A stretch of 64,000 bases of DNA from an uncultured Coriobacteriaceae bacterium (GTDB taxonomy: Bacteria; Actinomycetota; Coriobacteriia; Coriobacteriales; Atopobiaceae). Positions within the stretch are counted from its first letter, which is position 1. The number at the start of each line of letters is the position of its first letter. The translations under genes were made by a program, and so were the position numbers. The notes under the pieces were generated by a model. That model was not told where the DNA came from. It made no database searches and saw only the letters and a program-made list of their open reading frames with translations. This document shows positions 1 to 64,000 of the stretch, piece after piece. The stretch lies in the NCBI GenBank assembly GCA_902793465.1, contig CADBDT010000002.1, positions 39,855 to 103,854 of the forward strand. Direction: 5' to 3'.

Positions 1-56
1 TACGCTCCTCGCGCGAGTTGAGTGCCCCTAACCTTTTTGGTTGCCCCTCGCTGCGC

Positions 57-90
57 TGCGGAACTGCGCGCGGCTGCTTTCCATGGCGCC
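57..90. repeat. Core of repeat family E (copy 1)
   Basis: A 34-bp stretch identical to positions 30539-30572, where it forms the loop and inner arm of a long hairpin. Here it lies just downstream of the rpoD stop codon. Flanking bases around 37-48 and 112-122 can pair weakly, but the window edge prevents full delimitation. No gene is visible in the first 147 bases. Confidence 0.6.
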
Positions 91-147
91 TCGCGGTTTT
101 GGCCTCTGTTTGGGGCAGGCCATCTGTGGTCTGACGCCGTAGGACTA

Positions 148-1515
148 TTAGTCGTCCATGTAATCCTTGAGCTTTCCCGAACGGCTGGGATGACGGAGCT
201 TTACGAGCGTCTTGCTCTCAATCTGCCTAATGCGCTCGCGCGTAACGCCAAACTCGCGCCCGACCTCCTCGAGGGTACGCGGATGGCCGTCCTCCAGACC
301 AAAGCGGAACTTTATTACCTTGCGCTCGCGGTCTGCAAGGCCATCGAGCACCTGCTCAAGCTGCTCGCGAAGCATTGAGTCGCTTGCGGCCTCCGGAGGC
401 GCGACTGCAGAGGTATCTTCCAAAAAGTCGCCAAGCTGGGAGTCTTCCTCCTCGCCAATAGGCGTCTCGAGGCTCACGGGTTCCTGGCTTATCTTTTGGA
501 TCTCGCGCACGCGCTCGGCGCTCATACCCATCTCTTCGCCAATTTCCTCCGGCGTCGGTTCGCGGCCGAACTCCTGCAAAAGCTGGCGCTGCACGCGTAC
601 GAGCTTGTTAATAGTCTCCACCATGTGGACGGGAATGCGAATGGTGCGTGCCTGGTCGGCAATCGCGCGGGTTATTGCTTGGCGAATCCACCACGTGGCA
701 TACGTCGAAAACTTGAAGCCCTTTGTGTAGTCGAACTTCTCTACCGCGCGTATGAGGCCAAGGTTACCCTCTTGGATAAGGTCCAGAAACAGCATGCCGC
801 GACCAACGTAGCGCTTGGCAATGGAAACCACAAGACGAAGGTTTGCGCTAATGAGCGCCTGCTTTGCCTCAAGTCCTACCTGCTCCACGCGCGAAAGACG
901 GCGTCGCTCGGCACGCGTGAGCTCAAGCTCTCCGGCATCAAACGCCTCAAGCTTGTCCATGGCCTCCGTGCCCGCCTCGATCTTCATGGCAAGGTCCACC
1001 TCTTCGGCCGCGGTAAGCAGCTCAACCTTGCCAATCTCCTTAAGGTACATGCGCACGGGGTCCTGCGTCATCTTTGCGTTGGTAAGCTCTTGCTGACGCG
1101 CACGGCCCCTGCTGGAGCGCTTCTTGGTCTTGGGCTTTGGCGTGGCACGCAATGCCTCGTTTACTGCCTTTGCCTCGTTTATGGTTTCGATGTCGCGTTC
1201 TTCGCCATCCTCGTCCACTTCGTCGATCTCGGCATCGTCGTCCTCGTATTCCTCCGACGCCACCGCAAATCCCGAGGTAAGCTCCTCCACGCTTCCTGCT
1301 TCGCCCGCAGTGGTAATGTCTACCCCGCGCTTGCGAATGGCATCGTAGAGCTCGGATAGCTCGTCGCCATCTATGTCGATCTCCTTAATGGCAATCTGGA
1401 TGTCGTCCTCGGTAAGGACGCCCTCGGACTTGCTCGACTTGGAGACAAGAACCTCTACCACATTGGCAAGTTCCTCCGAAAGCGAGGACTCGCTCATAGA
1501 CTTTTTTGCTGTCAC
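148..1515 (-). CDS. rpoD: RNA polymerase primary sigma factor (sigma-70)
   Basis: Principal sigma factor, directing RNA polymerase to housekeeping promoters. An acidic N-terminal region 1.1 is followed by region 1.2 ([11 protein letters not shown]), region 2 ([41 protein letters not shown]), region 3, and region 4 with the -35 helix-turn-helix ([20 protein letters not shown]). About 455 residues. The reading frame stays open to 1554, but a GTG at 1515 is preceded by GGAAGGA at good spacing; ATG at 1497 is the alternative. It is the last gene of the long operon and follows dnaG closely, the usual macromolecular synthesis order. Family assignment is certain; only the start is in doubt. Confidence 0.97.
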
Positions 1516-1559
1516 AGACTTCCTTCCGACGTAAACTCTGGGAATTGTACCCAAAAAAG

Positions 1560-3503
1560 CTAGCGATTAAACCCAGAAGACACTCTATTTGCTAGTTGAT
1601 TTGCATGTTTTTGCAAATCAGCCGCTTCGGCAAACATTTCTGCGGAGGTGCCGTCTCCCGCACGCATGCGAGCCCGCAACTCCTTTATCTTTCTTCGGGT
1701 AGAGTAGAGCTCCACGGTGTCCAGAACAAAGCCGATCTTTGCCTCGGACGCCACTCCCTCCACCGTTGCAACACGACCCGAAGAGAGCAGGCGTGGGGCC
1801 TCGGGCACCACGCTTTCGGCTGCACGCACAACGTCACCTGGATCCGTTCCCTCGGGCGTGGCAAGCATGGCCCATGCCATTGCCTCGTGCCGCTCGTCTG
1901 CCCACAAAAACGACGATATCCTGTCCGCATGTTCGCGCATCTGATCCAGGTTCGTTGCCATAAGTGACAAGAGCTCGCGCTCGGCCTGCAGCTGAAGCCG
2001 GTCATCCGAGGTAAGGGCGACTCCCTGCGATGCCCAACCGTCACTTGCGGGTGCGTATGCATCTGACGAGTCAAACACCGGCGGTCCGCCTTGGTAGGCA
2101 TCTACCGGAACGTAGTCGTCCGGAACGTATCCCTGCGAATCGTATGGGGGCGCGTCCGAAACGTTCCCCTGCCTGGTCCCCTGCCTGGACCACGACCCGC
2201 GTTGCGTGTCCTGCGCCTTTGGCAGCGGTTTGGAACGTATGGCGCGCTTTACCTCTTCGGGCGCCACACCCAGCCAGTCACCCACGACCATTGCGTATTC
2301 GTCCAACAGCACGGAATCGCGAAGCGGCGCAAGAACCCCTGCCAGGTCGTCCAGAGCCGCCATGCGCACGCCACCAGGTGCGGTGGGTCCAATGCTTTCC
2401 AGACGCTTGCGCAGCACAAAGTCCATAAGGGGCTCCGCCTTTGCGAGCTCTGCCTCCATGGCGCTGCGAGGGTTGGCGTCCAAAAACTCCGCCGGGTCTT
2501 GCCCGTTGGGCAACACGACACATCGAAGGTCCGCCTCGGACTTGTCTATAAACTGTATGGCGCGCTCGGCAGCGCGCTGGCCAGCGGCATCGCCGTCAAA
2601 CATGCAGATTATGCGCTTTGCAAAGCGCGCAAGGGTACGCACGTGGTCCAGCGAAAAGGACGTGCCCAACGCCGCCACCGTATGGTTAAAGCCGGCTTCG
2701 TGCATTGCCATAACGTCGGTATAGCCCTCACACACAATTGCCTCTCCCTTTGCGGCAATGTGCTCCTTGGCCTTGTCGAAGGCAAACAGGTGCTTGCCCT
2801 TGTGAAATACCGCGGTCTCCTTGGTGTTGAGGTACTTTGGCTTGGCATCGGTAAGTACTCGCCCGCCAAATGCAATGGTTCTGCCCTGCTCGTCTCGTAT
2901 GGGAAACATTACGCGATCGTAAAAGCGGTCCGCCTCGTAACCGTTGCGCAAAACAGAGAGGTCCGCGGCTTCCATCTCCTCGTTGGTAAACCCCTTTGAG
3001 CTCAGGTGCGATACCAGCATCGCGTTTCCCGGAGCATAGCCCAGGCCCCATCGCCTACAGACGTCCGAGCCAAATCCCCTGTTCGAAAGATACGCACGAC
3101 CCTGCGCAGGACCCCTGCCCCGGCCGCGGTTGAGGATCTTGGCATAGTAGGACTGCGCCTCTTCCATACACTCTATGAGCCTGATGCGTCTGGGACCTCT
3201 GCGTCCCCCGTGGCTCTCCACAAGCTCTATGCCCGCGCGGTCTGCAAGGAAGCGCACGGCATCCACGAACTCGAGGTTTTCTCTGTGCATAACGTAGCCA
3301 AACACATCGCCGCCCAAACCGCAGCCAAAGCATTTCCAAAGCCCAGTGGACGGATTGATGTGAAAAGAAGGCGTCTTTTCGTGATGAAACGGGCAGCAGC
3401 CCCACCAGTCGGAACCGCGACGCCTAAGCTCGACGGTCTCGCTCACCAGCTGAAAAAAGTCCGTTGCGCGCCTCACGCGCTCTTTGTCCTCGTCGGTAAT
3501 CAT
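1560..3503 (-). CDS. dnaG: DNA primase
   Basis: Synthesises RNA primers at the replication fork, working with DnaB. The N-terminal CHC2 zinc finger is visible ([14 protein letters not shown], then CFGCG, about residues 35-65). The catalytic TOPRIM core follows, with [14 protein letters not shown] near residue 260 and the acidic FDGDAAG motif near 310. The C-terminal helicase-interaction part is variable and preceded by a low-complexity linker (about 440-490). At 647 residues it has normal length. The start overlaps the ribF stop as ATGA and has a strong AAGGAGGTGAG ribosome-binding site, so translational coupling with ribF is likely. Confidence 0.97.
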
Positions 3504-4516
3504 GCGCTCACCTCCTTAGCAGAACTACCCAAGTTGCAGCGCACCCATTCTATGTTTTCGAGCACGGTGTGCTTGAGCTCGCCCAAGGAGTCAAACTTTC
3601 TTGACGCGCGAAGCCAACGCTCAAACGTAACGGCAACGTTGGCGTCGTATATGTTGCCTTCAAAGCCAACTATGCTTGCCTCCAAAAACGCGCTTCGAGG
3701 GCTATCGAAGGAGGGAGGCGCACCAACGTTTGTCGCCGCTGGCCATGCCTTATTGCCTATTATTAGGTAGCAGGCATACACTCCTTCGGCGGGAAGACAG
3801 TCATGCACGTCGCAGCACACGTTTGCGGTGGGAAAACCAAACGAGGTTCCCTCTCCCCGCCCGTGCCGTACCACGCCGCGCACAAAATGGCTTCGGCCAA
3901 GCAGCGAGGAGACTTCCTCTACCTCGCCACTACGCAACCGTTGTCTTATCCTCGAAGAGGAAACCGTGCTCGAGCCCATTTCTACGAGTCCGTGGGCATG
4001 CATATAAAAGCCGTGCTTGTTGCCAAGCGCTTCGAGCGTGGCGGTATTTCCCGCTCCCCCGCAGCCAAAGCGAAAGTTTGTGCCTACATGCACGCTTACG
4101 GGACGCACCACGTCCATTAGCACGCACGTTACAAAGTCGTTGGGGCTCAGCGAGGCCATGCTGCGATCGAAGGACACAACAACCACCGCATCTACGCCTA
4201 GCGAGAGCAGGGCATTGCGCCTGTCGTGTATGTTAAGCAGCCTGTCACCGGCACGCGGACCCTTTACGACTTCTGCCGGATCGGGATCGAAGGTAACCAC
4301 CACGCAGGGTACGCCACGAGTGCGCGCGTCCTCAACAGCAGCGGCAACAAGCGTCCGATGCCCCATGTGCACACCGTCAAATGCGCCGAGCACCACTACG
4401 GCATCCATAGGGGGATCCGCGCTATATGCGCGCCCACGCGTATATACGACGCCATGGCTCAGCTGCGTGGCAACCAAGGCGTTGGGGGCAAAAAGGACCT
4501 TGGACAGGTCGCTCAT
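3500..4516 (-). CDS. ribF: Bifunctional riboflavin kinase / FAD synthetase
   Basis: Converts riboflavin to FMN and then FAD in the cytoplasm. The N-terminal FMN adenylyltransferase domain has the nucleotidyl-transferase signature GAFDGVHMGH (about residue 45), and the C-terminal flavokinase domain has GFPTANV near residue 220. About 338 residues, the usual RibF length. The frame is open further upstream, but ATG at 4516 overlaps the truB stop as ATGA and yields the expected N terminus MSDLSKVLF. ribF beside truB is a common bacterial arrangement in the nusA-infB operon. Confidence 0.95.
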   Translation of the reverse strand: MSDLSKVLFAPNALVATQLSHGVVYTRGRAYSADPPMDAVVVLGAFDGVHMGHRTLVAAAVEDARTRGVPCVVVTFDPDPAEVVKGPRAGDRLLNIHDRRNALLSLGVDAVVVVSFDRSMASLSPNDFVTCVLMDVVRPVSVHVGTNFRFGCGGAGNTATLEALGNKHGFYMHAHGLVEMGSSTVSSSRIRQRLRSGEVEEVSSLLGRSHFVRGVVRHGRGEGTSFGFPTANVCCDVHDCLPAEGVYACYLIIGNKAWPAATNVGAPPSFDSPRSAFLEASIVGFEGNIYDANVAVTFERWLRASRKFDSLGELKHTVLENIEWVRCNLGSSAKEVSA

Positions 4517-5460
4517 GCGCTTACCCCCTCCACACCAAGCGGACAGTTGACGTGCGGACGAAGGACACCGTCCGCATAGCGCCACACGCCATACAACCTG
4601 CCGTCATTTATGAGCGAAAAGAGCGCTCCGTCGGTCGCGGGTCCAAGGTTTGCGGGGGCAAATTGCCGCCCGTTGCGAACGCATTCGAGGTCTTTGGGAC
4701 CCAGCTCCACAACGGGAAACCCAAGCACCTTTACGGGATCGAGCGCAAGCGCACCAACGCCATCGAGGCCGCAATCCACAATCTGTTGCAAATCTACGCA
4801 GTCGTCCAAGGTCACAAGCCCAGAGGCCGTTCTACACAGCTGTCCCAAGTGCGCCACGCTTCCCACCATGGGGCCAAGGTCGCGCGCGAGCGCTCGTATG
4901 TAGGTTCCCGGAGAGACCACAAAGTCACAGTCCCAGTACGGGTCTTCCAACGTGCCCACTTTGGCAAGTGACGCCTCGTACACTACGATGTCTCGCTCGG
5001 GAAGCTCGAAGTCCTCCCCCGCGCGCGCCCTGTCGTAGGCACGAACACCATCCACCTTAATTGCAGAAAAGCGAGGGGGACGCTGTTTTCCAGACCCCAC
5101 AAAGCATGACAGCACGTCCCTTGCATACGACTCGTCTAGCACCCGTTCGGGCACCGGTGCCGTTTTTATGGACGTGCCCTGGGCATCGTCGGTATCCGTT
5201 TGAGTGCCAAATACGATTCGCGCGCTATACGCCTTGCGCCTTCCTTCCTCGACACACGGTATGAGCTTGCGAGCCTGACCTACCGCAAGCACAAGGACCC
5301 CCGTTACCGCAGGGTCAAGCGTTCCAATGTGGCCCACGCCGTCGTCTGCAAGGGCTTTGCCCACTTGGTTGTCTACCGCACGCGTTACCTCGCCATATGG
5401 CTTGTTTACGGCCAGCAGCAGATTGCGGCCGCATGCTCGTCTTCTGCGACGCCTCGCCAA
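4513..5460 (-). CDS. truB: tRNA pseudouridine-55 synthase
   Basis: Isomerises U55 in the T-loop of tRNAs. The motif NKPYGEVT (about residue 20) is followed by HIGTLDPAVTGVLVL, which carries the catalytic aspartate. A C-terminal PUA-like region follows. The start is a TTG at 5460 preceded by GGAGGGA; the preceding gene ends at 5464. The N terminus is unusually rich in arginine (seven of the first nine residues after Met-Ala), possibly an RNA-contacting tail. 315 residues is typical for actinobacterial TruB. Confidence 0.95.
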   Translation of the reverse strand: MARRRRRRACGRNLLLAVNKPYGEVTRAVDNQVGKALADDGVGHIGTLDPAVTGVLVLAVGQARKLIPCVEEGRRKAYSARIVFGTQTDTDDAQGTSIKTAPVPERVLDESYARDVLSCFVGSGKQRPPRFSAIKVDGVRAYDRARAGEDFELPERDIVVYEASLAKVGTLEDPYWDCDFVVSPGTYIRALARDLGPMVGSVAHLGQLCRTASGLVTLDDCVDLQQIVDCGLDGVGALALDPVKVLGFPVVELGPKDLECVRNGRQFAPANLGPATDGALFSLINDGRLYGVWRYADGVLRPHVNCPLGVEGVSA

Positions 5461-5463
5461 GGG

Positions 5464-6528
5464 CTATCCCTCCTCTTTGAGCGCCTCTTCGTTGGCGTTA
5501 AGCAAAACGCGCAGCAGCGGCAGCACGGTTGCCAGCGCCTCGTCTATGTCACCGTCAAACGTAAAGCCGGCAGCCGCCTTGTGTCCACCGCCTCCCATAA
5601 GGTTGGCCACAACCGATACGTCGTGGTTTCCCTTGGAGCGCAGGTTGCCACGCACCTGCCCGTTGGGAATCTTCTTTAGAAAGAGTGCGATCTCGGAACC
5701 TTCTACACTGCGGACCACGTCTATGAGCCCGTCGCTCTCGTCGAGGTCGGCACCGGTGCGCTCGAGGTCGTTCTGAGTGGCATAGCTATATGCAATTCGC
5801 CCGTCCTCAAACGTTTTTATTCGTCCCATAACAAGCGACTTAAGGTGCAGGAAGGGCAGCCGGAAGCTTTGGTACACGTTAAGGGAGATGTCGGAGGGAG
5901 ACGCGCCACACCTTACCAGCAGGCTCGCAACCTCAAACGACTCGCCATCCGAGTTCTGATACTGAAACCTGCCTGTGTCGGTAACCACGGCACACATGAG
6001 GTTCTGGGCAATGCTTGCGTCTATGTTTGCTCCCAAATACTGAGCGAACTCCGCAATTAGGATGCCTGCCGCCGCCGCGCTCGTACGAACGACACATGCA
6101 GTCGCAAGGGGGTTCTGGGGAGGATGATGATCGATGACCGCCCTTTTGTGCGCCCTCTTGCAAACATCTGCCGCAGCGTTAAGACGTCCGATTTCGGAGA
6201 GATCGACGGCAATAAAGAGGTCGGGATCCTCCTTATAGTCGTCTGGCATAACGAACTCGTTGGCATGCGGCAAAAAGCGGTATATGCGCGGCACAGGGGC
6301 GTTGTCCGCAAGCAGCGGCGTTACGCGCGCCTGGGGCCAATGCTGGCGAATTGTGAGCATGAGCCCCAAAACCGAACCCAGTGCGTCGCCGTCAGGCGAA
6401 GTATGCGCACATATTGCGATGCTCGACGCTCCATCTATGAGCTTGGCGATCCTTTTGAACCCTTCTACCTGCTTCTGGTATTCATCGGGGTCCAACGGAC
6501 CGTAGCATCGTTCGCCGTTTTCACTCAT
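5464..6528 (-). CDS. DHH-family phosphoesterase (NrnA / pAp phosphatase type)
   Basis: Bifunctional oligoribonuclease and pAp phosphatase-like enzyme. The DHH domain shows HTSPDGDALGSVLG (about residue 40), a metal-binding aspartate in AVDLSE, and the DHHPP signature. The C-terminal DHHA1 domain ends with GGGHKAAAGF, the substrate-binding glycine motif. About 354 residues from an ATG at 6528 that overlaps the rbfA stop. The position between rbfA and truB is the standard one for this family in the nusA-infB operon, which suggests a role in degrading short RNA fragments. Confidence 0.92.
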   Translation of the reverse strand: MSENGERCYGPLDPDEYQKQVEGFKRIAKLIDGASSIAICAHTSPDGDALGSVLGLMLTIRQHWPQARVTPLLADNAPVPRIYRFLPHANEFVMPDDYKEDPDLFIAVDLSEIGRLNAAADVCKRAHKRAVIDHHPPQNPLATACVVRTSAAAAGILIAEFAQYLGANIDASIAQNLMCAVVTDTGRFQYQNSDGESFEVASLLVRCGASPSDISLNVYQSFRLPFLHLKSLVMGRIKTFEDGRIAYSYATQNDLERTGADLDESDGLIDVVRSVEGSEIALFLKKIPNGQVRGNLRSKGNHDVSVVANLMGGGGHKAAAGFTFDGDIDEALATVLPLLRVLLNANEEALKEEG

Positions 6529-6928
6529 CTGCGTCCTCCGCAACGTCTGGCACCACAGGATACCCAAACTCGTCTTTTTCTACGCTCATGGACGAAGGAA
6601 CGTCCTCAAGCATGCGGGCAATGTGTTCCGCCTCGTCCACCGTGGTGTCGATCTCAAACACGATGTCGGGTGTAACCCTCCAGCCCAGCGAGCGTCCAAG
6701 GAGCGAACGTATCCGCCCCTTGGCTCGCTGCAACGCAAGGCGAACCTCGTCGTAGCGATCTACATCGCAGCTCACGTATGCCTTGAGCATGGACTTGTCT
6801 ATGCTCACTTCGCATCCCGTGAGCGTTACCAGATCCAACGCGGGGTCCGAGAGCTCGAACAGCAGAATGTATCCGAGCTTTTCGCGTGCCTGCTCGCCCA
6901 TGCGACGAGAATTGTTGTTCTGCTTCAT
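6521..6928 (-). CDS. rbfA: 30S ribosome-binding factor A
   Basis: Single KH-fold protein that binds the immature 30S subunit and helps 16S rRNA 5'-end maturation. The compact domain begins RRMGEQAREKLGYIL, and the later helix RIRSLLGRSLGWRVTPDIVFEID is characteristic. A short acidic tail follows (DVAEDADE). 135 residues, normal length. It follows infB by 12 bases and overlaps the next gene by 8, so it is part of the same transcript. Confidence 0.95.
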   Translation of the reverse strand: MKQNNNSRRMGEQAREKLGYILLFELSDPALDLVTLTGCEVSIDKSMLKAYVSCDVDRYDEVRLALQRAKGRIRSLLGRSLGWRVTPDIVFEIDTTVDEAEHIARMLEDVPSSMSVEKDEFGYPVVPDVAEDADE

Positions 6929-6939
6929 GCCAGGAACTC

Positions 6940-9624
6940 CTACTCGGTACGAGCAACCTGCTCTATGCGATACGACTCAATAATATCGTTGGGGTGTATG
7001 TCTTGGAAGTTGTCCAGGCCTACACCGCATTCGAAGCCAGCCTTAACGCTCTTAACGTCGTCCTTGTAGCGCCTAAGCGATGCAACCGTGCCCTCGTATA
7101 CCACAATGCCGTCGCGCACCAGGCGAACATGGTCGTCGTGCGATATCTCGCCCTCCTGCACCATGCAGCCTGCGGCAATACCCACCTTGGGCACCTTAAA
7201 CGTGTCGCGGACCTCAACCGTGGCGGTTTGGACCTCGATTTCTGTGGGCCGGAGCATACCAATACGGGCTGCGTCGATGTCTTCCATTGCCTTGTAAATA
7301 ACGCTGTAGGTACGAATCTCAACGCCGGTGCGCTCGGAAGCCGCGCGCGCCTTGGCATCGGGACGAACGCCAAAGCCAATAATGATAGCGTTCGACGCAT
7401 CGGCAAGCACTACGTCCGTCTCGGATATGGCGCCTACTGCGGAGTGGATTACGTTTATGCGCACCTCGCTCTGGTCCATCTTTGCCAGGGAGTCCTCCAG
7501 GGCCTCGATGGAACCCATAACGTCTGCCTTAATAATAAGGTTGAGCTCCTTGACCTCGGCATCCTCCATCTTGGCAAACAGGTTTTCGAGCGTAACGTGC
7601 TTAACCTTGTTCTGCTCCTCTATGCGGGCCTTTAGCGCACGCTCGTCCGCCAATGCTCGGGCATCGCGGTCGTCCTGGAACACGCGGAACTCGTCGCCGG
7701 CCATGGGCACGCTCTGCAGGCCAAGGATCTCCACGGGATAGCTCGGTGTAGCCGAACGCACCTGCTTGCCCTTTGGGTCCACCATTGCGCGCACCTTGCC
7801 GTAGGACATGCCCGCCACCAGCGCGTCGCCTACGTGCAGCGTACCGCGGGTAACCAGCACCGTGGCAACCGATCCGCGGCCGCGGTCGAGCTTGGCCTCC
7901 AGCACGTTGCCCGACGCAAAGGTGTCGGGGTTAGCCTTGAGCTCCTGAACGTCGGCCTGCAAAAGGACGCTCTCCAGCAGCTCGTCGATGCCAATCTTCT
8001 TCTTGGCCGAGATGTCAACAAACATGTTGTCGCCACCCCAGTCCTCGGGAATAATGCCGTACTCGGTAAGCTCCTGGCGAACACGCGTGGAATCTGCGCC
8101 GGGTTTGTCAATCTTGTTTACGGCAACGATTATGGGTACGTCGGCCGCCTTGGCGTGATTGATGGACTCAATGGTCTGGGGCATTACGCCGTCGTCTGCC
8201 GCAACAATAAGAATAACTATGTCGGTAACCTTGGCTCCACGGGCACGCATGGCGGTAAAGGTCTCGTGACCAGGGGTATCGATAAACGTGATTATGCGTC
8301 CGTCGATGCTTACCTGCGAGGCGCCTATTGCCTGCGTAATGCCGCCGGCCTCGCCCTCGGCAACACCCGTGTGGCGAATGGCGTCCAGCAGGCTCGTCTT
8401 ACCGTGGTCTACGTGGCCCATTACGGTAACCACAGGCGGACGCGGCTTGAGGTCGGCCTCGTCGTCGTAGAAGGTAAAGGAGTTCTCTTCCTCCTTGCTC
8501 ATTACCTTAACGTCGCGACCGAGGTCGTCGGCAACGAGCTCTATCTGGTCGTCGGTCATGCTCTGGGTCATGGTAACGGCCTCGCCCAAAAGGAACATGC
8601 GCTTAATGATCTCGGTCGGGGCAACATCCAGGAGCTTGGCCAAGTCGGCTACGGTTGAGCCCTGCGGGACCTTTACCATGTCGAGCTGAGAAAGATCCTG
8701 GTCGTTGGCTATTGCCTGCTCGATGCGCTGCTGCTCGGCCGCTGCCTCCTGCTGCTTCTTCCTGCGCTCCTTGCGCTTGCGGCGACGGCCGGCCGACTCT
8801 ATGTTGGCCTCACGCACGGCGGCACGGGCGTCGGCAAGAACGCGCTCGCGGTTGTACTCCTCCGCCTCGCGCGCCATACGGCTGTAGCGATCCTCGGAAT
8901 CGTTGCGTTGCTGGCCACCGCGCCCCTTGCGCCTGCCACCGCCACGTCCTGCGACGTTTTCGGGGTCGGGTTGCACGGCGGCCATGGTCTCGGCGCTCAC
9001 GCGCGATGTGGAGCCACGGCGGCCACGCGAAGGCGCGGGCTGCTGCTTTTGCTGCTGCGGGGCCGCCTCGCGCTCGCGACGCCGCTCGCGACGACGCTCC
9101 TCCTCCGCCTGCTTCTTGGCCTTCTCCTCTTCCTCGCGCTTGCGAAGAATCTCGTCCTGCTGAGCAATCTGTTCTAAAAGACTGGAGAAGTTGGTCGTGG
9201 ACTTGGGCGCGTTGTCGCGTACGCGATTGCGCTCGGCTTCCTCGGCGGCGCGACGCTCGGCCTCCAGGCGCTCCTCCTCCGCACGACGGCGCTCGGCCTC
9301 CTCGGCGGCACGACGGCGCTCGGCCTCCTCGCGCTCCTTGCGACGGCGCTCCTCTGCGGCAAGACGCTCGCGCTCGGCCTTTTCGCGCGCCTCGCGCTCG
9401 GCCTTGGCCTTGGCCTCTTCCTCGGCCTTGCGCTGCTTCTCTATCTCCGCGGCACGAGCCTCCATAATGGGCTTGAGCCTCTTGCGTATAATTCCCACAT
9501 AGGCGTCTTCCAGCGCTGAGGAAGCAGCCTTGGCGGGTATCTTCATGTCGTGGAGATGCCCGAGCATCTCTTTGCTCGTCATGCCATATTCTCTGGCAAG
9601 TTCACTTACACGGGTCTTTGCCAT
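6940..9624 (-). CDS. infB: Translation initiation factor IF-2
   Basis: GTPase that brings initiator tRNA to the 30S subunit. IF2-N domain at residues 1-50. Residues about 60-300 are a long charged segment of Glu/Arg/Ala repeats (predicted coiled coil and disorder), typical of actinobacterial IF-2. A second IF2-N-like domain follows near 315. The G domain shows [18 protein letters not shown] and [10 protein letters not shown]-terminal domains C1 and C2 close the 894-residue protein. The highly repetitive charged segment gives long spurious frames on the other strand, which are not genes. Confidence 0.97.
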
Positions 9625-9681
9625 AAAACACCTTCTTAATGCGGGCGCTTGTGCGCGGTGCCGCCAAATCGGGACTCTTGC

Positions 9682-10920
9682 CTACTCGTCATCGGAAATA
9701 AGGTCGCTGTCCATCTCGGCCAGCTTCTCGTGTATGCCGCAGTACTTGGAACCAGGACGAGCTGCGTTGCGGCAACGCACGCCTGTTGGTCCCTCGTATT
9801 GGCACCGACGGTCTCCCGCCTCGCTTTCGCGCTCCTCACTCACCTCAAACACCATGTCGCGCAACACGTCGCGTGCCAGCGACTCGTTCTTAATGTCAAT
9901 GTGATAGCCCGTAAGGCGAGCGGCGAGTCGGGCGTTCTGCCCCTCTTTGCCAATGGCCAGCGAGAGCTGGTCGTCTGGCACAATTACCGTGGCGCGGTTG
10001 GTCTCCACGTCCACCACAACGCGAGACACCCGAGCGGGAGAGAGAGCGTTGGCAATAAAGGTTGCCGGGTCTTCGCTCCACTGAATTACGTCAACGCGTT
10101 CGCCGCGCAGCTCTGCCACCACGGCACGCACGCGACTGCCCTTGGGGCCAACGCACGCGCCCACGGGATCGGGCCCGTCTATGGACGATGCAACGGCAAC
10201 CTTGGACCTTACGCCAGGATCGCGTGCCACGGAGTATACGCGCACCACTCCGTCGTGGACTTCCGGTATCTCCTGCTCAAAGAGCCTCTTTACCAGGCGC
10301 GGGTCGGTGCGGCTCAACACAATTGACTTGCGCTGGCGCTCGCCACGCACGCCCGGGGTGTGATCGTCGGGATTGCGCACGTCTATTATTACCGCGCGAA
10401 GCCGCATGTTGTGAGCATACCTTTCGTTGCGCGGGCGCTCGTTAAGCTCGTCGGGGAACCTATGCTGGTCGAAGTGCGGAAGCTCCGCCTCCACGTCCTC
10501 GCTTATCTTTATGATGTCGAAGTCGTGCGTAGTTTGCAGCACCGTACCCAGAATCATGTCGCCAATGCGATAGCGGTACTCCTCGTACACCTTCTTGCGC
10601 GACGCGTCACGCACGATCTGCTTGATCTCTATCTTTGCCTGCATGGCAGCTATGCGGCTAGAGTCGGCAGGGGTTACGTCCACAGTCTCGAACTCCGTGT
10701 ATTCGCCCGTCTCCTCGTCGGGCTCGCCAACCGGCACGAGCTCGTACACGTACACCTTGCCCGACTCGGGGTCGATGGTTACCTGTGCGCTGTTTTTGAG
10801 GTGCAGCACGTCCTTATAGCTCTTTTCCAGAGACTTTTCCAAACGATCGAGCAGGTCCTGCCTGTCGATGTGCTTTTCTTGGCACAATAGCTCAAGTGCC
10901 TCCATTACGTTTCCGGCCAT
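9682..10920 (-). CDS. nusA: Transcription termination/antitermination factor NusA with an extra Cys/His tail
   Basis: Binds RNA polymerase and nascent RNA and modulates pausing, termination and rRNA antitermination. Order: N-terminal RNAP-binding domain (1-125), S1 domain (DMILGTVLQ), KH1 (VGACVGPKGSRVRAVVAELRGERVDV), KH2 (LAIGKEGQNARLAARLTGY). About 370 residues would complete these domains. The last 40 residues instead carry an extra segment with spacing Cys-x9-Cys-x10-Cys-x2-His (about 370-396), which looks like a small zinc knuckle. The ylxR gene that often follows nusA is missing here; only 57 bases separate nusA from infB. The tail is not a recognisable YlxR domain. Confidence 0.95.
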   Translation of the reverse strand: MAGNVMEALELLCQEKHIDRQDLLDRLEKSLEKSYKDVLHLKNSAQVTIDPESGKVYVYELVPVGEPDEETGEYTEFETVDVTPADSSRIAAMQAKIEIKQIVRDASRKKVYEEYRYRIGDMILGTVLQTTHDFDIIKISEDVEAELPHFDQHRFPDELNERPRNERYAHNMRLRAVIIDVRNPDDHTPGVRGERQRKSIVLSRTDPRLVKRLFEQEIPEVHDGVVRVYSVARDPGVRSKVAVASSIDGPDPVGACVGPKGSRVRAVVAELRGERVDVIQWSEDPATFIANALSPARVSRVVVDVETNRATVIVPDDQLSLAIGKEGQNARLAARLTGYHIDIKNESLARDVLRDMVFEVSEERESEAGDRRCQYEGPTGVRCRNAARPGSKYCGIHEKLAEMDSDLISDDE

Positions 10921-10929
10921 GCCATCCTC

Positions 10930-11460
10930 CTATCTTTTGCCCGATTTCTTGCCGCCCTTTGCGCCTTTGCCATGCGCATTTCCAAAGTCCGGCTTAATCG
11001 TGCAGGATCTAATACTGCTGAGCTCGAATGCAAAGGGGCCTTCGTCGGTGCTCAGGCTCACCTTTCCGTCTTTTAGTCCCTCAAGGCGACCGCTGTAGCG
11101 CTTTCGTCCTTCGGGGATGTTGAGCGTAACAGACACGTTTTGGCCCGCAAAGCGCTCGAAGTCCCGCTCTTTTCTAAGCGGGCGTGCCATACCGGGGCTC
11201 GAAACCTCAAGCATGTAGCGCCCCTCGATGGGGTCTGCCTGATCAATAAGGTCCGAGATCCACGCCGTCTCCTCGCTTACCTCGTCTAAGGTTATGGGAC
11301 CGGCGTCTTCTGCCGCATGGTCTATGCGCACACGCACCGTTGGTGCCTTCGTACTGCCAACCACTTCCACGTCCACGATGTCTATGCTGTGCTCGGGCGC
11401 CGCCGCCTCCAACAGTTGCAGCAGCTCCTCGCGGATGCTCTCCTGCGTTGCCTGTGCCAT
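10930..11460 (-). CDS. rimP: Ribosome maturation factor RimP
   Basis: Needed for 30S subunit assembly. The two-domain fold is recognisable: an alpha/beta N-terminal part ending in YMLEVSSPGMARPLRKERDFERFAGQ, the family signature, followed by an SH3-like C-terminal domain (VSVTLNIPEGRKRYSGRLEGL). The tail is lysine/glycine rich (GKGAKGGKKSGKR). 176 residues. It is the first gene of the nine-gene minus-strand operon, lies 9 bases ahead of nusA, and is preceded by a leader terminator at 11484-11516. Confidence 0.93.
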   Translation of the reverse strand: MAQATQESIREELLQLLEAAAPEHSIDIVDVEVVGSTKAPTVRVRIDHAAEDAGPITLDEVSEETAWISDLIDQADPIEGRYMLEVSSPGMARPLRKERDFERFAGQNVSVTLNIPEGRKRYSGRLEGLKDGKVSLSTDEGPFAFELSSIRSCTIKPDFGNAHGKGAKGGKKSGKR

Positions 11461-11483
11461 ACCTCACCCCTTTCTACAGACAG

Positions 11484-11516
11484 AAAAAAAGCGGGGCGAG
11501 ACGCTCCACCCCACTT
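11484..11516 (-). terminator. Leader terminator (attenuator) upstream of rimP-nusA operon
   Basis: Read on the minus strand, AAGTGGGG (11516-11509) pairs with CCCCGCTT (11496-11489) and is followed by seven T residues. This is an intrinsic terminator placed 24 bases before the rimP start, inside the leader of the operon. No other gene on this strand lies immediately upstream, because the neighbour at 11747 runs the other way. It therefore probably acts as an attenuator. Control by NusA of its own operon is an inference. Confidence 0.75.
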
Positions 11517-11635
11517 CCTCGAAAAAACTACGTTACGTTAAACATCCTAACAGATGTAAACCAACCTCGTCAAATGCCCACAAATGATATGCTAGAAGCG
11601 CAAGTGCACAGGCTACATTTTACAGCTTGGCCAGC

Positions 11636-11711
11636 CTGCGGCCTATCAAGGGGGAGTACCCCTCTTGATTGGTACCAATCAAGAGGGGTACTCCCCCTTG
11701 ATAGGCCGCAG
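11636..11711. repeat. Repeat family A: perfect 76-bp palindrome
   Basis: Every base from 11636 to 11711 pairs with its mirror about the centre at 11673/11674 (GGTACC). The inner part is nearly identical to 25976-26041, and its right half recurs at 49168-49200. It lies between the divergent genes rimP and the polyphosphate phosphotransferase gene. There is no U-tract, so it is not an ordinary terminator. Confidence 0.9.
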
Positions 11712-11746
11712 ACCGTGGAGGTCGGATAGCTACGGGGGAGGTCATC

Positions 11747-13231
11747 GTGCTCAGGGACTTTGCAAAGGCAGCAAAACCGGACAAGCAGGAAATCAAGCAG
11801 CGAATGGACGTGGAGCTTGCCAGGCTTGCCACAAACCAAATGCGCGTTAAGGAGTCGCGCGTACCTGTTATTGTTATCTTTGATGGGTGGGGCGCGGCCG
11901 GGAAGGGCAGCGTTCTGTCCAAGGTAATTCGCGACATGGATCCGCGCTTCTTCCAAGTGGCAACCATGGGTGGCATACCCACCAAGGAGCAAAGGCGCAT
12001 GCCCTTCCATTGGCGCCATTTCGTGCAGATTCCCGAGGAAGGCCAGTTCAAGTTCTTCGACATGTCCTGGATGGACGAGGTCGCAAGGGGCGTGTTTACC
12101 GGATACCTCGACCAACGCGCCTACGACAAGCGCATAGACTCCATAAACATGATCGAGCGCCAGCTTGTGGACAACGGCTACCTGGTTATGAAGTTCTTCT
12201 TCCAAATTTCGAAGAAGGAGCAGCGTAAGCGCCTCGACGCCCTTTTGGCTAACGAGAACACCCGCTGGAGGGTAAACAAGCAGGACTTGGACGAAAACGA
12301 GTCATACGAGCGTTACCTGGAGATCTACGACCGGTACCTGCGCGATACCAACCGCTCGGCAGCACCTTGGTACATTATCGACTCCAAGGATCGCAATTGG
12401 GCAACGTTGCAGGTGCTCGAGTTTCTAAACACGAGCATCGACATTGCCATACACAACAAGGGGTTCTCGTCTCCCCCACGCCAAAACGTGTTCCCCCTTA
12501 AGAAGATGCCCCTGCTGGCAGACATAGACCTGGACAAGTCGATCACGCAGGAAGAGTACAAGAAGGAGCTCAAGGCGCTCCGCACGAGGCTTCGCTCGCT
12601 CCACAACGTGGTGTACCGCAAGAAGATCCCCGTAATAATTGCCTACGAGGGCTGGGACGCCGCGGGCAAGGGAGGCAACATAAAGCGCGTGGCTGCGGCG
12701 CTGGACCCACGCGGGTACGAAGTACATCCCATAGCCAGCCCAGAGCCTCACGAAAAAGCGCGTCATTATCTGTGGCGATTCTGGTGGCGCCTGCCAAAGA
12801 GCGGCCACATTGCCATATTCGACCGCACTTGGTACGGCCGTGTAATGGTGGAAAGAATTGAGGGATTCTGCACCGAAAACGACTGGCAGAGGGCATACAA
12901 CGAAATAAACGAGTTCGAGAACGAGCTCATCGATTCTGGCGCCGTAATAATTAAGTTCTGGATCCAAATAGACAAGCAGACGCAGCTCGACCGCTTTACC
13001 GAAAGGCAAAACACGCCCAGCAAACAATGGAAGATTACCGACGAGGACTGGCGCAATCGCGAAAAGTGGGACCAGTACGAGGCCGCCGTAAACGAGATGT
13101 TGCAAAAGACCAGCACCACCGCCGCACCCTGGCACGTACTCGAGTCAAACGACAAGCGCTATGCCCGCATCCGCGCCCTGCAGATCATAGTAGACGAACT
13201 AGAACGCGCCTGCGGCATAACCGAAATATAA
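11747..13231 (+). CDS. pap: Polyphosphate:AMP phosphotransferase (two-domain PPK2)
   Basis: Transfers phosphate from polyphosphate to AMP, giving ADP. It holds two PPK2 domains in tandem. The first has the Walker A-like motif GWGAAGKGSV (about residue 48) and is probably non-catalytic. The second has GWDAAGKGGNIKR (about 303), the lid motif YEVHPIASPEPHEKARHYLWRFW, and the Walker B FDRTWYGR. This is the two-domain (class II) layout, and 494 residues fit it. The start is GTG at 11747 behind a GGGGGAGG ribosome-binding site. It stands alone and divergent from rimP, just after palindrome A1. Confidence 0.92.
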   Translation: MLRDFAKAAKPDKQEIKQRMDVELARLATNQMRVKESRVPVIVIFDGWGAAGKGSVLSKVIRDMDPRFFQVATMGGIPTKEQRRMPFHWRHFVQIPEEGQFKFFDMSWMDEVARGVFTGYLDQRAYDKRIDSINMIERQLVDNGYLVMKFFFQISKKEQRKRLDALLANENTRWRVNKQDLDENESYERYLEIYDRYLRDTNRSAAPWYIIDSKDRNWATLQVLEFLNTSIDIAIHNKGFSSPPRQNVFPLKKMPLLADIDLDKSITQEEYKKELKALRTRLRSLHNVVYRKKIPVIIAYEGWDAAGKGGNIKRVAAALDPRGYEVHPIASPEPHEKARHYLWRFWWRLPKSGHIAIFDRTWYGRVMVERIEGFCTENDWQRAYNEINEFENELIDSGAVIIKFWIQIDKQTQLDRFTERQNTPSKQWKITDEDWRNREKWDQYEAAVNEMLQKTSTTAAPWHVLESNDKRYARIRALQIIVDELERACGITEI

Positions 13232-13238
13232 ACTAAGC

Positions 13239-13450
13239 CCCCAGCTGGCGACATCCACGTGCGCCTGCAGCCCCCGAACTCTCCCGCACGCGATTCGTGA
13301 GCACGTGGCAGCCGCCGAATTCTTCTGCAGCGAATCACGAGCGAAGCGAGTGAGCGAAAAAGCGAACGAAGTTAGCACATAGTTTACTCCAGCTGGCGAC
13401 ATCCACGCGCGACCGCATGCCCCCGGGCTCTCCCGCAAGCGATTCACGAA
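13239..13450. repeat. Direct repeat of about 60 bp plus a family C core fragment
   Basis: About 60 bases starting at 13239 (AGCTGGCGACATCCACG...) recur with scattered changes at about 13389-13450. Between them (about 13331-13380) lies an armless, partly degraded copy of the family C loop (GCGAATCACGAGCGAAGCGA...). The whole stretch 13232-13600 is non-coding repeat sequence downstream of the phosphotransferase gene. Confidence 0.75.
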
Positions 13451-13454
13451 CGGA

Positions 13455-13560
13455 GCGCAGGCCGGCCCCCGGGCTATCCCACAAGCGAATCACGAGCGAA
13501 GCGAGTGAGCGAACGAAGTGAGCGCTGAGCGTGTGGGATAGCCCGGGGGCCGGCCTGCGC
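13455..13560. repeat. Repeat family C: hairpin with 29-bp perfect arms (copy 1)
   Basis: Bases 13455-13483 are the exact reverse complement of 13532-13560. The 48-base loop is conserved in the element at 33726-33827 (there on the opposite strand), although the arms of the two copies share no sequence. It lies between the phosphotransferase gene and the riboswitch-controlled transporter. Confidence 0.9.
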
Positions 13561-13629
13561 GCCACAACGATGCTGAGCGAGCGGAAGAGCCCAGGGGCCT
13601 GCGGTAGTCACGCGGGCGCAAAAAGTGGT

Positions 13630-13635
13630 ATAGTC
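13630..13635 (+). promoter_or_regulatory. -10 element of the riboswitch/transporter transcript
   Basis: TATAGT at 13630-13635 is a good -10 box. It is placed so that transcription would begin near 13642, about 14 bases before the first stem of the riboswitch. No convincing -35 box is visible 17 bases upstream. Confidence 0.5.
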
Positions 13636-13655
13636 ATTCGCGCATTTTATCCACA

Positions 13656-13692
13656 GGTGTTCACTTGAAAACCACCTCTAAAAAACAAGGAG
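13656..13692 (+). ncRNA. preQ1-I riboswitch (H-type pseudoknot over the ribosome-binding site)
   Basis: Stem P1 is AGGTG (13656-13660) with CACCT (13674-13678). Stem P2 is CTTG (13665-13668) with CAAG (13686-13689). The linking loop CTAAAAA is A-rich, and AAAAC lies between P2 and the 3' strand of P1. This is the H-type pseudoknot layout of preQ1 class I riboswitches, whose A-rich tail and terminal AAGG closely match known examples. The 3' strand of P2 is part of AAGGAG (13687-13692), the ribosome-binding site of the ATG at 13701, so ligand binding should repress translation. The downstream gene is of the queuosine-precursor transporter family, which supports the call. Confidence 0.87.
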
Positions 13693-13700
13693 TGTTTAGC

Positions 13701-14441
13701 ATGAAAAAAGCCCTATCCAATCTGTCCCACATGCTGGACGAAGTCCCCGCCATCATTCTTACGCTGCTAGTGCTTTCCGTCGTGGGAATGAATCTCTTGG
13801 CAAACAAGAGCATTAACACTGGTCTGGACTGGTTGGCTCTGGACTGCGGTATTCTTCTTTCCTGGCTCACGTTTTTGTGCCTTGACGTTCTTACGCACTG
13901 CTACGGGCCTCGTACCGCCACTGCCATGAGCCTTGTGGCAATTGTGGTAAACCTGCTTATGGCGGGAGTGTTCTTTGTAGCCAGCCTTGTTCCGGGCGTA
14001 TGGGGCGAAAGCTTTGTGGAGGGCAGCGAGCAAACTATTAACCTTGCCCTAAACAACACGATTGGTGGAACCTGGTTTATTATTTTGGGAAGCTCCATTG
14101 CCTTTGCGGTCTCGGCCGTGGTAAACAACTTCCTTAACTGGGGCATTGGCCAGCGACTCAAGTCCAAGGAGGGCTTTGGCACCTTTGCCACGCGCAGCTA
14201 CGTATCTACTGTAATCGCACAGTTTGCCGACAACCTGGTATTCGCGCTGCTGGTAAGCCGCACCTTCTTTGGATGGACCCTCGTGCAGTGCCTTACGTGC
14301 GCTATTACCGGAGCCCTTATGGAGCTGTTGTTCGAGATCTTCTTCTCCCCCATTGGATACAGGATTGCCAAGCGCCTTAAGCCAAACGCCGTTATGTCCA
14401 ACGAGGGAGATGTGGCAACAGCAGAGGCAGCGCAGGCATAG
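13701..14441 (+). CDS. VUT/YhhQ-family queuosine precursor transporter
   Basis: Membrane protein of the VUT (YhhQ, DUF165-like) family, known to import queuosine precursors such as preQ0/preQ1. Six or so hydrophobic segments are visible, with family features LSWLTFLCLDVLTHCYGPRTA (residues about 55-75) and NLVFALLVSRTFFGW in the C-terminal half. About 246 residues from ATG 13701, which has AAGGAG 8 bases upstream. A TTG further upstream in the same frame lies inside the riboswitch and is not a start. It is translationally controlled by the preQ1 element and overlaps the next gene by one base. Confidence 0.85.
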   Translation: MKKALSNLSHMLDEVPAIILTLLVLSVVGMNLLANKSINTGLDWLALDCGILLSWLTFLCLDVLTHCYGPRTATAMSLVAIVVNLLMAGVFFVASLVPGVWGESFVEGSEQTINLALNNTIGGTWFIILGSSIAFAVSAVVNNFLNWGIGQRLKSKEGFGTFATRSYVSTVIAQFADNLVFALLVSRTFFGWTLVQCLTCAITGALMELLFEIFFSPIGYRIAKRLKPNAVMSNEGDVATAEAAQA

Positions 14442-15088
14442 TGAACGTTGTAATAAGCGGAGCGTCAAGTGGCATAGGCGAGGCCTTGGCCCATGAGTTT
14501 TTAAAGCATGGGCACAAGGTCTTTGGAATAGACGTGGCTGCACCGAGCGTTATTCATCCGCGATACACGCATTATGTGCACGACATACGCGACGACGGAC
14601 TTCCCAACATACCTTCTATCCACGTTGTTATAAGCAGCGCTGGAACGCTTGAAGAAAAGGACGCCATAGACGTAAACCTTACGGGTACCATTGCGTTTAC
14701 CAAGAAGTACGTGGAGAGCCCAGCCCTGCGATCGGTTCTTTTTATAGCATCGGCCTCCGCTCGCAACGGAGCTGAGTTTCCCCTCTATGTGGCAAGCAAG
14801 GCGGGAATCGTGGGCTACATGAAGAACCTTGCGCTCGAGCTGGCCCCACGTGGCATAACGTGCAACAGCATCTCTCCCGGAGGGGTTATAACCCCGGCAA
14901 ACGACCACATACTCAAAGACCCGCTGCTGTATGCGCAAGTGCTCAAAGAAACGCTGCTAAACAAGTGGGCGCTTCCTCACGAAGTTGCCGAACTCGGGTA
15001 TTATTTAACTGCAACCAATCGCTCCATTACCGGCGAAGACATTCTTATGGATAACGGAGAGATGCTTAAGTCCAACTTCATTTGGTAG
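14441..15088 (+). CDS. Short-chain dehydrogenase/reductase (SDR)
   Basis: NAD(P)-dependent oxidoreductase of unknown substrate. The N terminus has the Rossmann glycine motif GASSGIGEAL (residues 7-16), then the SAG motif (VISSAGTLEE, in place of NNAG), a catalytic serine region (LFIASASARNG), YVASKAG with the Tyr-x3-Lys pair, and the SPGGVITPA motif. At 215 residues it is short for the class (usually about 250): the segment around the NAG motif is shortened. The GTG start shares its first base with the TAG stop of the transporter gene, so the two are translationally coupled. Placement under a preQ1 riboswitch hints at a link to queuosine salvage, but no such role is established. Confidence 0.85.
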   Translation: MNVVISGASSGIGEALAHEFLKHGHKVFGIDVAAPSVIHPRYTHYVHDIRDDGLPNIPSIHVVISSAGTLEEKDAIDVNLTGTIAFTKKYVESPALRSVLFIASASARNGAEFPLYVASKAGIVGYMKNLALELAPRGITCNSISPGGVITPANDHILKDPLLYAQVLKETLLNKWALPHEVAELGYYLTATNRSITGEDILMDNGEMLKSNFIW

Positions 15089-15128
15089 CCCCTCGCCCAA
15101 AAGCCAATAAGTTGGCCGCCTGCGCGCA

Positions 15129-15134
15129 TATAAT
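15129..15134 (+). promoter_or_regulatory. Candidate -10 box for the small gene at 15171
   Basis: TATAAT at 15129-15134 is a perfect -10 hexamer 36 bases before the start codon at 15171. No clear -35 box accompanies it. It suggests that the small gene has its own transcript besides read-through from the SDR gene. Confidence 0.5.
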
Positions 15135-15170
15135 GTATGCAGCCAAACTTTTATCGGTAAGGAGGCATCC

Positions 15171-15338
15171 ATGATTATTCCCAAGCAGCCGTCAATCGAG
15201 CAGAACCAACATCCGCGCGACCTCATTGCCCATATAAAGCCCGTTGACGAGGACTTGGTCTCCGAGACGGAGCAGGTAATCGAAGTGGTGGAAAATAACG
15301 ATCCAGACGAGTCTTCCAAGGAAGAGCCAGAAGAATAG
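15171..15338 (+). CDS. Small acidic hypothetical protein (55 residues)
   Basis: An open frame of 55 codons begins with ATG 15171 behind a very strong ribosome-binding site, TAAGGAGG, at ideal spacing, and ends with TAG at 15336. The product starts MIIPKQPSIEQNQHPRDL and ends in a strongly acidic tail (VVENNDPDESSKEEPEE). It has no membrane segment, cysteine or signal peptide and belongs to no family recognised here. The -10 box, ribosome-binding site and clean frame make a real gene likely. Function unknown. Confidence 0.7.
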   Translation: MIIPKQPSIEQNQHPRDLIAHIKPVDEDLVSETEQVIEVVENNDPDESSKEEPEE

Positions 15339-15371
15339 ATAGTTGCGTGCTACGAAGCACCATTTTGGTGA

Positions 15372-15477
15372 CGTGCGCATTGGGGATGCTCCCCTATGGG
15401 TACATCGCGAAAAACCCTTCTCGTTATAAGAGGGCAATCCGCAATGTACCCGATGGGGAGCATCCCCAATGCGCACG
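15372..15477. repeat. Repeat family B: long inverted repeat (copy 3)
   Basis: CGTGCGCATTGGGGATGCTC on the left is mirrored by the right arm ending at 15477; the arms include GGGTACAT/ATGTACCC as in the other family B copies. The centre (about 15405-15440) differs from the cores of copies 1, 2 and 4. It lies between the convergent small gene and the transglutaminase gene, so it could also serve as a two-way terminator, although it lacks a U-tract. Confidence 0.85.
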
Positions 15478-15518
15478 CACTTATTCCGCATGCCGGAGAG
15501 GCAAGGTGGGTGCAGACG

Positions 15519-17294
15519 TTACTCGTTGTCGAATAACGGGTTCTTGTTTATGTCGTACAGGTACACGGGAATTGTGTTATACGTGCACATGAAGAAGTTT
15601 CTTGAGGGATAGAAGGGCTGCAAGTCGGGATCGCACACGAATGTCTTTCCGTCCTTATAGACCTCGACCCATGAATGTATGCTGGTGGTGTTGTTGGGGG
15701 TACCGGTACGCCCGATAACAGGCTTGCAATCGTAACCAAGTGCGCGGGCCAGCCAGTAGAACAGGGAGCTGTATCGGTAGCAGTTGCCCTTGCCATTCTG
15801 GTACATTTCGAGCGCGCACGAAGTTGCCCACAAAGAGGGTGGGTCGTTAGGCGCGGGGTTATGCCCATATTGCTCGAATGCAAACTCGCACGTATAATCG
15901 AACGCCTTCTTGAGTGCGTTGGGGTCGTTCTCGCCTATGGTGCTGAGCGTCTTGGTAAGGTAACGATCGAGCTCATAGTTGCCACTTATGTTTCGCACGT
16001 TGTCCGGATACTCGTCATCGGGACTCTTCTGCACAAAATGCCGCGTGGTATTGCCGGGAGCCTCGGAACCCTTGGACAAGAGCTTTATTTGAATCGACTC
16101 CGCACGATAGGCCATCCCCATAGTGCCAGCAGGCTGGCCATTGGTAGCCCAGTCGAGCCAGCCCTCTTTTTGCGAGTGGACGCGATACCAGATGTCATAA
16201 TGCTCAGCAAGTTCGCCCGTAAGATAGATCTTAACGGCTTCCATGCGCTTTGCCATGCCAGTGGTGCCAGCTTCCTCGTTATCACGCTTCCAATCCATCC
16301 AACCGAACGACTGAACGTGAGCGCTGTATACAATGTTGCCCGCATAATCAATACCACCCGAGCGCATTAGCGCAAAAGCCTCCATACGAAGCGCACGGCC
16401 CGTGGTACCCACGGTAACGTCGTAGCCACTCTCCGCGTTTTGCCACCCTATAGACTGTACATGGGCCCTAGCAGCAATTCCCACATCCTTCCATGCGACT
16501 GCGGCATCACTCGCAGGCAATGGAGTGCCCTTAGGTACTATGCGTACCTCTACCGCCTCAAGGCGCTTTGCAAAGCCTGTAGATCCGGCAACTTCGCCAT
16601 CGGCAGTCCATGCCAGCCATCCGTACGTTTGCACATGGCACCTATACTGAATGGACCAATTGGCGGAAAGCTCATCGGAAAGACTAATCCGAATCGCCTC
16701 GAGGCGCTTGGCCTCGCCTTCCGTACCCGCCTTGCCACCGTCTTTTGACCAATCCTTCCAACCGTAGGTTTGAACATGCGGCTTATAGGACACCGAGCCA
16801 CCAGAAACCATCATCTGTATGCTCTCGAGGCGCTTGGCCTCGCCTATGGTGCCAAACCTTACCGTCTGTCCGCTGGTCACCGCCGGCCGCCACCCATACG
16901 ACTGAACGTGGGCCAGTCCCGAAACTACGGGCGCAGTCTGTGTGGCCACTGTTGTGGACTCGGCGGACACCTTGGAGTCTTGTTCAGCAGCCTCCAGGTC
17001 CTCGCCATCCTGCGACATAGTCTCCTCTGTCGCACCAAGCGCATTTGGATCTTGTTTTTGGGATTGAGGTTTGGCTTCCCCGTTCTCTGTGGCATTCAGG
17101 TTTGAATTGCCCAGGATGCCAGAGCCTTGTTCCAAAGTCCGCTGGCTCTCCGCCATCTCCTCTGTGGTTGCACCGTCTTCATTTTGGGTTGCACTCTCCA
17201 CTGCCAGAGCATTCGATAAAGGCATCATTGAAAACGCAAGCAGAGCAGAAAGAAGTCCCTTGGATACAGTTGCTTTATTTATCATCAACACCAT
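15519..17294 (-). CDS. Secreted ChW-repeat protein with C-terminal transglutaminase-like domain
   Basis: Extracellular protein. A signal peptide (KATVSKGLLSALLAFSMMPLSNALA) leads into a low-complexity Glu/Gln/Asn-rich stretch to about residue 130. Six ChW repeats follow (clostridial hydrophobic, conserved Gly-Trp), each starting HVQSYGW, HVQTYGW or similar and containing AKRLEA. These modules occur in surface proteins thought to bind polymers. The C-terminal 140 residues form a transglutaminase-like (cysteine protease fold) domain: Cys in GNCYRYSSLFYW, His in IHSWVEVY and Asp in VCDPDLQ give the Cys-His-Asp triad. No sortase motif or C-terminal membrane anchor, so it is probably held by its repeats. 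ATG 17294 or 17285 is the likely start. Confidence 0.88.
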   Translation of the reverse strand: MVLMINKATVSKGLLSALLAFSMMPLSNALAVESATQNEDGATTEEMAESQRTLEQGSGILGNSNLNATENGEAKPQSQKQDPNALGATEETMSQDGEDLEAAEQDSKVSAESTTVATQTAPVVSGLAHVQSYGWRPAVTSGQTVRFGTIGEAKRLESIQMMVSGGSVSYKPHVQTYGWKDWSKDGGKAGTEGEAKRLEAIRISLSDELSANWSIQYRCHVQTYGWLAWTADGEVAGSTGFAKRLEAVEVRIVPKGTPLPASDAAVAWKDVGIAARAHVQSIGWQNAESGYDVTVGTTGRALRMEAFALMRSGGIDYAGNIVYSAHVQSFGWMDWKRDNEEAGTTGMAKRMEAVKIYLTGELAEHYDIWYRVHSQKEGWLDWATNGQPAGTMGMAYRAESIQIKLLSKGSEAPGNTTRHFVQKSPDDEYPDNVRNISGNYELDRYLTKTLSTIGENDPNALKKAFDYTCEFAFEQYGHNPAPNDPPSLWATSCALEMYQNGKGNCYRYSSLFYWLARALGYDCKPVIGRTGTPNNTTSIHSWVEVYKDGKTFVCDPDLQPFYPSRNFFMCTYNTIPVYLYDINKNPLFDNE

Positions 17295-17400
17295 CCCGGC
17301 CACAATTCCGATACGTTTGGGGAACCTGAACCACAAGAATAGCATAAAGAGTGCGCGAGAATTAGGGGCCCCTAAATAAACTCGTACAGAACAAGGTGAC

Positions 17401-17592
17401 TAAGGGGGAGTACCCCACCGCCATTTAGCTAAGGGTCCGGGGGAGCTGTGCACATAGGGGATACTCCCCATCGGGTACATCGCGAGCAGGGCTTTCGTTG
17501 GGGTCCGGCTCATCCGCGATGTACCCGCAGGGGAGTATCCCCTATGTGCACAGCGCTAACTTAATGGCGTTGGGAGTACCCCCTTTGATAGG
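17401..17592. repeat. Repeat family B: nested inverted repeat (copy 1)
   Basis: Two nested levels. The outer arms (17401-17428 and about 17563-17592) resemble family A (GGGGGAGTACCCC and GGGAGTACCCCC). The inner arms (17445-17485 and about 17514-17554) carry GTGCACATAGGGGATACTCC and its mirror. The core between them (about 17484-17514) is shared with copies 2 and 4. The stretch 17346-17635 between the transglutaminase and GH1 genes holds nothing else recognisable. Confidence 0.88.
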
Positions 17593-17635
17593 TCGCCGCT
17601 GACCCGCGAACAGTAACCTTGGGGGTTATAAGCGC

Positions 17636-19129
17636 CTAGTCCAGGTCCTCGCCGTTCGACTCGATGACCTTCTTGTACCATTTATAGGAATCTTTGGTGG
17701 AACGCTTCATGGTTCCCTGTCCATAGTTGTCTGCGTCCACGTAAATCTGGCCATAGCGCTTGGCCATCTCGCCCTCGCCGTTGGAAACCATGTCTACGCA
17801 GCCCCAGTACAAGTAGCCCATTAGAGGAATGCCGTCGAGCTCCACCGCATCCTTCATGCTCTTTATGTTGGCGCGCATGTAGTCTATGCGATAGTCGTCG
17901 TGCACGGTGCCGTCCACAAACTCGTCGTTCCAGCCAATGCCGCTCTCTACGCACCACAGGTCGCAGTGATAGCGGTTGTACAGAGTATTGAGCGTAATGC
18001 GCTGGCAGTCGGGATCGGTGGCCCAGCCCCAGGCGTTGGTCTTTAGATAGGGGTTGGCCACGGTTCCGCCCATGCCTCCGTTGCCCTCGCCTTCCTCGAG
18101 GTCTTCGGAATGCGTCGTTACGGCGTGGCTGCCGTACAGCGAGAAGCTTAGGAAGTCGCACACGCCGGCCGCAAGAATGTCCTCGTCGCCAGGCAGGACG
18201 GGCAGCGTAATGCCCTCGCGCTCGTACTCCGCCAGCTTGTAGTCGGGATAGAATCCGAGCATCTGGACGTCGGAGTAGAACAGCGTCTGGTCCTGTGCCT
18301 TAAGGGCTGCAAGCTGGTCGGCGGGATCGGCGGTGTAGCCATACACGGGACCGCAGGCCAGCATCATGCCTATGCGCAGGTCGGGCCAGTAGTCGTGCGC
18401 GGCAATAACCGTCTTTGCAGAGGCCAGGAACTGGTGGAACGTGGCGTTTGCGATGCTCTGCGGGTTGCCGTGGATAAGCGCCGCGGTAACAAACGGAGCA
18501 AACTCAATGCAGTTGATCTCGTTAAAGGTAAGGTAATACTTAACCAGACCGTCAAAGGCCTCGAAGCATGTGGTGGCGTACTTAACAAACTGGTCCACCA
18601 GATAGCGGCTGTCCCATCCGTTAAAGCGGTTTGCCAGCGAGAGCGGGTTCTCGTAGTGCTCCAGGGTTACGAGCGGCTCGATGCCATACTTCTTGCACTC
18701 TTCGAACACGGACTTGTAGAAGGCTATGCCCTCCTGGTTGGGCTCGGGATCGTCTCCGTTGGGGAATATGCGACTCCACTTGAGCGAGAAGCGCAGGCAG
18801 TTGAAGCCCTCCTCCGCACACAGTCGGATGTCCTCCTTGTAGTGATGGTAAAAATCGGAGGCAATGTGGCTGGGATAGTAAATGTTTGGATCGTCGACCA
18901 AACACACCTGCGCCCCTTCGGGAAGATCGCGCACGGGGCTATGGAAGCACAGCGGAAGCTTGTCTATTGTGCCATCTGGCATCTTAAACGTTACCTGTCG
19001 GGGCACCTTGTGCGCACCGTTTGTCATAACGTCTGCCGTAGACAAGCCAGCCCCGCCTTCGAATACGCCGCCCTCATATTGGTTGGAAGCTGTTGCTCCA
19101 CCCCAGAAGAAGTCCTTGCTAAAAGGCAT
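17636..19129 (-). CDS. Glycoside hydrolase family 1 (6-phospho-beta-glucosidase type)
   Basis: Cytoplasmic enzyme that most likely hydrolyses phosphorylated beta-glucosides. The N terminus has the GH1 signature FFWGGATASNQYEGG. The acid/base glutamate lies in LTFNEINC (about residue 203) and the nucleophile in CVESGIGWN (about 395). The C-terminal MAKRYGQIYVD matches 6-phospho-beta-glucosidases (KKRYGFIYVD), where basic residues bind the phosphate. 497 residues, normal. No PTS gene lies next to it in the window. It is divergent from the LPATG surface protein, with a palindrome (19155-19184) between them. Confidence 0.9.
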   Translation of the reverse strand: MPFSKDFFWGGATASNQYEGGVFEGGAGLSTADVMTNGAHKVPRQVTFKMPDGTIDKLPLCFHSPVRDLPEGAQVCLVDDPNIYYPSHIASDFYHHYKEDIRLCAEEGFNCLRFSLKWSRIFPNGDDPEPNQEGIAFYKSVFEECKKYGIEPLVTLEHYENPLSLANRFNGWDSRYLVDQFVKYATTCFEAFDGLVKYYLTFNEINCIEFAPFVTAALIHGNPQSIANATFHQFLASAKTVIAAHDYWPDLRIGMMLACGPVYGYTADPADQLAALKAQDQTLFYSDVQMLGFYPDYKLAEYEREGITLPVLPGDEDILAAGVCDFLSFSLYGSHAVTTHSEDLEEGEGNGGMGGTVANPYLKTNAWGWATDPDCQRITLNTLYNRYHCDLWCVESGIGWNDEFVDGTVHDDYRIDYMRANIKSMKDAVELDGIPLMGYLYWGCVDMVSNGEGEMAKRYGQIYVDADNYGQGTMKRSTKDSYKWYKKVIESNGEDLD

Positions 19130-19154
19130 TGTCGCTCCTCTCGCTACTTAACTA

Positions 19155-19184
19155 CAACAGTCCTATAATACGTCACGACTGTTG
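19155..19184. promoter_or_regulatory. Operator-like palindrome over a promoter
   Basis: CAACAGTC (19155-19162) and its mirror GACTGTTG (19177-19184) are separated by 14 bases that contain TATAAT (19164-19169). It lies in the short intergenic region between the divergent GH1 and surface-protein genes. A repressor bound here could block one or both. The regulator is not identifiable from the window. Confidence 0.55.
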
Positions 19185-19325
19185 AACGGCTTATGGTCAA
19201 CGCGCGGAACGGTAGTTATTCTGGCTCAGAGGGCAAAAGCGTTATCGTATTGCCTGCTATTAGGTGTTGGCTGTATGCTACTTGTAGAGCGAACCCGTAG
19301 AAACCGAGGCAGAATCGAGGCAACA

Positions 19326-20855
19326 ATGAGCTTTGGCAGTCCGTATCTCCCCCGTCGTGTATTGGCTTGCGCGATAAGCCTCTCCCTCGCAGCCGGAGCG
19401 CTTCCGTCTTTCGCGCATGCCCAAGATGCCACGACACCTCAGCTCTTTATTAATACGAACGGTACGGTTGACGGCAGCGTTTTGGTGGATGGCAGCGCCT
19501 ACGCTGTTATGAGTTCGGGAAGAAGCGCTGGCGCAACCGCAAGTGCGGAGGTCAACGGCAACGTTACCAACGCCTCGGAGGGACAGAAGGTAGTCTATGG
19601 CGCCGTGTCCGAGGGCAAAAACGGAGGCGACGGCAATCTTGACATAGGCGGAAACGTTACCGTAGCGCCAAACGACGAGTCGAATGCCTCGCAGACCGTA
19701 AAGGCGGCACTGGATAGCGGTCAGCAGGGTAACGCCACCCTTAACATCGATGGCAACGTCTCGGCCGTTGGCTCGAAGGAGGTAACCGGGATCGAATTGC
19801 AAAGCGGCGGCAACACGTCCTCTGCGACCGCAACCATTGGAGGCGACGTTACCGCAACCGGCACGTCGGCACAGGGCGACGCCAACACCCGCACGTACGC
19901 CGTCCATGCCCAATCCGAGGAACAGTCCAACACGTTGGCAAGGATAGCAGGCGACGTTGTGGCAAGGGCATACGGTTCGGGCACCACGGTGGCCACGGGC
20001 GTAAACATCTATGCCACAGGGCAGTCGTCCACCATTGCGGAAGTTAAGGGAAGCATCCTTTCGGACGCGTCTGCGGGCGCGTATGGCGGCTCGCTGTACG
20101 CGGATGCCAGCACCGCGCAGCTTCTTGTGGGTGGCAACGTGGTGGCAAACGCCCCCAAGGACTCGGTGGGCATAAGTCTCGAGTCGAAAGGCGGTGCCAT
20201 CCCCAAGCTCGTTGTTGCTGGCACCGTTCGCGCTGGCACGGCAGGGCTTGAGTTCGATGGAGACAAGAGCGCCTCCTACGACGTAACCGTATGGAAGATA
20301 GAGGTTGGCGACGGCGGAAAGCTCGTTCGCGTGGGAGACCAAGTGGGCAAGACCCCCGAAAGCCTGGCGTCGCAGATAAAGTACATCATTAAGGTCGAGC
20401 AGCCCAAGGAGGGCGGCAGGCTCTCCGCCCTCAACGGACTAAAGGAGGCACTTGCCCAGAGCAGCAACTACGATGTGGCACATGCCGGCGACAAGGTGTA
20501 TCTAAACGTCGCACTCGAATCCGGCTACTACATAAGCGCAGCATACAACGGGCTCGGCCAGAAGGTTAAGCTCATGCACGACGAGGGCGGGTACTACGTT
20601 ATTGTCCCCGACGGAGGTGGCATCTACCTTACCGCCGAGCTTGGCAAGGCGGCGCCGAAGCCACAGGCAGAACAACCGGTGACGGATGAGCCCGTGTGGG
20701 AGTATGCGGCAGTTACGACGACTGCGCCCAGCTCCCGGATCCTGCCTGCCACAGGCGACTCGCAAACGACGGTCCTGCCGCTCGCGGCATTGCTCGCAGG
20801 AATCACTTGCATGGCTGTGGCCTTTTCGCGCCGCGTGAAGGCCAACAATGCTTAA
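19326..20855 (+). CDS. LPXTG-anchored surface protein with repeated Gly/Asn/Val-rich modules
   Basis: Cell-wall protein. ATG 19326 gives a signal peptide (RRVLACAISLSLAAGALPSFAHA). Residues about 30-330 consist of degenerate repeats around GNVTAT/GGDVTA/GNVVA, likely a beta-helical stack. The C terminus has a sortase signal: LPATGD, a hydrophobic segment (VLPLAALLAGITCMAVAF) and the basic tail SRRVKANNA. The frame is open to 19182, but that extension is not signal-like. The next surface protein follows after 10 bases, so the two are probably co-transcribed and co-displayed. Ligand unknown. Confidence 0.82.
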   Translation: MSFGSPYLPRRVLACAISLSLAAGALPSFAHAQDATTPQLFINTNGTVDGSVLVDGSAYAVMSSGRSAGATASAEVNGNVTNASEGQKVVYGAVSEGKNGGDGNLDIGGNVTVAPNDESNASQTVKAALDSGQQGNATLNIDGNVSAVGSKEVTGIELQSGGNTSSATATIGGDVTATGTSAQGDANTRTYAVHAQSEEQSNTLARIAGDVVARAYGSGTTVATGVNIYATGQSSTIAEVKGSILSDASAGAYGGSLYADASTAQLLVGGNVVANAPKDSVGISLESKGGAIPKLVVAGTVRAGTAGLEFDGDKSASYDVTVWKIEVGDGGKLVRVGDQVGKTPESLASQIKYIIKVEQPKEGGRLSALNGLKEALAQSSNYDVAHAGDKVYLNVALESGYYISAAYNGLGQKVKLMHDEGGYYVIVPDGGGIYLTAELGKAAPKPQAEQPVTDEPVWEYAAVTTTAPSSRILPATGDSQTTVLPLAALLAGITCMAVAFSRRVKANNA

Positions 20856-20865
20856 GGAGAACACA

Positions 20866-23676
20866 ATGACACGCAAAGGCACATTCAGTTCCCTATCGGT
20901 CTTCGCAACGCTGCTCCTTGTAGCCACTCTAGCCATCCCCACGACCAGCGCCTTTGCAGAGGACACGCCGAAGGCCTCTCCGGAACCCGCACAGACACCG
21001 GCAATGACGGAGGACATGACGGAAGATGACGCACGGGGTGCTACAGGCAACGCTTCGGGCGGCGCAACACAGAAGGTTGCCGCAGATTCGACGTCAACAG
21101 AGGATGCCGCAGAAAGCCCGGTCTCGGCAGAGACGTCGGGCTCCGTAGGCGCGGATTCCGCTGGCCAAGGTGCTGCCGGCATGACCATAAAGGACGGCAT
21201 GGCACAGCCCGTGTTCGCGTACTCGAGCACCAAGACGAAGGGCTACACGAATGCGAACAGCCAGATTTGGCGCTTTGCCGTATTTGTGGAGACCGACTAC
21301 GATACCGACCGAGACGGAAAGTGCGACCTGGTAAAGGCATACATTCAGGTGCCACGTGCGGCCGTGGAGGGCGACGGAACCTACAAGGCGCCCGTGATCT
21401 TTAGCGCAGACCCATACAGCGCAGGCCACATCGAGAGCGGTAGCAGCTTTAAGTTTGGCAATCCGGCTATCGACGACAACGCACTTATGGGTACGCCCGC
21501 GCACCGCACCGTTTCTGGCTCACAGGCGACCAAAGAGCTCGCTCTTGCCACTACGTTTGCCGAGCCCGCATCCTGGACCAGCGAGTTTGACTATTTCCTC
21601 GTGCGTGGCTTTGCCGTCGTTCAGTCGGCGGGCCTTGGCACCTATGGCTCCGAGGGCATCGAGTGCGCGGGTACGGTAATGGAGCGCGACGCCTTCGTTG
21701 CCATAGTGGAGTGGCTTGCAGGCAAGGACGGCAGGCATGCCTTTGCGGATGCCAGCGCCAGCAAGGAGGTAAAGGCGGACTGGTGCAGCGGCAAGGTGGG
21801 CATGACAGGCCTCTCCTATCCTGGCGCCATGTGCTACGAGGTGGCGACCTCCGGCGTAGAGGGACTTCAGACCGTCGTACCCGTTGCGGGGCCTTCCAGC
21901 TGGTACGATCAGCGCAACCGGCAGGGCATTAGCACGCAAGGCAATGCGAGCTACAACTACATGACCATACTTTCCGATGCCTGCGCGAGCCGCCTGTTTC
22001 CAGACCACTCCCCCAGCACCGAGCTCATTACGCTGTATCAGCGCTATCGCAGGTACGTAAACGACGCGCAGACTGCGCTTCAGGGCGACTATGGCCCCTT
22101 CTGGGCGGCGCGCGACTGGTACACCCAGGGCAAGGCATCCAACATGAAGGCCTCCGCCCTCATAGTTATGGGTCTAAACGACAAGAACGTGTCCACAAAG
22201 CACTTCGACCTCATGAGGGATGCCTTCCTCGCCTCTGACTGCGAGGTAAAGACGCTTCTTCACCAGAACCTTCACGTTACCCCCAACGGAGAGGAGGTGT
22301 CCTACGACGACAACGGCAACATCCACTCGACCTATACCGACATCATGGTTGGCAAGCACTCGTATTTGGAATGGCTCAACCTTTGGTTTACGCGCGCGCT
22401 GCTTAATGTGGAAAACGAAGCGGCAAACCTTCCCGCCTTTACCGTGCAGAGCAACGTGGACGGCTCCTTCTTCGAGACGGACCGTTGGAACGAGGACGAC
22501 TCCGTAACGCTGCGCCCAACAGAAGCCGGCGAGACCACCATACGGGCAGACGCCCCACATACCGAGGCAGAGGATAAGGGAAGCGGACTTCTTGCAAACA
22601 AGCCCAGCGAGAGCGGCCTTAAGGCGGGTGAGGGCGCAGCGCTGTGGTCCCTTGCCGCAAGCGAGCAGGTGACCATTGCCGGCAGGATAGGCGTACACGT
22701 GCGTGCAAAGGTTAGCGACGTGAGCGAAGGCGACATTATGATGAGCGCCGTGCTGCAAGACGTCGCAAGCGAGCCCTTTAACGTCTTTGCCCTAAACGAC
22801 CAGGTGACCAGCCAGAAGGTCGAGCAGAGGAAGGACAGCCCCCACGACTACAACATAGTAAGGTGGACGCCCGGGCAGGCCTCAAAGAAAATCGTCACAG
22901 ATGGCGTCGTCGACCTGCGCAACCCCGAGGCCGGCTACGAACCAGCAACTGCCACACAGCGCGAGATTCCCATACAGGCAAACACCTACTACGACTACAC
23001 CATTTGGCTCAACCCAACCTATTACACGGTGCCCGCAGGCCACACGCTCGAGCTCTACGTCATTCCCACCCACGACTACGAAAGCTACTCCGACACCGAG
23101 ACGCGAGACTACATGCTCGGAAGGCAGGGGCTCGATGCCTCCTCGCTAATGAAGCTGCGCAACAACTATGCCGTTACCATAGAGAACGGTCGGAGCTATG
23201 CCCGGGTTCCCATTGCCGAAGAGGTGGGCTATGCACTTGCGGCACAAGGCGCAGACTCTTGGTCCAAAGACGCCACAAACACGTTGAGTTTTACCTGGAA
23301 GCGCAACATTAACGACGGGGAGACCTTCTCTCATCTTACCGGCGTCGTGGTGGACGGCGAGGGCATAGACAAGGGCTCCTATACCGCCAAGGCCGGCAGT
23401 GCCGTGGTGGAGCTTTTGCCCGAATACCTTAAGTCGCTGCCTGCAGGCGATCATACGGTGTACGCGCAGTTTGACGATGGACAAGGTGCGACGGCAAGCT
23501 TTGCCGTCCATGATGCACCGGCGGCTCCTGCCACGACGGAAAGCAAGCAGGAGGTTGGTAGGACGGTCGCAAAGACTCCGAACACGGCCGACTCCGCCCC
23601 GACGGCCGTTCCCGCATTGCTGCTGGGACTGGCTGCCATCGCAGCGACGCTTGTCGTGCGAAGACGCAGCAACTAG
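20866..23676 (+). CDS. Surface X-prolyl dipeptidyl-peptidase-like hydrolase (CocE/PepX family)
   Basis: Serine hydrolase of the PepX/CocE family, expected to remove Xaa-Pro dipeptides from peptides outside the cell. Signal peptide at residues 1-35 (SVFATLLLVATLAIPTTSAFA), then a Ser/Ala/Glu-rich linker to about 120. The alpha/beta-hydrolase domain has the nucleophile motif GMTGLSYPGAM (about residue 315) and a C-terminal jelly-roll typical of the family. The tail ends TPNTAD, a hydrophobic segment, then RRRSN: it has the shape of a sortase signal, but the motif reads TPNTA, not LPXTG. ATG 20866 follows TAAGGAG; an ATG at 20848 overlaps the previous gene. 936 residues. Confidence 0.85.
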   Translation: MTRKGTFSSLSVFATLLLVATLAIPTTSAFAEDTPKASPEPAQTPAMTEDMTEDDARGATGNASGGATQKVAADSTSTEDAAESPVSAETSGSVGADSAGQGAAGMTIKDGMAQPVFAYSSTKTKGYTNANSQIWRFAVFVETDYDTDRDGKCDLVKAYIQVPRAAVEGDGTYKAPVIFSADPYSAGHIESGSSFKFGNPAIDDNALMGTPAHRTVSGSQATKELALATTFAEPASWTSEFDYFLVRGFAVVQSAGLGTYGSEGIECAGTVMERDAFVAIVEWLAGKDGRHAFADASASKEVKADWCSGKVGMTGLSYPGAMCYEVATSGVEGLQTVVPVAGPSSWYDQRNRQGISTQGNASYNYMTILSDACASRLFPDHSPSTELITLYQRYRRYVNDAQTALQGDYGPFWAARDWYTQGKASNMKASALIVMGLNDKNVSTKHFDLMRDAFLASDCEVKTLLHQNLHVTPNGEEVSYDDNGNIHSTYTDIMVGKHSYLEWLNLWFTRALLNVENEAANLPAFTVQSNVDGSFFETDRWNEDDSVTLRPTEAGETTIRADAPHTEAEDKGSGLLANKPSESGLKAGEGAALWSLAASEQVTIAGRIGVHVRAKVSDVSEGDIMMSAVLQDVASEPFNVFALNDQVTSQKVEQRKDSPHDYNIVRWTPGQASKKIVTDGVVDLRNPEAGYEPATATQREIPIQANTYYDYTIWLNPTYYTVPAGHTLELYVIPTHDYESYSDTETRDYMLGRQGLDASSLMKLRNNYAVTIENGRSYARVPIAEEVGYALAAQGADSWSKDATNTLSFTWKRNINDGETFSHLTGVVVDGEGIDKGSYTAKAGSAVVELLPEYLKSLPAGDHTVYAQFDDGQGATASFAVHDAPAAPATTESKQEVGRTVAKTPNTADSAPTAVPALLLGLAAIAATLVVRRRSN

Positions 23677-23688
23677 CGGCACGTCCTT

Positions 23689-23886
23689 TGTTGCACAAAG
23701 GGGATGCCCCAGCGCCATTAAGCTCGCGCTGTGCACATAGGGGATACTCCCCTGCGGGTACATCGCGGATGGGCCGGACTCCAACGTAAGCCCTGCTCGC
23801 GATGTACCCGATGGGGAGTATCCCCTATGTGCACAGCTCCCCCAGACCCTTTACTAAATGGCGGTGGGGCATCCCCCTGCACAAAC
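23689..23886. repeat. Repeat family B: nested inverted repeat (copy 2)
   Basis: The inner arms (GCGCTGTGCACATAGGGGAT and its mirror ending near 23836) are almost those of copy 1, but the core is in the opposite orientation. The outer arms (GGGATGCCCC with GGGGCATCCCC, near 23700 and 23870) differ from the outer arms of copy 1 and yet pair with each other. It separates the convergent peptidase and ackA genes. Confidence 0.88.
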
Positions 23887-23901
23887 TAACAGAATAAGGA
23901 A

Positions 23902-25074
23902 CTATCCCAGCAGCTCGGCTACGTCGAGGGCGATCATGTATTCCTCGTTGGTGGGAACTACGAGCACCTTTATCTTGGAGTCAGGGGCGGAGATAACGCG
24001 CACCTTGTCCGAGCGAACCTTGTTGGCCTCCTCGTCAATCTTTACGCCCATCCACTCGAGCTCCTTGGCAACGCCCAGACGCATTACGCTGGAATTCTCG
24101 CCAATTCCCGCACTAAACGCCATGGTATCGAAGCCGTGCATGGCCTGAGCCATCTCCATGATGAGCTGAGAGGTGCGATAGTAGAACATCTCCAAGGCCA
24201 TCTGGCAGTTTGCGTCGCCCTTTGCGATGCCGTCCTCGATGTCGCGCGAGTCGGAGCTAATGCCACTAAGGGCGAGCAGACCGGATTGCTTGTTCATCAT
24301 GGTGTCGACCTCGTCAATGGTGTAGCCGCCCTCGCGCACGAGGTAGCACACCGTGGCCGGATCAATCGTGCCGCAGCGCGTTCCCATAATAAGGCCGTCC
24401 AAAGGCGTGAGGCCCATGGTGGTATCCATGTCTGCGCCATCCTGGATAGCGGCCAGCGAGGCACCCGAGCCAAGATGGCAGCTTACCAGCTTGTGCACGT
24501 CGTCGCCCAGGAATTCCTTGGTGGCGCGCCAGATGTAACGATGGCTCGTACCGTGGGCACCATACTTGCGAATATGCAGCTTGTCCACCACATCGCGCGG
24601 CAGAGCATACCTGTGGGCCTTCTCGGGAATGTTGTAGTGGAACGAGGTATCGGCCACTACCACGTTGCCCTTGTCGGGGAACAGCTCTCGGCAGATTTCG
24701 ATTACGTCTGCCTCGGCGTAGTTATGCAGCGGAGCGAGTGGTGCGACCTCACGGACCCATCCAAGCGACTCGTCCGTAACCACCTTGGACTCGGGGAAGT
24801 ACCAGCCGCCCTGAACCACGCGATGGCCAATACCAATAAAGTCCTTGCCGGTAGCCTCAATAATATCTATAACGTATTTAATTGCCGTTTTGTGATCTGG
24901 CAGGGCCACTTCCATCTTCTGCTTTCCCTGGACAGCGATGCTCTCGTAGCCAACAAAGGATCCGTCTATACCAATTCGCTCACAGTTGCCCTTGGCGTAG
25001 ACCTCGCGCGTGTCCACGTCTAGCAGCTGGAACTTGAGTGACGAACTACCTGCATTTATTACCAGAACGTTCAT
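23902..25074 (-). CDS. ackA: Acetate kinase
   Basis: Makes ATP from acetyl phosphate, the last step of acetate fermentation. The start MNVLVINAGSSSLKFQLL is the family N-terminal signature. Further family blocks are GIGHRVVQGG, DTSFHYNIPEKAHRYALP, YGAHGTSHRYI, CHLGSGASLAAI, DTTMGLTPLDGLIMGTR and the C-terminal FSAGIGENSS. 390 residues, normal length. The frame is open beyond 25074, but that ATG is the conserved start. No phosphotransacetylase gene is adjacent. Confidence 0.97.
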   Translation of the reverse strand: MNVLVINAGSSSLKFQLLDVDTREVYAKGNCERIGIDGSFVGYESIAVQGKQKMEVALPDHKTAIKYVIDIIEATGKDFIGIGHRVVQGGWYFPESKVVTDESLGWVREVAPLAPLHNYAEADVIEICRELFPDKGNVVVADTSFHYNIPEKAHRYALPRDVVDKLHIRKYGAHGTSHRYIWRATKEFLGDDVHKLVSCHLGSGASLAAIQDGADMDTTMGLTPLDGLIMGTRCGTIDPATVCYLVREGGYTIDEVDTMMNKQSGLLALSGISSDSRDIEDGIAKGDANCQMALEMFYYRTSQLIMEMAQAMHGFDTMAFSAGIGENSSVMRLGVAKELEWMGVKIDEEANKVRSDKVRVISAPDSKIKVLVVPTNEEYMIALDVAELLG

Positions 25075-25150
25075 AGGTGGGAACTCCTCTCGTAGTGCGC
25101 CGTAATGCGCCTGTTGCACCATAGTAGCACCCAGTTGCCATGAGTAACGA

Positions 25151-25208
25151 ACGGGAGCCTCCCTTAGCTGCCGTTTTTGCAAAAACCACAACTAAGGGAG
25201 ACTCCCCA
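25151..25208. repeat. 58-bp hairpin between ackA and the HIT gene
   Basis: GGGAGCCTCCCTTAG (25153-25167) pairs with CTAAGGGAGACTCCC (25192-25206). Further pairing leads to a TTTTTGCAAAAA apex. Stem bases resemble families A and B. It lies downstream of the HIT gene and upstream of ackA, both minus strand, so it may be a terminator for the former. Confidence 0.65.
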
Positions 25209-25265
25209 AAAATAAGCAATAGAGCGCTTTGCCAACAACCGAATACGGCACTCCGCCGCGCGGCC

Positions 25266-25616
25266 TTACACCAAGCCCTCGCCCAGATTGCGACCACCAA
25301 GCACGTGCCAGTGCAGGTGATGCACCGTCTGTCCCGCAGCGTCTCCCGTGTTGGCAATAACGCGAAAACCTGCGTCGCGAATGCCCTCGCTTTTGGCTAC
25401 CTCGTCCACCGCGTGCGCCATGGCAGCCAAGGTCTCGCCTGGAACGCCATCCACTATGTTTTGGTAATGGTCCTTGGGGACCACCAAAACGTGGGTCGGA
25501 GCCTGCGGGTTCATATCGTAAAACGCGCATACAAGGTCGTCCTCGTATACGTAGTTGGACTCAATTTCGTGATTTGCAATCTTGCAGAAGATGCAGTCAT
25601 CCTTAGTGTGTCTCAT
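25266..25616 (-). CDS. HIT-family nucleotide hydrolase (HinT-like)
   Basis: Small histidine-triad hydrolase acting on nucleoside phosphoramidates. It shows DCIFCKIANHEI at the N terminus, VVPKDHYQNI in the middle and the triad HHLHWHVLGGR near the C terminus. 116 residues from ATG 25616, with a GGGGGAG ribosome-binding site; a TTG two codons upstream is less likely. The two N-terminal cysteines (CIFC) fit the zinc-binding variant. Single gene between xseB and ackA. Confidence 0.92.
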   Translation of the reverse strand: MRHTKDDCIFCKIANHEIESNYVYEDDLVCAFYDMNPQAPTHVLVVPKDHYQNIVDGVPGETLAAMAHAVDEVAKSEGIRDAGFRVIANTGDAAGQTVHHLHWHVLGGRNLGEGLV

Positions 25617-25660
25617 TCCCAACTCCCCCTAAGCTTGCCAATTCGCATAGTCTACCATGT

Positions 25661-25933
25661 TTACTCGTCCAAAAATGCAGTGGACGGGGCAGCGGTTGTA
25701 TCGGGCGCCACCACCTCCTGTGATGCGTCCAGCAGAACCCGAACCTTCTGCTCTGCATCGGACAGGCGCGCACGAAGGCTCTTTAGGAGCTCGACGCCTC
25801 GACCGTATTGGTCCAGGGCGTCCTCCAACTCCAAGTCCCCGCCCTCGAGCGCCCTAACAATTTGCTCGAGCTCGGTCGAGGCCTCCCTAAACGACAGCGT
25901 TTCCACATCGCGCCTGTTGCTGTTCTTCTCCAT
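25661..25933 (-). CDS. xseB: Exodeoxyribonuclease VII small subunit
   Basis: Forms exonuclease VII with the XseA subunit and degrades single-stranded DNA. Helical 90-residue protein with the family core LSFREASTELEQIVRALEGGDLELEDALDQYGRGVELLKSLRARL given in parts: SFREASTELEQIV, then ELEDALDQYGRG. ATG 25933 has AGGAGG just upstream. The frame is open upstream through palindrome A2, which would add a spurious N terminus. It follows xseA by about 80 bases, the gap being filled by the palindrome. Confidence 0.92.
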   Translation of the reverse strand: MEKNSNRRDVETLSFREASTELEQIVRALEGGDLELEDALDQYGRGVELLKSLRARLSDAEQKVRVLLDASQEVVAPDTTAAPSTAFLDE

Positions 25934-25975
25934 CGTCTTTCCTCCTATAGTCTTGCTTTTCAACACCTGCCCCCT

Positions 25976-26041
25976 ACCTATCAAGGGGGAGTACCCCTCT
26001 TGATAGGTACCAATCAAGAGGGGTACTCCCCCTTGATAGGT
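25976..26041. repeat. Repeat family A: 66-bp palindrome (copy 2) overlapping the xseA stop
   Basis: Mirror symmetric about GGTACC at 26006-26011 with one mismatch. Nearly the same sequence as 11641-11706. Its right part encodes the last codons and the TGA stop of xseA (stop at 26014), giving the C terminus PIKGEYPS. The rest fills the gap before xseB. Confidence 0.9.
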
Positions 26042-27432
26042 GCGGGAGAGGTCTCAATGGCGGTTACCTGTGCAGATAGTGAGCCGTCCTTAAGCAGCAC
26101 GCTAACGTTTTGTCCTACGTCTACCTGTGCGGCATCGGAGAGCACGTGACCTTGGTCGTCACGCGCAATGGCATAGCCGCGCGAAAGCACCTTAAGCGGC
26201 GAGAGCGCGTCCAGAGCGGCAGCCATGCGCCCCATGGCGGCCTCGTGTGGCTGCAGCATGCCCTCCCCTGCCATACGCATGCGGTGTGCGAGGCCGTCCG
26301 TCTCGCGCTGGGAGGCATCGAGTACGCGCGGCATGGCGTCCATGAGCCGCTGCTCCGCCTGCATGAGCGCAACCGTACGCTCCTCCACAAAGCCCATCGG
26401 GTTTTCCAAGCACCTTCTTCGCGCCAAGGCGTCCAAAAGTGCGCGCTCGTTGGAAATGCGGCCCTCCATCGACTTTGACGCCCGGCCCGCAAGGCCATCC
26501 AGCCGCATATTGTTTTCGCCTGCGACCTTTAGCAGCGCAGCCCCCATGCGCTGCCTTCGCATCTCTATTACGTTTACCACGTCGTCTATGGCGGGGGCAA
26601 CCGACTCCGCCGCGGCGGTGGGCGTTGAGGAACGACGATCCGACACCATGTCGCATATGGACGTGTCGGGCTCGTGGCCAATTCCCGTAATAACGGGCAC
26701 GGGACAGCTCGCGACCGCCCTAGCCAGGGACTCGTCGTTAAACGTCATAAGGTCCTCAAACGAACCTCCACCGCGAACGAGCAGTATGGCCTCGGGACGG
26801 GCAGCGGCGGCAATTTCCAACGCGCGGATTATGGTTTGCGGGGCGCCTGGACCCTGCACCGCACAACCCACCACGTCGATTTCCACCAAAGGATTCCTAC
26901 GACGCAACGTGCGCTTTACGTCCTCTATAACGCTGCCCGAAAGCGAGGTACAAACGGCCACGCGCATGCAAAAGCGCGGTATGGGCCGCTTGAGGGCGTC
27001 GTCCATGAGCCCCTCTGCCTTTAGGCGCCTTGCGAGCTCCGCTACTTGCTGGCGAAGAAGCCCCTCGCCGGCAAGCTGGAGCGACTGGGCAATAAACGAG
27101 AGCCGACCGGTACCAACGTATACGTCAAAATGACCCTTGAGTACCACAGACATTCCGTCGCGCAGCTGTACGCCTGCGTGTGCGTAGGTGTTTCGCCAAA
27201 CGATGGCATCCATGGACGCCGAATCGTCCTTTACCTGAAAGTAGCAGTGCCCGGACCTCGCGTTTGGCCCGCGAAATCCCGAGACCTCGCCTGCCACCAG
27301 CATGGTGGGAATAGCGTTTACGCTTGCCTTGGCAGCTCCGATGGCCGCGCTTACGCTTAAGGGAGCGTCGTGGTTGGAGTTGGGGTTGGAGTCGGCCGCG
27401 CCAGCTGCCAAGGGGTTCCTTCCGCGTGCCAT
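26014..27432 (-). CDS. xseA: Exodeoxyribonuclease VII large subunit
   Basis: Catalytic subunit of exonuclease VII. OB-fold N-terminal domain (VAGEVSGFRGPNARSGHCYF, VLKGHFDVYVGTGRLSF), then the catalytic core (VAVCTSLSGSVIEDVKRTLRRR, LLVRGGGSFEDLMTFNDESLARA, VITGIGHEPDTSICDMVSDRRSSTPTAAAE), then a helical region. About 472 residues from ATG 27432, which lies next to the stop of the upstream protease gene. The last eight residues (PIKGEYPS) come from palindrome A2, so the native C terminus seems to have been replaced when the repeat arrived. Confidence 0.94.
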   Translation of the reverse strand: MARGRNPLAAGAADSNPNSNHDAPLSVSAAIGAAKASVNAIPTMLVAGEVSGFRGPNARSGHCYFQVKDDSASMDAIVWRNTYAHAGVQLRDGMSVVLKGHFDVYVGTGRLSFIAQSLQLAGEGLLRQQVAELARRLKAEGLMDDALKRPIPRFCMRVAVCTSLSGSVIEDVKRTLRRRNPLVEIDVVGCAVQGPGAPQTIIRALEIAAAARPEAILLVRGGGSFEDLMTFNDESLARAVASCPVPVITGIGHEPDTSICDMVSDRRSSTPTAAAESVAPAIDDVVNVIEMRRQRMGAALLKVAGENNMRLDGLAGRASKSMEGRISNERALLDALARRRCLENPMGFVEERTVALMQAEQRLMDAMPRVLDASQRETDGLAHRMRMAGEGMLQPHEAAMGRMAAALDALSPLKVLSRGYAIARDDQGHVLSDAAQVDVGQNVSVLLKDGSLSAQVTAIETSPAPIKGEYPS

Positions 27433-27433
27433 G

Positions 27434-28111
27434 TTAGCGCCTCTGCGTGCGAGAAACGAGGTACAGCAGGTTGGCAATGGACACCAGCGCACCGGCCACA
27501 TACGTGAGCGCCGCGGCAATAAGCACCTGCTTGGCACCTTGGTGGTCCACCTCCGAGCCAGAATCCGCAAGGAACTTTATCGCCCGCCTGGACGCGTCGA
27601 TTTCTACCGGCAACGTTACAAGCTGGAATACCACAGAGAAGGCAAAGAGGATTATGGCGCACTGTATGAGGCCGGCCATCCTAAACATTACCCCCGCAAA
27701 GAACACGAGTACCCATGTTCCTTGCGCAAAGTTGACCACCGGCACCAACGCGGTGCGAAAGCGACCAAAGATGTATCCGTTAGCGGTTTGCACCGCATGG
27801 CCCGCCTCGTGACAGGCAACGGCAACAGACGCAACCGAACCACCGGAATAGTTGTCGGACGAGAGGTTAAGACAATTGCTCCTTGGGTCGTAGTTGTCGG
27901 TAAGGGTGCCAGCTATGCGACCAATGCCGCACTCCGTTGCGCCACCTTGGTCCAGCATGCGCCTGGCCATCTGTGCGCCAGTCTGGCCCAGGCCACTGGG
28001 AACGACAGACCACTTTTTGTACGTGCTTCTAATATATGCTTGCGTTCCCATGCCCAGCAGCGTGGAAAATATAATTAGCAGCCAATAGAGCGGATCGAGG
28101 GTCAAGAACAT
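27434..28111 (-). CDS. Membrane zinc metallopeptidase (YugP family)
   Basis: Integral membrane protease of the YugP/Zn_peptidase_2 family. N-terminal membrane segment (LYWLLIIFSTLLGMGTQAYI), then the helical domain with NYDPRSNCLNLS and the zinc motif VACHEAGHAVQ (HExxH, about residue 113), followed by three further membrane segments. 225 residues, normal length. Its stop lies one base from the xseA start, so the two genes share a transcript. Substrates of this family are poorly known. Confidence 0.88.
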   Translation of the reverse strand: MFLTLDPLYWLLIIFSTLLGMGTQAYIRSTYKKWSVVPSGLGQTGAQMARRMLDQGGATECGIGRIAGTLTDNYDPRSNCLNLSSDNYSGGSVASVAVACHEAGHAVQTANGYIFGRFRTALVPVVNFAQGTWVLVFFAGVMFRMAGLIQCAIILFAFSVVFQLVTLPVEIDASRRAIKFLADSGSEVDHQGAKQVLIAAALTYVAGALVSIANLLYLVSRTQRR

Positions 28112-28220
28112 ATGCGCTCCCTTCTGTGAAGCTCGCCCACCGTTTGCATACTGTGCATAATATCGAAGCTGGCGGACAACAATTGCGACTAATGGGCGCT
28201 CTTATCAACCAGATTATTTA

Positions 28221-29351
28221 CTATAGCACTTCGACTTTGCCGTCCTTAACGGTAAGGCCTATCTCGCCAGAGAGCAGGCCCTCCAACCTGCTGCCCACCA
28301 GTTCGTAACGCCAACCCTCCCTCAGTGGCGTGCCCTTGGAGCCGGCCATAAAGGAATGCAGGTCGTCGCGCGTGGCTATGAGCGGTATGGCAACGCCGCT
28401 GCTTTCGGAGCACAGGCGCAGCAAGGCATACATGAGGTCTATTACGCTGTCTGTGTCTGCGCTCGTACGCGCGCGATGGCGCACGGACGGATAGTCCTTG
28501 GGATCGCATGCCAGCCCTCTTCGCACGGCCTCCACCACATTTTTTACGTCGCGCTCCGACAGGTTGTCCGTGCCCCTTATTCTTCTAACGCGCTCGGCAG
28601 AGCGGGGTGCCCGGCGGCACAGCTCGACTATTACCTCGTCCTGAACAACCCACTTTTTTGGGAGGTTCCTGCGCGATGCAAGGTCTTCTCGCCACGCACA
28701 GAGCTCGCGTGCAATGGCCAGCTGTTTGCGCGTAAGGTTGCTCGACCGCTTAAGGTGCAGGTACGACTCACGCGGATCGCGACGGGCATCAACGCGCTTT
28801 ACCAAGTCGCTAAGCTCGGGCTCGACCCACGACAGACGGTCGCGCGCCACCAGCTCCTTAACCATTGTGTCGTATATATGGGGAAGATACAGCACGTCCT
28901 CTTCGGCATATCGTAGCTGCTCCTCGTCTAGGGGGCGCCTGGACCAGTCGGACAGCCCGTCCGCCTTTGCCAGATGAACGCCCTCGTATGCCTGCACCAG
29001 CGCCCCATAGCCAATCTGCATTCGATGCCCCAGAAACGCGGCGGCAAGCTGCGTGTCAAACAGTGGCTCGGGAACGATGCCCAACGAGTCCCATATAACC
29101 TCCAGGTCTTGGTCGCACGCATGGAACACCTTGGTTATGCCCGTGTTGGTTAGCAGTTGGCACAGCGGGTCCAAGTCGTCTATGCGCAAGGGGTCTATGG
29201 CAACGGCCTCGTCCGAGGTGGCCACCTGTATAAGACATAAAAGCGGATGGTAGGTCTTCTCGCGCAAGAACTCGGTGTCCACCGCTATTACCTTATGCGT
29301 GGACGCACGTTTGCAAAAGGATACAAGTTCGTCCGTTGAAGAAATATACAT
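28221..29351 (-). CDS. rnd: Ribonuclease D (DEDD exonuclease with HRDC domain)
   Basis: 3'-5' exoribonuclease for tRNA and other stable RNA processing. DEDD residues are visible: VDTEFLREKTY (Asp, Glu, about 22), FHACDQDLEVIW (Asp, about 97), and YAEEDVLYLPHIYD (Tyr-x3-Asp, about 168). An HRDC domain follows (RKQLAIARELCAWREDLASRRN, about 215-290), then a second helical region. 376 residues, typical. The 109 bases between it and the protease gene hold no gene. Confidence 0.92.
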   Translation of the reverse strand: MYISSTDELVSFCKRASTHKVIAVDTEFLREKTYHPLLCLIQVATSDEAVAIDPLRIDDLDPLCQLLTNTGITKVFHACDQDLEVIWDSLGIVPEPLFDTQLAAAFLGHRMQIGYGALVQAYEGVHLAKADGLSDWSRRPLDEEQLRYAEEDVLYLPHIYDTMVKELVARDRLSWVEPELSDLVKRVDARRDPRESYLHLKRSSNLTRKQLAIARELCAWREDLASRRNLPKKWVVQDEVIVELCRRAPRSAERVRRIRGTDNLSERDVKNVVEAVRRGLACDPKDYPSVRHRARTSADTDSVIDLMYALLRLCSESSGVAIPLIATRDDLHSFMAGSKGTPLREGWRYELVGSRLEGLLSGEIGLTVKDGKVEVL

Positions 29352-29438
29352 GCAAGCTCAATTCGTCGTTCGAGTTCCAAACGGCTAACATGGTACTAGA
29401 ATAGTGTGTGAGTTTGTGTGTCGATGCGAGGAGGACTC

Positions 29439-30416
29439 GTGCGCGTACTTATTGTTCACAACGACGCCTCAGGTTTTGGCTCGGATGCCATCTTTGAGTT
29501 TCAGCGCGCGTTACTACGCGCAGGAGACGAGGGCGTGTTGCGCTTGTTGGAAAAAGATGCCTCCGACAAGGGCGAGTCGTTGCTTGTAGATGCCGAGGAA
29601 TTCGACCTCGTTGTTGTTTCTGGCGGCGACGGCACGGTTTCCACCCTCTTATACCTCTTGCGCAACAGAGACGTGCTTACGTGCGTATTTCCCTCGGGTA
29701 CCGCAAACCTCTTTTTTGCCAACCTTGGCAACGTTGCGGTTCCCTCCTCGCTTGCGCGTGCCTGCAGAATGGGCCGTTCCGTAAAAACCGACCTAGGTGA
29801 GATTCTGTGGTTGGACGAGAACAACCAAAAGCATAAGAGGGGCTTTGCGCTCATGGCGGGCATGGGATTTGATGCCCAGATAATGCATGCCGCAGTACCG
29901 GCAAAAAGAGCCATGGGACAAGCGGCGTACTTTGCCGCAGCACTTGCGAATCCCAAGCCAGAAATCAGGCGCTTTAGGATTACCGTGGACGGCCAAACCT
30001 TCGAACGCACCGGCATTACGTGCATGATTGCAAACAATGCCATGATTCAGGGAGACATAGAGATTGTCCCAGACTGCACGATGGTGGACGGGATGCTCGA
30101 TGTGATTGTGGTCGAGGTAGACATTACGGCCAAGCTACTGCAACCTCTTTTTATTGGTCTTGTGGACCACGAAGGCAAGCGTATAGGCCGCCCGTATCTG
30201 GAGAGCTTTAGGGGTCGCGACATTCAGGTGAGCTCGACCTCGCCCGTAAAGATGGAAATAGACGGGGACCCAATAAACGAGCATGTGGTCGCCTTTAGGG
30301 CACGCGCGCTTCCGGAGTGCAACAAGCTGGTTGTGGACTCCTTTTCCCGCTATGCGCAGGAGACGGGTGGCGAGCCGCTCTTTGGCGGCACCGAAGAGAT
30401 GGCCTTCCCGCTGTAA
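29439..30416 (+). CDS. Diacylglycerol/lipid kinase (YegS/DgkB type)
   Basis: Cytoplasmic lipid kinase of the DAGK catalytic family. It shows the ATP-binding motif VVSGGDGTVST (about residue 60), FPSGTANLFFANLG, and a C-terminal beta domain with IEIVPDCTMVDGMLDVIVVE. About 325 residues. The GTG at 29439 follows GAGGAGG at five bases and gives MRVLIVHND, so it is preferred over ATG 29424 or GTG 29418. The gene is divergent from rnd. Substrate (diacylglycerol, undecaprenol or other) cannot be told. Confidence 0.85.
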   Translation: MRVLIVHNDASGFGSDAIFEFQRALLRAGDEGVLRLLEKDASDKGESLLVDAEEFDLVVVSGGDGTVSTLLYLLRNRDVLTCVFPSGTANLFFANLGNVAVPSSLARACRMGRSVKTDLGEILWLDENNQKHKRGFALMAGMGFDAQIMHAAVPAKRAMGQAAYFAAALANPKPEIRRFRITVDGQTFERTGITCMIANNAMIQGDIEIVPDCTMVDGMLDVIVVEVDITAKLLQPLFIGLVDHEGKRIGRPYLESFRGRDIQVSSTSPVKMEIDGDPINEHVVAFRARALPECNKLVVDSFSRYAQETGGEPLFGGTEEMAFPL

Positions 30417-30474
30417 GGCGCATACCTTGCGAGTCGCGTAGTCAGGCTGTCCAAAAAATAGCACGATGCGGGGT

Positions 30475-30593
30475 GGACAGAGGGCAGCTCCTTTTGGCGC
30501 CATGGACAAGCGCCGTGCTCAAACAGTCCTCATTTCATTGCGGAACTGCGCGCGGCTGCTTTCCATGGCGCCAAAAGGAGCTGCCCTTTGTCC
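30475..30593. repeat. Repeat family E: hairpin with 32-bp arms
   Basis: Bases 30475-30506 pair with 30562-30593 with one mismatch (GGACAGAGGGCAGCTCCTTT and its mirror). The loop is 55 bases. Loop and inner arm 30539-30572 are identical to 57-90 of the window. It lies between the convergent lipid kinase and GGDEF/EAL genes. Nothing else is seen in 30417-30650. Confidence 0.88.
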
Positions 30594-30650
30594 AGAGACA
30601 GGGTCTCAGGGAACTATCCCTCCAACGGCACCCACTACCAAAAGTTAAGC

Positions 30651-32405
30651 CTAATAGATCCGTTCGGGCGGGTAACGCAGGAAGAAGTCGTTGATGATCA
30701 CGTCGTACGGCACGGGTGCCGAGAACAGGAACCCCTGCGCCATGTCGGCGCCGACGTCGCGAAGGAACTCGAACTGCCCCTTGCTCTCCACGCCCTCGAC
30801 GAGCGTTAGCATGCCCAGCCTGTGAGCGAGGTTGGAGATGGAGCGCACGATGGTCCGGGACTTCTCGTTGCCCTCCATGCCGCGCAGGAACTCCATGTCT
30901 ATCTTAAGCACGTCGAAGTCGTAGTCCTTAAGCAGGTTGAGCGAGCTATACCCACTGCCGAAGTCGTCCATCCACACCGCGAAGTCCCTCTTGTGAAGGC
31001 GCTGTATGACGGAGCGAAGCAGCTCGGGGTCCTCCGTAAGTGACGACTCAGTTATTTCCACGTGTACCAAGTCGTGGGGCAAGTCGTAGGCGTCTACGGT
31101 ACTTCCCACTAGCTCAGGAACGTCCAGGAGGCTCAGCCCGTTTGGAGAGAAGTTAAGCGATATGGGAACTGCGTGGCCAAACCGCCTGAGCGATGTCTTG
31201 AGGTCCGAGCACGCCCTTTCTACTACCGCACGGTCCAACAGGTGAATGAGCCGGGCGTCTTCCAGATACTGCACGTACTGCGAGGGAGCAAGCGTGCCCA
31301 GCTCCGGGTCCTTCCAGCGCGAAAGCGCCTCCATGCTGCAGCACAGCTTCGACACCACACGCACCACCGGCTGGTAGTAGTTGCGAATCCAACCCTTCTG
31401 GACAGCCTCCTCTATGTGGCCTATAACGTAGTCGCGCATGTCCTCGTTTACCGACAGGGACTCGTCGTAGAAGCGATAGCAGTAGTCGAACCGACCCTTT
31501 ATGGAGTTGCAGGCCACCTTCGCGCGGTCGTGCGCGAACGCGATGGACACGTCGTTCTTGTCGAGCGGATATATGCCTGCCTTTATCTCTATGGGCATAT
31601 GGGAGATGAGCCTTGCCACGCGGTCGTGAACCTCTTCCAGGCGCTCCTCTATCCCCTTGCGGGGCGCAACCAGCACAAAGTGGTCGTCGGAAAAGCGTGC
31701 AAGCAGGCCGTCGGAAAAGCGCTCTTCCAGAATAGAGGCTATATGCTGCAGGACCTCGTCGCCCGCATCGTAGCCAAGGCGGTAGTTGACGGTCTTAAAG
31801 TGGTCGACGTCAAAGAAGACGTCGACCATCTGCGTGTTTTCGGCGGCGGCGCGTGCCAGGAACTCTGCGGTATGGTTGTGATAGTACCGCATGGAATGCA
31901 GCCCCGTAAGCGGGTCGACGTCTGGCGACACATGCATGCGAATGTCCGCGCTTCCCCTGGAAACGGATCCGCTTGCCACGGGCTTGGTGTCGGCAACAAA
32001 CACGAAGAAGAGGTCCCCGAACGCCGTGTTCTTAACCAGGCGCCCGTACTCGTCCATGAAGTGCAGCGACCCGCCCTTGTCCACGATGCGATACGTCACG
32101 TGATCGCGATGCGTGGGCAAAGACGAGTCGCCGGAGTTTATTTGCGACCAGATGGAGTCCTCTATTCGCATGAGGTCCTCGTGATAGACGACGCCCGTAA
32201 ACGAGCCGCCCACATGCTCCAAGAACTCCTGCACGTCCGCACAGCCAAATATGCTGGCCATCTGCTTGTTCGCAAACAGGATGCGTTCGTCGCCATACGC
32301 CTCGTAGATGAAGAAGCCCCCGGGAAGGCCATCAGCGAAGTCGTTGAGGTTAAGCCCAAGTTCGTCGAGACCGTTCTCCCCTATTAGTTGACCATACGCA
32401 CCCAT
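30651..32405 (-). CDS. PAS-GGDEF-EAL cyclic-di-GMP protein with degenerate GGDEF
   Basis: Cyclic-di-GMP signalling protein, no membrane segments, about 584 residues. A PAS-like N-terminal domain (about 25-145) is followed by a GGDEF domain (about 160-310) whose signature reads SDDHF, so cyclase activity is unlikely. The EAL domain (about 330-580) keeps its catalytic residues: MEALSRW, LNFSPNG, VEITES, MDDFGSGYSSL, LKIDMEF and VEGVES. Most likely an active phosphodiesterase, with the GGDEF part perhaps a regulatory GTP site. ATG 32405 is preferred to a TTG at 32420. It stands alone downstream of the CobW-type gene. Confidence 0.88.
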   Translation of the reverse strand: MGAYGQLIGENGLDELGLNLNDFADGLPGGFFIYEAYGDERILFANKQMASIFGCADVQEFLEHVGGSFTGVVYHEDLMRIEDSIWSQINSGDSSLPTHRDHVTYRIVDKGGSLHFMDEYGRLVKNTAFGDLFFVFVADTKPVASGSVSRGSADIRMHVSPDVDPLTGLHSMRYYHNHTAEFLARAAAENTQMVDVFFDVDHFKTVNYRLGYDAGDEVLQHIASILEERFSDGLLARFSDDHFVLVAPRKGIEERLEEVHDRVARLISHMPIEIKAGIYPLDKNDVSIAFAHDRAKVACNSIKGRFDYCYRFYDESLSVNEDMRDYVIGHIEEAVQKGWIRNYYQPVVRVVSKLCCSMEALSRWKDPELGTLAPSQYVQYLEDARLIHLLDRAVVERACSDLKTSLRRFGHAVPISLNFSPNGLSLLDVPELVGSTVDAYDLPHDLVHVEITESSLTEDPELLRSVIQRLHKRDFAVWMDDFGSGYSSLNLLKDYDFDVLKIDMEFLRGMEGNEKSRTIVRSISNLAHRLGMLTLVEGVESKGQFEFLRDVGADMAQGFLFSAPVPYDVIINDFFLRYPPERIY

Positions 32406-32449
32406 GCTTGCAACCCCCAAAGCTGTGACCTGTATTGTGCGCTAGTCGC

Positions 32450-33586
32450 CTAGTCGTGAATCCAAGGAACGAGGCACGCATCCAGGTCGGACTCAATCTC
32501 GTCCTGGTTCATGTGGCGCCCTATGAACACCAGACGCGTCATGCGGTCACCCACCTCGTCGTCCCAGTCTTCCATAATCTCCGGATTTGCCGCAACGATC
32601 TTCTTGAACTCGTCCTCTGGTGCCGAGGCAACAAACAGGCCGTTTTCCTGCAAGCGCAACTGGCGTCCTGCCTGCTCGAACACGTACGACATGTCGGGGT
32701 TGTCCGCAATCCACACCAGACCCTTGGCCCTAATAACCGTGTCGGGCCAGTGCTTGGCAAACTTCTCTAGGTTCGCAAGGTTAAAGGGCTGGCGGCGCTC
32801 GTATACAAAGGTCGCTATATCGTACTCCAGCACCTCGGGGTCCTCGTGCTCCTCGGGATGCTCCAGGGCCTCGAGCCACGCAGACGACTCATAGGCCTTC
32901 TCGAAGTCGAAGCGGTCTGTGTTAAGGAGCTCCTTGAGGTCCACTTCGGCCTGAGTGGCCTCTACAATGGTGGCCTCTCGCTGCAATCCCCTAACGATGG
33001 CCTTGAGCTCGTTTATCTGCTCGTCCGAAACAAGGTCGGTCTTGTTGAGCACCAGCGTGGTGCAGAACTCGATCTGTTGGATGAGCAGCGCCTCCAGGTC
33101 CTCGTCGTCTATGTCTTCTGCAAGGAGGTCCTTGCCGCCCGAGAACTCATCAAACATGCGCGCGCAGTCCACCACGGCAATTATGTTGTCCAGCACGATG
33201 TTGGTTCCGCGTTGGGCCTCCATCTGGCAGAAGTTGTCGATGGTAAAGGCAATGGGAATTGGCTCGCAAATGCCGGATGCCTCAATAATTATGTACTCAA
33301 AGTTGCCCGACTCGGCAATTTCGGTAAGCTGCTTTGCCAGGTCGTCCGCCAGCGTGCAGCAAATGCAGCCGTTGGACAGGGGTACCAGCGTATCGGTAAC
33401 CTGGCTTACGACGCCGTTTTGCTCTATGAGCTTTGCGTCTACGTTTACCTCGCCAATGTCGTTTACGATAACCGCTGCCCTAATTCCCTGGTCGTTGGCC
33501 AGAATCTTGTTGAGCAGCGTAGTCTTTCCCGCTCCCAGGTATCCCGTAATGAGCGCAATTCGCACCGTATGATTTGTACTGGACAT
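32450..33586 (-). CDS. CobW/COG0523-family G3E GTPase (metal chaperone)
   Basis: GTPase of the G3E family that delivers a metal, often zinc. The N-terminal G domain has GYLGAGKTTLLN (P-loop, about 15), the metal-binding CxCC motif NGCICCTL (about 75), IIEASGICEP and NKTD. The C-terminal CobW_C domain contains RAKGLVWIAD. The acidic EALEHPEEHEDPE segment may bind metal. 378 residues from ATG 33586, with AAGGCGAGG upstream. No zinc-uptake genes lie beside it, so the client is unknown. Confidence 0.88.
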   Translation of the reverse strand: MSSTNHTVRIALITGYLGAGKTTLLNKILANDQGIRAAVIVNDIGEVNVDAKLIEQNGVVSQVTDTLVPLSNGCICCTLADDLAKQLTEIAESGNFEYIIIEASGICEPIPIAFTIDNFCQMEAQRGTNIVLDNIIAVVDCARMFDEFSGGKDLLAEDIDDEDLEALLIQQIEFCTTLVLNKTDLVSDEQINELKAIVRGLQREATIVEATQAEVDLKELLNTDRFDFEKAYESSAWLEALEHPEEHEDPEVLEYDIATFVYERRQPFNLANLEKFAKHWPDTVIRAKGLVWIADNPDMSYVFEQAGRQLRLQENGLFVASAPEDEFKKIVAANPEIMEDWDDEVGDRMTRLVFIGRHMNQDEIESDLDACLVPWIHD

Positions 33587-33725
33587 AACCTCGCCTTTCG
33601 TCGAATGAACCATGGAGATTCTAGCACGCAAATTAACGCATCACCATAAGGCCAAAGTCATCTTATGCGCCCACGTGGCGTGCTTGCCGACCCTGGGCCC
33701 TCCTTGGCAAACATCCACATGAGGC

Positions 33726-33827
33726 GCGTGGCAGAAGCCAACTTATCCCATATGCTCAGCGCTCACTTACGTTCGCTCGCTCGCTTCGCTCGCGATTCGC
33801 TACGGGATAAGTTGGCTTCTGCCACGC
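33726..33827. repeat. Repeat family C: hairpin with 24-bp perfect arms (copy 2)
   Basis: Bases 33726-33749 are the exact reverse complement of 33804-33827. The 54-base loop, read on the minus strand, matches the loop of 13455-13560, yet the arms are unrelated in sequence. It lies in the 370-base gap between the CobW-type gene and the DUF389 gene, which holds no gene. Confidence 0.9.
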
Positions 33828-33890
33828 TATTGCAGTTCGCGTGTGTGGGTCCAGGGCCGGCAAGCATGCGTGGAATTCGCAGCGGGGAGG

Positions 33891-33944
33891 ATGAACGGGG
33901 GGACGTGTCTGGTGTTCATTTTTTACACCAGACACGTCCCCCGT
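33891..33944. terminator. Hairpin downstream of the DUF389 gene
   Basis: GAACGGGGGGACGTGTCTGG-TGT (33891-33913) pairs with ACACCAGACACGTCCCCCGT-TC (33923-33944) around a T-rich loop. It lies 13 bases after the DUF389 stop, so terminator function for that gene is plausible, though there is no downstream U-tract. The ACCAGACACGTCCCC motif recurs in various bacterial genomes as a repeat. Confidence 0.55.
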
Positions 33945-33956
33945 TCATTCCGTCAT

Positions 33957-35099
33957 CTACTTGTTACTGCCTGGGCTTTCCTTGCTAACGGTTGTCGCGG
34001 GTTCGCCGGTGCTTTGCTTTTCGTCCGATTTAACTTCGAACACCACCTCGTCCAGCTCGGTAACGTTGAGCCGTATGAGCGCCTCGACCTGGGCTTGTCG
34101 CTGCTTGCCAATGTCGGCGCTGGTTTCTACCGTGGCAATAATGTGCTCGTTTATCTGCTTGCTTTGTGGGTCAAACGTTTCCTCTACGCCAATGCGGTAG
34201 CTTCTGAGCTCGGGACATATTATGCCGAGCTCCTGCGTGGTAAGCGCGGTCTCAAAGGTGTCTTTGGCCGCAAAAAAGGTACCGTTGTCCTCCACGGACT
34301 TCTGTATCATGCGACCAGAGAAAAAGATGCAGGGAATGGCAAATATAAGGGAGCACACAATAAGGCGAATTCTGAGCGAGCGCGACTCCTTTATTGCCTC
34401 CTCCTTTTCCTGTTCCGTTACAACGCCGTCGCCATCGAGGTCGCTGAGCAACGGGACGCGCAGGATCACGAACACTATTTCTGCCCCAAACGAGATAAAG
34501 ACCACGTTTACGAGAAACTCGTACAGCGCTGCTATGGCAAGCGCCCAATCCTTAATAGCAAGACCGAATCCCACGGAGCACAAAGGCGGCATGAGTGCCG
34601 TTGCAACGGCAACGCCTGCCAGCAACGTATAGGGCTCCTGCTTACGAGATATTCCCAAGGCGCCTGCAAAGCCACCAACCAAGGCTATAAGCGCATCCCA
34701 TACGGTTGCGCTCGAGTTCGTAAGAAGCTCCGAAGTGGCCTTAGAGATGGGCGAGATAACAAAGTAGCAGGTAGAGGTTAGCAGGCATACCGCAACCTGA
34801 ATGGCAAGGCCAACAATGGCCTCTTTGAGCAGCTTTCTGTCCAGTGTGGCAACCCCATAGGCGATTGCAATAACGGAACCCATGAGCGGGCAAATGAGCA
34901 TGGCCCCTATTACGGCTTCGGTTGAGTCGAGATTTAGGCCTATGGACGCTATTATCATGGCGGCGATGAGCTGGCATACGTGTATGCCGTCCACCTTCAT
35001 GCCTTCGGTTATGCGCTTGTTAAGAACCCTAAAACTCGCTCGACCTCTGCGCAACTTAAAGAAGCCGCTTATGGTCGAGCCAATGGAACGCTCTTGCAT
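33957..35099 (-). CDS. DUF389-family membrane protein
   Basis: Integral membrane protein of the DUF389 (TIGR00341-like) family. The conserved core holds several membrane segments with IGAMLICPLMGSVIAIAYG (about residue 70), LVGGFAGALGIS and ATALMPPLCSVGFGLA. After about residue 230 come a loop resembling an EF-hand (DLDGDGVVTEQEKEEAI, about 232-248), another membrane segment and an exported-type C-terminal domain. 380 residues from ATG 35099; the frame is open to 35114. Function of the family is not established. It follows leuS but is separated from it by a terminator. Confidence 0.85.
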   Translation of the reverse strand: MQERSIGSTISGFFKLRRGRASFRVLNKRITEGMKVDGIHVCQLIAAMIIASIGLNLDSTEAVIGAMLICPLMGSVIAIAYGVATLDRKLLKEAIVGLAIQVAVCLLTSTCYFVISPISKATSELLTNSSATVWDALIALVGGFAGALGISRKQEPYTLLAGVAVATALMPPLCSVGFGLAIKDWALAIAALYEFLVNVVFISFGAEIVFVILRVPLLSDLDGDGVVTEQEKEEAIKESRSLRIRLIVCSLIFAIPCIFFSGRMIQKSVEDNGTFFAAKDTFETALTTQELGIICPELRSYRIGVEETFDPQSKQINEHIIATVETSADIGKQRQAQVEALIRLNVTELDEVVFEVKSDEKQSTGEPATTVSKESPGSNK

Positions 35100-35112
35100 A
35101 AGAATCTCCCGC

Positions 35113-35151
35113 AAAAAAGACGGCGGCCAGGGTGCTCATCCCCTAGCCGCC
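35113..35151 (-). terminator. Intrinsic terminator of leuS
   Basis: On the minus strand GGCGGCTAGGGG (35151-35140) pairs with CCCTGGCCGCC (35132-35122), followed by a T-tract (35118-35113). It begins 7 bases after the leuS stop. Its T-tract overlaps the leader of the DUF389 gene. Confidence 0.85.
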
Positions 35152-35158
35152 AATCTGT

Positions 35159-37726
35159 TTAGTTTGCAACTATGTTGACCAGACGGCCCGGAACCACAAT
35201 TACCTTGCGCACCGTCTTGCCAGCAATAGCGGCAGCGACCGCCGCCTTGGCGGCCTCTTCCAGCTCCTCACGCGAGGCGTCGGCAGCAACGTCTATGCGA
35301 CCGCGCACCTTGCCCATTACCTGGACGGCAATCTGCACGGTGGACGCCTTTGCCGCCTCCTCGTCAAACGTGGGCCAAGGCTCGTCGTAGGCAGAGCCCT
35401 TAAGACCAAGCGCCTCGTGGTACAGTTCCTCTCCCCAGTGAGGAATTATGGGCGAGAGCATGGCCACCACGCTGCGCGCCACGCAGAAGCAGAGCGCCGG
35501 GTCGCGCTTTTGGGGCGCCACCTTGTTGAGGTAGGCATTCGCATCGTTAACGAGCTCCATTACGGCGCTAATCGCGGTGTTAAACTGGCTGCGATCGAAG
35601 TCGAAGGTGCAGCGTAGGCCAAGCTCGTGCATGCGGCGGTAGAGCTCCTTGCCGGCAGCGTCCAACTTTTGCACGTCGAGCTCTGTCGTGGCGTCTGCCT
35701 GGGCGCTTAGGCCCCATACCGTACGCCATGCGCGCTTAATAAAGCGATTGGCGCCCGCCACTACTTCCTCGTCCCAATTGAAGTCCTTCTCGGAAGGAGC
35801 AATAAACAGGATGGCAAGACGCATGGTGTCGGCACCGTAGGGTCCAATAACGCTGGACGGCGGGACCACGTTGCCCTTGGACTTGCTCATGGTGTCGCCG
35901 TTGGAGTCCTTTACCATTCCCTGGCACAGCAGGTTGGTAAACGGCTCGTCCACGTCTATCATACCAAGGTCGCGCATTACCTTTGTCCAGAAGCGCGAGT
36001 ACAGCAGGTGGAGGATGGCGTGCTCAATGCCGCCGATGTAGTTGTCCACCGGCATCCAGCGGTCAACCGACTCCTTGGAGAAGGGCAGCTCGTTGTTGTG
36101 GGGATCGCAATAGCGCAGGAAGTACCAGCTGGAGCACGTAAAGGTGTCCATTGTGTCCGTAATGCGCTTGGCGGGCTTGCCGCACATGGGGCACGTGGTC
36201 TCGTAGAACGGGGCGTATTCCGCAAGCGTCTCGCCCGCACCGAGGTCCAGGTCCTCCGGCAGCGTAACGGGAAGGTCCTCGTAGGGAACGGGAACGTCGC
36301 CACAGTCGTCGCAGTGGATCATGGGAATGGGGTTGCCCCAGTAGCGCTGGCGGCTAATGAGCCAGTCGCGCAGACGGAACTGCACCGTCTTGCGGCCAAA
36401 GCCCTTGTTGCCCAGGTAGTCGATAATGGCGTCGACGGCCTCGGAGTGCTTTCCGCCCTTCATGCCGGTAAAGGGACCGGATTGGATGAGGTAGCCCTCC
36501 GCGTCCATGGCGTGGTCCCAGTCCACGTTTGTTACAACCATGCCCTGCTCGTCCTTGAGCTGCTCGTACAGCGGGTCGTCCTTTTGGGCAATGATGGGCG
36601 GAATGGGCAGGTCGTACTTGCGGGCAAAGTCGAAGTCGCGCTGGTCGCCACTGGGTACGCCCATTACGGCACCCGTGCCGTAGTCAAGAAGGATGTAGTC
36701 GGCAACCCATATGGGCGCGGGAACGCCAGTGAGCGGGTTTATGACGTAGCGGCCTGTAAACACGCCGTGCTTCTCGCGCTCCGAGCCCTGACGGTCCACG
36801 CTCGAGACCTGCTCCACGGACTTCTTGAGCTCGAGGAAGTCCTTCTCGTAGGGGGTGCCCTCCACGAGCTCTGCCGCAAGCGGGCTTTCGGGCGGAAGCA
36901 GGAAGAAGGATACGCCATAGAGCGTGTCGGGACGGGTGGTAAACACGGTTATAAGACGGTCGGTTGGCGTGGTGCCATCCTCCGCGGCAAGGGTAAAGTC
37001 TATCTCGGCGCCCTCGGAACGACCGATCCAGTTGCGCTGCTGGGCCTTTACGTTTTCTGGCCATCCGTCGAGCTTGTCCAGGTCGTCCAAGAGCTCCTGC
37101 GCGTAGTCGGTAATGCGCAGGTACCACTGGCTGAGCTCACGCTTTTCCGGCACGGAGCCGCAGCGCCAGCACTTGCCGTCCACCACCTGCTCGTTTGCCA
37201 GAACGGTGTTGCAGCTCGGGCACCAGTTTACGGGCGAGGTGGCGCGGTATGCCAGGCCCTTCTCCCACATCTTAAGAAACGCCCACTGGCCCCACTTGTA
37301 GTACTCGGGGTCGCAGGTGCGCACCAGGCGGTCGTAGTCGTACGAGAAGCCCATGCGCTTCATGGTGCGCACGGCCTGGTCCATGTTGGCGTACGTCCAC
37401 TTTCCGGCCTGCGTGTTGTGCTTGATGGCGGCGTTCTCTGCGGGAAGCCCGAATGCGTCGAAGCCCATGGGATGGAGCACCTCGAAGCCACGCATGCGCG
37501 CCTGGCGAGCCATCGCGTCACCTATGGTGTAGTTGCGGGCATGGCCCATGTGAAGGTCGCCGGAGGGATACGGGAACATTTCGAGCACGTACTTCTTCGG
37601 GCGACCGGAGTCGTCGCGAGCCTTGAAGGTCTCCTCGCGGTCCCATACGCCCTGCCACTTGGTCTCTATGGACTCGGCGTCGTAAACGGGAATGCCGTCT
37701 CGCCGGGCCTCGGTGTTGTTTGCCAT
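35159..37726 (-). CDS. leuS: Leucyl-tRNA synthetase
   Basis: Charges tRNA-Leu. Class I signatures: [19 protein letters not shown] (HIGH, about residue 50) and MSKSKGNVV (KMSKS, about 610). A zinc-binding segment ([22 protein letters not shown], split as CPSC and CWRC, about 170) and an editing domain (about 230-430) are present, and a C-terminal tRNA-binding domain ends the protein. 855 residues. Only 92 bases separate it from the upstream glycosidase gene, too short for a T-box leader. Confidence 0.97.
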
Positions 37727-37818
37727 AAGAATCTCCTTATATGCACTTTAAGAACAGCGCAAATATTATCACGTAACGAATCGCAGATTCAACACGTGTC
37801 TTTGCATGCGAAGCGCCA

Positions 37819-40068
37819 CTAAGAGCGGTTGTTGCTTCTAACGCGCCTCCACACAATGAACGCCGCGCCAATGGCCAGGACGAGCGCCACTCCCACAACA
37901 ACAGGAATAGAGATCTTACCCGCTTCGTGCTGCGTGGCCTCCCCCGCTCCCTCCTTTTGGCTGGAAGAGGCGGTACCAGCAGTACTGGCGCTACTGGCAG
38001 CATTGGTGCCACTTTGCTCCTGGCTCGCTGCCTGCCGTGCTTGGAAGGTAAGTCCGTAGCCGCGCTCGTACTTGGCGCGCGCGGTGGAGAACGATACCGT
38101 TCCGTCGCTGCTAACGTCTACGTCCGCAAGTGCCACGGGCAGCTTGCCTGTGGGCGCACTCTTGCCAAACAGCGTGCCGATGCCTGCAATAACGTTTGCG
38201 TTTATGGCGCCCATGTTCGTAGAGCCGTCCGCACGGGCGGTGGGGTCTTGGTCTATCCCCGACCCCATGTACGTAACCAGAATGGCGTCGGCCTCGCCAT
38301 AGCGCGCCGCATCGTAGGGAAGGCCGCACGACATGAGCACAAACTTCCCGCCCGACGCATGTGTTTGGGAAAGAGCTCGAGACACACATTTGTAGAGCGG
38401 GGACTGTTCCGCCAAGGGAAGCGGACTGCTGCAGGCGGTTAGTGCGACCACCGTCTGCGCCTCGCCCACCGCCTGTGCGAGCTCGTTGCCGTAGTGTTCC
38501 AACGGATTCCCGCTGTCGTCCAGCCCGGTGTAGTAGTCAATGGTTATGCGCACGGGCGATCCCTGGTTGCCATAGGTGTTTCCGCTCGCAAGGTTGCGAA
38601 TATGGGCGTCTTTGGGCACAAATCCGTTCTCTTGGAGTTGCTGCACTGCATACAGGATTGTGGAACAGTCGCCTTCGAGCCTTCCCAGCAAAACGACGTT
38701 TCCCGCCTGTTCCTGCAGGGGCAGCACATCTCCCTCGTTCTTAAGGAGCGTTACGGCCTCCTGTGCAATCTGTGCCTCCTTGGCGTGGTGCTCGTTAGAG
38801 CCCACCGTGGCAACGTCTTTTGTGGCTGTGGGCTCCTTAAGGAACCCGCGCGCCTGCTTTAGCTTAAGCAGGCGCGTAACGCTTTGGTCAATGCGCTCCT
38901 TGGATATTGCGCCTGCCTCCACCTTCTTTTGCAGCGCGGCTATGTACTCGTCGTAGAACGACGTCGACTCAGGGCCATTAAGGTCTGCTGGAACAAGCAG
39001 GAGGTCAACCCCGGCATTGATGGCCTTTTCGGCCACGTTGGCCCTATATTCCACCGAGCCCCTGTCGCCAGGAACGAGTCCCTCGTCTTCTATGGCACCC
39101 ATCTCCAGTGCGTCGGTTACCACCACGCCGTCGTAGCCCAGCTCGTTGCGGAGCACGTCGGTAATCACGCGCTTGGACATGGTTGCGGGATAGTGCCCTT
39201 TTGTTCCATTGGAAAACGTTACCTCTTCGGCTATCTTGGGCAGGGTAATGTGTGCGGTCATAACGAGGTCCGTTTTGCTCAGGCTCTTTGTAAAGGGCAC
39301 CAGCTCGGCCGTGCGCAGCTCGTCAAGTGTGCGGTTTACCACAACCTGTTGGGTATGGGAGTCGGTCTCGGACATGCCAAGTCCCGGGAAGTGCTTAATC
39401 GTGGCAGCGGTCCCCGACTTGTGGAGACCGTCGATGTAGCTCTCCCCCAGTTGTGCCACCTCGCTCGGAAGGTCCGAGAAGCACCGCGTTCCCAAGGAGG
39501 TGTCGTTGGGGTTCATAATGGCGTCGACCACCGGAGCAAAGTCTACGTTGATGCCAAGGGCACAGAGCTCCTCGCCTATAACCTCGCCCGTAAGCTCGGC
39601 GTTTTTTGCGGCGTTGGTACCCGTGGCGCCTATGGCCATGTTGCCCGTCATGCGCGTGCCGCCCGTAAGGCGTGTTACCACGCCGCCTTCCTCGTCTATG
39701 CCCACGGCATAGGGCACGTACGTGCCATTAGACGACGCCTGAGCGCTCTTGTTGTTTTGCTGCAAGGCGCCAACCAGCTTTGCAACCTGGGCATTGCTCT
39801 GTATGTTTTGCCCATTAAGAATTATGCCGCCGTACTGGTGACGTTGCAGCGCCTCCGCGAGCTTGGGAGCGGCATCGAGGTCCGTGACCCCCGCGCCGTC
39901 CCAGGTGCGTATGGATGGCATTATCATTTGCGAGAGCTTTTGGTCGAGCGACATGCCCGCAACGATGCTTGCCACATCGTCCGTCTGCGCACGGGCAACC
40001 GATAACCCCGGGCACAGAGATAAGGCAACAACGAAAGCCAGGAAAATGGTGTACAAGCGCTTTGCCAT
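37819..40068 (-). CDS. Membrane-anchored GH3 beta-N-acetylhexosaminidase (NagZ-like)
   Basis: Secreted family 3 glycosidase, probably acting on peptidoglycan sugars outside the cell. Signal peptide (LYTIFLAFVVALSLCPGLSVARA). GH3 N-terminal domain with DEEGGVVTRL (about 125), KHFPGLGMSETDSH (about 225, with the catalytic Asp-Ser-His of NagZ-type enzymes) and VVTDALEMGAI (nucleophile Asp, about 320). A GH3 C-terminal alpha/beta domain spans about 400-680. The C terminus has a Ser/Ala/Glu-rich linker, one membrane segment (IPVVVGVALVLAIGAAFIVW) and RRVRSNNRS, without a sortase motif. 749 residues; NagZ alone is about 350. Confidence 0.88.
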   Translation of the reverse strand: MAKRLYTIFLAFVVALSLCPGLSVARAQTDDVASIVAGMSLDQKLSQMIMPSIRTWDGAGVTDLDAAPKLAEALQRHQYGGIILNGQNIQSNAQVAKLVGALQQNNKSAQASSNGTYVPYAVGIDEEGGVVTRLTGGTRMTGNMAIGATGTNAAKNAELTGEVIGEELCALGINVDFAPVVDAIMNPNDTSLGTRCFSDLPSEVAQLGESYIDGLHKSGTAATIKHFPGLGMSETDSHTQQVVVNRTLDELRTAELVPFTKSLSKTDLVMTAHITLPKIAEEVTFSNGTKGHYPATMSKRVITDVLRNELGYDGVVVTDALEMGAIEDEGLVPGDRGSVEYRANVAEKAINAGVDLLLVPADLNGPESTSFYDEYIAALQKKVEAGAISKERIDQSVTRLLKLKQARGFLKEPTATKDVATVGSNEHHAKEAQIAQEAVTLLKNEGDVLPLQEQAGNVVLLGRLEGDCSTILYAVQQLQENGFVPKDAHIRNLASGNTYGNQGSPVRITIDYYTGLDDSGNPLEHYGNELAQAVGEAQTVVALTACSSPLPLAEQSPLYKCVSRALSQTHASGGKFVLMSCGLPYDAARYGEADAILVTYMGSGIDQDPTARADGSTNMGAINANVIAGIGTLFGKSAPTGKLPVALADVDVSSDGTVSFSTARAKYERGYGLTFQARQAASQEQSGTNAASSASTAGTASSSQKEGAGEATQHEAGKISIPVVVGVALVLAIGAAFIVWRRVRSNNRS

Positions 40069-40188
40069 AGCGCCTCCTTCAAAATTTGTTATGCGGGACC
40101 ATGTGCCCGTTAACCCATTCTAGCGGAAGCAAAAGACACTTTTTGTTGGACGGTAACGCCGATGCTATACTGCAAATTCTAGGGAAGC

Positions 40189-40335
40189 GATGATTAATTG
40201 CTTGCGGGTGCATCGGGTTTCAGGAGGCGGCTGGAAACATGCAGGAATCCGCAGGAATACTGGACGTATTTCAAGGATTGCTGCATGCCCCCAGGCGTCT
40301 TCTGGGACACGATGCGCCGCAATGAATTAATCACC
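40189..40335. repeat. 147-bp imperfect hairpin (element H)
   Basis: The halves mirror each other about 40262 with scattered mismatches: TGATTAATT near 40191 with AATTAATCA near 40324, CATGCAG near 40238 with CTGCATG near 40280, and AATCC with GGATT nearer the apex. The pattern of mismatches resembles a structured RNA or a miniature element. It lies in the 430-base gap between the GH3 gene and the ABC importer, next to family B copy 4. Confidence 0.75.
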
Positions 40336-40336
40336 G

Positions 40337-40460
40337 TTTCCCCAAGGACTCCCCATCGGGCACATCGCGAGCAGGGCTTTCGTCGGAGTCCGGCCCATCC
40401 GCGATGTAACCGTAGGGGAATATCCCCAATGTGCACAGCGCTAATTTAATGGCGGGGGAG
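40337..40460. repeat. Repeat family B (copy 4, partly decayed left arm)
   Basis: The core (about 40368-40404) is nearly identical to that of copy 1. The right arm reads GGGGAATATCCCCAATGTGC, as in the other copies. The left arm (CCCCAAGGACTCCCC) has lost part of its pairing. It lies between element H and the 3' end of the ABC importer gene. Confidence 0.8.
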
Positions 40461-40499
40461 CATCCCCTCAGTCGCACTCCCACACCGTCACGAGTTTGC

Positions 40500-43283
40500 T
40501 TACTCCGCAAGGTGCCCCTTAATCGTCGAGACTCCGTCTGTGCAGGTCCAGGACAAGTCGGGACAGGCACGACGGACCAACGCAAGAACGAACTCGTCGG
40601 CGTCGGCCAGCGGGTCCCTGCTACCTTGCGGATAGGTTATCTCAACCGCAATGCTCCCGCCGCCAGTGTCGTCGTACTCAAACGACAGGTGCAGCTCGTC
40701 GCTGGGACCAATTTGCGGAAGGATGGTTTGCATGCACAGGTCCTCCGCAATCGTAAGCATCCTGTTTATGGGCCTGCCCGATATCATATGGCGATGGCCA
40801 AAGCGCTCGATGTCCATGACTATGTGCGCCCCGTCGATGCCAAACCGGCACATGGTGGTCTCAAACACCTGCAGGTGGTTTATGAATCGGCGGGTCTTGT
40901 CCCTCTGCGGATTGCCAAAGACCTCACTGGGACTCCCCTCTTCGTAAATTACTCCTTCGTCCATAAAGAACACGCGGTTGGACACGTCTTTGGCAAAGCG
41001 CATCTCGTGTGTTACCACGAGCATGGTCATGCCGTCCCTGGCAAGGTTGCGGATTACCGTAAGCACCTCGCCCACCATGGTTGGGTCGAGCGCGGAGGTG
41101 GGCTCGTCAAACAGGAGGATCTTGGGATCCATTGCAACGGCCCTCACGATTGCGGCCCTTTGCTGCTGGCCGCCAGAGAGCTGTTCGGGCAGGCTCAGGG
41201 CCTTGTCCGCCAATCCAACCATTTGCAGTAGCTCCATGCTTCTGGTGCAGGCCGCCGCGGAATCGCGCTTAAGGAGCTCGGTCTGGGCGAGCATGAGGTT
41301 CTCCACAATCGTAAGGTGCGCAAACAGGTTGAACGACTGGAAGACCATGCCAATGTTCTCGCGCAACTTGTTGTAGTCATACCCCTCCGCAAGCGTGTCC
41401 TGCCCCTCGAACAGAATTGCCCCGCCGTCGGGCTCCTCCAAATGGTTAATGAGGTTTAGGAACGTGCTCTTTCCCGTTCCCGAGGGCCCAATTACAGAAA
41501 CCACGTCTCCCTCACGGACCTTGCAGCAAACGTCCTTGAGCGGCACCACGTTGCCATAGCTCTTTTTTAGATGATCGACCTCAAGCAGCGTTTGGCCGCC
41601 CCTTTGCCCGTCGGTGCCTCTCGCCGCCTCGCTAAGGCTGGTGTTGTTGGACTCAAACGACTCGACGATTTGGACAATCTGGGGTTTTATGCGCCTTCTT
41701 GCTGGATCGATTCGCCTTTCCACCATGCGCAGCAGCGCTACGAGCCCCGCGCAGAGAACAAAGTAAACGGCTGAGGTAAGCAGCAGCGGGAAGAATGCCT
41801 CGTAGGTCCTGGAGCGAATGATATCGGAGGCCTTTGTGAGGTCGATTACGGAAATATAACCCGCAATGGCGGTCATCTTAACCGTGGCAATAAACTGTCC
41901 GCTATAGGTGGGCAGCATGTGGACTATGGCCTGGGGAAGCACGACCTTGCCAAAAGCCCTTGTCTTCGAAAAGCCGAGCGCCGCCGCAGCCTTGGACTGC
42001 CCTTCTGGAGCCGCGTTGATTCCCGACCGAAAGATTTCCGCGCAGTAGGCGCTGAACTCCACAGAAAACGTTATGGCGCAAATCCAAAAGGCCTCCAGGC
42101 CGCTGTCGCGAAACACGAGGTAGTTAAGGACAAGCAGCAAGACGACCACGGGCAGCGCGCGAAAGATTCGTATGTATAGGCTCGCAAATGCGCTCACAAG
42201 CGGCCGCTTTCGCGTGCGCAAAAAGCAAATGAGCATACCAAGCAGCGTGCCCAAAATGCCCGCGATAAGCGACAGGGCAATTGTTACGCCAAGTCCAGAG
42301 AGTAGAATCTGGTAGCGGTTCTCGTTAATAAACGTACGCTTGAAGCTCGCCGCCAGGTCTTTCCAGAACTGCTCCGCCTTTGGCACCTCCACAAGGACGG
42401 GGTCTCGCTTAACCGCAAGATAGTAGTCGTCCTTCATCAGCGGGTTGGTTACGTTGATGGTCTGGAGCCGTTCCTCCGACGCCGTAACCGAGTCGGCAAC
42501 AACGTCATAGGTGCCAGACGCCAGTCCGGTCATCTCTGCGGACTTGGCAACGGTCTCGTACTCGGGCGTATATCCGCGCGACGCGCAAAACTGGTTGATT
42601 ATCTCTATAAAGAGTCCCGTGAGGGTCTTTCCCTCGTAGAACGTCATTGGCGTCCACAGGCCGTTTGAAGCAATTCGCAGTGGTCCCTTTTCGCCCGAAT
42701 AGGTATAGTTGCCCATGGCACCGCTCTTGCGGTCTTTGTCCTCCCACTTTGTTTTGAGCTTGTCGTATTCTCCGCTGCTCTTGAGCTCGGCCAAAAACTG
42801 GTTGAGCTCGTCGCACAACGCCTTGCCTCGGTCGGACTTCTGCACACCAAAACCAAAGTCAACGGTTGCAAAGGGCTGCTCTATGAGCGCCAGGTCTGGA
42901 TGGGATTCGGCAAGCGGCTTTTGCTCGTCAATAAAGCTTATTACGGCATCCACCTCGCCAGATGCAAGACCGTTATAGCAGTCGGACAAGGAGTTGTAGT
43001 GGCGAATCTCCCCCTGCGGAAAACGCTTTGTGATTTCCGTTTCCCATTCCTTGTTAGTTATGCATCCAAAGCGCGTGCCAGATGCCTCCAGATCCTTGAG
43101 CGTCTTGGTGGTTGTGGGACAGCCGTCCTCGTTTAGGCCCTGCGTGGGGTCGGGAACGGTTGTCGTTCCAATTAGCTGCGGAATAAGGATAATAACAACG
43201 ATTGCGATGGCAATAAGGATTTCGTAGAAGGCAAGAGGCCTCTGTTTGGCTGTTTGCTTTGTCTTGCGATTGTCCGCGCGCAC
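40500..43283 (-). CDS. Single-polypeptide amino-acid ABC importer: permuted binding domain, permease, ATPase and extra C-terminal domain
   Basis: 927 residues that join all parts of a polar amino-acid importer. A membrane anchor (about 20-40) exports the binding domain. Residues about 60-190 match the second half of a family 3 binding protein (LKDLEASGTRFGC...NGLASGEVDAVISF...FGFGVQKSD...LNQFLAELKSSGEYDKLKTKWE). Residues about 202-295 match the first half (PLRIASNGLWTPMTFYEG...YDVVADSVTASEERLQTINVTNPL). The halves are thus in reverse of the usual order. The permease (about 325-545) has AAAALGFSKTRAFGKVVLPQA. The ATPase (about 575-805) has GPSGTGKST, LSGGQQQRA and LLFDEPTSALD. The last 120 residues look like a degenerate GHKL ATPase fold (INRMLTIAEDLC). 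Start GTG 43283. Confidence 0.9.
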   Translation of the reverse strand: MRADNRKTKQTAKQRPLAFYEILIAIAIVVIILIPQLIGTTTVPDPTQGLNEDGCPTTTKTLKDLEASGTRFGCITNKEWETEITKRFPQGEIRHYNSLSDCYNGLASGEVDAVISFIDEQKPLAESHPDLALIEQPFATVDFGFGVQKSDRGKALCDELNQFLAELKSSGEYDKLKTKWEDKDRKSGAMGNYTYSGEKGPLRIASNGLWTPMTFYEGKTLTGLFIEIINQFCASRGYTPEYETVAKSAEMTGLASGTYDVVADSVTASEERLQTINVTNPLMKDDYYLAVKRDPVLVEVPKAEQFWKDLAASFKRTFINENRYQILLSGLGVTIALSLIAGILGTLLGMLICFLRTRKRPLVSAFASLYIRIFRALPVVVLLLVLNYLVFRDSGLEAFWICAITFSVEFSAYCAEIFRSGINAAPEGQSKAAAALGFSKTRAFGKVVLPQAIVHMLPTYSGQFIATVKMTAIAGYISVIDLTKASDIIRSRTYEAFFPLLLTSAVYFVLCAGLVALLRMVERRIDPARRRIKPQIVQIVESFESNNTSLSEAARGTDGQRGGQTLLEVDHLKKSYGNVVPLKDVCCKVREGDVVSVIGPSGTGKSTFLNLINHLEEPDGGAILFEGQDTLAEGYDYNKLRENIGMVFQSFNLFAHLTIVENLMLAQTELLKRDSAAACTRSMELLQMVGLADKALSLPEQLSGGQQQRAAIVRAVAMDPKILLFDEPTSALDPTMVGEVLTVIRNLARDGMTMLVVTHEMRFAKDVSNRVFFMDEGVIYEEGSPSEVFGNPQRDKTRRFINHLQVFETTMCRFGIDGAHIVMDIERFGHRHMISGRPINRMLTIAEDLCMQTILPQIGPSDELHLSFEYDDTGGGSIAVEITYPQGSRDPLADADEFVLALVRRACPDLSWTCTDGVSTIKGHLAE

Positions 43284-43346
43284 GACCTGGCCTCGCTTTC
43301 TGCGATATGTAACACGTGGATTTTAGTTTAGCGCAGAACAGACGAC

Positions 43347-43361
43347 GGGTGCCAGGCACCC
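43347..43361. repeat. Short palindrome GGGTGCCAGGCACCC
   Basis: A 15-base palindrome 7 bases downstream of the DUF1294 gene stop. The same motif is a frequent short repeat in bacterial genomes. Only one copy was seen in this window. Confidence 0.5.
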
Positions 43362-43367
43362 TTGCGG

Positions 43368-43997
43368 CTAGACGATTCCAGACGCGTGTGCGTACAGCAG
43401 CAGCGCAAGGTCTAAAACAAGGAAGAGCGGCATGCCCCAAACGAAGTACCACTTCCTGGTCTTGTGGCGCACGAGGCCCATGGCCAGCAATCCGCCTGGC
43501 GATCCGCCCATAAGGCCGAGACCGAGCAGGAACGCTTCTGGAATGCGCCTGCCGTAGTCGTTCCCGCTTGCCGCAACGTGCTTGTCCCAGGCAAAGGCCG
43601 CGAAGGTGGCGACGTTTATTGCGGCAAGATAGATGCCAACGACCTTGAGCCTTTCGAGGTCCCATCCCGATACGATCCTGTCCATGCTCACGTCCAGCGC
43701 AACGAGGCCAAGACGAGCCGCGACCACCATCCCCCACGCAATAAGGCAGACGATGGCGAGAAACCACCACGCCACGTTGCCCTTGTTCATGCGGCGCCCG
43801 CCTGCAAGCCCGGTTAGCACGAACAGGGCGAGCAGCATTCCGAGCGCACCTCCCGCAATCGGGAATATGCCCATGATCAGATTGTGCGCGGTCGAGTCCT
43901 CATGCTCGGGCCTCCGCCTGCAAATGATGAGGTCGATGGCGCCGGCGACCAAGGCCAGTAGGTTGACCGAAATCAAATACGTGATGAACGGATCCAA
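43368..43997 (-). CDS. DUF1294-family membrane protein with internal duplication
   Basis: 209-residue membrane protein. The C-terminal half is a clear DUF1294 domain: YLAAINVATFAAFAWDKH, RRIPEAFLLGLGLMGGSPGG, then RHKTRKWYF. The N-terminal half has the same pattern of segments (YLISVNLLALVAGAIDL, then NLIMGIFPIAGGALGMLLAL) but lacks the basic and RHKT motifs, so it appears to be a degenerate second copy. DUF1294 proteins normally have one unit of about 90-120 residues. Function unknown. Nothing is seen in the 198 bases between it and the AAA ATPase gene except short GC-rich repeats. Confidence 0.8.
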   Translation of the reverse strand: MDPFITYLISVNLLALVAGAIDLIICRRRPEHEDSTAHNLIMGIFPIAGGALGMLLALFVLTGLAGGRRMNKGNVAWWFLAIVCLIAWGMVVAARLGLVALDVSMDRIVSGWDLERLKVVGIYLAAINVATFAAFAWDKHVAASGNDYGRRIPEAFLLGLGLMGGSPGGLLAMGLVRHKTRKWYFVWGMPLFLVLDLALLLYAHASGIV

Positions 43998-44196
43998 TTT
44001 TGCCTCTCTGTACGTTGGGTTTGCGCGGGCAATGGCTACTAAGTATAGGTGACAGGGCGTCAGGTGGTGGGTCTACGAAGCGAGGCCGTGCATCCTGCAT
44101 CGCGCTAAATGTGCGTTCTGCACCGTGCGAAATGCGCATGGAGCTAAAGGCAGCTCCGCCGCGCACCATCCACACCATGTGGGCAAGCACCTGAAT

Positions 44197-45351
44197 CTAG
44201 AGTCTCCAACTCTTTGCCAAGTTGACTTCCTCATCTACCTGCTGCGGCTCTAAAACGTAGTCTGCAAGATATGGAACATTGAACATAACCTGGCCGCGCG
44301 CTGGCGCAAGAATGATCCCCGCCCCAATGAGCGCTTCCCGCGTTCGGCTCAGTTGTTTTTGCTGCTTGTTAAGTGTTTGGGCGATCTTGTTGGTCCATGC
44401 GATGCGATTGTCATCCATATTCCGAGCCATGGCCCTTAGGTAGTCCTGTTCAAGCCGGTTCAGCTCGTCGACCATGGGTCTTAAGGCACGCCGTTCGTAA
44501 GCATCAATAGCCAGTGGCAGCACGTTCTGGGCATCTTTATGCGTAACCTCATAATGCCTGTCGTCGGTCTGGTCGTTGATGGTGGAGATTAGATAATACC
44601 CATGAAGCTGTATGAGGTAGGGATGACCCATGCTCGAAGAGCTAAGCTGCTCGATTACTCCCCTGTTAACTTTGAGGCCCTCAACGCTTCCGAATGCGTC
44701 GCCAAAAGCCGCCGCAGTGTCTTCCCATGAAAAGAGTCCCACATGCTCACGCACTCCTCGGCGCATGAAAGCGCATCCTTCGTGATGGATGATCCTATCG
44801 TACGCGTAGGGAAGCCCCGCAAGCACGAGAATAACATTGTATCCTTTACGCGATGCCATCTGGAATGCTTCGCATACTGCTGCCACCTCGTCGAGCGGAA
44901 CCTTCTGGACTTCGTCAATGGAGACAAAGAGTCCCTTCGAATGATCCTCACATGCTTTAAGAAACACGTACTGCAGGTCCTCGGCCGTATACCTAAAGGT
45001 TTTTGATGTCGAGCCGGCACTGACGCTCCCGCCGCTTCCCAAAATACTAATGCTGGCTTGAGGACTGACCGTCTTAGCTTGTTCGTTGTGAGCAATCAGC
45101 CGACGAAGAAGGGTTTGCGTGAGCCGCTCTGCTCCGAGATCTATCGTAAACCAGTTGCGCAGCCGAGCCCTTTGCGTGAGCTGTTCTACAAGCGCCGTTT
45201 TGCCGCTGCCCCTCGTGCCTGTGATAAACAATGCACGATCTTCGCTTCCACGGTCAATAAGGGCTCTTTGAAATCTTTTGAGCACGTTTTTTCTGCCAAA
45301 GAAGAAGTCGGGTTTTCCGCCGAAAATGGGCGTAAAGGGGTTTGTGAGCAT
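44197..45351 (-). CDS. AAA/ORC-type ATP-binding protein
   Basis: 384-residue P-loop ATPase. Walker A is GTRGSGKTALVEQL (about residue 45), Walker B GLFVSIDEVQKV (about 140), and a sensor-like LVLAGLP follows. The start MLTNPFTPIFGGKPDFFFGR is typical of a family of ORC/Cdc6-like STAND ATPases often found in mobile or defence contexts. The C-terminal part has a winged-helix-like region (TLNKQQKQLSRTREALIGAGII). No partner gene is adjacent. The upstream 120 bases are AT-rich, unlike the surroundings, which suggests acquisition. Cellular role unknown. Confidence 0.8.
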   Translation of the reverse strand: MLTNPFTPIFGGKPDFFFGRKNVLKRFQRALIDRGSEDRALFITGTRGSGKTALVEQLTQRARLRNWFTIDLGAERLTQTLLRRLIAHNEQAKTVSPQASISILGSGGSVSAGSTSKTFRYTAEDLQYVFLKACEDHSKGLFVSIDEVQKVPLDEVAAVCEAFQMASRKGYNVILVLAGLPYAYDRIIHHEGCAFMRRGVREHVGLFSWEDTAAAFGDAFGSVEGLKVNRGVIEQLSSSSMGHPYLIQLHGYYLISTINDQTDDRHYEVTHKDAQNVLPLAIDAYERRALRPMVDELNRLEQDYLRAMARNMDDNRIAWTNKIAQTLNKQQKQLSRTREALIGAGIILAPARGQVMFNVPYLADYVLEPQQVDEEVNLAKSWRL

Positions 45352-45585
45352 GGACGACTCCTCTCCGGCGGTTAGACTTATCTATACAATCTTAATTCTA
45401 ATACACTATCTTACTTATCTACCATATCTACTATTTCTGCTCTATCTGTAGTATAAGACAATATCTACAAATCCAAAGTGACATTTTGCGAGATGCGAAT
45501 AGCTCACATCGGAAACAGCAATGCCGTTAATCTTGGTTGGGCTCATGCACGATATCTCTCAGAAAAACAATCAGACCGGACAACG
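45352..45585. other. AT-rich intergenic stretch upstream of the AAA ATPase
   Basis: The bases 45370-45470 are strongly AT-rich with repeated TATCT/CTAT units, unlike the GC-rich neighbours. The stretch probably holds the promoter of the AAA ATPase gene. No gene is visible between it and the toxin gene at 46308. Confidence 0.5.
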
Positions 45586-45781
45586 GGGACGGCGAAGGTG
45601 CGCTTCACTTCGAAACCGGGGGCAAGTGTTTGAAATTTTCGTCTCGATTGCCCGTACGGGCCATATGGCACCCCACAAAGCAGCAGGTCAGAGGTACCGC
45701 GAATAAGACCCCGTAAAAACGGGTGCCCATATTTCAAACACTTGGCATAGATTTCGAAGTGAACGGGCCTCTCCGCGTCCC
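45586..45781. repeat. Long inverted repeat with about 50-bp arms
   Basis: CTTCACTTCGAAA and CAAGTGTTTGAAAT (45603-45637) are mirrored at 45730-45764 (ATTTCAAACACTTG and TTTCGAAGTGAA). Pairing extends outwards with mismatches to about 45586 and 45781. About 90 bases separate the arms. No coding sequence is evident. Confidence 0.75.
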
Positions 45782-45846
45782 CGCGCGGCCGTCGGCGAGC
45801 GGGACATGGCACAGCCCTCTATGCGCGCTTTCCGTGCCGGCAGGAA

Positions 45847-46065
45847 CCAAATGCACGTGGTTGCGTGCAATGGCGGGCAACTACACGCAGCGACGTGCAC
45901 ATCGCGTTCGCCCGTGGCCCAAAACGCTCGTGGCTGCGTGATGTGCCGGGCGTCTACACGCAAAAACGTGCGCTTTGCGCGCGCTCGGCCGCCAAAACGC
46001 ACGCGATTGCGTGCAGTGCCCGCCTTCTACACGCAGCGGCGTGCGTTTCGCGCAGCGCAAAGTGC
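45847..46065. repeat. Three tandem 73-bp repeats
   Basis: Units at about 45847-45919, 45920-45992 and 45993-46065 share AAAACGC, TTGCGTG, TCTACACGCA and CGTGC at the same offsets with many substitutions between. They are too diverged and of the wrong form for CRISPR. Each unit contains TACACGCA and its near mirror TGCGTG, so it can fold on itself. Confidence 0.75.
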
Positions 46066-46074
46066 AGACACGTC

Positions 46075-46285
46075 GCAATCCATCGGATAACCGCGGGTAG
46101 AAGACCCTGCAGAAAAAGTCACTGCATTCTGTGGCGCTCAAAAGGTACGTTCTGTGGCGCACGGAACGCAGGCATGGTGCAATCGTACGGATAACCGCAG
46201 GTAGATAACCCTATGGAGAAAGGCACTACATTCTGCGCCGTGCAAAACGCACGTTCTGCGACGCGCAAAACGTGTAACCTCAATA
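46075..46285. repeat. Two tandem repeats of about 105 bp
   Basis: Bases from 46075 (GCAATCCATCGGATAACCGC) recur with changes from 46179 (GCAATCGTACGGATAACCGC). The shared part runs on through ACCCT and CATTCTG. It follows the 73-bp array directly and ends upstream of the toxin gene 3' end. No coding potential recognised. Confidence 0.7.
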
Positions 46286-46307
46286 TGCGAAAGCTTTCGC
46301 TGTGATC

Positions 46308-46628
46308 CTACACGAGCCCCTGGTATTTTTGGCTGCCATGAAACAGGTTCGTGACGTACACCACCCCGTTGCATCCGCTCATCTCCTCCACCCTGAACAG
46401 CAGGACATAGTTTCCCACGAGTGCCTTCCGATAGCCACGCGCCCCAAGACGCCCGTCAACCGGGTGAGGGTACGAGAGGGGGAAGGACTCGAGGTGCCCA
46501 ACGACCCCGTCGAGCCCGTCGAGGAAGTTTGCAGCAGCGCCGGGACTTGCAAGCTCGTCGGCAAGGTATCCGGCGACTTCGTCCACGCGCACAACGACCT
46601 GCGGGTCAAAGACCACCTTATAGGCCAT
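46308..46628 (-). CDS. RelE/ParE-family toxin
   Basis: 106-residue toxin of the ParE/RelE superfamily. The fold is recognisable from the start YKVVFDPQVVVRVDEVAGYL, the central helix (AANFLDGLDGVVGHLESFP), GYRKALVGNYVLLFRVEE and the C-terminal strand VVYVTNLFHGSQKY. The reading frame is open to 46751, but ATG 46628 overlaps the antitoxin gene by 11 bases, as usual in such operons. Whether it targets gyrase (ParE) or ribosomal mRNA (RelE) cannot be told from the sequence. Confidence 0.88.
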   Translation of the reverse strand: MAYKVVFDPQVVVRVDEVAGYLADELASPGAAANFLDGLDGVVGHLESFPLSYPHPVDGRLGARGYRKALVGNYVLLFRVEEMSGCNGVVYVTNLFHGSQKYQGLV

Positions 46629-46887
46629 GGCGAGCCCGAATCTCCGCAAGCGCGCTTCGCCCTTCGATGCCTTGGCCCGATGCGAGCCTCCCCTCGGCGG
46701 CGTCGACGGACTCATAGAGTGCCTGCCTGCGGAGGGCCATCTCGTACTCATGGTAGCGCTCGGGCGTCAGCGCGACGAACTCGTCGTACCCGTTGCGCGT
46801 TACGATTACGGCACCGTCGCTTTCGCGGACGGTTTTACAAAAACGCGCGGTGTCCTTCAGGTCTCTTACGGGTACAGCAATCGGCAT
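46618..46887 (-). CDS. Phd/YefM-family antitoxin
   Basis: 89-residue antitoxin paired with the downstream toxin. The N-terminal Phd/YefM DNA-binding domain shows MPIAVPVRDLKDTARFCKTV, then VIVTRNGYDEFVALTPERYHEYE, the family signature. The C-terminal part is the toxin-binding tail. ATG 46887 has GGAGGA just upstream, although the frame runs open to 47631 through pseudogene material. The upstream TATATA and TACAAT stretches (46899-46920) are likely promoter elements under autoregulation. Confidence 0.9.
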   Translation of the reverse strand: MPIAVPVRDLKDTARFCKTVRESDGAVIVTRNGYDEFVALTPERYHEYEMALRRQALYESVDAAEGRLASGQGIEGRSALAEIRARHGL

Positions 46888-46967
46888 GGTTCCTCCTCGT
46901 ATATATGTGGCCATATTGTACCACGGTTTCAGAGAAGAACTACCGTGCCTTCCTGCGGAACATGGGA

Positions 46968-47066
46968 CGTGGTGCCAGTCCAGGTACTGCCGCGCGGGGC
47001 TCCGGCTCCGCTGCTCGGGCACCACGGCGAGGCGCCTCCCGCGTCGCTCTCGAACGAGATGCCATA
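46968..47066. pseudogene. Chimeric remnant of an HNH endonuclease 3' end and an ImmA/IrrE gene
   Basis: Bases 46968-47041 match 62905-62978 (3' end of the HNH gene) with three differences. Bases 47036-47066 are identical to 54683-54713 (inside the ImmA-like gene). The two matches overlap in CTCCCG, present in both sources, so the join looks like microhomology recombination. Both gene pieces are in the minus orientation. No intact product results. Confidence 0.8.
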
Positions 47067-47094
47067 ATGCGTCGACCCCGACAACGGCCTCATC

Positions 47095-47412
47095 GTGCCG
47101 TCCGCCGCGGGCGGGCCCAAGGAGAACAAGTACGTCCTGCCTTCCGAGCTCGCCAGCTACTATGCCCAGGGTTCGACGGTCGTCTACTACCAGCACAAGG
47201 CCAGGCGAAAGGACCCCTTCTACGCCCGCCAGCTCGAGGAGCTGCTGGAGGGAGACGACTTTTCGAACGCGACCGGCCTGGCCCTCAAGTTCGAGAAGGT
47301 CTCGCAGCGCTACTACATGTTCGTCATCCAGCCCAGCCACAGAGATACGGTCGACGAGGCTGTGAGCGGGCTGCTCTCCACCGACTGGAGCAGGCACTTC
47401 CGCCTTCTTTAG
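47095..47412 (+). CDS. Hypothetical protein, probably the 3' part of a truncated gene
   Basis: Open frame of 105 codons from GTG 47095, with no ribosome-binding site in front. The sequence begins VPSAAGGPKENKYVLPSELA and has a balanced, protein-like composition to its end (TDWSRHFRLL). The frame is already open from the TAA near 47063, directly at the edge of the chimeric remnant, and reads VDPDNGLI before the GTG. This suggests that the 5' part was lost at the recombination join. No family recognised. Confidence 0.5.
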   Translation: MPSAAGGPKENKYVLPSELASYYAQGSTVVYYQHKARRKDPFYARQLEELLEGDDFSNATGLALKFEKVSQRYYMFVIQPSHRDTVDEAVSGLLSTDWSRHFRLL

Positions 47413-47424
47413 CATGCACGCACT

Positions 47425-47459
47425 AAGGTGTGACAGTCCCTCTGAGCAACTGTCACCTA
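47425..47459. repeat. Hairpin, family F (copy 1)
   Basis: AAGGTGTGACAGT and ACTGTCACCTAA pair around CCCTCTGAGCA. The same GTGACAGT...ACTGTCAC stem recurs at 48449-48479. It follows the truncated gene and may end its transcript, but there is no U-tract. Confidence 0.6.
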
Positions 47460-47540
47460 AGCCATCCGCGACCCCAAGCGCCCACGCATTCGCAGTCGTC
47501 GTAGAATGATGTGGCCAACACGTCGCATGGGGAGGTCGGC

Positions 47541-47873
47541 ATGGGAGAAGAGATAAGCGCCTACATAGGCAAGTTCGAAGGACAGGCCTGTGAGGACCTG
47601 ACGGGGGTCTACGAGACGATACGCGCCGCACTCCCCGACGAGCCCGAGCGAATCAGTTGGGGCATGCCGACCTTCGGCAAGAACGTGATCCACTTCGCGG
47701 GCGCCAAGAGACACGTTGGCATCTATCCTGGGCCGCGTGCCGTCGAGCACTTTGCGCCCACGCTCGACAGCATGGGCTACAAGCACACCAAGGGCGCCAT
47801 CCAACTCCCCTATGGCCGCGTCGACCTCGGGCTTGTAACCAGCATCGCCCTGTGGTGCAGGGACCACAACTAG
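47541..47873 (+). CDS. DUF1801-family protein (YdhG/iron-chaperone-like)
   Basis: 110-residue cytoplasmic protein with the DUF1801 pattern: YIGKFEGQACEDLTGVYETIRAALPDEPERISWGMPTF, here in parts ISAYIGKFEG and ERISWGMPTFGKN, followed by HVGIYPGPRAVEHF and KGAIQLPYGR. The family resembles frataxin in fold; its role is not settled. ATG 47541 has GGGGAGG upstream. Followed by a hairpin at 47875-47937. Confidence 0.82.
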   Translation: MGEEISAYIGKFEGQACEDLTGVYETIRAALPDEPERISWGMPTFGKNVIHFAGAKRHVGIYPGPRAVEHFAPTLDSMGYKHTKGAIQLPYGRVDLGLVTSIALWCRDHN

Positions 47874-47874
47874 T

Positions 47875-47937
47875 AGCGGAGCCGTCGATGAACCTTGCCG
47901 GAGGGAATCCGGCTCGTGTCAACGGCCTGGCTCCGCT
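47875..47937 (+). terminator. Hairpin after the DUF1801 gene
   Basis: AGCGGAGCC (47875-47883) pairs with GGCTCCGCT (47929-47937), with an inner GCCGGA/TCCGGC stem. It starts two bases after the stop codon. No U-tract follows, so it is only a candidate terminator. Confidence 0.5.
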
Positions 47938-48081
47938 AACGACCTCGGCCTGCAACCCCGCGGACAAACTCCTCCGTCCCCTTGTCCCGTCCACTGGCTC
48001 CCCGCCAGACGTTATAAGTCATAATCTATCGCAGGCCATCAACCGTACGGCCGCTACACCACCGACGAGAGGGGTATCGCA

Positions 48082-48432
48082 ATGAGGCTTTCCCACGTGA
48101 CCATCCAGACTTCCAACTTCGCCGAGGAGATCGACTTCTACGCAACGTACGCCGGGCTCGCAATCCAGCGGGACATGAGGCCCATGGGCGCAAACATCGT
48201 GTTCCTGGCCAACACGGAGGTCGACACCCAGATCGAGGTCATAGACAACCCCGACGCCGCCGACTCCGACAACGCCAACCTGTCCATAGGGTTTGTCGCC
48301 GAGGACCTCGACGCGCTGCACGACGCCCTCGTTGCGGACGGGTTCCACCCGACGGACTACGTCTCCCCCATGCCGCAGGTCCGCTTCTTCTTCGTTAAGG
48401 ACCCCGCCGGCGTCAACGTCCAGTTCATGTGA
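48082..48432 (+). CDS. VOC-family (glyoxalase/bleomycin resistance fold) protein
   Basis: 116-residue vicinal-oxygen-chelate protein. It begins MRLSHVTIQTSNFAEEIDFYATYAGLAIQ in the usual beta-alpha-beta pattern (shown in parts: LSHVTIQTSNF) and ends VRFFFVKDPAGVNVQFM, where Val-Gln replaces the usual Val-Glu metal-site ending. His5 could bind metal, but the usual terminal glutamate is missing, so metal binding is uncertain. Substrate unknown. A hairpin (family F) follows the stop codon. Confidence 0.85.
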   Translation: MRLSHVTIQTSNFAEEIDFYATYAGLAIQRDMRPMGANIVFLANTEVDTQIEVIDNPDAADSDNANLSIGFVAEDLDALHDALVADGFHPTDYVSPMPQVRFFFVKDPAGVNVQFM

Positions 48433-48448
48433 GAGTTGGGTTAAAAAG

Positions 48449-48479
48449 GTGTGACAGTTGCTCAGAGCAACTGTCACAC
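48449..48479 (+). terminator. Hairpin, family F (copy 2)
   Basis: GTGTGACAGTTGCTC (48449-48463) is the exact reverse complement of 48465-48479 with one base between. It lies 17 bases after the VOC gene stop and shares its stem with 47425-47459. No U-tract. Confidence 0.6.
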
Positions 48480-48640
48480 ACTACATGTCAATCCGTAGAG
48501 CAAAGGAACGCGTCGCCGATCTTGGTGAGGACTATTTTCTATTTGATTGACAAAATCCAGAGGGGTACTCTCCCTAGATTGCATAGCCTTGCCCATACCC
48601 TACAATATGTGCGTACACAACCCGAGCTCCGGAGGCAAGG

Positions 48641-49204
48641 ATGGCAGGCATCGTAATCTATGGTTCGCAGTACGGAACGGCGAGGCAGTACGCAGAGGAG
48701 CTGGCAGGAAGGACAGGCCACGAAGCTCTTCCGTACGGTTCCGTCGGCGACATCAACCAGTATGACACCATCGCCTACGTCGGGGCGTTGTACGCGGGCG
48801 GAGTCCTGGGGATGAAGAGGACCTTTGCCAAACTCCAGAGCTGCGAGGGGAAGACTGTCGTAATCGCCACGGTTGGTCTCGCGGACCCAACGGACTCGCA
48901 AAACGTCTCGAGCATCAGCAACGGCATGGCAAAACAACTCCCCGCAAAGCTGCTCCAGGCCGCGCACGTGTTCCACCTGAGGGGTGGAATTGACTACTCG
49001 AAGCTCGGCTTCAAGCACAAAACGATGATGAGGCTGCTGCACGGCAAGGCACAGAGCCTGCCCGAAGAGGAGAAGACCGCCGAGGTACGTGCCATGCTCA
49101 ACACGTACGGAAAGCAAGTGAGCTTCGTCGACTTCGACGCGCTGGATCCACTCGTCGCCGTCCTTGGCCAATCAAGAGGGGTACTCCCCCTTGATAGGTC
49201 ATAA
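48641..49204 (+). CDS. Flavodoxin-fold protein (HemG/flavodoxin_5 type)
   Basis: 187-residue flavodoxin-like protein. The FMN phosphate loop is GIVIYGSQYGTARQYAEEL (residues about 3-20), and the flavin-contact region YVGALYAGGVLGMK is near 45. The family includes menaquinone-dependent protoporphyrinogen oxidase, but no haem genes are near. ATG 48641 has GGAGG upstream. The last residues (QSRGVLPLDRS) are encoded by a half copy of palindrome A (49168-49200), which also supplies the stop. The native C terminus is therefore probably altered. Confidence 0.85.
   Translation: MAGIVIYGSQYGTARQYAEELAGRTGHEALPYGSVGDINQYDTIAYVGALYAGGVLGMKRTFAKLQSCEGKTVVIATVGLADPTDSQNVSSISNGMAKQLPAKLLQAAHVFHLRGGIDYSKLGFKHKTMMRLLHGKAQSLPEEEKTAEVRAMLNTYGKQVSFVDFDALDPLVAVLGQSRGVLPLDRS
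49168..49200. repeat. Repeat family A: right half only
   Basis: CCAATCAAGAGGGGTACTCC and the following bases equal the right half of palindromes 11636-11711 and 25976-26041. The left half is missing. It overlaps the end of the flavodoxin gene. A degenerate relative (CCAGAGGGGTACTCTCCCT) lies at about 48557-48575 ahead of the same gene. Confidence 0.8.
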
Positions 49205-49229
49205 CGTAGCAACGAAGCAGCTTGCGCTC

Positions 49230-49910
49230 CTAGTCGGCCCTCGATGGTATGAACAGCGTGTTCTTCTCGAAGACTCCAAACGCAAAGCCGAGCCTTAGGA
49301 ACAGCGGCATGTTCTCATACGCCTCAAAGCTCGTGCGACCAAGAAAGTCATCAACGGTCAGCTCCTCCGTGTAGCCGTACGGGTTCGCAACGACTACCCG
49401 GTCTTTCGCAAGGTCCAATCCCGTAACGAGCGAGTAGTGCAGGGTCCATTCGTCACCGAACTTGGCAGCCCATTCCAAGGGCACGGGAACACCAGCCTTT
49501 AGGCTTTCGTGCAGGGCGCTGAGCAGCTCCGAGTCTGTCAGGTATTTTCGCATGCTTGTTTTGTATGCCGGAAACCGCTTGTTCATCTCGTCGCAAAAGG
49601 AACCCCCGGTCGAGGTGACCACACTCCCGTACTCATCGTACAGGGACTCTTCGGTTATGCTCCCACCGTCCCACTTCGAGAACATCTCGATGACCGCGTA
49701 GCCGCACGAGATGTCCTGAGAAATAACCTCCACTCCATCGACCGCAACAGGCTCTCTGAGCTCTGCATCCTCCGTCACATGCGAACGGTTATCATGGAGC
49801 GAGTTGGTGCGAACTTGCAGCACGACAAGGGCAATCGCAACAACGCAAACAAGGATGCCCATAACCGCGGCAAGGCCGATGGCAACTGTCTTTAGCACGC
49901 GATTCTTCAT
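49230..49910 (-). CDS. Membrane-anchored C39-like cysteine peptidase
   Basis: 226-residue protein with one N-terminal membrane segment (VAIGLAAVMGILVCVVAIALVVL), the rest outside the cell. The papain-like C39 pattern is visible: Gln and Cys in SQDISCGYAVIEM (about residue 70), a His in LHYSLVTGLD (about 158) and an Asn/Asp position in VVVANPYGY. In full exporters, C39 domains cut double-glycine leaders, but stand-alone C39-like proteins have varied roles. It is 9.7 kb from the Nif11-type precursor at 59621, so a link is possible but not shown. Confidence 0.75.
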   Translation of the reverse strand: MKNRVLKTVAIGLAAVMGILVCVVAIALVVLQVRTNSLHDNRSHVTEDAELREPVAVDGVEVISQDISCGYAVIEMFSKWDGGSITEESLYDEYGSVVTSTGGSFCDEMNKRFPAYKTSMRKYLTDSELLSALHESLKAGVPVPLEWAAKFGDEWTLHYSLVTGLDLAKDRVVVANPYGYTEELTVDDFLGRTSFEAYENMPLFLRLGFAFGVFEKNTLFIPSRAD

Positions 49911-50187
49911 ACGGCGCTACCTCCGATCTCCACGCACCTCTCTTGCTCGGCATTGTAAGGCAAGCGCTGGACTATGGAAGCATCGCCGAAGCAGACTATA
50001 AAACGACCGCGCGAAACTGCCGTGCCGCTTGGAGATATTCCCGCTGCTCTTGGCACAATGCGCATACCAATACGCTGATTTTGGCAAAAAGAATCCTATA
50101 CTGTTTATGACAGCTCAGCGCCTTGGCAGAAACGGTTTAACCAAGACGCTGCCTCGCGACCAAGACATTATCCAAGTAGGTGTGCCC

Positions 50188-51645
50188 ATGATGTCCTTTT
50201 CTGTTTCCATCGAAAATATGTTTAATATTATAATTATTGCCGCGGGCATCGGTGTTTGCGGAATGAACATCCTGCAGGTCAGTTCTGGCGCACACCTTAG
50301 GGAACAGGTTAAGAGATACTTCCAGCTGTTCTTCGGCATTGTAATCCTCTATATTGGCTGCCACTTGGCACGACAGCTCATGGAGGGCTTCCCGGGTGCG
50401 GGCATTGGCTTTTCCATACGCGCGGTAACGCTCCTGGAGTTCTTGTCGTCTGGCGTCATGGCCTTTCTATTTTCGGAGCTCACCCTCTACATTGCAAACC
50501 CACCTAAAGGCAGAAGTGCCTTCCATAGGCTATTTTGCATAGTGCTTGCGTTTCACATCGTTCTAATGGTTGTCTCGAACTTTACCGGCCTTTGCTACTA
50601 TTTTGATGCAGGTAACGTGTACCACCGTGCTCCGGCATACCTGCTATCCAACTTGGCACACGTTGTTATGCTTGTTACAGACGTATTCCTCTTAACGCGC
50701 AATCGCGACAACTTTAGCCCCCAAGTTCGTCGAGCATTCTTCCTCTATATTGTTTCTCCCATCGCCGCCATTGCCATTCAAGCGTTTTTCCACGATATAC
50801 AATTTATTATTTTGGCAACAGTATGCTCTGCGGCTTACGTAGCCCGCGTAATCATGCAGGAAGAGATGCAAAAGTACGAAGAGAACCAGCAAACCGCCGG
50901 TCGCCTAAGCACGGAGCTGGAGATGGCCACCACCATTCAGTCCAGCCAGCTGCCAAAGCTCTTTCCCGCATTCCCCAACCGGGCCGAGTTTGACATCTAC
51001 GCCAGCATGACTCCCGCCAAAGAGGTAGGCGGCGACTTCTACGACTTCTTTATGATCGACGACGACCATATTGCCCTGGTGATGGCGGACGTTTCGGGCA
51101 AGGGCGTACCTGCCGCCCTGTTTATGATGGTTTCCCGCGTGCTCATAAAGTCCCATTTGCAGAATGGGGAAACGCCTGGGGTGGCGCTGGCAAACGTTAA
51201 CGACCAGCTTTGCGAAGGCAACGAGCTGGAGATGTTCGTAACCGTCTGGGCAGCGGTTCTAGAAATTAGCACTGGCAAGGGAATAGCCGCAAATGCCGGG
51301 CACGAGCACCCGGCATTGCGTCGCGCGAACGGCACATACGAGCTTGTTGTTTACCGGCACTCCCCTCCCGTGGCCTCGATGGAGGGAATTCCGTTTCGCG
51401 AGCACGAATTTGAGCTGCACAAGGGAGACGCCCTGTTTGTATACACCGACGGTGTGGCAGAGGCAACGGACGCAAACGACGAGCTGTTTGGCGAAGACCG
51501 CATGCTGGAAGCGTTAAACGCTCATCCCGAGGCAAAGCCCAAGGAAGCCATAGCCAACGTAAAGGACGGAATCGATCAATTCGTGCGTGATGCGGAGCAG
51601 TTTGACGACATTACCATGCTGTGCCTGGATTACAAGGGCGTGTAG
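50188..51645 (+). CDS. Membrane SpoIIE/RsbU-type PP2C phosphatase
   Basis: About 485 residues. The N-terminal half (about 1-230) has seven hydrophobic segments. A short coiled linker (EEMQKYEENQQTAGRLSTELEMATTIQSSQLP) leads to the SpoIIE phosphatase domain, with metal-binding aspartates in VGGDFYDFFMIDDDHIALVMADVSGKGVPAALFMM, read as GGDFYDFF and MADVSGKG, and in YTDGVAEATD and FDDITML. Such proteins dephosphorylate anti-sigma-factor antagonists. No anti-sigma or antagonist gene lies beside it. The start is taken at ATG 50188, before the first membrane segment; the frame is open to 50029. Confidence 0.88.
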   Translation: MMSFSVSIENMFNIIIIAAGIGVCGMNILQVSSGAHLREQVKRYFQLFFGIVILYIGCHLARQLMEGFPGAGIGFSIRAVTLLEFLSSGVMAFLFSELTLYIANPPKGRSAFHRLFCIVLAFHIVLMVVSNFTGLCYYFDAGNVYHRAPAYLLSNLAHVVMLVTDVFLLTRNRDNFSPQVRRAFFLYIVSPIAAIAIQAFFHDIQFIILATVCSAAYVARVIMQEEMQKYEENQQTAGRLSTELEMATTIQSSQLPKLFPAFPNRAEFDIYASMTPAKEVGGDFYDFFMIDDDHIALVMADVSGKGVPAALFMMVSRVLIKSHLQNGETPGVALANVNDQLCEGNELEMFVTVWAAVLEISTGKGIAANAGHEHPALRRANGTYELVVYRHSPPVASMEGIPFREHEFELHKGDALFVYTDGVAEATDANDELFGEDRMLEALNAHPEAKPKEAIANVKDGIDQFVRDAEQFDDITMLCLDYKGV

Positions 51646-51672
51646 CAATGCGAAAGATGCGGCGCTGTCTAT

Positions 51673-51927
51673 TATAGTGTAGCTTGAAGGCTGTCTGTAG
51701 GACTGTGTGGCGAATGATGAAGCCTTGCCCCTTAGGTTGATAAGATAAGCGGCGGAAACTTTTTCGCCGATCTAGAAGATGTCCTTAGGAAGATTTTCGC
51801 AGACGACAAAAACAAAAAGCCACGCAACTGAACAGTCTGACCTCACTGGAACGCGTGACTGCTCGTGGCAAATGCTGGCTCATAACATAATTGCATTATG
51901 AAGGGCTGCCAAATGCAGCCCTTTTTT
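51673..51927 (+). ncRNA. Candidate structured non-coding RNA
   Basis: A 255-base stretch without gene begins at a -10-like TATAGT (51673-51678) and ends in a strong terminator. Between them several hairpins can form: AAGGC with GCCTT (51687-51725), CGGCG/CGCCG (51750-51769), GCCACG/CGTGGC with an inner CAGTC/GACTG stem (51819-51869), and CATAA/TTATG (51881-51900). It could be a free RNA or the 3' UTR of the phosphatase gene. It does not show the signatures of RNase P RNA, tmRNA or SRP RNA. Confidence 0.4.
51903..51927 (+). terminator. Intrinsic terminator
   Basis: GGGCTGC (51903-51909), a five-base loop and GCAGCCC (51915-51921) are followed by six T residues. It ends transcription from the phosphatase side ahead of the convergent surface-protein gene. 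Confidence 0.9.
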
Positions 51928-51995
51928 AAATCGTTGTACGCGATTCGTTGTAGCGGCCCATCGCCAATCTACGCGTAGCCATCAACCTCGCATGC

Positions 51996-54218
51996 CTAAC
52001 GCCGCTTTCTTCCAGCGAACACGAACCCTGCGCCTCCGATTGCCGTTATGGCTGCGGAAACGAACGATATGGGATCTCCCGTCTTGGCGAGTGTGGTACC
52101 TTTGGAGCTGGCAGCCTTGGTCGATGTCCCGGAAGACGTCTTGCTCACGCGGAAGTTGACGTACTCGGTCTTGGAGTGCTTTACGTCGCCCTCGTTGCCG
52201 TCGAACACGGTGTGGGCTTGGTAGGGCACGGACGCCGTGTCGCCCTTCGAGTTCATGTAGGGCGAGAGGTCCGCGTCAGAGTAGAGCTTGGCATTGTAGG
52301 AGAAATAAAGCGTTTTGCCCCAGAGCGAGGTGGCGTCGTCCACCGTCACGGTGACCCTCTGGCCGTCTATCGAGACGCGCGCCACGTCGGAGTCGAGCAC
52401 CTGGCCGCCGTCCGTCCACACGACGACATCGTCCGAGGTGAGGAACAGAACGTCCTCGAGGTCGACCCACGTGCGCAGCGACGTCGCATGGTTGGGCACC
52501 GCCTGCGATACGGTGTAGGTTATCTCCTCGGATGTCGAGGTGAAGGTGCCTCCGCGGCTGTTGCTCATTTTAGGAATCTGATAGTCTCCCCTCTCCCCAC
52601 CTTCCTTCTCCCACTGCGCATAGAGGGTCATGTCGTCGGTAGGATGGACCGTGCCCTCGTCCTTGTAAGATGTGCCCTTGCCATCACTCTGCGTGTTCCA
52701 GCCAGAGAAGGTGTAGCCGTCGCGCGTGAACTTGTTGGCGGTAAGAGCCGCCTCAGAGCCCGTTTTTACGGTTTGGGGATCCATCTCGCCGGACCCGCCG
52801 TTGGCGTCGAAGGTGATGGTATAGGCGGCCCTCTCCCACTCGGCCGTGAACTCGTGGTCGCCTTCCACCTTGTAATCGGCTCCTGCCGGATGCTCCGAGC
52901 CCTTCCAGAACTTGAAGTTGTAGCCAGCGCGCGTGGGTTCCGCAGGCAGCTTGATCGTGTCGCCGATGGCTGCATCAACGGTTACCTTGCCCGTCTGGCC
53001 GTCCAGCGTGCCGCCTGCGAGGTCGAAGGTAAGGGTGGCCAGCTGCGTCCACTTGGCGTAGAGCGTAAGGTCGCCGGTCACGGACTTGGAGAAGTCGTAC
53101 GCCTGCGTAAGCTTGTCGTCCGAAAACCAGCCGTCGATTCTATAGCCCTCCTTGGTGATATCGGTAGGTTCAGAGGCCTGTCCGCCAAAGGGAACAGCCT
53201 GAACGGCTGGCGCAGGCGTACCGTCGTCGGCGTCGAACTTCACCAGTGCCGACGGTACAATTTTGATGGGCTGTTCAAGGCCGACGAGGTCGGAGGGCTC
53301 GATTCTCTTGTGAGTCGTATCGCCGGTCCTGCTGAATGGCTTATCGTCACTTAGGTGAATCTTGTCGGCTGCAATAGCAGTGGCGTTGCAGGACTTCGCC
53401 GTAATGCTGTCGGTAGCTTTGGTCCAGCCAAGCGTGATCGAAAGGGCGCCTGGGGTTGATGCCAAATACCCACTTCCAATGCCGGCGCCAGTTGCATTTA
53501 CGGTGCCGCCTTGAATGTTGATTGTTATGCTATCGGTTTGGTGAGGCGAAGCGTTTCCGCCGCCAATGTCCGCCGCGTTAGCTCCTCCAGTGGCCGTAAC
53601 AGTACCGCCCGTAATCGTTACGTCGCAACCACCTCCGTTACCGCCGCCAATACCTGCACCGCCATAACCATCTCCGCTGCCGCCCGTTGCGGTAACCGTA
53701 CCTCCCGTAATGGTAATGGTTCCTCCCCATGCCTCACTTGCAAAATTTTTGCTTGCAGAGCCCCCAATACCCGCCCCACCAGAATCATCATTATAATTAT
53801 AATTAGTATTGCCACTGCCGCCCGTTGCGGTAATATCGCCGCCGTTGATCGTTATCGCACCGGTGCCAGACCCGTAGCTTCCCCCAATACCGGATAGGCC
53901 ACGTCTATCGTCTGGCCCGCCGACGCCACCTGTCGCTATCAACTTGCCCGGCCCTTCAATGACAAGAGCGTTGCCGTTATTAACGGTAATGCCTTTTGTG
54001 GCAGTGAGGGTGGTGTTCTCGCCGAGATTGAGCGTGACGGTTCCCTGAACCTCCACGCGATTGCTGAGCTTTACGCTGCTCGTAACATCCATGGTGGTCG
54101 CAACGCCAGCACTGCCCCATGTCTCATCATTCGCCGTGACATCGTCCGCCAGCGCGACCGAGGGGACCAGTAGCAGGACGAGCGCGAGCAAGAACGTGGC
54201 GGCCATTCGCTTGTGCAT
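51996..54218 (-). CDS. Surface protein with InlB-type repeats and LAKTG anchor
   Basis: 740-residue cell-wall protein. Signal peptide MHKRMAATFLLALVLLLVPSVALA. Residues about 30-290 are a Gly-rich beta-helix-like region with repeated GGTVTATGGSG/GAGIGGG units. About 330-545 hold three InlB B-repeats (Listeria-Bacteroides type): ITKEGYRIDGWFSDDKLT, PTRAGYNFKFWKG and FTRDGYTFSGWNTQSDGKG. A further beta domain follows (about 550-690). The tail has LAKTGD, a hydrophobic segment and GRKRR, a sortase signal with Ala in place of Pro. Start ATG 54218 behind TAAGGAG. Probably an adhesin. Confidence 0.88.
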   Translation of the reverse strand: MHKRMAATFLLALVLLLVPSVALADDVTANDETWGSAGVATTMDVTSSVKLSNRVEVQGTVTLNLGENTTLTATKGITVNNGNALVIEGPGKLIATGGVGGPDDRRGLSGIGGSYGSGTGAITINGGDITATGGSGNTNYNYNDDSGGAGIGGSASKNFASEAWGGTITITGGTVTATGGSGDGYGGAGIGGGNGGGCDVTITGGTVTATGGANAADIGGGNASPHQTDSITINIQGGTVNATGAGIGSGYLASTPGALSITLGWTKATDSITAKSCNATAIAADKIHLSDDKPFSRTGDTTHKRIEPSDLVGLEQPIKIVPSALVKFDADDGTPAPAVQAVPFGGQASEPTDITKEGYRIDGWFSDDKLTQAYDFSKSVTGDLTLYAKWTQLATLTFDLAGGTLDGQTGKVTVDAAIGDTIKLPAEPTRAGYNFKFWKGSEHPAGADYKVEGDHEFTAEWERAAYTITFDANGGSGEMDPQTVKTGSEAALTANKFTRDGYTFSGWNTQSDGKGTSYKDEGTVHPTDDMTLYAQWEKEGGERGDYQIPKMSNSRGGTFTSTSEEITYTVSQAVPNHATSLRTWVDLEDVLFLTSDDVVVWTDGGQVLDSDVARVSIDGQRVTVTVDDATSLWGKTLYFSYNAKLYSDADLSPYMNSKGDTASVPYQAHTVFDGNEGDVKHSKTEYVNFRVSKTSSGTSTKAASSKGTTLAKTGDPISFVSAAITAIGGAGFVFAGRKRR

Positions 54219-54344
54219 GGGGGCTCCTTACCTTACGGGCAGGACAGTTAGGTATATCGTAGCAAAGCTATCCCTCGTGGTGGCGTTCAAACCACTTAAC
54301 TTATCGCAAACGCTGCTTGTCCTGCATGTGCATGGCGCACCCGA

Positions 54345-55207
54345 TTACACCCTCCAGTCCGGTTTGCCACAATGGATGCAACGTATCTCCTTGTCCGGCC
54401 AGACGTTCCCCCATACCTCGCCTGGACGCGTTCGCCCCGTGTCCTCCCAAACGTGCTTCCCTGTTGGGCTCATGAGACACTCCTTTTTACGAGCCTTTTT
54501 TAAGCCTCCCGCGAGGGCGTCGAGCCGGCCCAACACAATGCCTGGGTCTCGATCGATGCTCTTCGCAAAGGCGGTGATGGAAGTTGCCGTAAAGTGCCCT
54601 TTGCTCCTGTGCACGTAGTCCTCATAGAGTTGCGGGTCTATAAGCTTGTTCGCCGCATACTCGTCCGCCTTCTGCTCGGCGTCTCCCGCGTCGCTCTCGA
54701 ACGAGATGCCATAGTCTCCGTTGATGACATGCCCCACCTCATGCAAAAGCGTGAACCAGAACGAGTCCGCATAGAGTCGTCGGTCGTTCACCATCAGCAT
54801 CACGCTCTTGCCGATTCGCTTCGTCGCCCCGTTAGTTTTGGACCCCGACAGGTTGGGCAGGACCACAAGCACAACGCCGGCTTCGAGGAACCTATCTTTG
54901 ATAAGGGGGTAGAAGACTTCGTGGTTTGTGGTTTGGGTGAGAGCGAAATCGATGGCATCCTCGAATCTTCTCTTGTCGAACTTCGGAGCGGCAGTGGAAA
55001 CGGCCCTGTTTGTGGCAATCTGCACCATGGCATTCGCCTTTGATATTCCCGCTTCGCTCATGGCGCCCGTAGACGCCCTGAAGCTCACCGGCATGTCTCT
55101 GCCCGTTAGCACGGTGAGAGAGGCGACCCCGAGGAAGGACCTGACCCGCTCCACCTGCTCGTCGAGCTTTCTGGGAAGAGCTGGCAGACCAAAGTTAACG
55201 CGGACTA
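54345..55207 (-). pseudogene. ImmA/IrrE-type metallopeptidase domain, separated from its HTH part
   Basis: Metallopeptidase of the ImmA/IrrE family. The zinc motif is HEVGHVINGDYG (HExxH, about residue 137 of the 269-residue frame from 55154), followed by the third ligand region AEQKADEYAANKLI. The C-terminal residues form a possible zinc knuckle (CIHCGKPDW with an earlier Cys). In relatives, this domain follows an N-terminal HTH in one protein. Here the frame continues upstream into RVNFGLPALPRKLDEQ without a start, and the HTH part is in another frame and ends at amber codons. I read it as a broken gene, although a shorter product from 55154 could still be made. Confidence 0.7.
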
Positions 55208-55267
55208 GTCGTATCCTAGCATCTTGAGGACGCCCTTCTCCCGCTCAAGCTCCTCCTCGGAGGCTAA

Positions 55268-55525
55268 CTACGCAAGAGCGATGTCGTACGTATTCTGTAG
55301 GTTGAGCCAGTATTGCACGGTTGTTCCGAGCATTCGGGACAGCTTTATGGCCATGTCGACGGTCAGGCTTTGCTTGCCCCCCATAAGCACGCTTAGGTTT
55401 TTTGGAGTGGTGCCCAGCCTCTTCGCGAAGTCCGCCTGAGTAAGACCGCTTTCTTCGACGATCTCCTCAATGTAGTAGCCCGGATGGAACGCCAGAGAAT
55501 CCCTATACTCGATGTAGTTACTCAT
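55268..55525 (-). CDS. HigA-type HTH antitoxin domain (5' part of a broken gene)
   Basis: 85-residue Xre/HigA-type DNA-binding protein: FHPGYYIEEIVEESGLTQADFAKRLGTTPKNLSVLMGGKQSLT is shown here by its parts GYYIEEIVEESGL and TQADFAKRLGTTPKNLS. The TAG at 55268-55270 ends the frame, but the same frame continues with a clear linker (LASEEELEREKGVLKMLGYD) to a second TAG at 55205-55207; after a frame change the metallopeptidase domain follows. It may still work as a stand-alone HTH regulator. Start ATG 55525. Confidence 0.75.
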   Translation of the reverse strand: MSNYIEYRDSLAFHPGYYIEEIVEESGLTQADFAKRLGTTPKNLSVLMGGKQSLTVDMAIKLSRMLGTTVQYWLNLQNTYDIALA

Positions 55526-55648
55526 AATGCTTGTCGTTCCCTGCAAACAGCCTCTTCGCTTCCTTGCGACTAGTGCACTGCTGCTCCACCTTCTTCGATG
55601 CGTAAACGAGTTCCAAGCTTGTCTCGCTTTCATACAGATTACCCAACG
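55519..55648 (-). pseudogene. Truncated HigB/RelE-type toxin remnant
   Basis: In the frame ending with TAA just over the higA start, the codons read SLELVYASKKVEQQCTSRKE, then AKRLFAGNDKHYE. This matches the N-terminal strand and first helices of HigB-type toxins (about 35 residues). The catalytic remainder is absent. The order toxin-antitoxin fits a former higBA operon. Confidence 0.6.
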
Positions 55649-55653
55649 GGTAA
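55639..55653. promoter_or_regulatory. Operator-like palindrome of the decayed HigBA locus
   Basis: TTACCCAACGGGTAA is a perfect 6+3+6 palindrome at the start of the truncated toxin. A further GTTACCC half site lies near 55667. HigA-type antitoxins bind such palindromes in their own promoter. Confidence 0.55.
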
Positions 55654-55853
55654 TTTGTTTTACATCGTTACCCACGATGGCTCAAGCGAAAGGTTATGTG
55701 TTGTGCGCAAATGGACGGGAACTGAGGTCGTCAGTCTCGGACCTATATACAACCTCTGCACGATTGACAACGTGAGCACCGCTGACCACCGAACCGATTG
55801 CGTGGAAATCAATCCACACGTTTGTGTCCAGACGCGTAAGACTCGGTGAACGA

Positions 55854-55891
55854 TATGGACAATTGTAATCTATAGATTACAATTGTCCATA
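55854..55891. promoter_or_regulatory. 38-bp perfect palindrome ahead of a toxin-antitoxin operon
   Basis: TATGGACAATTGTAATCTAT and its exact mirror meet at 55872/55873. The palindrome ends 13 bases before the toxin start (55905) and is the only candidate promoter region of that operon. It is very likely the binding site of the antitoxin, and its AT-rich centre (TATAGAT) may include the -10 box. Confidence 0.8.
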
Positions 55892-55904
55892 GACGAGAGG
55901 AGGA

Positions 55905-56252
55905 TTGTTGATAGAGCTCCTAAGAACACGCAGGTATCTCCGATGGTACAAGAAGTTAAGGGACGCTAATGCTAAGGCTGCGATAGCAGACTACTTCCTC
56001 GAAGTCGAAATGGGAAGGCCCCTCGACGTCGGCAGCGAAGCGCCGCGAGACGCTGACCTCAGATACCTTGGCGACAAGGTTGTTGAGGCCAAGTTCGACT
56101 ACGGACAGGGGATCAGGGTTTACCTTACACAAGAAGGACGGCAGGTGGTGCTTCTGCTTGTTGGAGGAGACAAGTCAACGCAGCAGAAGGACATCGCCGA
56201 CGCAAAGAGGATGGCGCGCGAGTGGAGAAAGGAGCGAATAGATGGAAGTTGA
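55905..56252 (+). CDS. HigB-like addiction-module toxin (RelE superfamily)
   Basis: 115-residue toxin of the HigB/addiction module killer family (PF05973-like): RTRRYLRWYKKLRDANAKAAI at the N terminus in parts RYLRWYKKLRD, then GDKVVEAKFDYGQGIRVYLTQEG and LLLVGGDKSTQQKDIADAKRMA, the typical ending. The start is TTG behind GAGGAGGA. It precedes and overlaps its antitoxin by 11 bases, the toxin-first order of HigBA-type systems. Confidence 0.9.
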   Translation: MLIELLRTRRYLRWYKKLRDANAKAAIADYFLEVEMGRPLDVGSEAPRDADLRYLGDKVVEAKFDYGQGIRVYLTQEGRQVVLLLVGGDKSTQQKDIADAKRMAREWRKERIDGS

Positions 56253-56541
56253 AAGATATGACACAGCCGAGATGCTGGATGAGCCAGAAGTGGTCATAGA
56301 GTTCCTAAGAAGGGCGTGGGCAAGCGGTGACGCGTCGAAGATATCGGCAGCTGTCGGTGCCGTAGCACGGTCTGAGGGAATGACCAAGATTGCACGGGCA
56401 ACGGGCCTTTCGAGGGAGGGGCTGTACAAGTCACTCAGCGAAGACGGGAACCCATCACTCGCGACGATTATCAAGGTGCTTGACGCATGCGGACTCGTAT
56501 TGGTGCCAAGCGAGAAAAGCCGTAGGCTGGAGACCGCATAG
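56242..56541 (+). CDS. HigA-like addiction-module antidote (Xre family)
   Basis: 99-residue antidote, partner of the preceding toxin. The family pattern is clear: MLDEPEVVIEFLRRAWASGD, then IARATGLSREGLYKSLSEDGNPSLATIIKVLDACGL, an HTH domain (parts shown: MTKIARATGLSREGLYKSL). It represses its own operon, presumably at the palindrome 55854-55891, and neutralises the toxin by binding. Confidence 0.9.
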   Translation: MEVERYDTAEMLDEPEVVIEFLRRAWASGDASKISAAVGAVARSEGMTKIARATGLSREGLYKSLSEDGNPSLATIIKVLDACGLVLVPSEKSRRLETA

Positions 56542-56717
56542 CAACAAATCGAGAGGGCGCCGAAATAATCCGAGACAATTGCAGTTATTATGACGCCGTC
56601 ACCGCCGCCCTGCACAGAGGTCAAAGCAACAAAGGAATAAGCGCAGAGCAGCTGGCGAGATTGCGCGAAACTGGCTCCATCTGAAGGTGGTTTTGGCATG
56701 ATAAGGGCCCGCTGGCG

Positions 56718-57548
56718 TCAGAACAGCGTCGCCTCCAGCACGTCACCGCCGCGCATGGCACCCAGCCACTCGGTGGGGATGTCGTCCTTCCCGTAGGCGG
56801 CGCCAGCAAGGGCACCCGCCACGCAGGCCGTCGTGTCGGTGTCGGAGCCCAGGTTGACGGCCATGAGCACGCAGTCGCGATAGCCACCGGTATTCGCGAA
56901 GCACCACTTGGCGGCCTTGAGCGTGTCGAGCACATAACCGCCCGAGCGGACCTCGTCGCGCGGTACCCCGGCGAGCTCGGACCTCAGCCTCTCGTGCGTG
57001 CCGTACGGGTCAGCTGCCGCGTCCCTGAGCAGATGCACGAACTCGACGCATGCTTCCTTGGACGTGGGGTGCGCGTGCGTGACGGCAGATGCCGCCCTCA
57101 CCTCGTAATCTGTGGCGTCGCAGAACGCGAGCGGCGCGATGCGCATGAGCGAGCCGTTGCCGTTGTCCCACTCCCCGGTAAGGCCGCGTCCCGTGCGCAG
57201 CGCCTCGGCCGTGGCGTTGCCGACGTCGAACACGACGCCGTCCGGCGTGTACGCGCCTTCGTAGTACCAGCTGCGGAACCGGGAGAGGAGGTCGGCCGCG
57301 TCAACGTGGCCGACGACACGTATGCTGTCGCAGGTGGCGAGCATGAGCGCGGTGTCGTCGCTCCACGTGCCGGCCGGCTGGTTGTGTGTCCCGTGGCCCA
57401 CCATGCCCTGGCATTCGAAGGTGCCCCTGGACTTGAACTCGTAGGGCACCCCCAGCGCGTCGCCCACTGCGGCGCCCCAGACCGCGGCGGAGAGCTTGGC
57501 CCTGTCTGACTTTGCGTTGGTTTCGACATCCATAACGTCTTCCTCCAT
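56718..57548 (-). CDS. ADP-ribosylglycohydrolase (DraG/ARH family)
   Basis: 276-residue enzyme that removes ADP-ribose from protein or nucleic acid. Family blocks: AVWGAAVGDALGVPYEF, GTWSDDTALMLATCDS (metal-binding Thr/Ser-Asp-Asp), FDVGNATAEAL, NGNGSLMRIAPLA and the C-terminal LGSDTDTTACVAGALAGAAYG (metal aspartates). ATG 57548 has AGGAGGG at good spacing and gives a normal-length enzyme. The frame continues upstream through a Sel1-like segment, so a longer fusion product is possible. No ADP-ribosyltransferase is seen in the window. Confidence 0.88.
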   Translation of the reverse strand: MEEDVMDVETNAKSDRAKLSAAVWGAAVGDALGVPYEFKSRGTFECQGMVGHGTHNQPAGTWSDDTALMLATCDSIRVVGHVDAADLLSRFRSWYYEGAYTPDGVVFDVGNATAEALRTGRGLTGEWDNGNGSLMRIAPLAFCDATDYEVRAASAVTHAHPTSKEACVEFVHLLRDAAADPYGTHERLRSELAGVPRDEVRSGGYVLDTLKAAKWCFANTGGYRDCVLMAVNLGSDTDTTACVAGALAGAAYGKDDIPTEWLGAMRGGDVLEATLF

Positions 57549-57946
57549 CCGTACGCCCTCCTGTTTTGCCCAGAACCCGGGGTCGTCCAACACCTTGCGC
57601 ATGCGGTCCTGTCCCACTATGGACCCCTGCAGGCAATCGCGGTAGAACTCGTAGCCATGCGCGACGGCGACACGCAGCCCGCGCTCGGCCAGCTGGTAGA
57701 GCGAGAGCGCACCCATCGGGTCATGCGGGATGTCCCACCTCGGGCCATGTTCGTCGGAGATGAGCTCCGCGATGCGGAACGCTGGTTGAGCCTGCTGGAC
57801 GACGCCCTGCGCCGCGTCGAGGCTCCTTTCGTAAAGCGTGAGTGCCGTCCGGAGGTCGGTGCCCACGCCGTGCCGCCTTGAGTCGAAGTGCAGCCGCAAA
57901 GGACGAGCGCCATGACGTTCGCGATGCAAACACAGGCCTTCTTCAT
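57549..57946 (-). pseudogene. Sel1-like lipoprotein remnant with frameshift, fused in frame to the ARH gene
   Basis: ATG 57946 opens a lipoprotein signal (MKKACVCIANVMALVLCGCT). After about 30 codons this frame loses similarity, while a second frame takes over with GVGTDLRTALTLYERSL and later DPMGALSLYQLAERGLRVA, two Sel1/TPR-like units. The second frame then runs without a stop into the ARH coding sequence. A single frameshift would restore a lipoprotein with Sel1 repeats, so this is read as a decayed gene. Confidence 0.55.
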
Positions 57947-57998
57947 GCCAACCACCCCCGTTGCTCAGGGTTCCAAGTATGCATTCATTGTATGTGGT

Positions 57999-59600
57999 TT
58001 AGCCCCTGTCGACAGAATCGATCTTGTTGCGGTCCACGTTGCCGAGCACGCAGGCCGTGTCGAAGACTTCCAGCATGATGTTGCCCGACTTGTAAGCCGT
58101 GAGCACGTAGTCGATGATGATGTTAAAGGCGGTGGCCATCGCAATCGCCTCGGCAGGAATCCCCAGCTTGGCAAAGAGAAGGCCAATGCACACGACCATT
58201 CCGCCGGGCACGGGAGGCGCCACCATGGAATAGAGGAGGCATACCAGGGCCATGCGCACGTACCAAGTGACGTCGGCACCCAGGCCATATGTTTGCATGC
58301 AGTGGAGCATGAGCACGACCAGCATGATGATGACGGACGGCTTGCAGAGAATCATGCCAAGCGGAACGCCAAACGACGTCTGGTCCTCGTCCACGCCCAA
58401 CCCGTCGGTGAGCCCGGAGATCATCTTTGGGAACGAGGCGCACGTAGACGAGGTGGTGAGCCCTAGCACCATGGCGGGCCACATGACGGTGACGAGCTTC
58501 GCAGGCGGCACGCGGAACCTCACGCTTGTGTAGAGGGTCCGTGCGACGAAGTGCGCGGTGGTGAGCGCAACCGCCAGCAGGAGTGGCATCCACATGTTCA
58601 GCAGCGAGTTGATCGTCCCCGACCAGAACTGCGAGATGATCATCACGAAGATGAACAGGGGAATGAGCCGGCAGAGCTGTTCCATGAGAAATTGCATGAG
58701 CGTGTTGAGCTCCTCGATTACCTTGCGCAGCGCCTTGCTCGCGTTTCCGAGCACGAGAGCGGCGATCCCCACGAAAACGCTCAGGATGATGATCTGCGAC
58801 GTGTTGCCGTCCGCGAACGCCTTGACGATGTTCGTGGGCAGAAGGTCGAGGAGCATCTTCACTATGTCCCCAACGAAGTCTCCGCCAGTCTGCGCGCCCT
58901 CCGTTGGCAGCGAGAAGAAGGGTATGCAGATCAGGCAGGCAAAGACCGTCGCCAAGGCGTTGTCGGCCAAGTATCTCCCGACGAGCGACTTTCCGCTGCG
59001 ACCGAGCGTGGCCACGTCGCCGATGCCGCAGACGCCCCATGCGACGGTGAAGAAGATGAGGGGTCCCGAAAGGCCGCTCAACATCGCCAGGTAAACGTCG
59101 GACACGGGCTTGACGATCTTGTCGAGCGCAAAGGCACGGGTATCGTCGGGGAGCACGGCGTTGCCCAGGAGCGCGACCCCGATGCCGAGGAGGACGGCGA
59201 TGACGATCTTCGCGAGCGTGCTGAGCGGCGGGCTCGGCCGTGTGAAGCTGACGATGTTGTAGCCGCCACGATAGTCGTAGTTTGGTATGAAGCCGGAAGC
59301 CTCCATCATCGAGCGTGCGATGGGTCCGTATCGCTTGCCGCCCATGTCCGCGTTGCTGGGTTCGTAACGCTCGCCGGGCACGGCTATCATCAGGCCTGGC
59401 TTTCCGTGCATCTCCCCCATTCGTACCGTCGCTTGGACGTCTTCGCCATAGCGGCGGCTCCACATGAGAAGCACGTTCTCGAGCGAGAGGCGCCCTGCAA
59501 GCACCTCTCGTTGGCTCATGCCCGTCTTTTCGAGAAACGCTTGGACCTCCTCGCACGCGCGGTCAATCCCCTCCGCGCTGAGTGGCAGTTCCATCTTCAC
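57999..59600 (-). CDS. Dicarboxylate/amino acid:cation symporter with extra N-terminal GHKL-like domain
   Basis: 533-residue membrane transporter. Residues about 140-520 are a sodium:dicarboxylate symporter (DAACS/SDF family) with about eight membrane segments and the signature stretch LGLTTSSTCASFPKM (a serine-rich re-entrant loop) near 390. The first 130 residues are not part of this family. They look like a degenerate ATPase fold of the RsbW/GHKL type (RLSLENVLLMWSRRYGEDV, GKPGLMIAVPGERYEP, YDYRGGYNIVSFTRP). Start GTG 59600, with TAAGGAG upstream, 20 bases after the stop of the Nif11-type precursor gene, so both form an operon. Confidence 0.85.
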   Translation of the reverse strand: MKMELPLSAEGIDRACEEVQAFLEKTGMSQREVLAGRLSLENVLLMWSRRYGEDVQATVRMGEMHGKPGLMIAVPGERYEPSNADMGGKRYGPIARSMMEASGFIPNYDYRGGYNIVSFTRPSPPLSTLAKIVIAVLLGIGVALLGNAVLPDDTRAFALDKIVKPVSDVYLAMLSGLSGPLIFFTVAWGVCGIGDVATLGRSGKSLVGRYLADNALATVFACLICIPFFSLPTEGAQTGGDFVGDIVKMLLDLLPTNIVKAFADGNTSQIIILSVFVGIAALVLGNASKALRKVIEELNTLMQFLMEQLCRLIPLFIFVMIISQFWSGTINSLLNMWMPLLLAVALTTAHFVARTLYTSVRFRVPPAKLVTVMWPAMVLGLTTSSTCASFPKMISGLTDGLGVDEDQTSFGVPLGMILCKPSVIIMLVVLMLHCMQTYGLGADVTWYVRMALVCLLYSMVAPPVPGGMVVCIGLLFAKLGIPAEAIAMATAFNIIIDYVLTAYKSGNIMLEVFDTACVLGNVDRNKIDSVDRG

Positions 59601-59620
59601 GATGACTTCTCCTTACTGTC

Positions 59621-59818
59621 TTACTCGCGGCTGCAGTGGCCGGTCGAGACCTGGCTGCAATTTCCCCAGGCGTGGCCTCCAGACACTTCCTCAAGCTCGT
59701 CTATGGTAAGTGACATGCCCTCGCTCTTGGCCAGCTCGAGAATCTCCTCGGGCGTCTTACATGCGATCGCCTTGGCCTTGACCTCGTCGCTGATGCCTTC
59801 GAAACGGTCGTCCTGCAT
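59621..59818 (-). CDS. Nif11-type RiPP precursor peptide
   Basis: 65-residue peptide with two parts. The leader (1-48) has the Nif11-like pattern: SDEVKAKAIACKTPEEILELA, here in parts DEVKAKAIACKTPEEI and LAKSEGMSLTIDELEEVSGG, ending in a double-glycine cleavage site. The core (49-65) is HAWGNCSQVSTGHCSRE, with two Cys and several Ser/Thr, suitable for lanthionine or other modification. The leader matches the nif11-like bacteriocin leader family (TIGR03798). No modifying enzyme (LanM, cyclodehydratase, radical SAM) lies next to it in the window. The next gene of the operon is the symporter. Confidence 0.85.
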   Translation of the reverse strand: MQDDRFEGISDEVKAKAIACKTPEEILELAKSEGMSLTIDELEEVSGGHAWGNCSQVSTGHCSRE

Positions 59819-59847
59819 TTCGGTTCCTTTCTTCGTGTTGGGACACC

Positions 59848-59862
59848 AAGGGGTTACCCCTT
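59848..59862. promoter_or_regulatory. Palindrome in the promoter region of the Nif11-peptide operon
   Basis: AAGGGGTTACCCCTT is a perfect 7+1+7 palindrome 30 bases upstream of the precursor start. A TTGACA -35-like box lies on the minus strand just upstream (about 59873-59868). A regulator bound here would block the promoter. Confidence 0.5.
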
Positions 59863-60350
59863 AGGAACTGTCAATAAATAACTAGTGACTCTAGGCCCCT
59901 TCCATGATAGATGAATATTGTCGGTGACTGTTGGCATTAATTGCATTGTTGTTTGCGCCGAATGTCGACAACGTTTGCATTGAAGCGCGAAATAAAAACT
60001 GTCTTGGTTTGCGCTACTCGTATGGAGGCCTCGTCGATCACCCTCCACGTACAGGGACGTCAGGGTGACGTGCTGGGCAAGCGCTTCTCGGCCATTAGGG
60101 CGGCAAGTCGTTCTAGCTTGACCGTATCGCGTGCGTGGTATGCGCGTCGGAGCAAGGCTCGTTCTCGAAGCCCGTTGAAAACAGACCGTCGTCGGTTAAG
60201 GTTGGATAATCGGCGCGCATTGGCGCGCACACCGCAATAACATGTCACATCACGAGGTGCAAACAAAGGTGCTACCGGGAATGCAAACAACGGTACGGCT
60301 AACGCAAACAACGCGCGCTAATATTCAACGCGGACATAAAGGACTGTGTT
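59863..60350. other. Intergenic region without recognisable gene
   Basis: 488 bases between the Nif11-peptide operon and the truncated protein at 60351. Several GCAAACA motifs (around 60260-60310) occur in an AT-richer context. No frame with a ribosome-binding site was found. It probably contains promoter sequence and remnants of the 5' part of the broken gene. Confidence 0.5.
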
Positions 60351-60920
60351 TTGTCCGACTCCTGCTATGCCATCGAGAATGGGTATGTAAAGTACACGTT
60401 AGCGGTGAACAACCCCAACAAAGAGTACGCCCCTCAGTCAGTCAACGTTAGCGTTGTGGGTCGCACGTCAGACGGAAAGATCTCGTTCTCCGACGACTGG
60501 TGCACAAGCACTTGCCTTCCCGAATCGACCACCTACTGGACAAATCAAGCCGGCAATGGCAATGTCTCCGAGTCGGATACGATTGAGATCAAGCTGTCGG
60601 TAGATGACGACAAATGGTTCAAGACCTCACAAAAGTATGACTTCTACGCGATTGGCAACGTGAGCACCGCCGAAGGAGAGTTCGGTGATACCATCGCCAC
60701 TGGCGAAATCACGCTCAAGAACGAGGTGGAGCTTAAGGGATTCAGTAAGGCAGATGCGCCCATGCTGGTATGCGTGCTCAAGGACGCGAACGGCAAGTTG
60801 GTTGGCGGCTTTAGCACGTACATCACGAAGCAGCTGAAAGTCGGTGAAGCGACCCCGTTCGAGATAAGGTCGATGTCTCGAAATAAGGTGGACTTTTGTG
60901 CGACGGCAACACTGGAGACC
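60351..60920 (+). pseudogene. Truncated FxLYD-like secreted protein
   Basis: The frame from TTG 60351 starts inside a beta-rich domain: YAIENGYVKYTLAVNNPNKEY, then VNVSVVGRTSDGKISFSDDW, TTYWTNQAGNGNV and IEIKLSVDDDKWF. This pattern is typical of FxLYD-like extracytoplasmic proteins, which carry an N-terminal lipoprotein signal. None is present here. Similarity ends near 60920, after which the frame runs through unrelated bases (including 23 bases matching 62874-62896). I read it as a gene truncated at both ends. Confidence 0.6.
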
Positions 60921-61129
60921 CGTGACGCAAGCCCCTTACCCCAGGAACGCCTACAGTCGTATTCCACCTTAGTGGGTCTCACTCTCCGAATTAGTTCTGT
61001 TCCCCGCACACCGCCCTGTTCTTGCACATGCCGTGGCGTCATCGCTGCCTCCCATCTGTTGATTGGCAACGAATGTAGCATCGATCACGCCGTGGGTGAA
61101 GACGCACTACTTTTGGTTCTGCGTTGTAA

Positions 61130-61588
61130 CTAAGCGCTCATCCACGTTGGATGGACCGAGTAGAACGAACGCATGGACTCCTTTGAAATGACTGTCTCAC
61201 AGTGATCCGACGGACCACATCCCTGTCGTGCCAATCTCCAAGGATCCTCGCGATGGGTCATGGTCGACAATTGGTTGCCGGTGAGGATCGCCAGCCTAGA
61301 GCAGATCGTGTGTACCTCTTGCTTGACGTGCTCGGACAATGGACTGTGCGACTTGACTGCATCCGCAAGCTCACCAGGGTGAATAAGGAACTTCCCCCTG
61401 TGTTCGCGATAGAGAGCAGGAGCTACTGGGCCATTCACCCACGCCTGAAAGTCTTCCTGAAATAGGCATTTGCCATGGGTTGCGAGGCAATGTGCTTGGG
61501 AGTAGTAAGCGAGCTTCTGGAGCTTCATCGTAGTCATGGGACCATACTCGTCTAAAATGAACGCGGCTACATCTACAACCGTTTGCAT
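61130..61588 (-). CDS. Panacea-domain (DUF4065, SocA-like) protein, candidate antitoxin
   Basis: 152-residue protein with a Panacea domain: VVDVAAFILDEYGPMTTMKLQKLAYYSQAH in parts DVAAFILDEYG and TTMKLQKLAYYSQAHCLA, then FQAWVNGPVAPALYREHRGKF, the diagnostic block. Panacea proteins act as antitoxins to many unrelated toxins, including toxic small alarmone synthetases. Start ATG 61588 behind GGAGG. It is divergent from the RelA/SpoT-domain gene, with 47 bases between starts, rather than in the usual operon. Confidence 0.85.
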   Translation of the reverse strand: MQTVVDVAAFILDEYGPMTTMKLQKLAYYSQAHCLATHGKCLFQEDFQAWVNGPVAPALYREHRGKFLIHPGELADAVKSHSPLSEHVKQEVHTICSRLAILTGNQLSTMTHREDPWRLARQGCGPSDHCETVISKESMRSFYSVHPTWMSA

Positions 61589-61635
61589 ACTGTCCTCCCC
61601 TCAGTTGCAAGCCTGTAAGGATACATGGTACTTCA

Positions 61636-62727
61636 ATGACCACAGAATCTGCAAATAATATACCCAAGAAACCGATTACTCGTAAGGCAGCCGGCAGAAT
61701 CTCAAAACAACTTCGTAAGTATGAAACAGGCAAGGCTATCAGCCCAGAAGAATACCTTGCCGCTATTGACGACGCCCAACGATGGCGCGCTCAGCACGCA
61801 TTGCCAACCGAGAACTGCTTCCGTGCCTTGATGGACAGCGCTGTCATGTTGCCGGACGCTGTCATTTCGTTCCGGCTGAAGCGAATGAAGTCTATCCTCG
61901 CGAAGATCAGACGTCCAGGAAAGGATTACCAGATTGGTACTATGGACGACATAGGTGGCTGTCGCATGGTGCTCAAGGATATGAGGCAGGTGAATGAGGC
62001 GGTCGGCATACTTTCCGAACGATTTACACTCAAAGGCGGCAGGAGCGTTAAGGACTACATACATCGACCACGCAACAGTGGATACAGATCGTATCATCTG
62101 ATAACGCTTAATCAGGGAGCTGACAGAGAATATAGGGTTGAGGTCCAAGTAAGGACACAGCTCCAACACCTCTGGTCGACAGCCGTTGAAGCGGCTGGCG
62201 TCATCTACGAAATCGACCTCAAGGCCGAAAGGGATTTGCTCGACGTCAGTGAGCTGGAACGCCAGATCAGAATCTTCTTCACAATTGTCTCAAGCCTGTT
62301 TTCTCTTGAGGAAGGTACGCCACAGGTGCCCGGATACGAGAAAGCACGCGAGGATCTTATACGTGAAATGCATGAGCTCGATTTACTAAAGAGCATCGTC
62401 GAGGACCTGTCCAGTGTGGGTGACGATGTGTTCCTTTCGGAGAATGGGACGAGATACGACCAGGCAGGCTTCTACCTCATGCGCTTTGCGACAGAGATGC
62501 AGTTCCTTGATATAGGATACTACAGTCCGAGACATCTTGAGAAGGCACTGAGAGACTACGATGAGTGCGAGGGCGATGCGCTTGCAACGGGCAAGACAGC
62601 AAGCCTCTTCCATTACGACGACGTGGTGCTTGCATATGCGAATGATGGCGAGCAGCTGGGGTTAGCCTTCCCAAATTACTCGACGAAAGTCGGGGAATTC
62701 CTTGAGCATGTCGAACCATACATTTAG
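61636..62727 (+). CDS. RelA/SpoT-domain nucleotide pyrophosphokinase, candidate toxSAS toxin
   Basis: 363 residues. The synthetase domain (about 60-215) keeps the expected residues: RLKRMKSILAKIRRPGKDY, DDIGGCRMVL (metal-binding Asp), VKDYIHRPRNSGYRSYHL (Tyr of the G-loop) and VEVQVRTQLQHLWSTAVE (Glu and Gln/His). There is no HD hydrolase, TGS or ACT domain. A helical C-terminal part (about 220-363) is specific to this protein. With the Panacea gene next door, a toxSAS-type toxin that makes toxic alarmones or pyrophosphorylates tRNA is likely. A housekeeping small alarmone synthetase is the alternative. Confidence 0.85.
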   Translation: MTTESANNIPKKPITRKAAGRISKQLRKYETGKAISPEEYLAAIDDAQRWRAQHALPTENCFRALMDSAVMLPDAVISFRLKRMKSILAKIRRPGKDYQIGTMDDIGGCRMVLKDMRQVNEAVGILSERFTLKGGRSVKDYIHRPRNSGYRSYHLITLNQGADREYRVEVQVRTQLQHLWSTAVEAAGVIYEIDLKAERDLLDVSELERQIRIFFTIVSSLFSLEEGTPQVPGYEKAREDLIREMHELDLLKSIVEDLSSVGDDVFLSENGTRYDQAGFYLMRFATEMQFLDIGYYSPRHLEKALRDYDECEGDALATGKTASLFHYDDVVLAYANDGEQLGLAFPNYSTKVGEFLEHVEPYI

Positions 62728-62884
62728 CCGCAGATAAGCAGCTCGTAACATGGCCGCGCGACCTGCGCCACTTGAGGTGCGATATGCCGCAGCATTGGGT
62801 TATCGGTAGGATGCAATTTCGCGCTGCCACCGATAGGCCAAATTAAACCGTTGGCGGACGGCCTTGTTGCTGAGCGCAAGCCCC
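62728..62884. other. Intergenic stretch between convergent genes
   Basis: 157 bases with no gene seen. Its right end (62874-62896) recurs with one mismatch at 60926-60948, at the edge of the truncated FxLYD-like gene. Confidence 0.5.
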
Positions 62885-63826
62885 CTACCCCAGGAACACG
62901 TTGTCGTGGTGCCAGTCCAGGTACTGCCGCGCGGGGCGCAGGCTCCGCTGCTCGGGCACCACGGCGAGGCGCCTCCCGTGATAGGGGTAGTAGTCCTTGC
63001 CGTTCCCGAAGTCCTCGTGTAGCCTCCCCGACACGACCACGCGCGTCTCGCCTGCACGATCGTAGTCGATGGTGAGGTATCCCGCGTCGAACAGAGCGTG
63101 CATGTCCGACCGCATAAGGATGCCGTTGTCCACGCTGTTCGGCCCCTCCTCCGAGAAGGAGCGGATGTGCGCTGCCTGCAGCACGGGCACGCTGCGCTCC
63201 CCCGTTATGGCGCACCTGCGCTGGTAGGCGTTGGCGACAAGCGTGCGGAATGCGCCCTGGCCGAGCCGACGCTTTGCGGAGACGATCTCGACGCCTGGCC
63301 GCGCGGTGGGGATGTTGTCCACATCCGAAGGCATAGTCCCCACGCCGATTCCGGCGAGTCGCAGCCGCACCTCCCTCACGAGCTCGGAGGCCTCTTGGCC
63401 GTGGAACGTCTTGCCCGCGACTATGGAGCTGCTCCAGCGGTCGGAAATATCGAGACGATCTGCTTCCTCAAAGTAGAATACGTCGGTGAGGATAATGCAG
63501 GTCACGTTCGCGTTCGGGTCGTGCCTGCCGTCTGCGCCCTTGTAGTGCCATATACGGTCGTTGAGCTCGCGCATGCTCCCCACGCCGTTCTCATTCCCGA
63601 ACGCACGCCATGCCCAGTCGATAGTCATAACGGGCGCGTCCACGAAGAATCCGCCTCCCGCCACGCGCCCTCCGCGCGCGGCCTTCAGTTTGAAGAGGAA
63701 CAGGTCACCTTCCTTGAGCGCCTTGAACGACGCGCCGCTTGGCTTCCAGAAGTTGACCTCCGCGAGGTTTCGCTCGCGCAGGAAGTCGAACCACTCGCCA
63801 TCGGTGATGCCAACGTAGACGTTCAT
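62885..63826 (-). CDS. HNH endonuclease with EVE/PUA-like N-terminal domain
   Basis: 313 residues. The N-terminal part (1-150) resembles EVE/PUA-type modified-base readers: VYVGITDGEWFDFLRE, FKALKEGDLFLFKLKA and GGGFFVDAPVMTIDWAWRAFG. The HNH domain (about 205-265) has CAITGERSVPVLQAAHIRSF (Cys and His-Ile), DNGILMRSDMHALFDAGYL (Asn and His). The combination suggests modification-dependent restriction, by analogy with EVE-HNH or SRA-HNH enzymes. ATG 63826 is taken as start, where the conserved domain begins. A partial copy of its 3' end lies at 46968-47041. Confidence 0.82.
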   Translation of the reverse strand: MNVYVGITDGEWFDFLRERNLAEVNFWKPSGASFKALKEGDLFLFKLKAARGGRVAGGGFFVDAPVMTIDWAWRAFGNENGVGSMRELNDRIWHYKGADGRHDPNANVTCIILTDVFYFEEADRLDISDRWSSSIVAGKTFHGQEASELVREVRLRLAGIGVGTMPSDVDNIPTARPGVEIVSAKRRLGQGAFRTLVANAYQRRCAITGERSVPVLQAAHIRSFSEEGPNSVDNGILMRSDMHALFDAGYLTIDYDRAGETRVVVSGRLHEDFGNGKDYYPYHGRRLAVVPEQRSLRPARQYLDWHHDNVFLG

Positions 63827-63871
63827 TCCGCTCTCCCACTCGTTCGCACGAAAACATGGTCGTTGCGACAC

Positions 63872-64000
63872 CCATCGGAAATCTCTCGTGATGACCTAGA
63901 TGGTTAGCGATCTCATGTTAGACTAGCCACCGTGCGGCGCACTTCCCAACCTGCGAGCGCGCGTCGTTGCTAGGCCAGCGTACTCGCTTACAACCCAGCC
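63872..64000. other. Window end, no gene seen
   Basis: The last 129 bases upstream of the HNH gene show no complete open frame. They may hold its promoter. Confidence 0.4.

Follow-up and report, generated by a model that had tools for sequence, protein, structure and literature searches.

Natural circular permutation is usually encountered as a lone, ancient oddity. Natural permutants are known in binding-protein families other than the one considered here (PMC4990184; PMC2395249), and the authors who described the permuted lipoprotein TpMglB-2 proposed membrane anchoring as the reason for the rearrangement (PMC4990184). For the amino-acid-binding solute-binding proteins of family 3, the closest described system is GlnP of the Lactococcus lactis GlnPQ transporter (6h30; PMC8025302), in which binding domains of this family are fused through short linkers to a PAAT permease. 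The importer described here shares that fusion. Unlike the importer, GlnP carries both of its binding domains in normal order, has its ATPase (GlnQ) as a separate protein, and is tethered to its permease by the domain's natural C-terminus. On sequence comparison, it is very likely that the protein examined here is a one-chain importer whose receptor is a true family-3 circular permutant, that such permutants have had repeated origins, and that the chain ends in a degenerate RsbW-like tail.

The importer gene was found in a window, meaning the whole stretch of DNA that was analyzed (64,000 nucleotides), from an uncultured gut member of the Coriobacteriia. Its parts are given below, with residue numbers of the protein in parentheses.

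40500-43283, minus strand: importer open reading frame with a GTG start, 927 residues, comprising an anchor, a permuted family-3 binding domain, a permease, an ATPase and an RsbW-like domain
43164..43220, minus strand: putative N-terminal hydrophobic anchor (22-40), placed by hydropathy (2.8) and by comparison of N-termini, with no lipobox and no AxA site
42744..43112, minus strand: second lobe and natural C-terminal end of the solute-binding protein (58-180), normal-profile positions 97-215 at 59.5 bits; also Pfam
42687..42743, minus strand: linker between the natural C- and N-terminal ends (181-199), the gap between the two profile matches
42402..42686, minus strand: first-lobe half, with hinge strand 1 at its end (200-294), normal-profile positions 1-95 at 50.6 bits; also Pfam
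41709..42251, minus strand: permease domain BPD_transp_1 (345-525), from Pfam, with an EAA-type coupling motif read from the sequence
40878..41588, minus strand: ABC ATPase of the amino-acid-importer type (566-802), with intact Walker A, signature, Walker B and H-loop
40503..40877, minus strand: C-terminal domain of predicted RsbW/SpoIIAB fold (HATPase_c_2, GHKL; 803-927), with degenerate N-box and D-box

The presence of a BPD_transp_1 permease together with an amino-acid-importer ATPase whose motifs are intact places the protein, by sequence, among PAAT-type ABC importers. The Pfam ABC_tran match covers residues 582-730, and Walker A (GPSGTGKST), the signature (LSGGQQQR), Walker B (ILLFDEP) and the H-loop can all be read from the sequence, whereas the last 120 residues gave no Pfam match. 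The protein is probably a complete type I ABC importer of the amino-acid class in a single chain, acting as a homodimer. Given the missing lipobox and AxA site, residues 22-40 plausibly form an uncleaved anchor, and the N-termini of orthologues agree with this.

A search of the whole importer with the Pfam profile SBP_bac_3 (PF00497) gave 73.0 bits against a curated cut-off of 26.4, with the profile matched in swapped order: positions 46-129 align with residues ~96-178 and are followed by positions 1-103 on residues 202-305. The first of these pieces scores 28.5 bits when the second-lobe half is searched alone. A non-circular test profile was made from 53 normal-order proteins with no permuted members, and it matched residues 58-180 with its positions 97-215 (59.5 bits) and residues 200-294 with its positions 1-95 (50.6 bits), compared with a best score of 3.2 bits among 200 shuffled controls. 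Each position of this profile is represented once and the natural ends are joined by a linker, so the domain is neither truncated nor doubled. These alignments show a domain that runs from lobe 2 through the end of lobe 1 and the linker to the first half of lobe 1, in place of the usual SBP_bac_3 order of first half of lobe 1, lobe 2 and end of lobe 1. With positions 97-215 preceding positions 1-95, it is classed as a circular permutant and not as an ordinary member of the family.

A first-pass annotation of this DNA, made from the letters alone, had proposed precisely such a permutation, with a second-lobe half at residues 60-190, a first-lobe half at 202-295 and the linker EDKDRKSGAMGNYTYSGEKG between them. 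Separate profile searches recovered both halves in the reversed order, and these boundaries proved right to within ~10 residues, with the short linker falling in the gap at residues 181-199. The annotation had also placed the new ends at the hinge and the permease directly beyond the binding domain. The cut position on the normal profile agrees with the former, since it adjoins the first hinge strand and lies between it and lobe 2, and the BPD_transp_1 match at residues 345-525 bears out the latter. Lobes and hinge strands were placed on profile positions by homology to known family-3 structures and not from a model; an AlphaFold prediction of the permuted domain from an alignment of only 4 rows gave a pLDDT of 46 and a pTM of 0.41. 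Among PDB entries, L. lactis GlnP (6h30) matches best: its SBD1-SBD2 tandem aligns collinearly as a single segment that runs from the second half of SBD1 across the linker to the first half of SBD2. Single-domain binding proteins of the PDB match piecewise, and the piece order is swapped in both alignments that were printed out.

Relatives were surveyed with an alignment of the permuted domain, and a collinear full-length match marked a candidate for the permuted order. Candidates were verified by mapping, frame by frame, the first half of lobe 1 (A), lobe 2 with the end of lobe 1 (B), the permease (T) and the ATPase (N). Permuted relatives occur in many genomes: about 20 of 119 from Coriobacteriia, 3 from the window's phylum outside that class and about 14 of 398 in a sample of the Bacillota phylum, all lower bounds under strict thresholds. 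No relatives of the permuted domain were found in viral contigs. The BATN architecture is represented by five proteins from five genomes (the window, L009, L010, L011 and L108), and BAT by 15 once duplicates are removed. Orthologues of the window type come from two Coriobacteriia metagenome-assembled genomes and one from Lachnospiraceae, with binding domains 65-80% identical and an unchanged architecture. Two permuted units lie in tandem in a BABAT chain (L105, 2954-5290), for which a normal domain (166.6 bits) inside a split one is an equally good reading, and a BABA chain (L106, 1-1725) runs off its contig.

The permuted unit also stands alone. About 30 lipoproteins of about 270-320 residues consist of just the two halves, with the lipobox immediately preceding the new N-terminus, and separate permease and ATPase genes are usually adjacent in the neighborhoods that were read. 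Permeases beside free permuted lipoproteins (L024, 2321-3628, and similarly L025-L040) carry an N-terminal extension of ~150-200 residues ahead of the permease domain, which in L024 has no Pfam match and appears FHA-like by eye. Normal-order relatives in the surveyed data take the forms ABT, ABABT, ABAB and free AB, in keeping with the annotation's statement that GlnP-type fusions have their lobes in normal order. Several candidates were set aside. L090 and L107 are normal ABABT tandems despite a full-length match to the permuted profile, L095 and L118 are normal ABAB tandems, L094 consists of two adjacent AB genes, and the apparent ABAT intermediate in G522 is a frame cut by the contig end.

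Residues of the ligand site are unevenly preserved. The lobe 1 arginine that contacts the ligand carboxylate is kept in all five BATN proteins and in nearly all permutants, and 27 of 28 free permutants retain the lobe 2 aspartate. At this lobe 2 position, an Asp or Glu in GlnP (E184/D417), four of the five BATN proteins have Phe and one has Tyr; a DE pair two residues further on is conserved in four of the five. Because the GlnP substitution D417F prevents both closing and binding (PMC8025302), the ligand of the window's lineage is uncertain: it may be something other than an ordinary amino acid, or else binding by this domain may be weak.

The absence of this aspartate, the tandem as best PDB match and the poor AlphaFold model could all be expected if the protein were a decayed GlnP-type tandem, with two truncated half-domains that fold separately and form no working receptor. 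This explanation is highly improbable, given that five BATN proteins from as many genomes are conserved with an invariant ligand arginine, that many free permutants amount to exactly the two halves with full binding-site residues, and that no other binding-protein gene was found beside the permuted fusions at the loci read.

The window's genome itself holds several such proteins. A search with SBP_bac_3 returned 19 matches, and five further fusions of a permuted binding domain to a permease were recognized (L012, L013, L015, L017 and L018), most of them with an adjoining ATPase gene. The one in L015 (1968-3712, minus strand), the sixth permuted fusion of the genome, is spread over two frames, through either decay or an assembly error. 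These paralogues carry cleavable signals or lipoboxes. Thus, the double tethering that the first-pass annotation had envisaged, by an N-terminal anchor at one new end and the permease at the other, is plausible for the window protein, which has neither a lipobox nor an AxA site and whose orthologues are alike, but it is not a general companion of permutation, as the cleavable signals of the paralogues and the many free lipoproteins among the relatives demonstrate.

At least four distinct cut sites can be distinguished on the normal profile, all within the second-lobe half and none in lobe 1. Most permutants, the window protein included, are cut at 95|97, while others are cut at 105|106 (L087-L089, L092 and L096), at 125|126 (L097, L098 and L114) or, in L147 only, at ~163|166, near the second hinge. 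The location of every cut in the second-lobe half fits the anchoring idea put forward for TpMglB-2, without proving it. The L147 protein (2230-3117, minus strand) is a lipoprotein of class III, a single case in 299 genomes. Free lipoproteins cut at 125|126 inside lobe 2 (L112, 585-1547; L113, 2296-3117; L114, 2732-3652) each have their own permease and ATPase genes. A class II query found no match in 245 genomes of the class to which G479 belongs. In L133, profile positions 99-122 (~24 positions at the start of lobe 2) are present twice, before and after, and this double segment looks like the remnant of a duplication followed by truncation.

Binding-protein trees were built with the halves of each permutant restored to their natural order. 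In a tree of 130 binding proteins the permutants are scattered over several clades amid normal-order relatives, and a permease tree, which has no residues in common with the first, likewise contains several permutant clades. The closest pair of opposite order, L099 (permuted) and L136 (normal), is 62% identical, and both halves of L099 have the same nearest normal relative. A chimeric origin of the halves is accordingly not supported for recent permutants, whose halves share normal relatives; those of the old fused clade have diverged too far for this to be judged. A more careful tree of 43 sequences implies at least four order changes on well-supported branches, with 6-7 in bootstrap trees, and never yields a single clade.

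A single ancestral permutation that was later reversed in some lines might be suspected from the placement of nearly all fused permutants, the window protein among them, in one clade. Such a history is scarcely credible, however, when forcing all 57 permutants into one clade costs 230 log-likelihood units (AU test, p 2.5e-46), when bootstrap trees call for 6-7 order changes, when there are four different cut sites, and when the permease tree concurs with repeated origins. Judged from these trees, permutation arose several times in family-3 binding proteins, and the window's fused clade is one among several independent origins. This recurrence, the several origins and the nature of the extra C-terminal domain go beyond what the first-pass annotation saw.

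That C-terminal domain, a tail of ~120 residues on the ATPase, was present in 14 of about 90 sampled ATPases, all 14 of them in permuted fusions or in operons adjoining them. Similar RsbW-like tails occur in L012, L013, L015, L017, L104, L105, L110, L111, L116 and L133. Pfam HATPase_c_2 gave no match on the window's tail, its relatives fall just below the cut-off (best 26.0 bits versus 27.4), and a profile search against PDB sequences found nothing. An AlphaFold model of the tail (pLDDT 90.9, pTM 0.86) matches the anti-sigma factors UsfX, SpoIIAB and RsbW with Z scores of 11.7-13.9 over 111-120 residues, the best being 8ih8 (Z 13.9, with an rmsd of 2.5 across 120 residues); a TM score of 0.79 was also obtained against this fold. 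The tail is thus predicted to adopt the RsbW/SpoIIAB anti-sigma (GHKL) fold. Its N-box region reads EDLCMQ and its DxG region ITYPQG, with the N-box Asn and the DxG Asp both absent; with the boxes so degenerate, a role in binding or dimerization is likelier than kinase activity, and the tail is probably a regulatory domain for dimerization or partner binding.

Genes near one of the other one-chain importers have a bearing on possible partners. In L010, a STAS-plus-APH-kinase gene lies upstream (2879-4060, minus strand), and the gene directly downstream encodes a SpoIIE-type phosphatase (7687-9240, plus strand), an arrangement that hints at partner-switch signaling. No SpoIIE-type or STAS neighbors were found at the window or at the other orthologous loci read.

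A working scheme for the importer can be proposed. The two halves would pack into one receptor of the ordinary bilobed kind, with the natural ends in lobe 1 closed by the linker of ~20 residues. Because the new ends were neighbors in the parent fold, the N-terminal anchor and the permease stalk would leave from one hinge point on the lobe 2 side, so that lobe 2 would carry the receptor's tether in place of lobe 1. The receptor would then capture its ligand, close, and dock on the permease as in GlnPQ. Such permutants would most likely have originated by tandem duplication, after which the first copy lost its first half and the second copy its last half. In ionotropic glutamate receptors, the channel is inserted at the corresponding point, between hinge strand 1 and lobe 2, and the binding domain is tethered via lobe 2. 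It is conceivable, if rather doubtful, that the importer is a transporter-receptor in which a lobe 2 tether at this same point couples closure to the permease and ATPase, the RsbW-like pseudo-kinase signals to STAS partners, and the shift of the tether was selected repeatedly.

In a homodimer, the lobe 2 half of one chain might instead pair with the lobe 1 half of the other, giving two receptors assembled in trans. The importer is expected to be homodimeric, linkers of ~20 residues could permit such an exchange, and the BABAT tandem chains are compatible with exchanged pairing. Nevertheless, the free lipoprotein permutants lack a dimeric permease fusion and so have no built-in partner, and the internal linker is similar in length to the 14-residue linker of GlnP (PMC8025302), which together make a domain swap improbable. 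Folding of both halves within one chain is the preferred arrangement.

In the open-access literature, we found no account of permuted family-3 binding proteins, whether fused to a permease or of repeated origin, and no description of an anti-sigma-type domain joined to an ABC importer ATPase, a union present in the main permuted clade. The tail has the same predicted fold as SpoIIAB, RsbW and UsfX (1th8, 6m37, 8ih8) and differs from them in its fusion to an importer ATPase and in the loss of the conserved N-box Asn and DxG Asp. Among permuted receptors, TpMglB-2 (Tp0684, 'Type Ic / Cluster Bc'; PMC4990184) is similarly a natural permutant and a membrane-anchored binding protein, but it is a sugar-binding type I protein, belongs to a different fold class, exists as a free lipoprotein and is cut at another site; the window's domain lies outside that Type I / Cluster B family and matches the amino-acid-binding proteins of family 3. 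Natural permutation among binding proteins is also documented by the glycine-betaine binders 2b4l, 1r9l and 1sw1 relative to molybdate binders and CysB (CPSARST, PMC2395249). Those proteins are distant (<24% identity) and their relationship was detected from structures, whereas family-3 pairs of opposite order are up to 62% identical. Here, one common receptor family has been permuted repeatedly, at several cut sites, with near normal-order kin and intermediate-looking forms such as tandems and a vestigial duplicate, as if evolution repeatedly re-wires the point at which the receptor is tethered to the membrane. Family-3 permutants thereby allow two questions to be tested directly: by what route natural permutation takes place, and whether ligand delivery depends on which lobe bears the tether.
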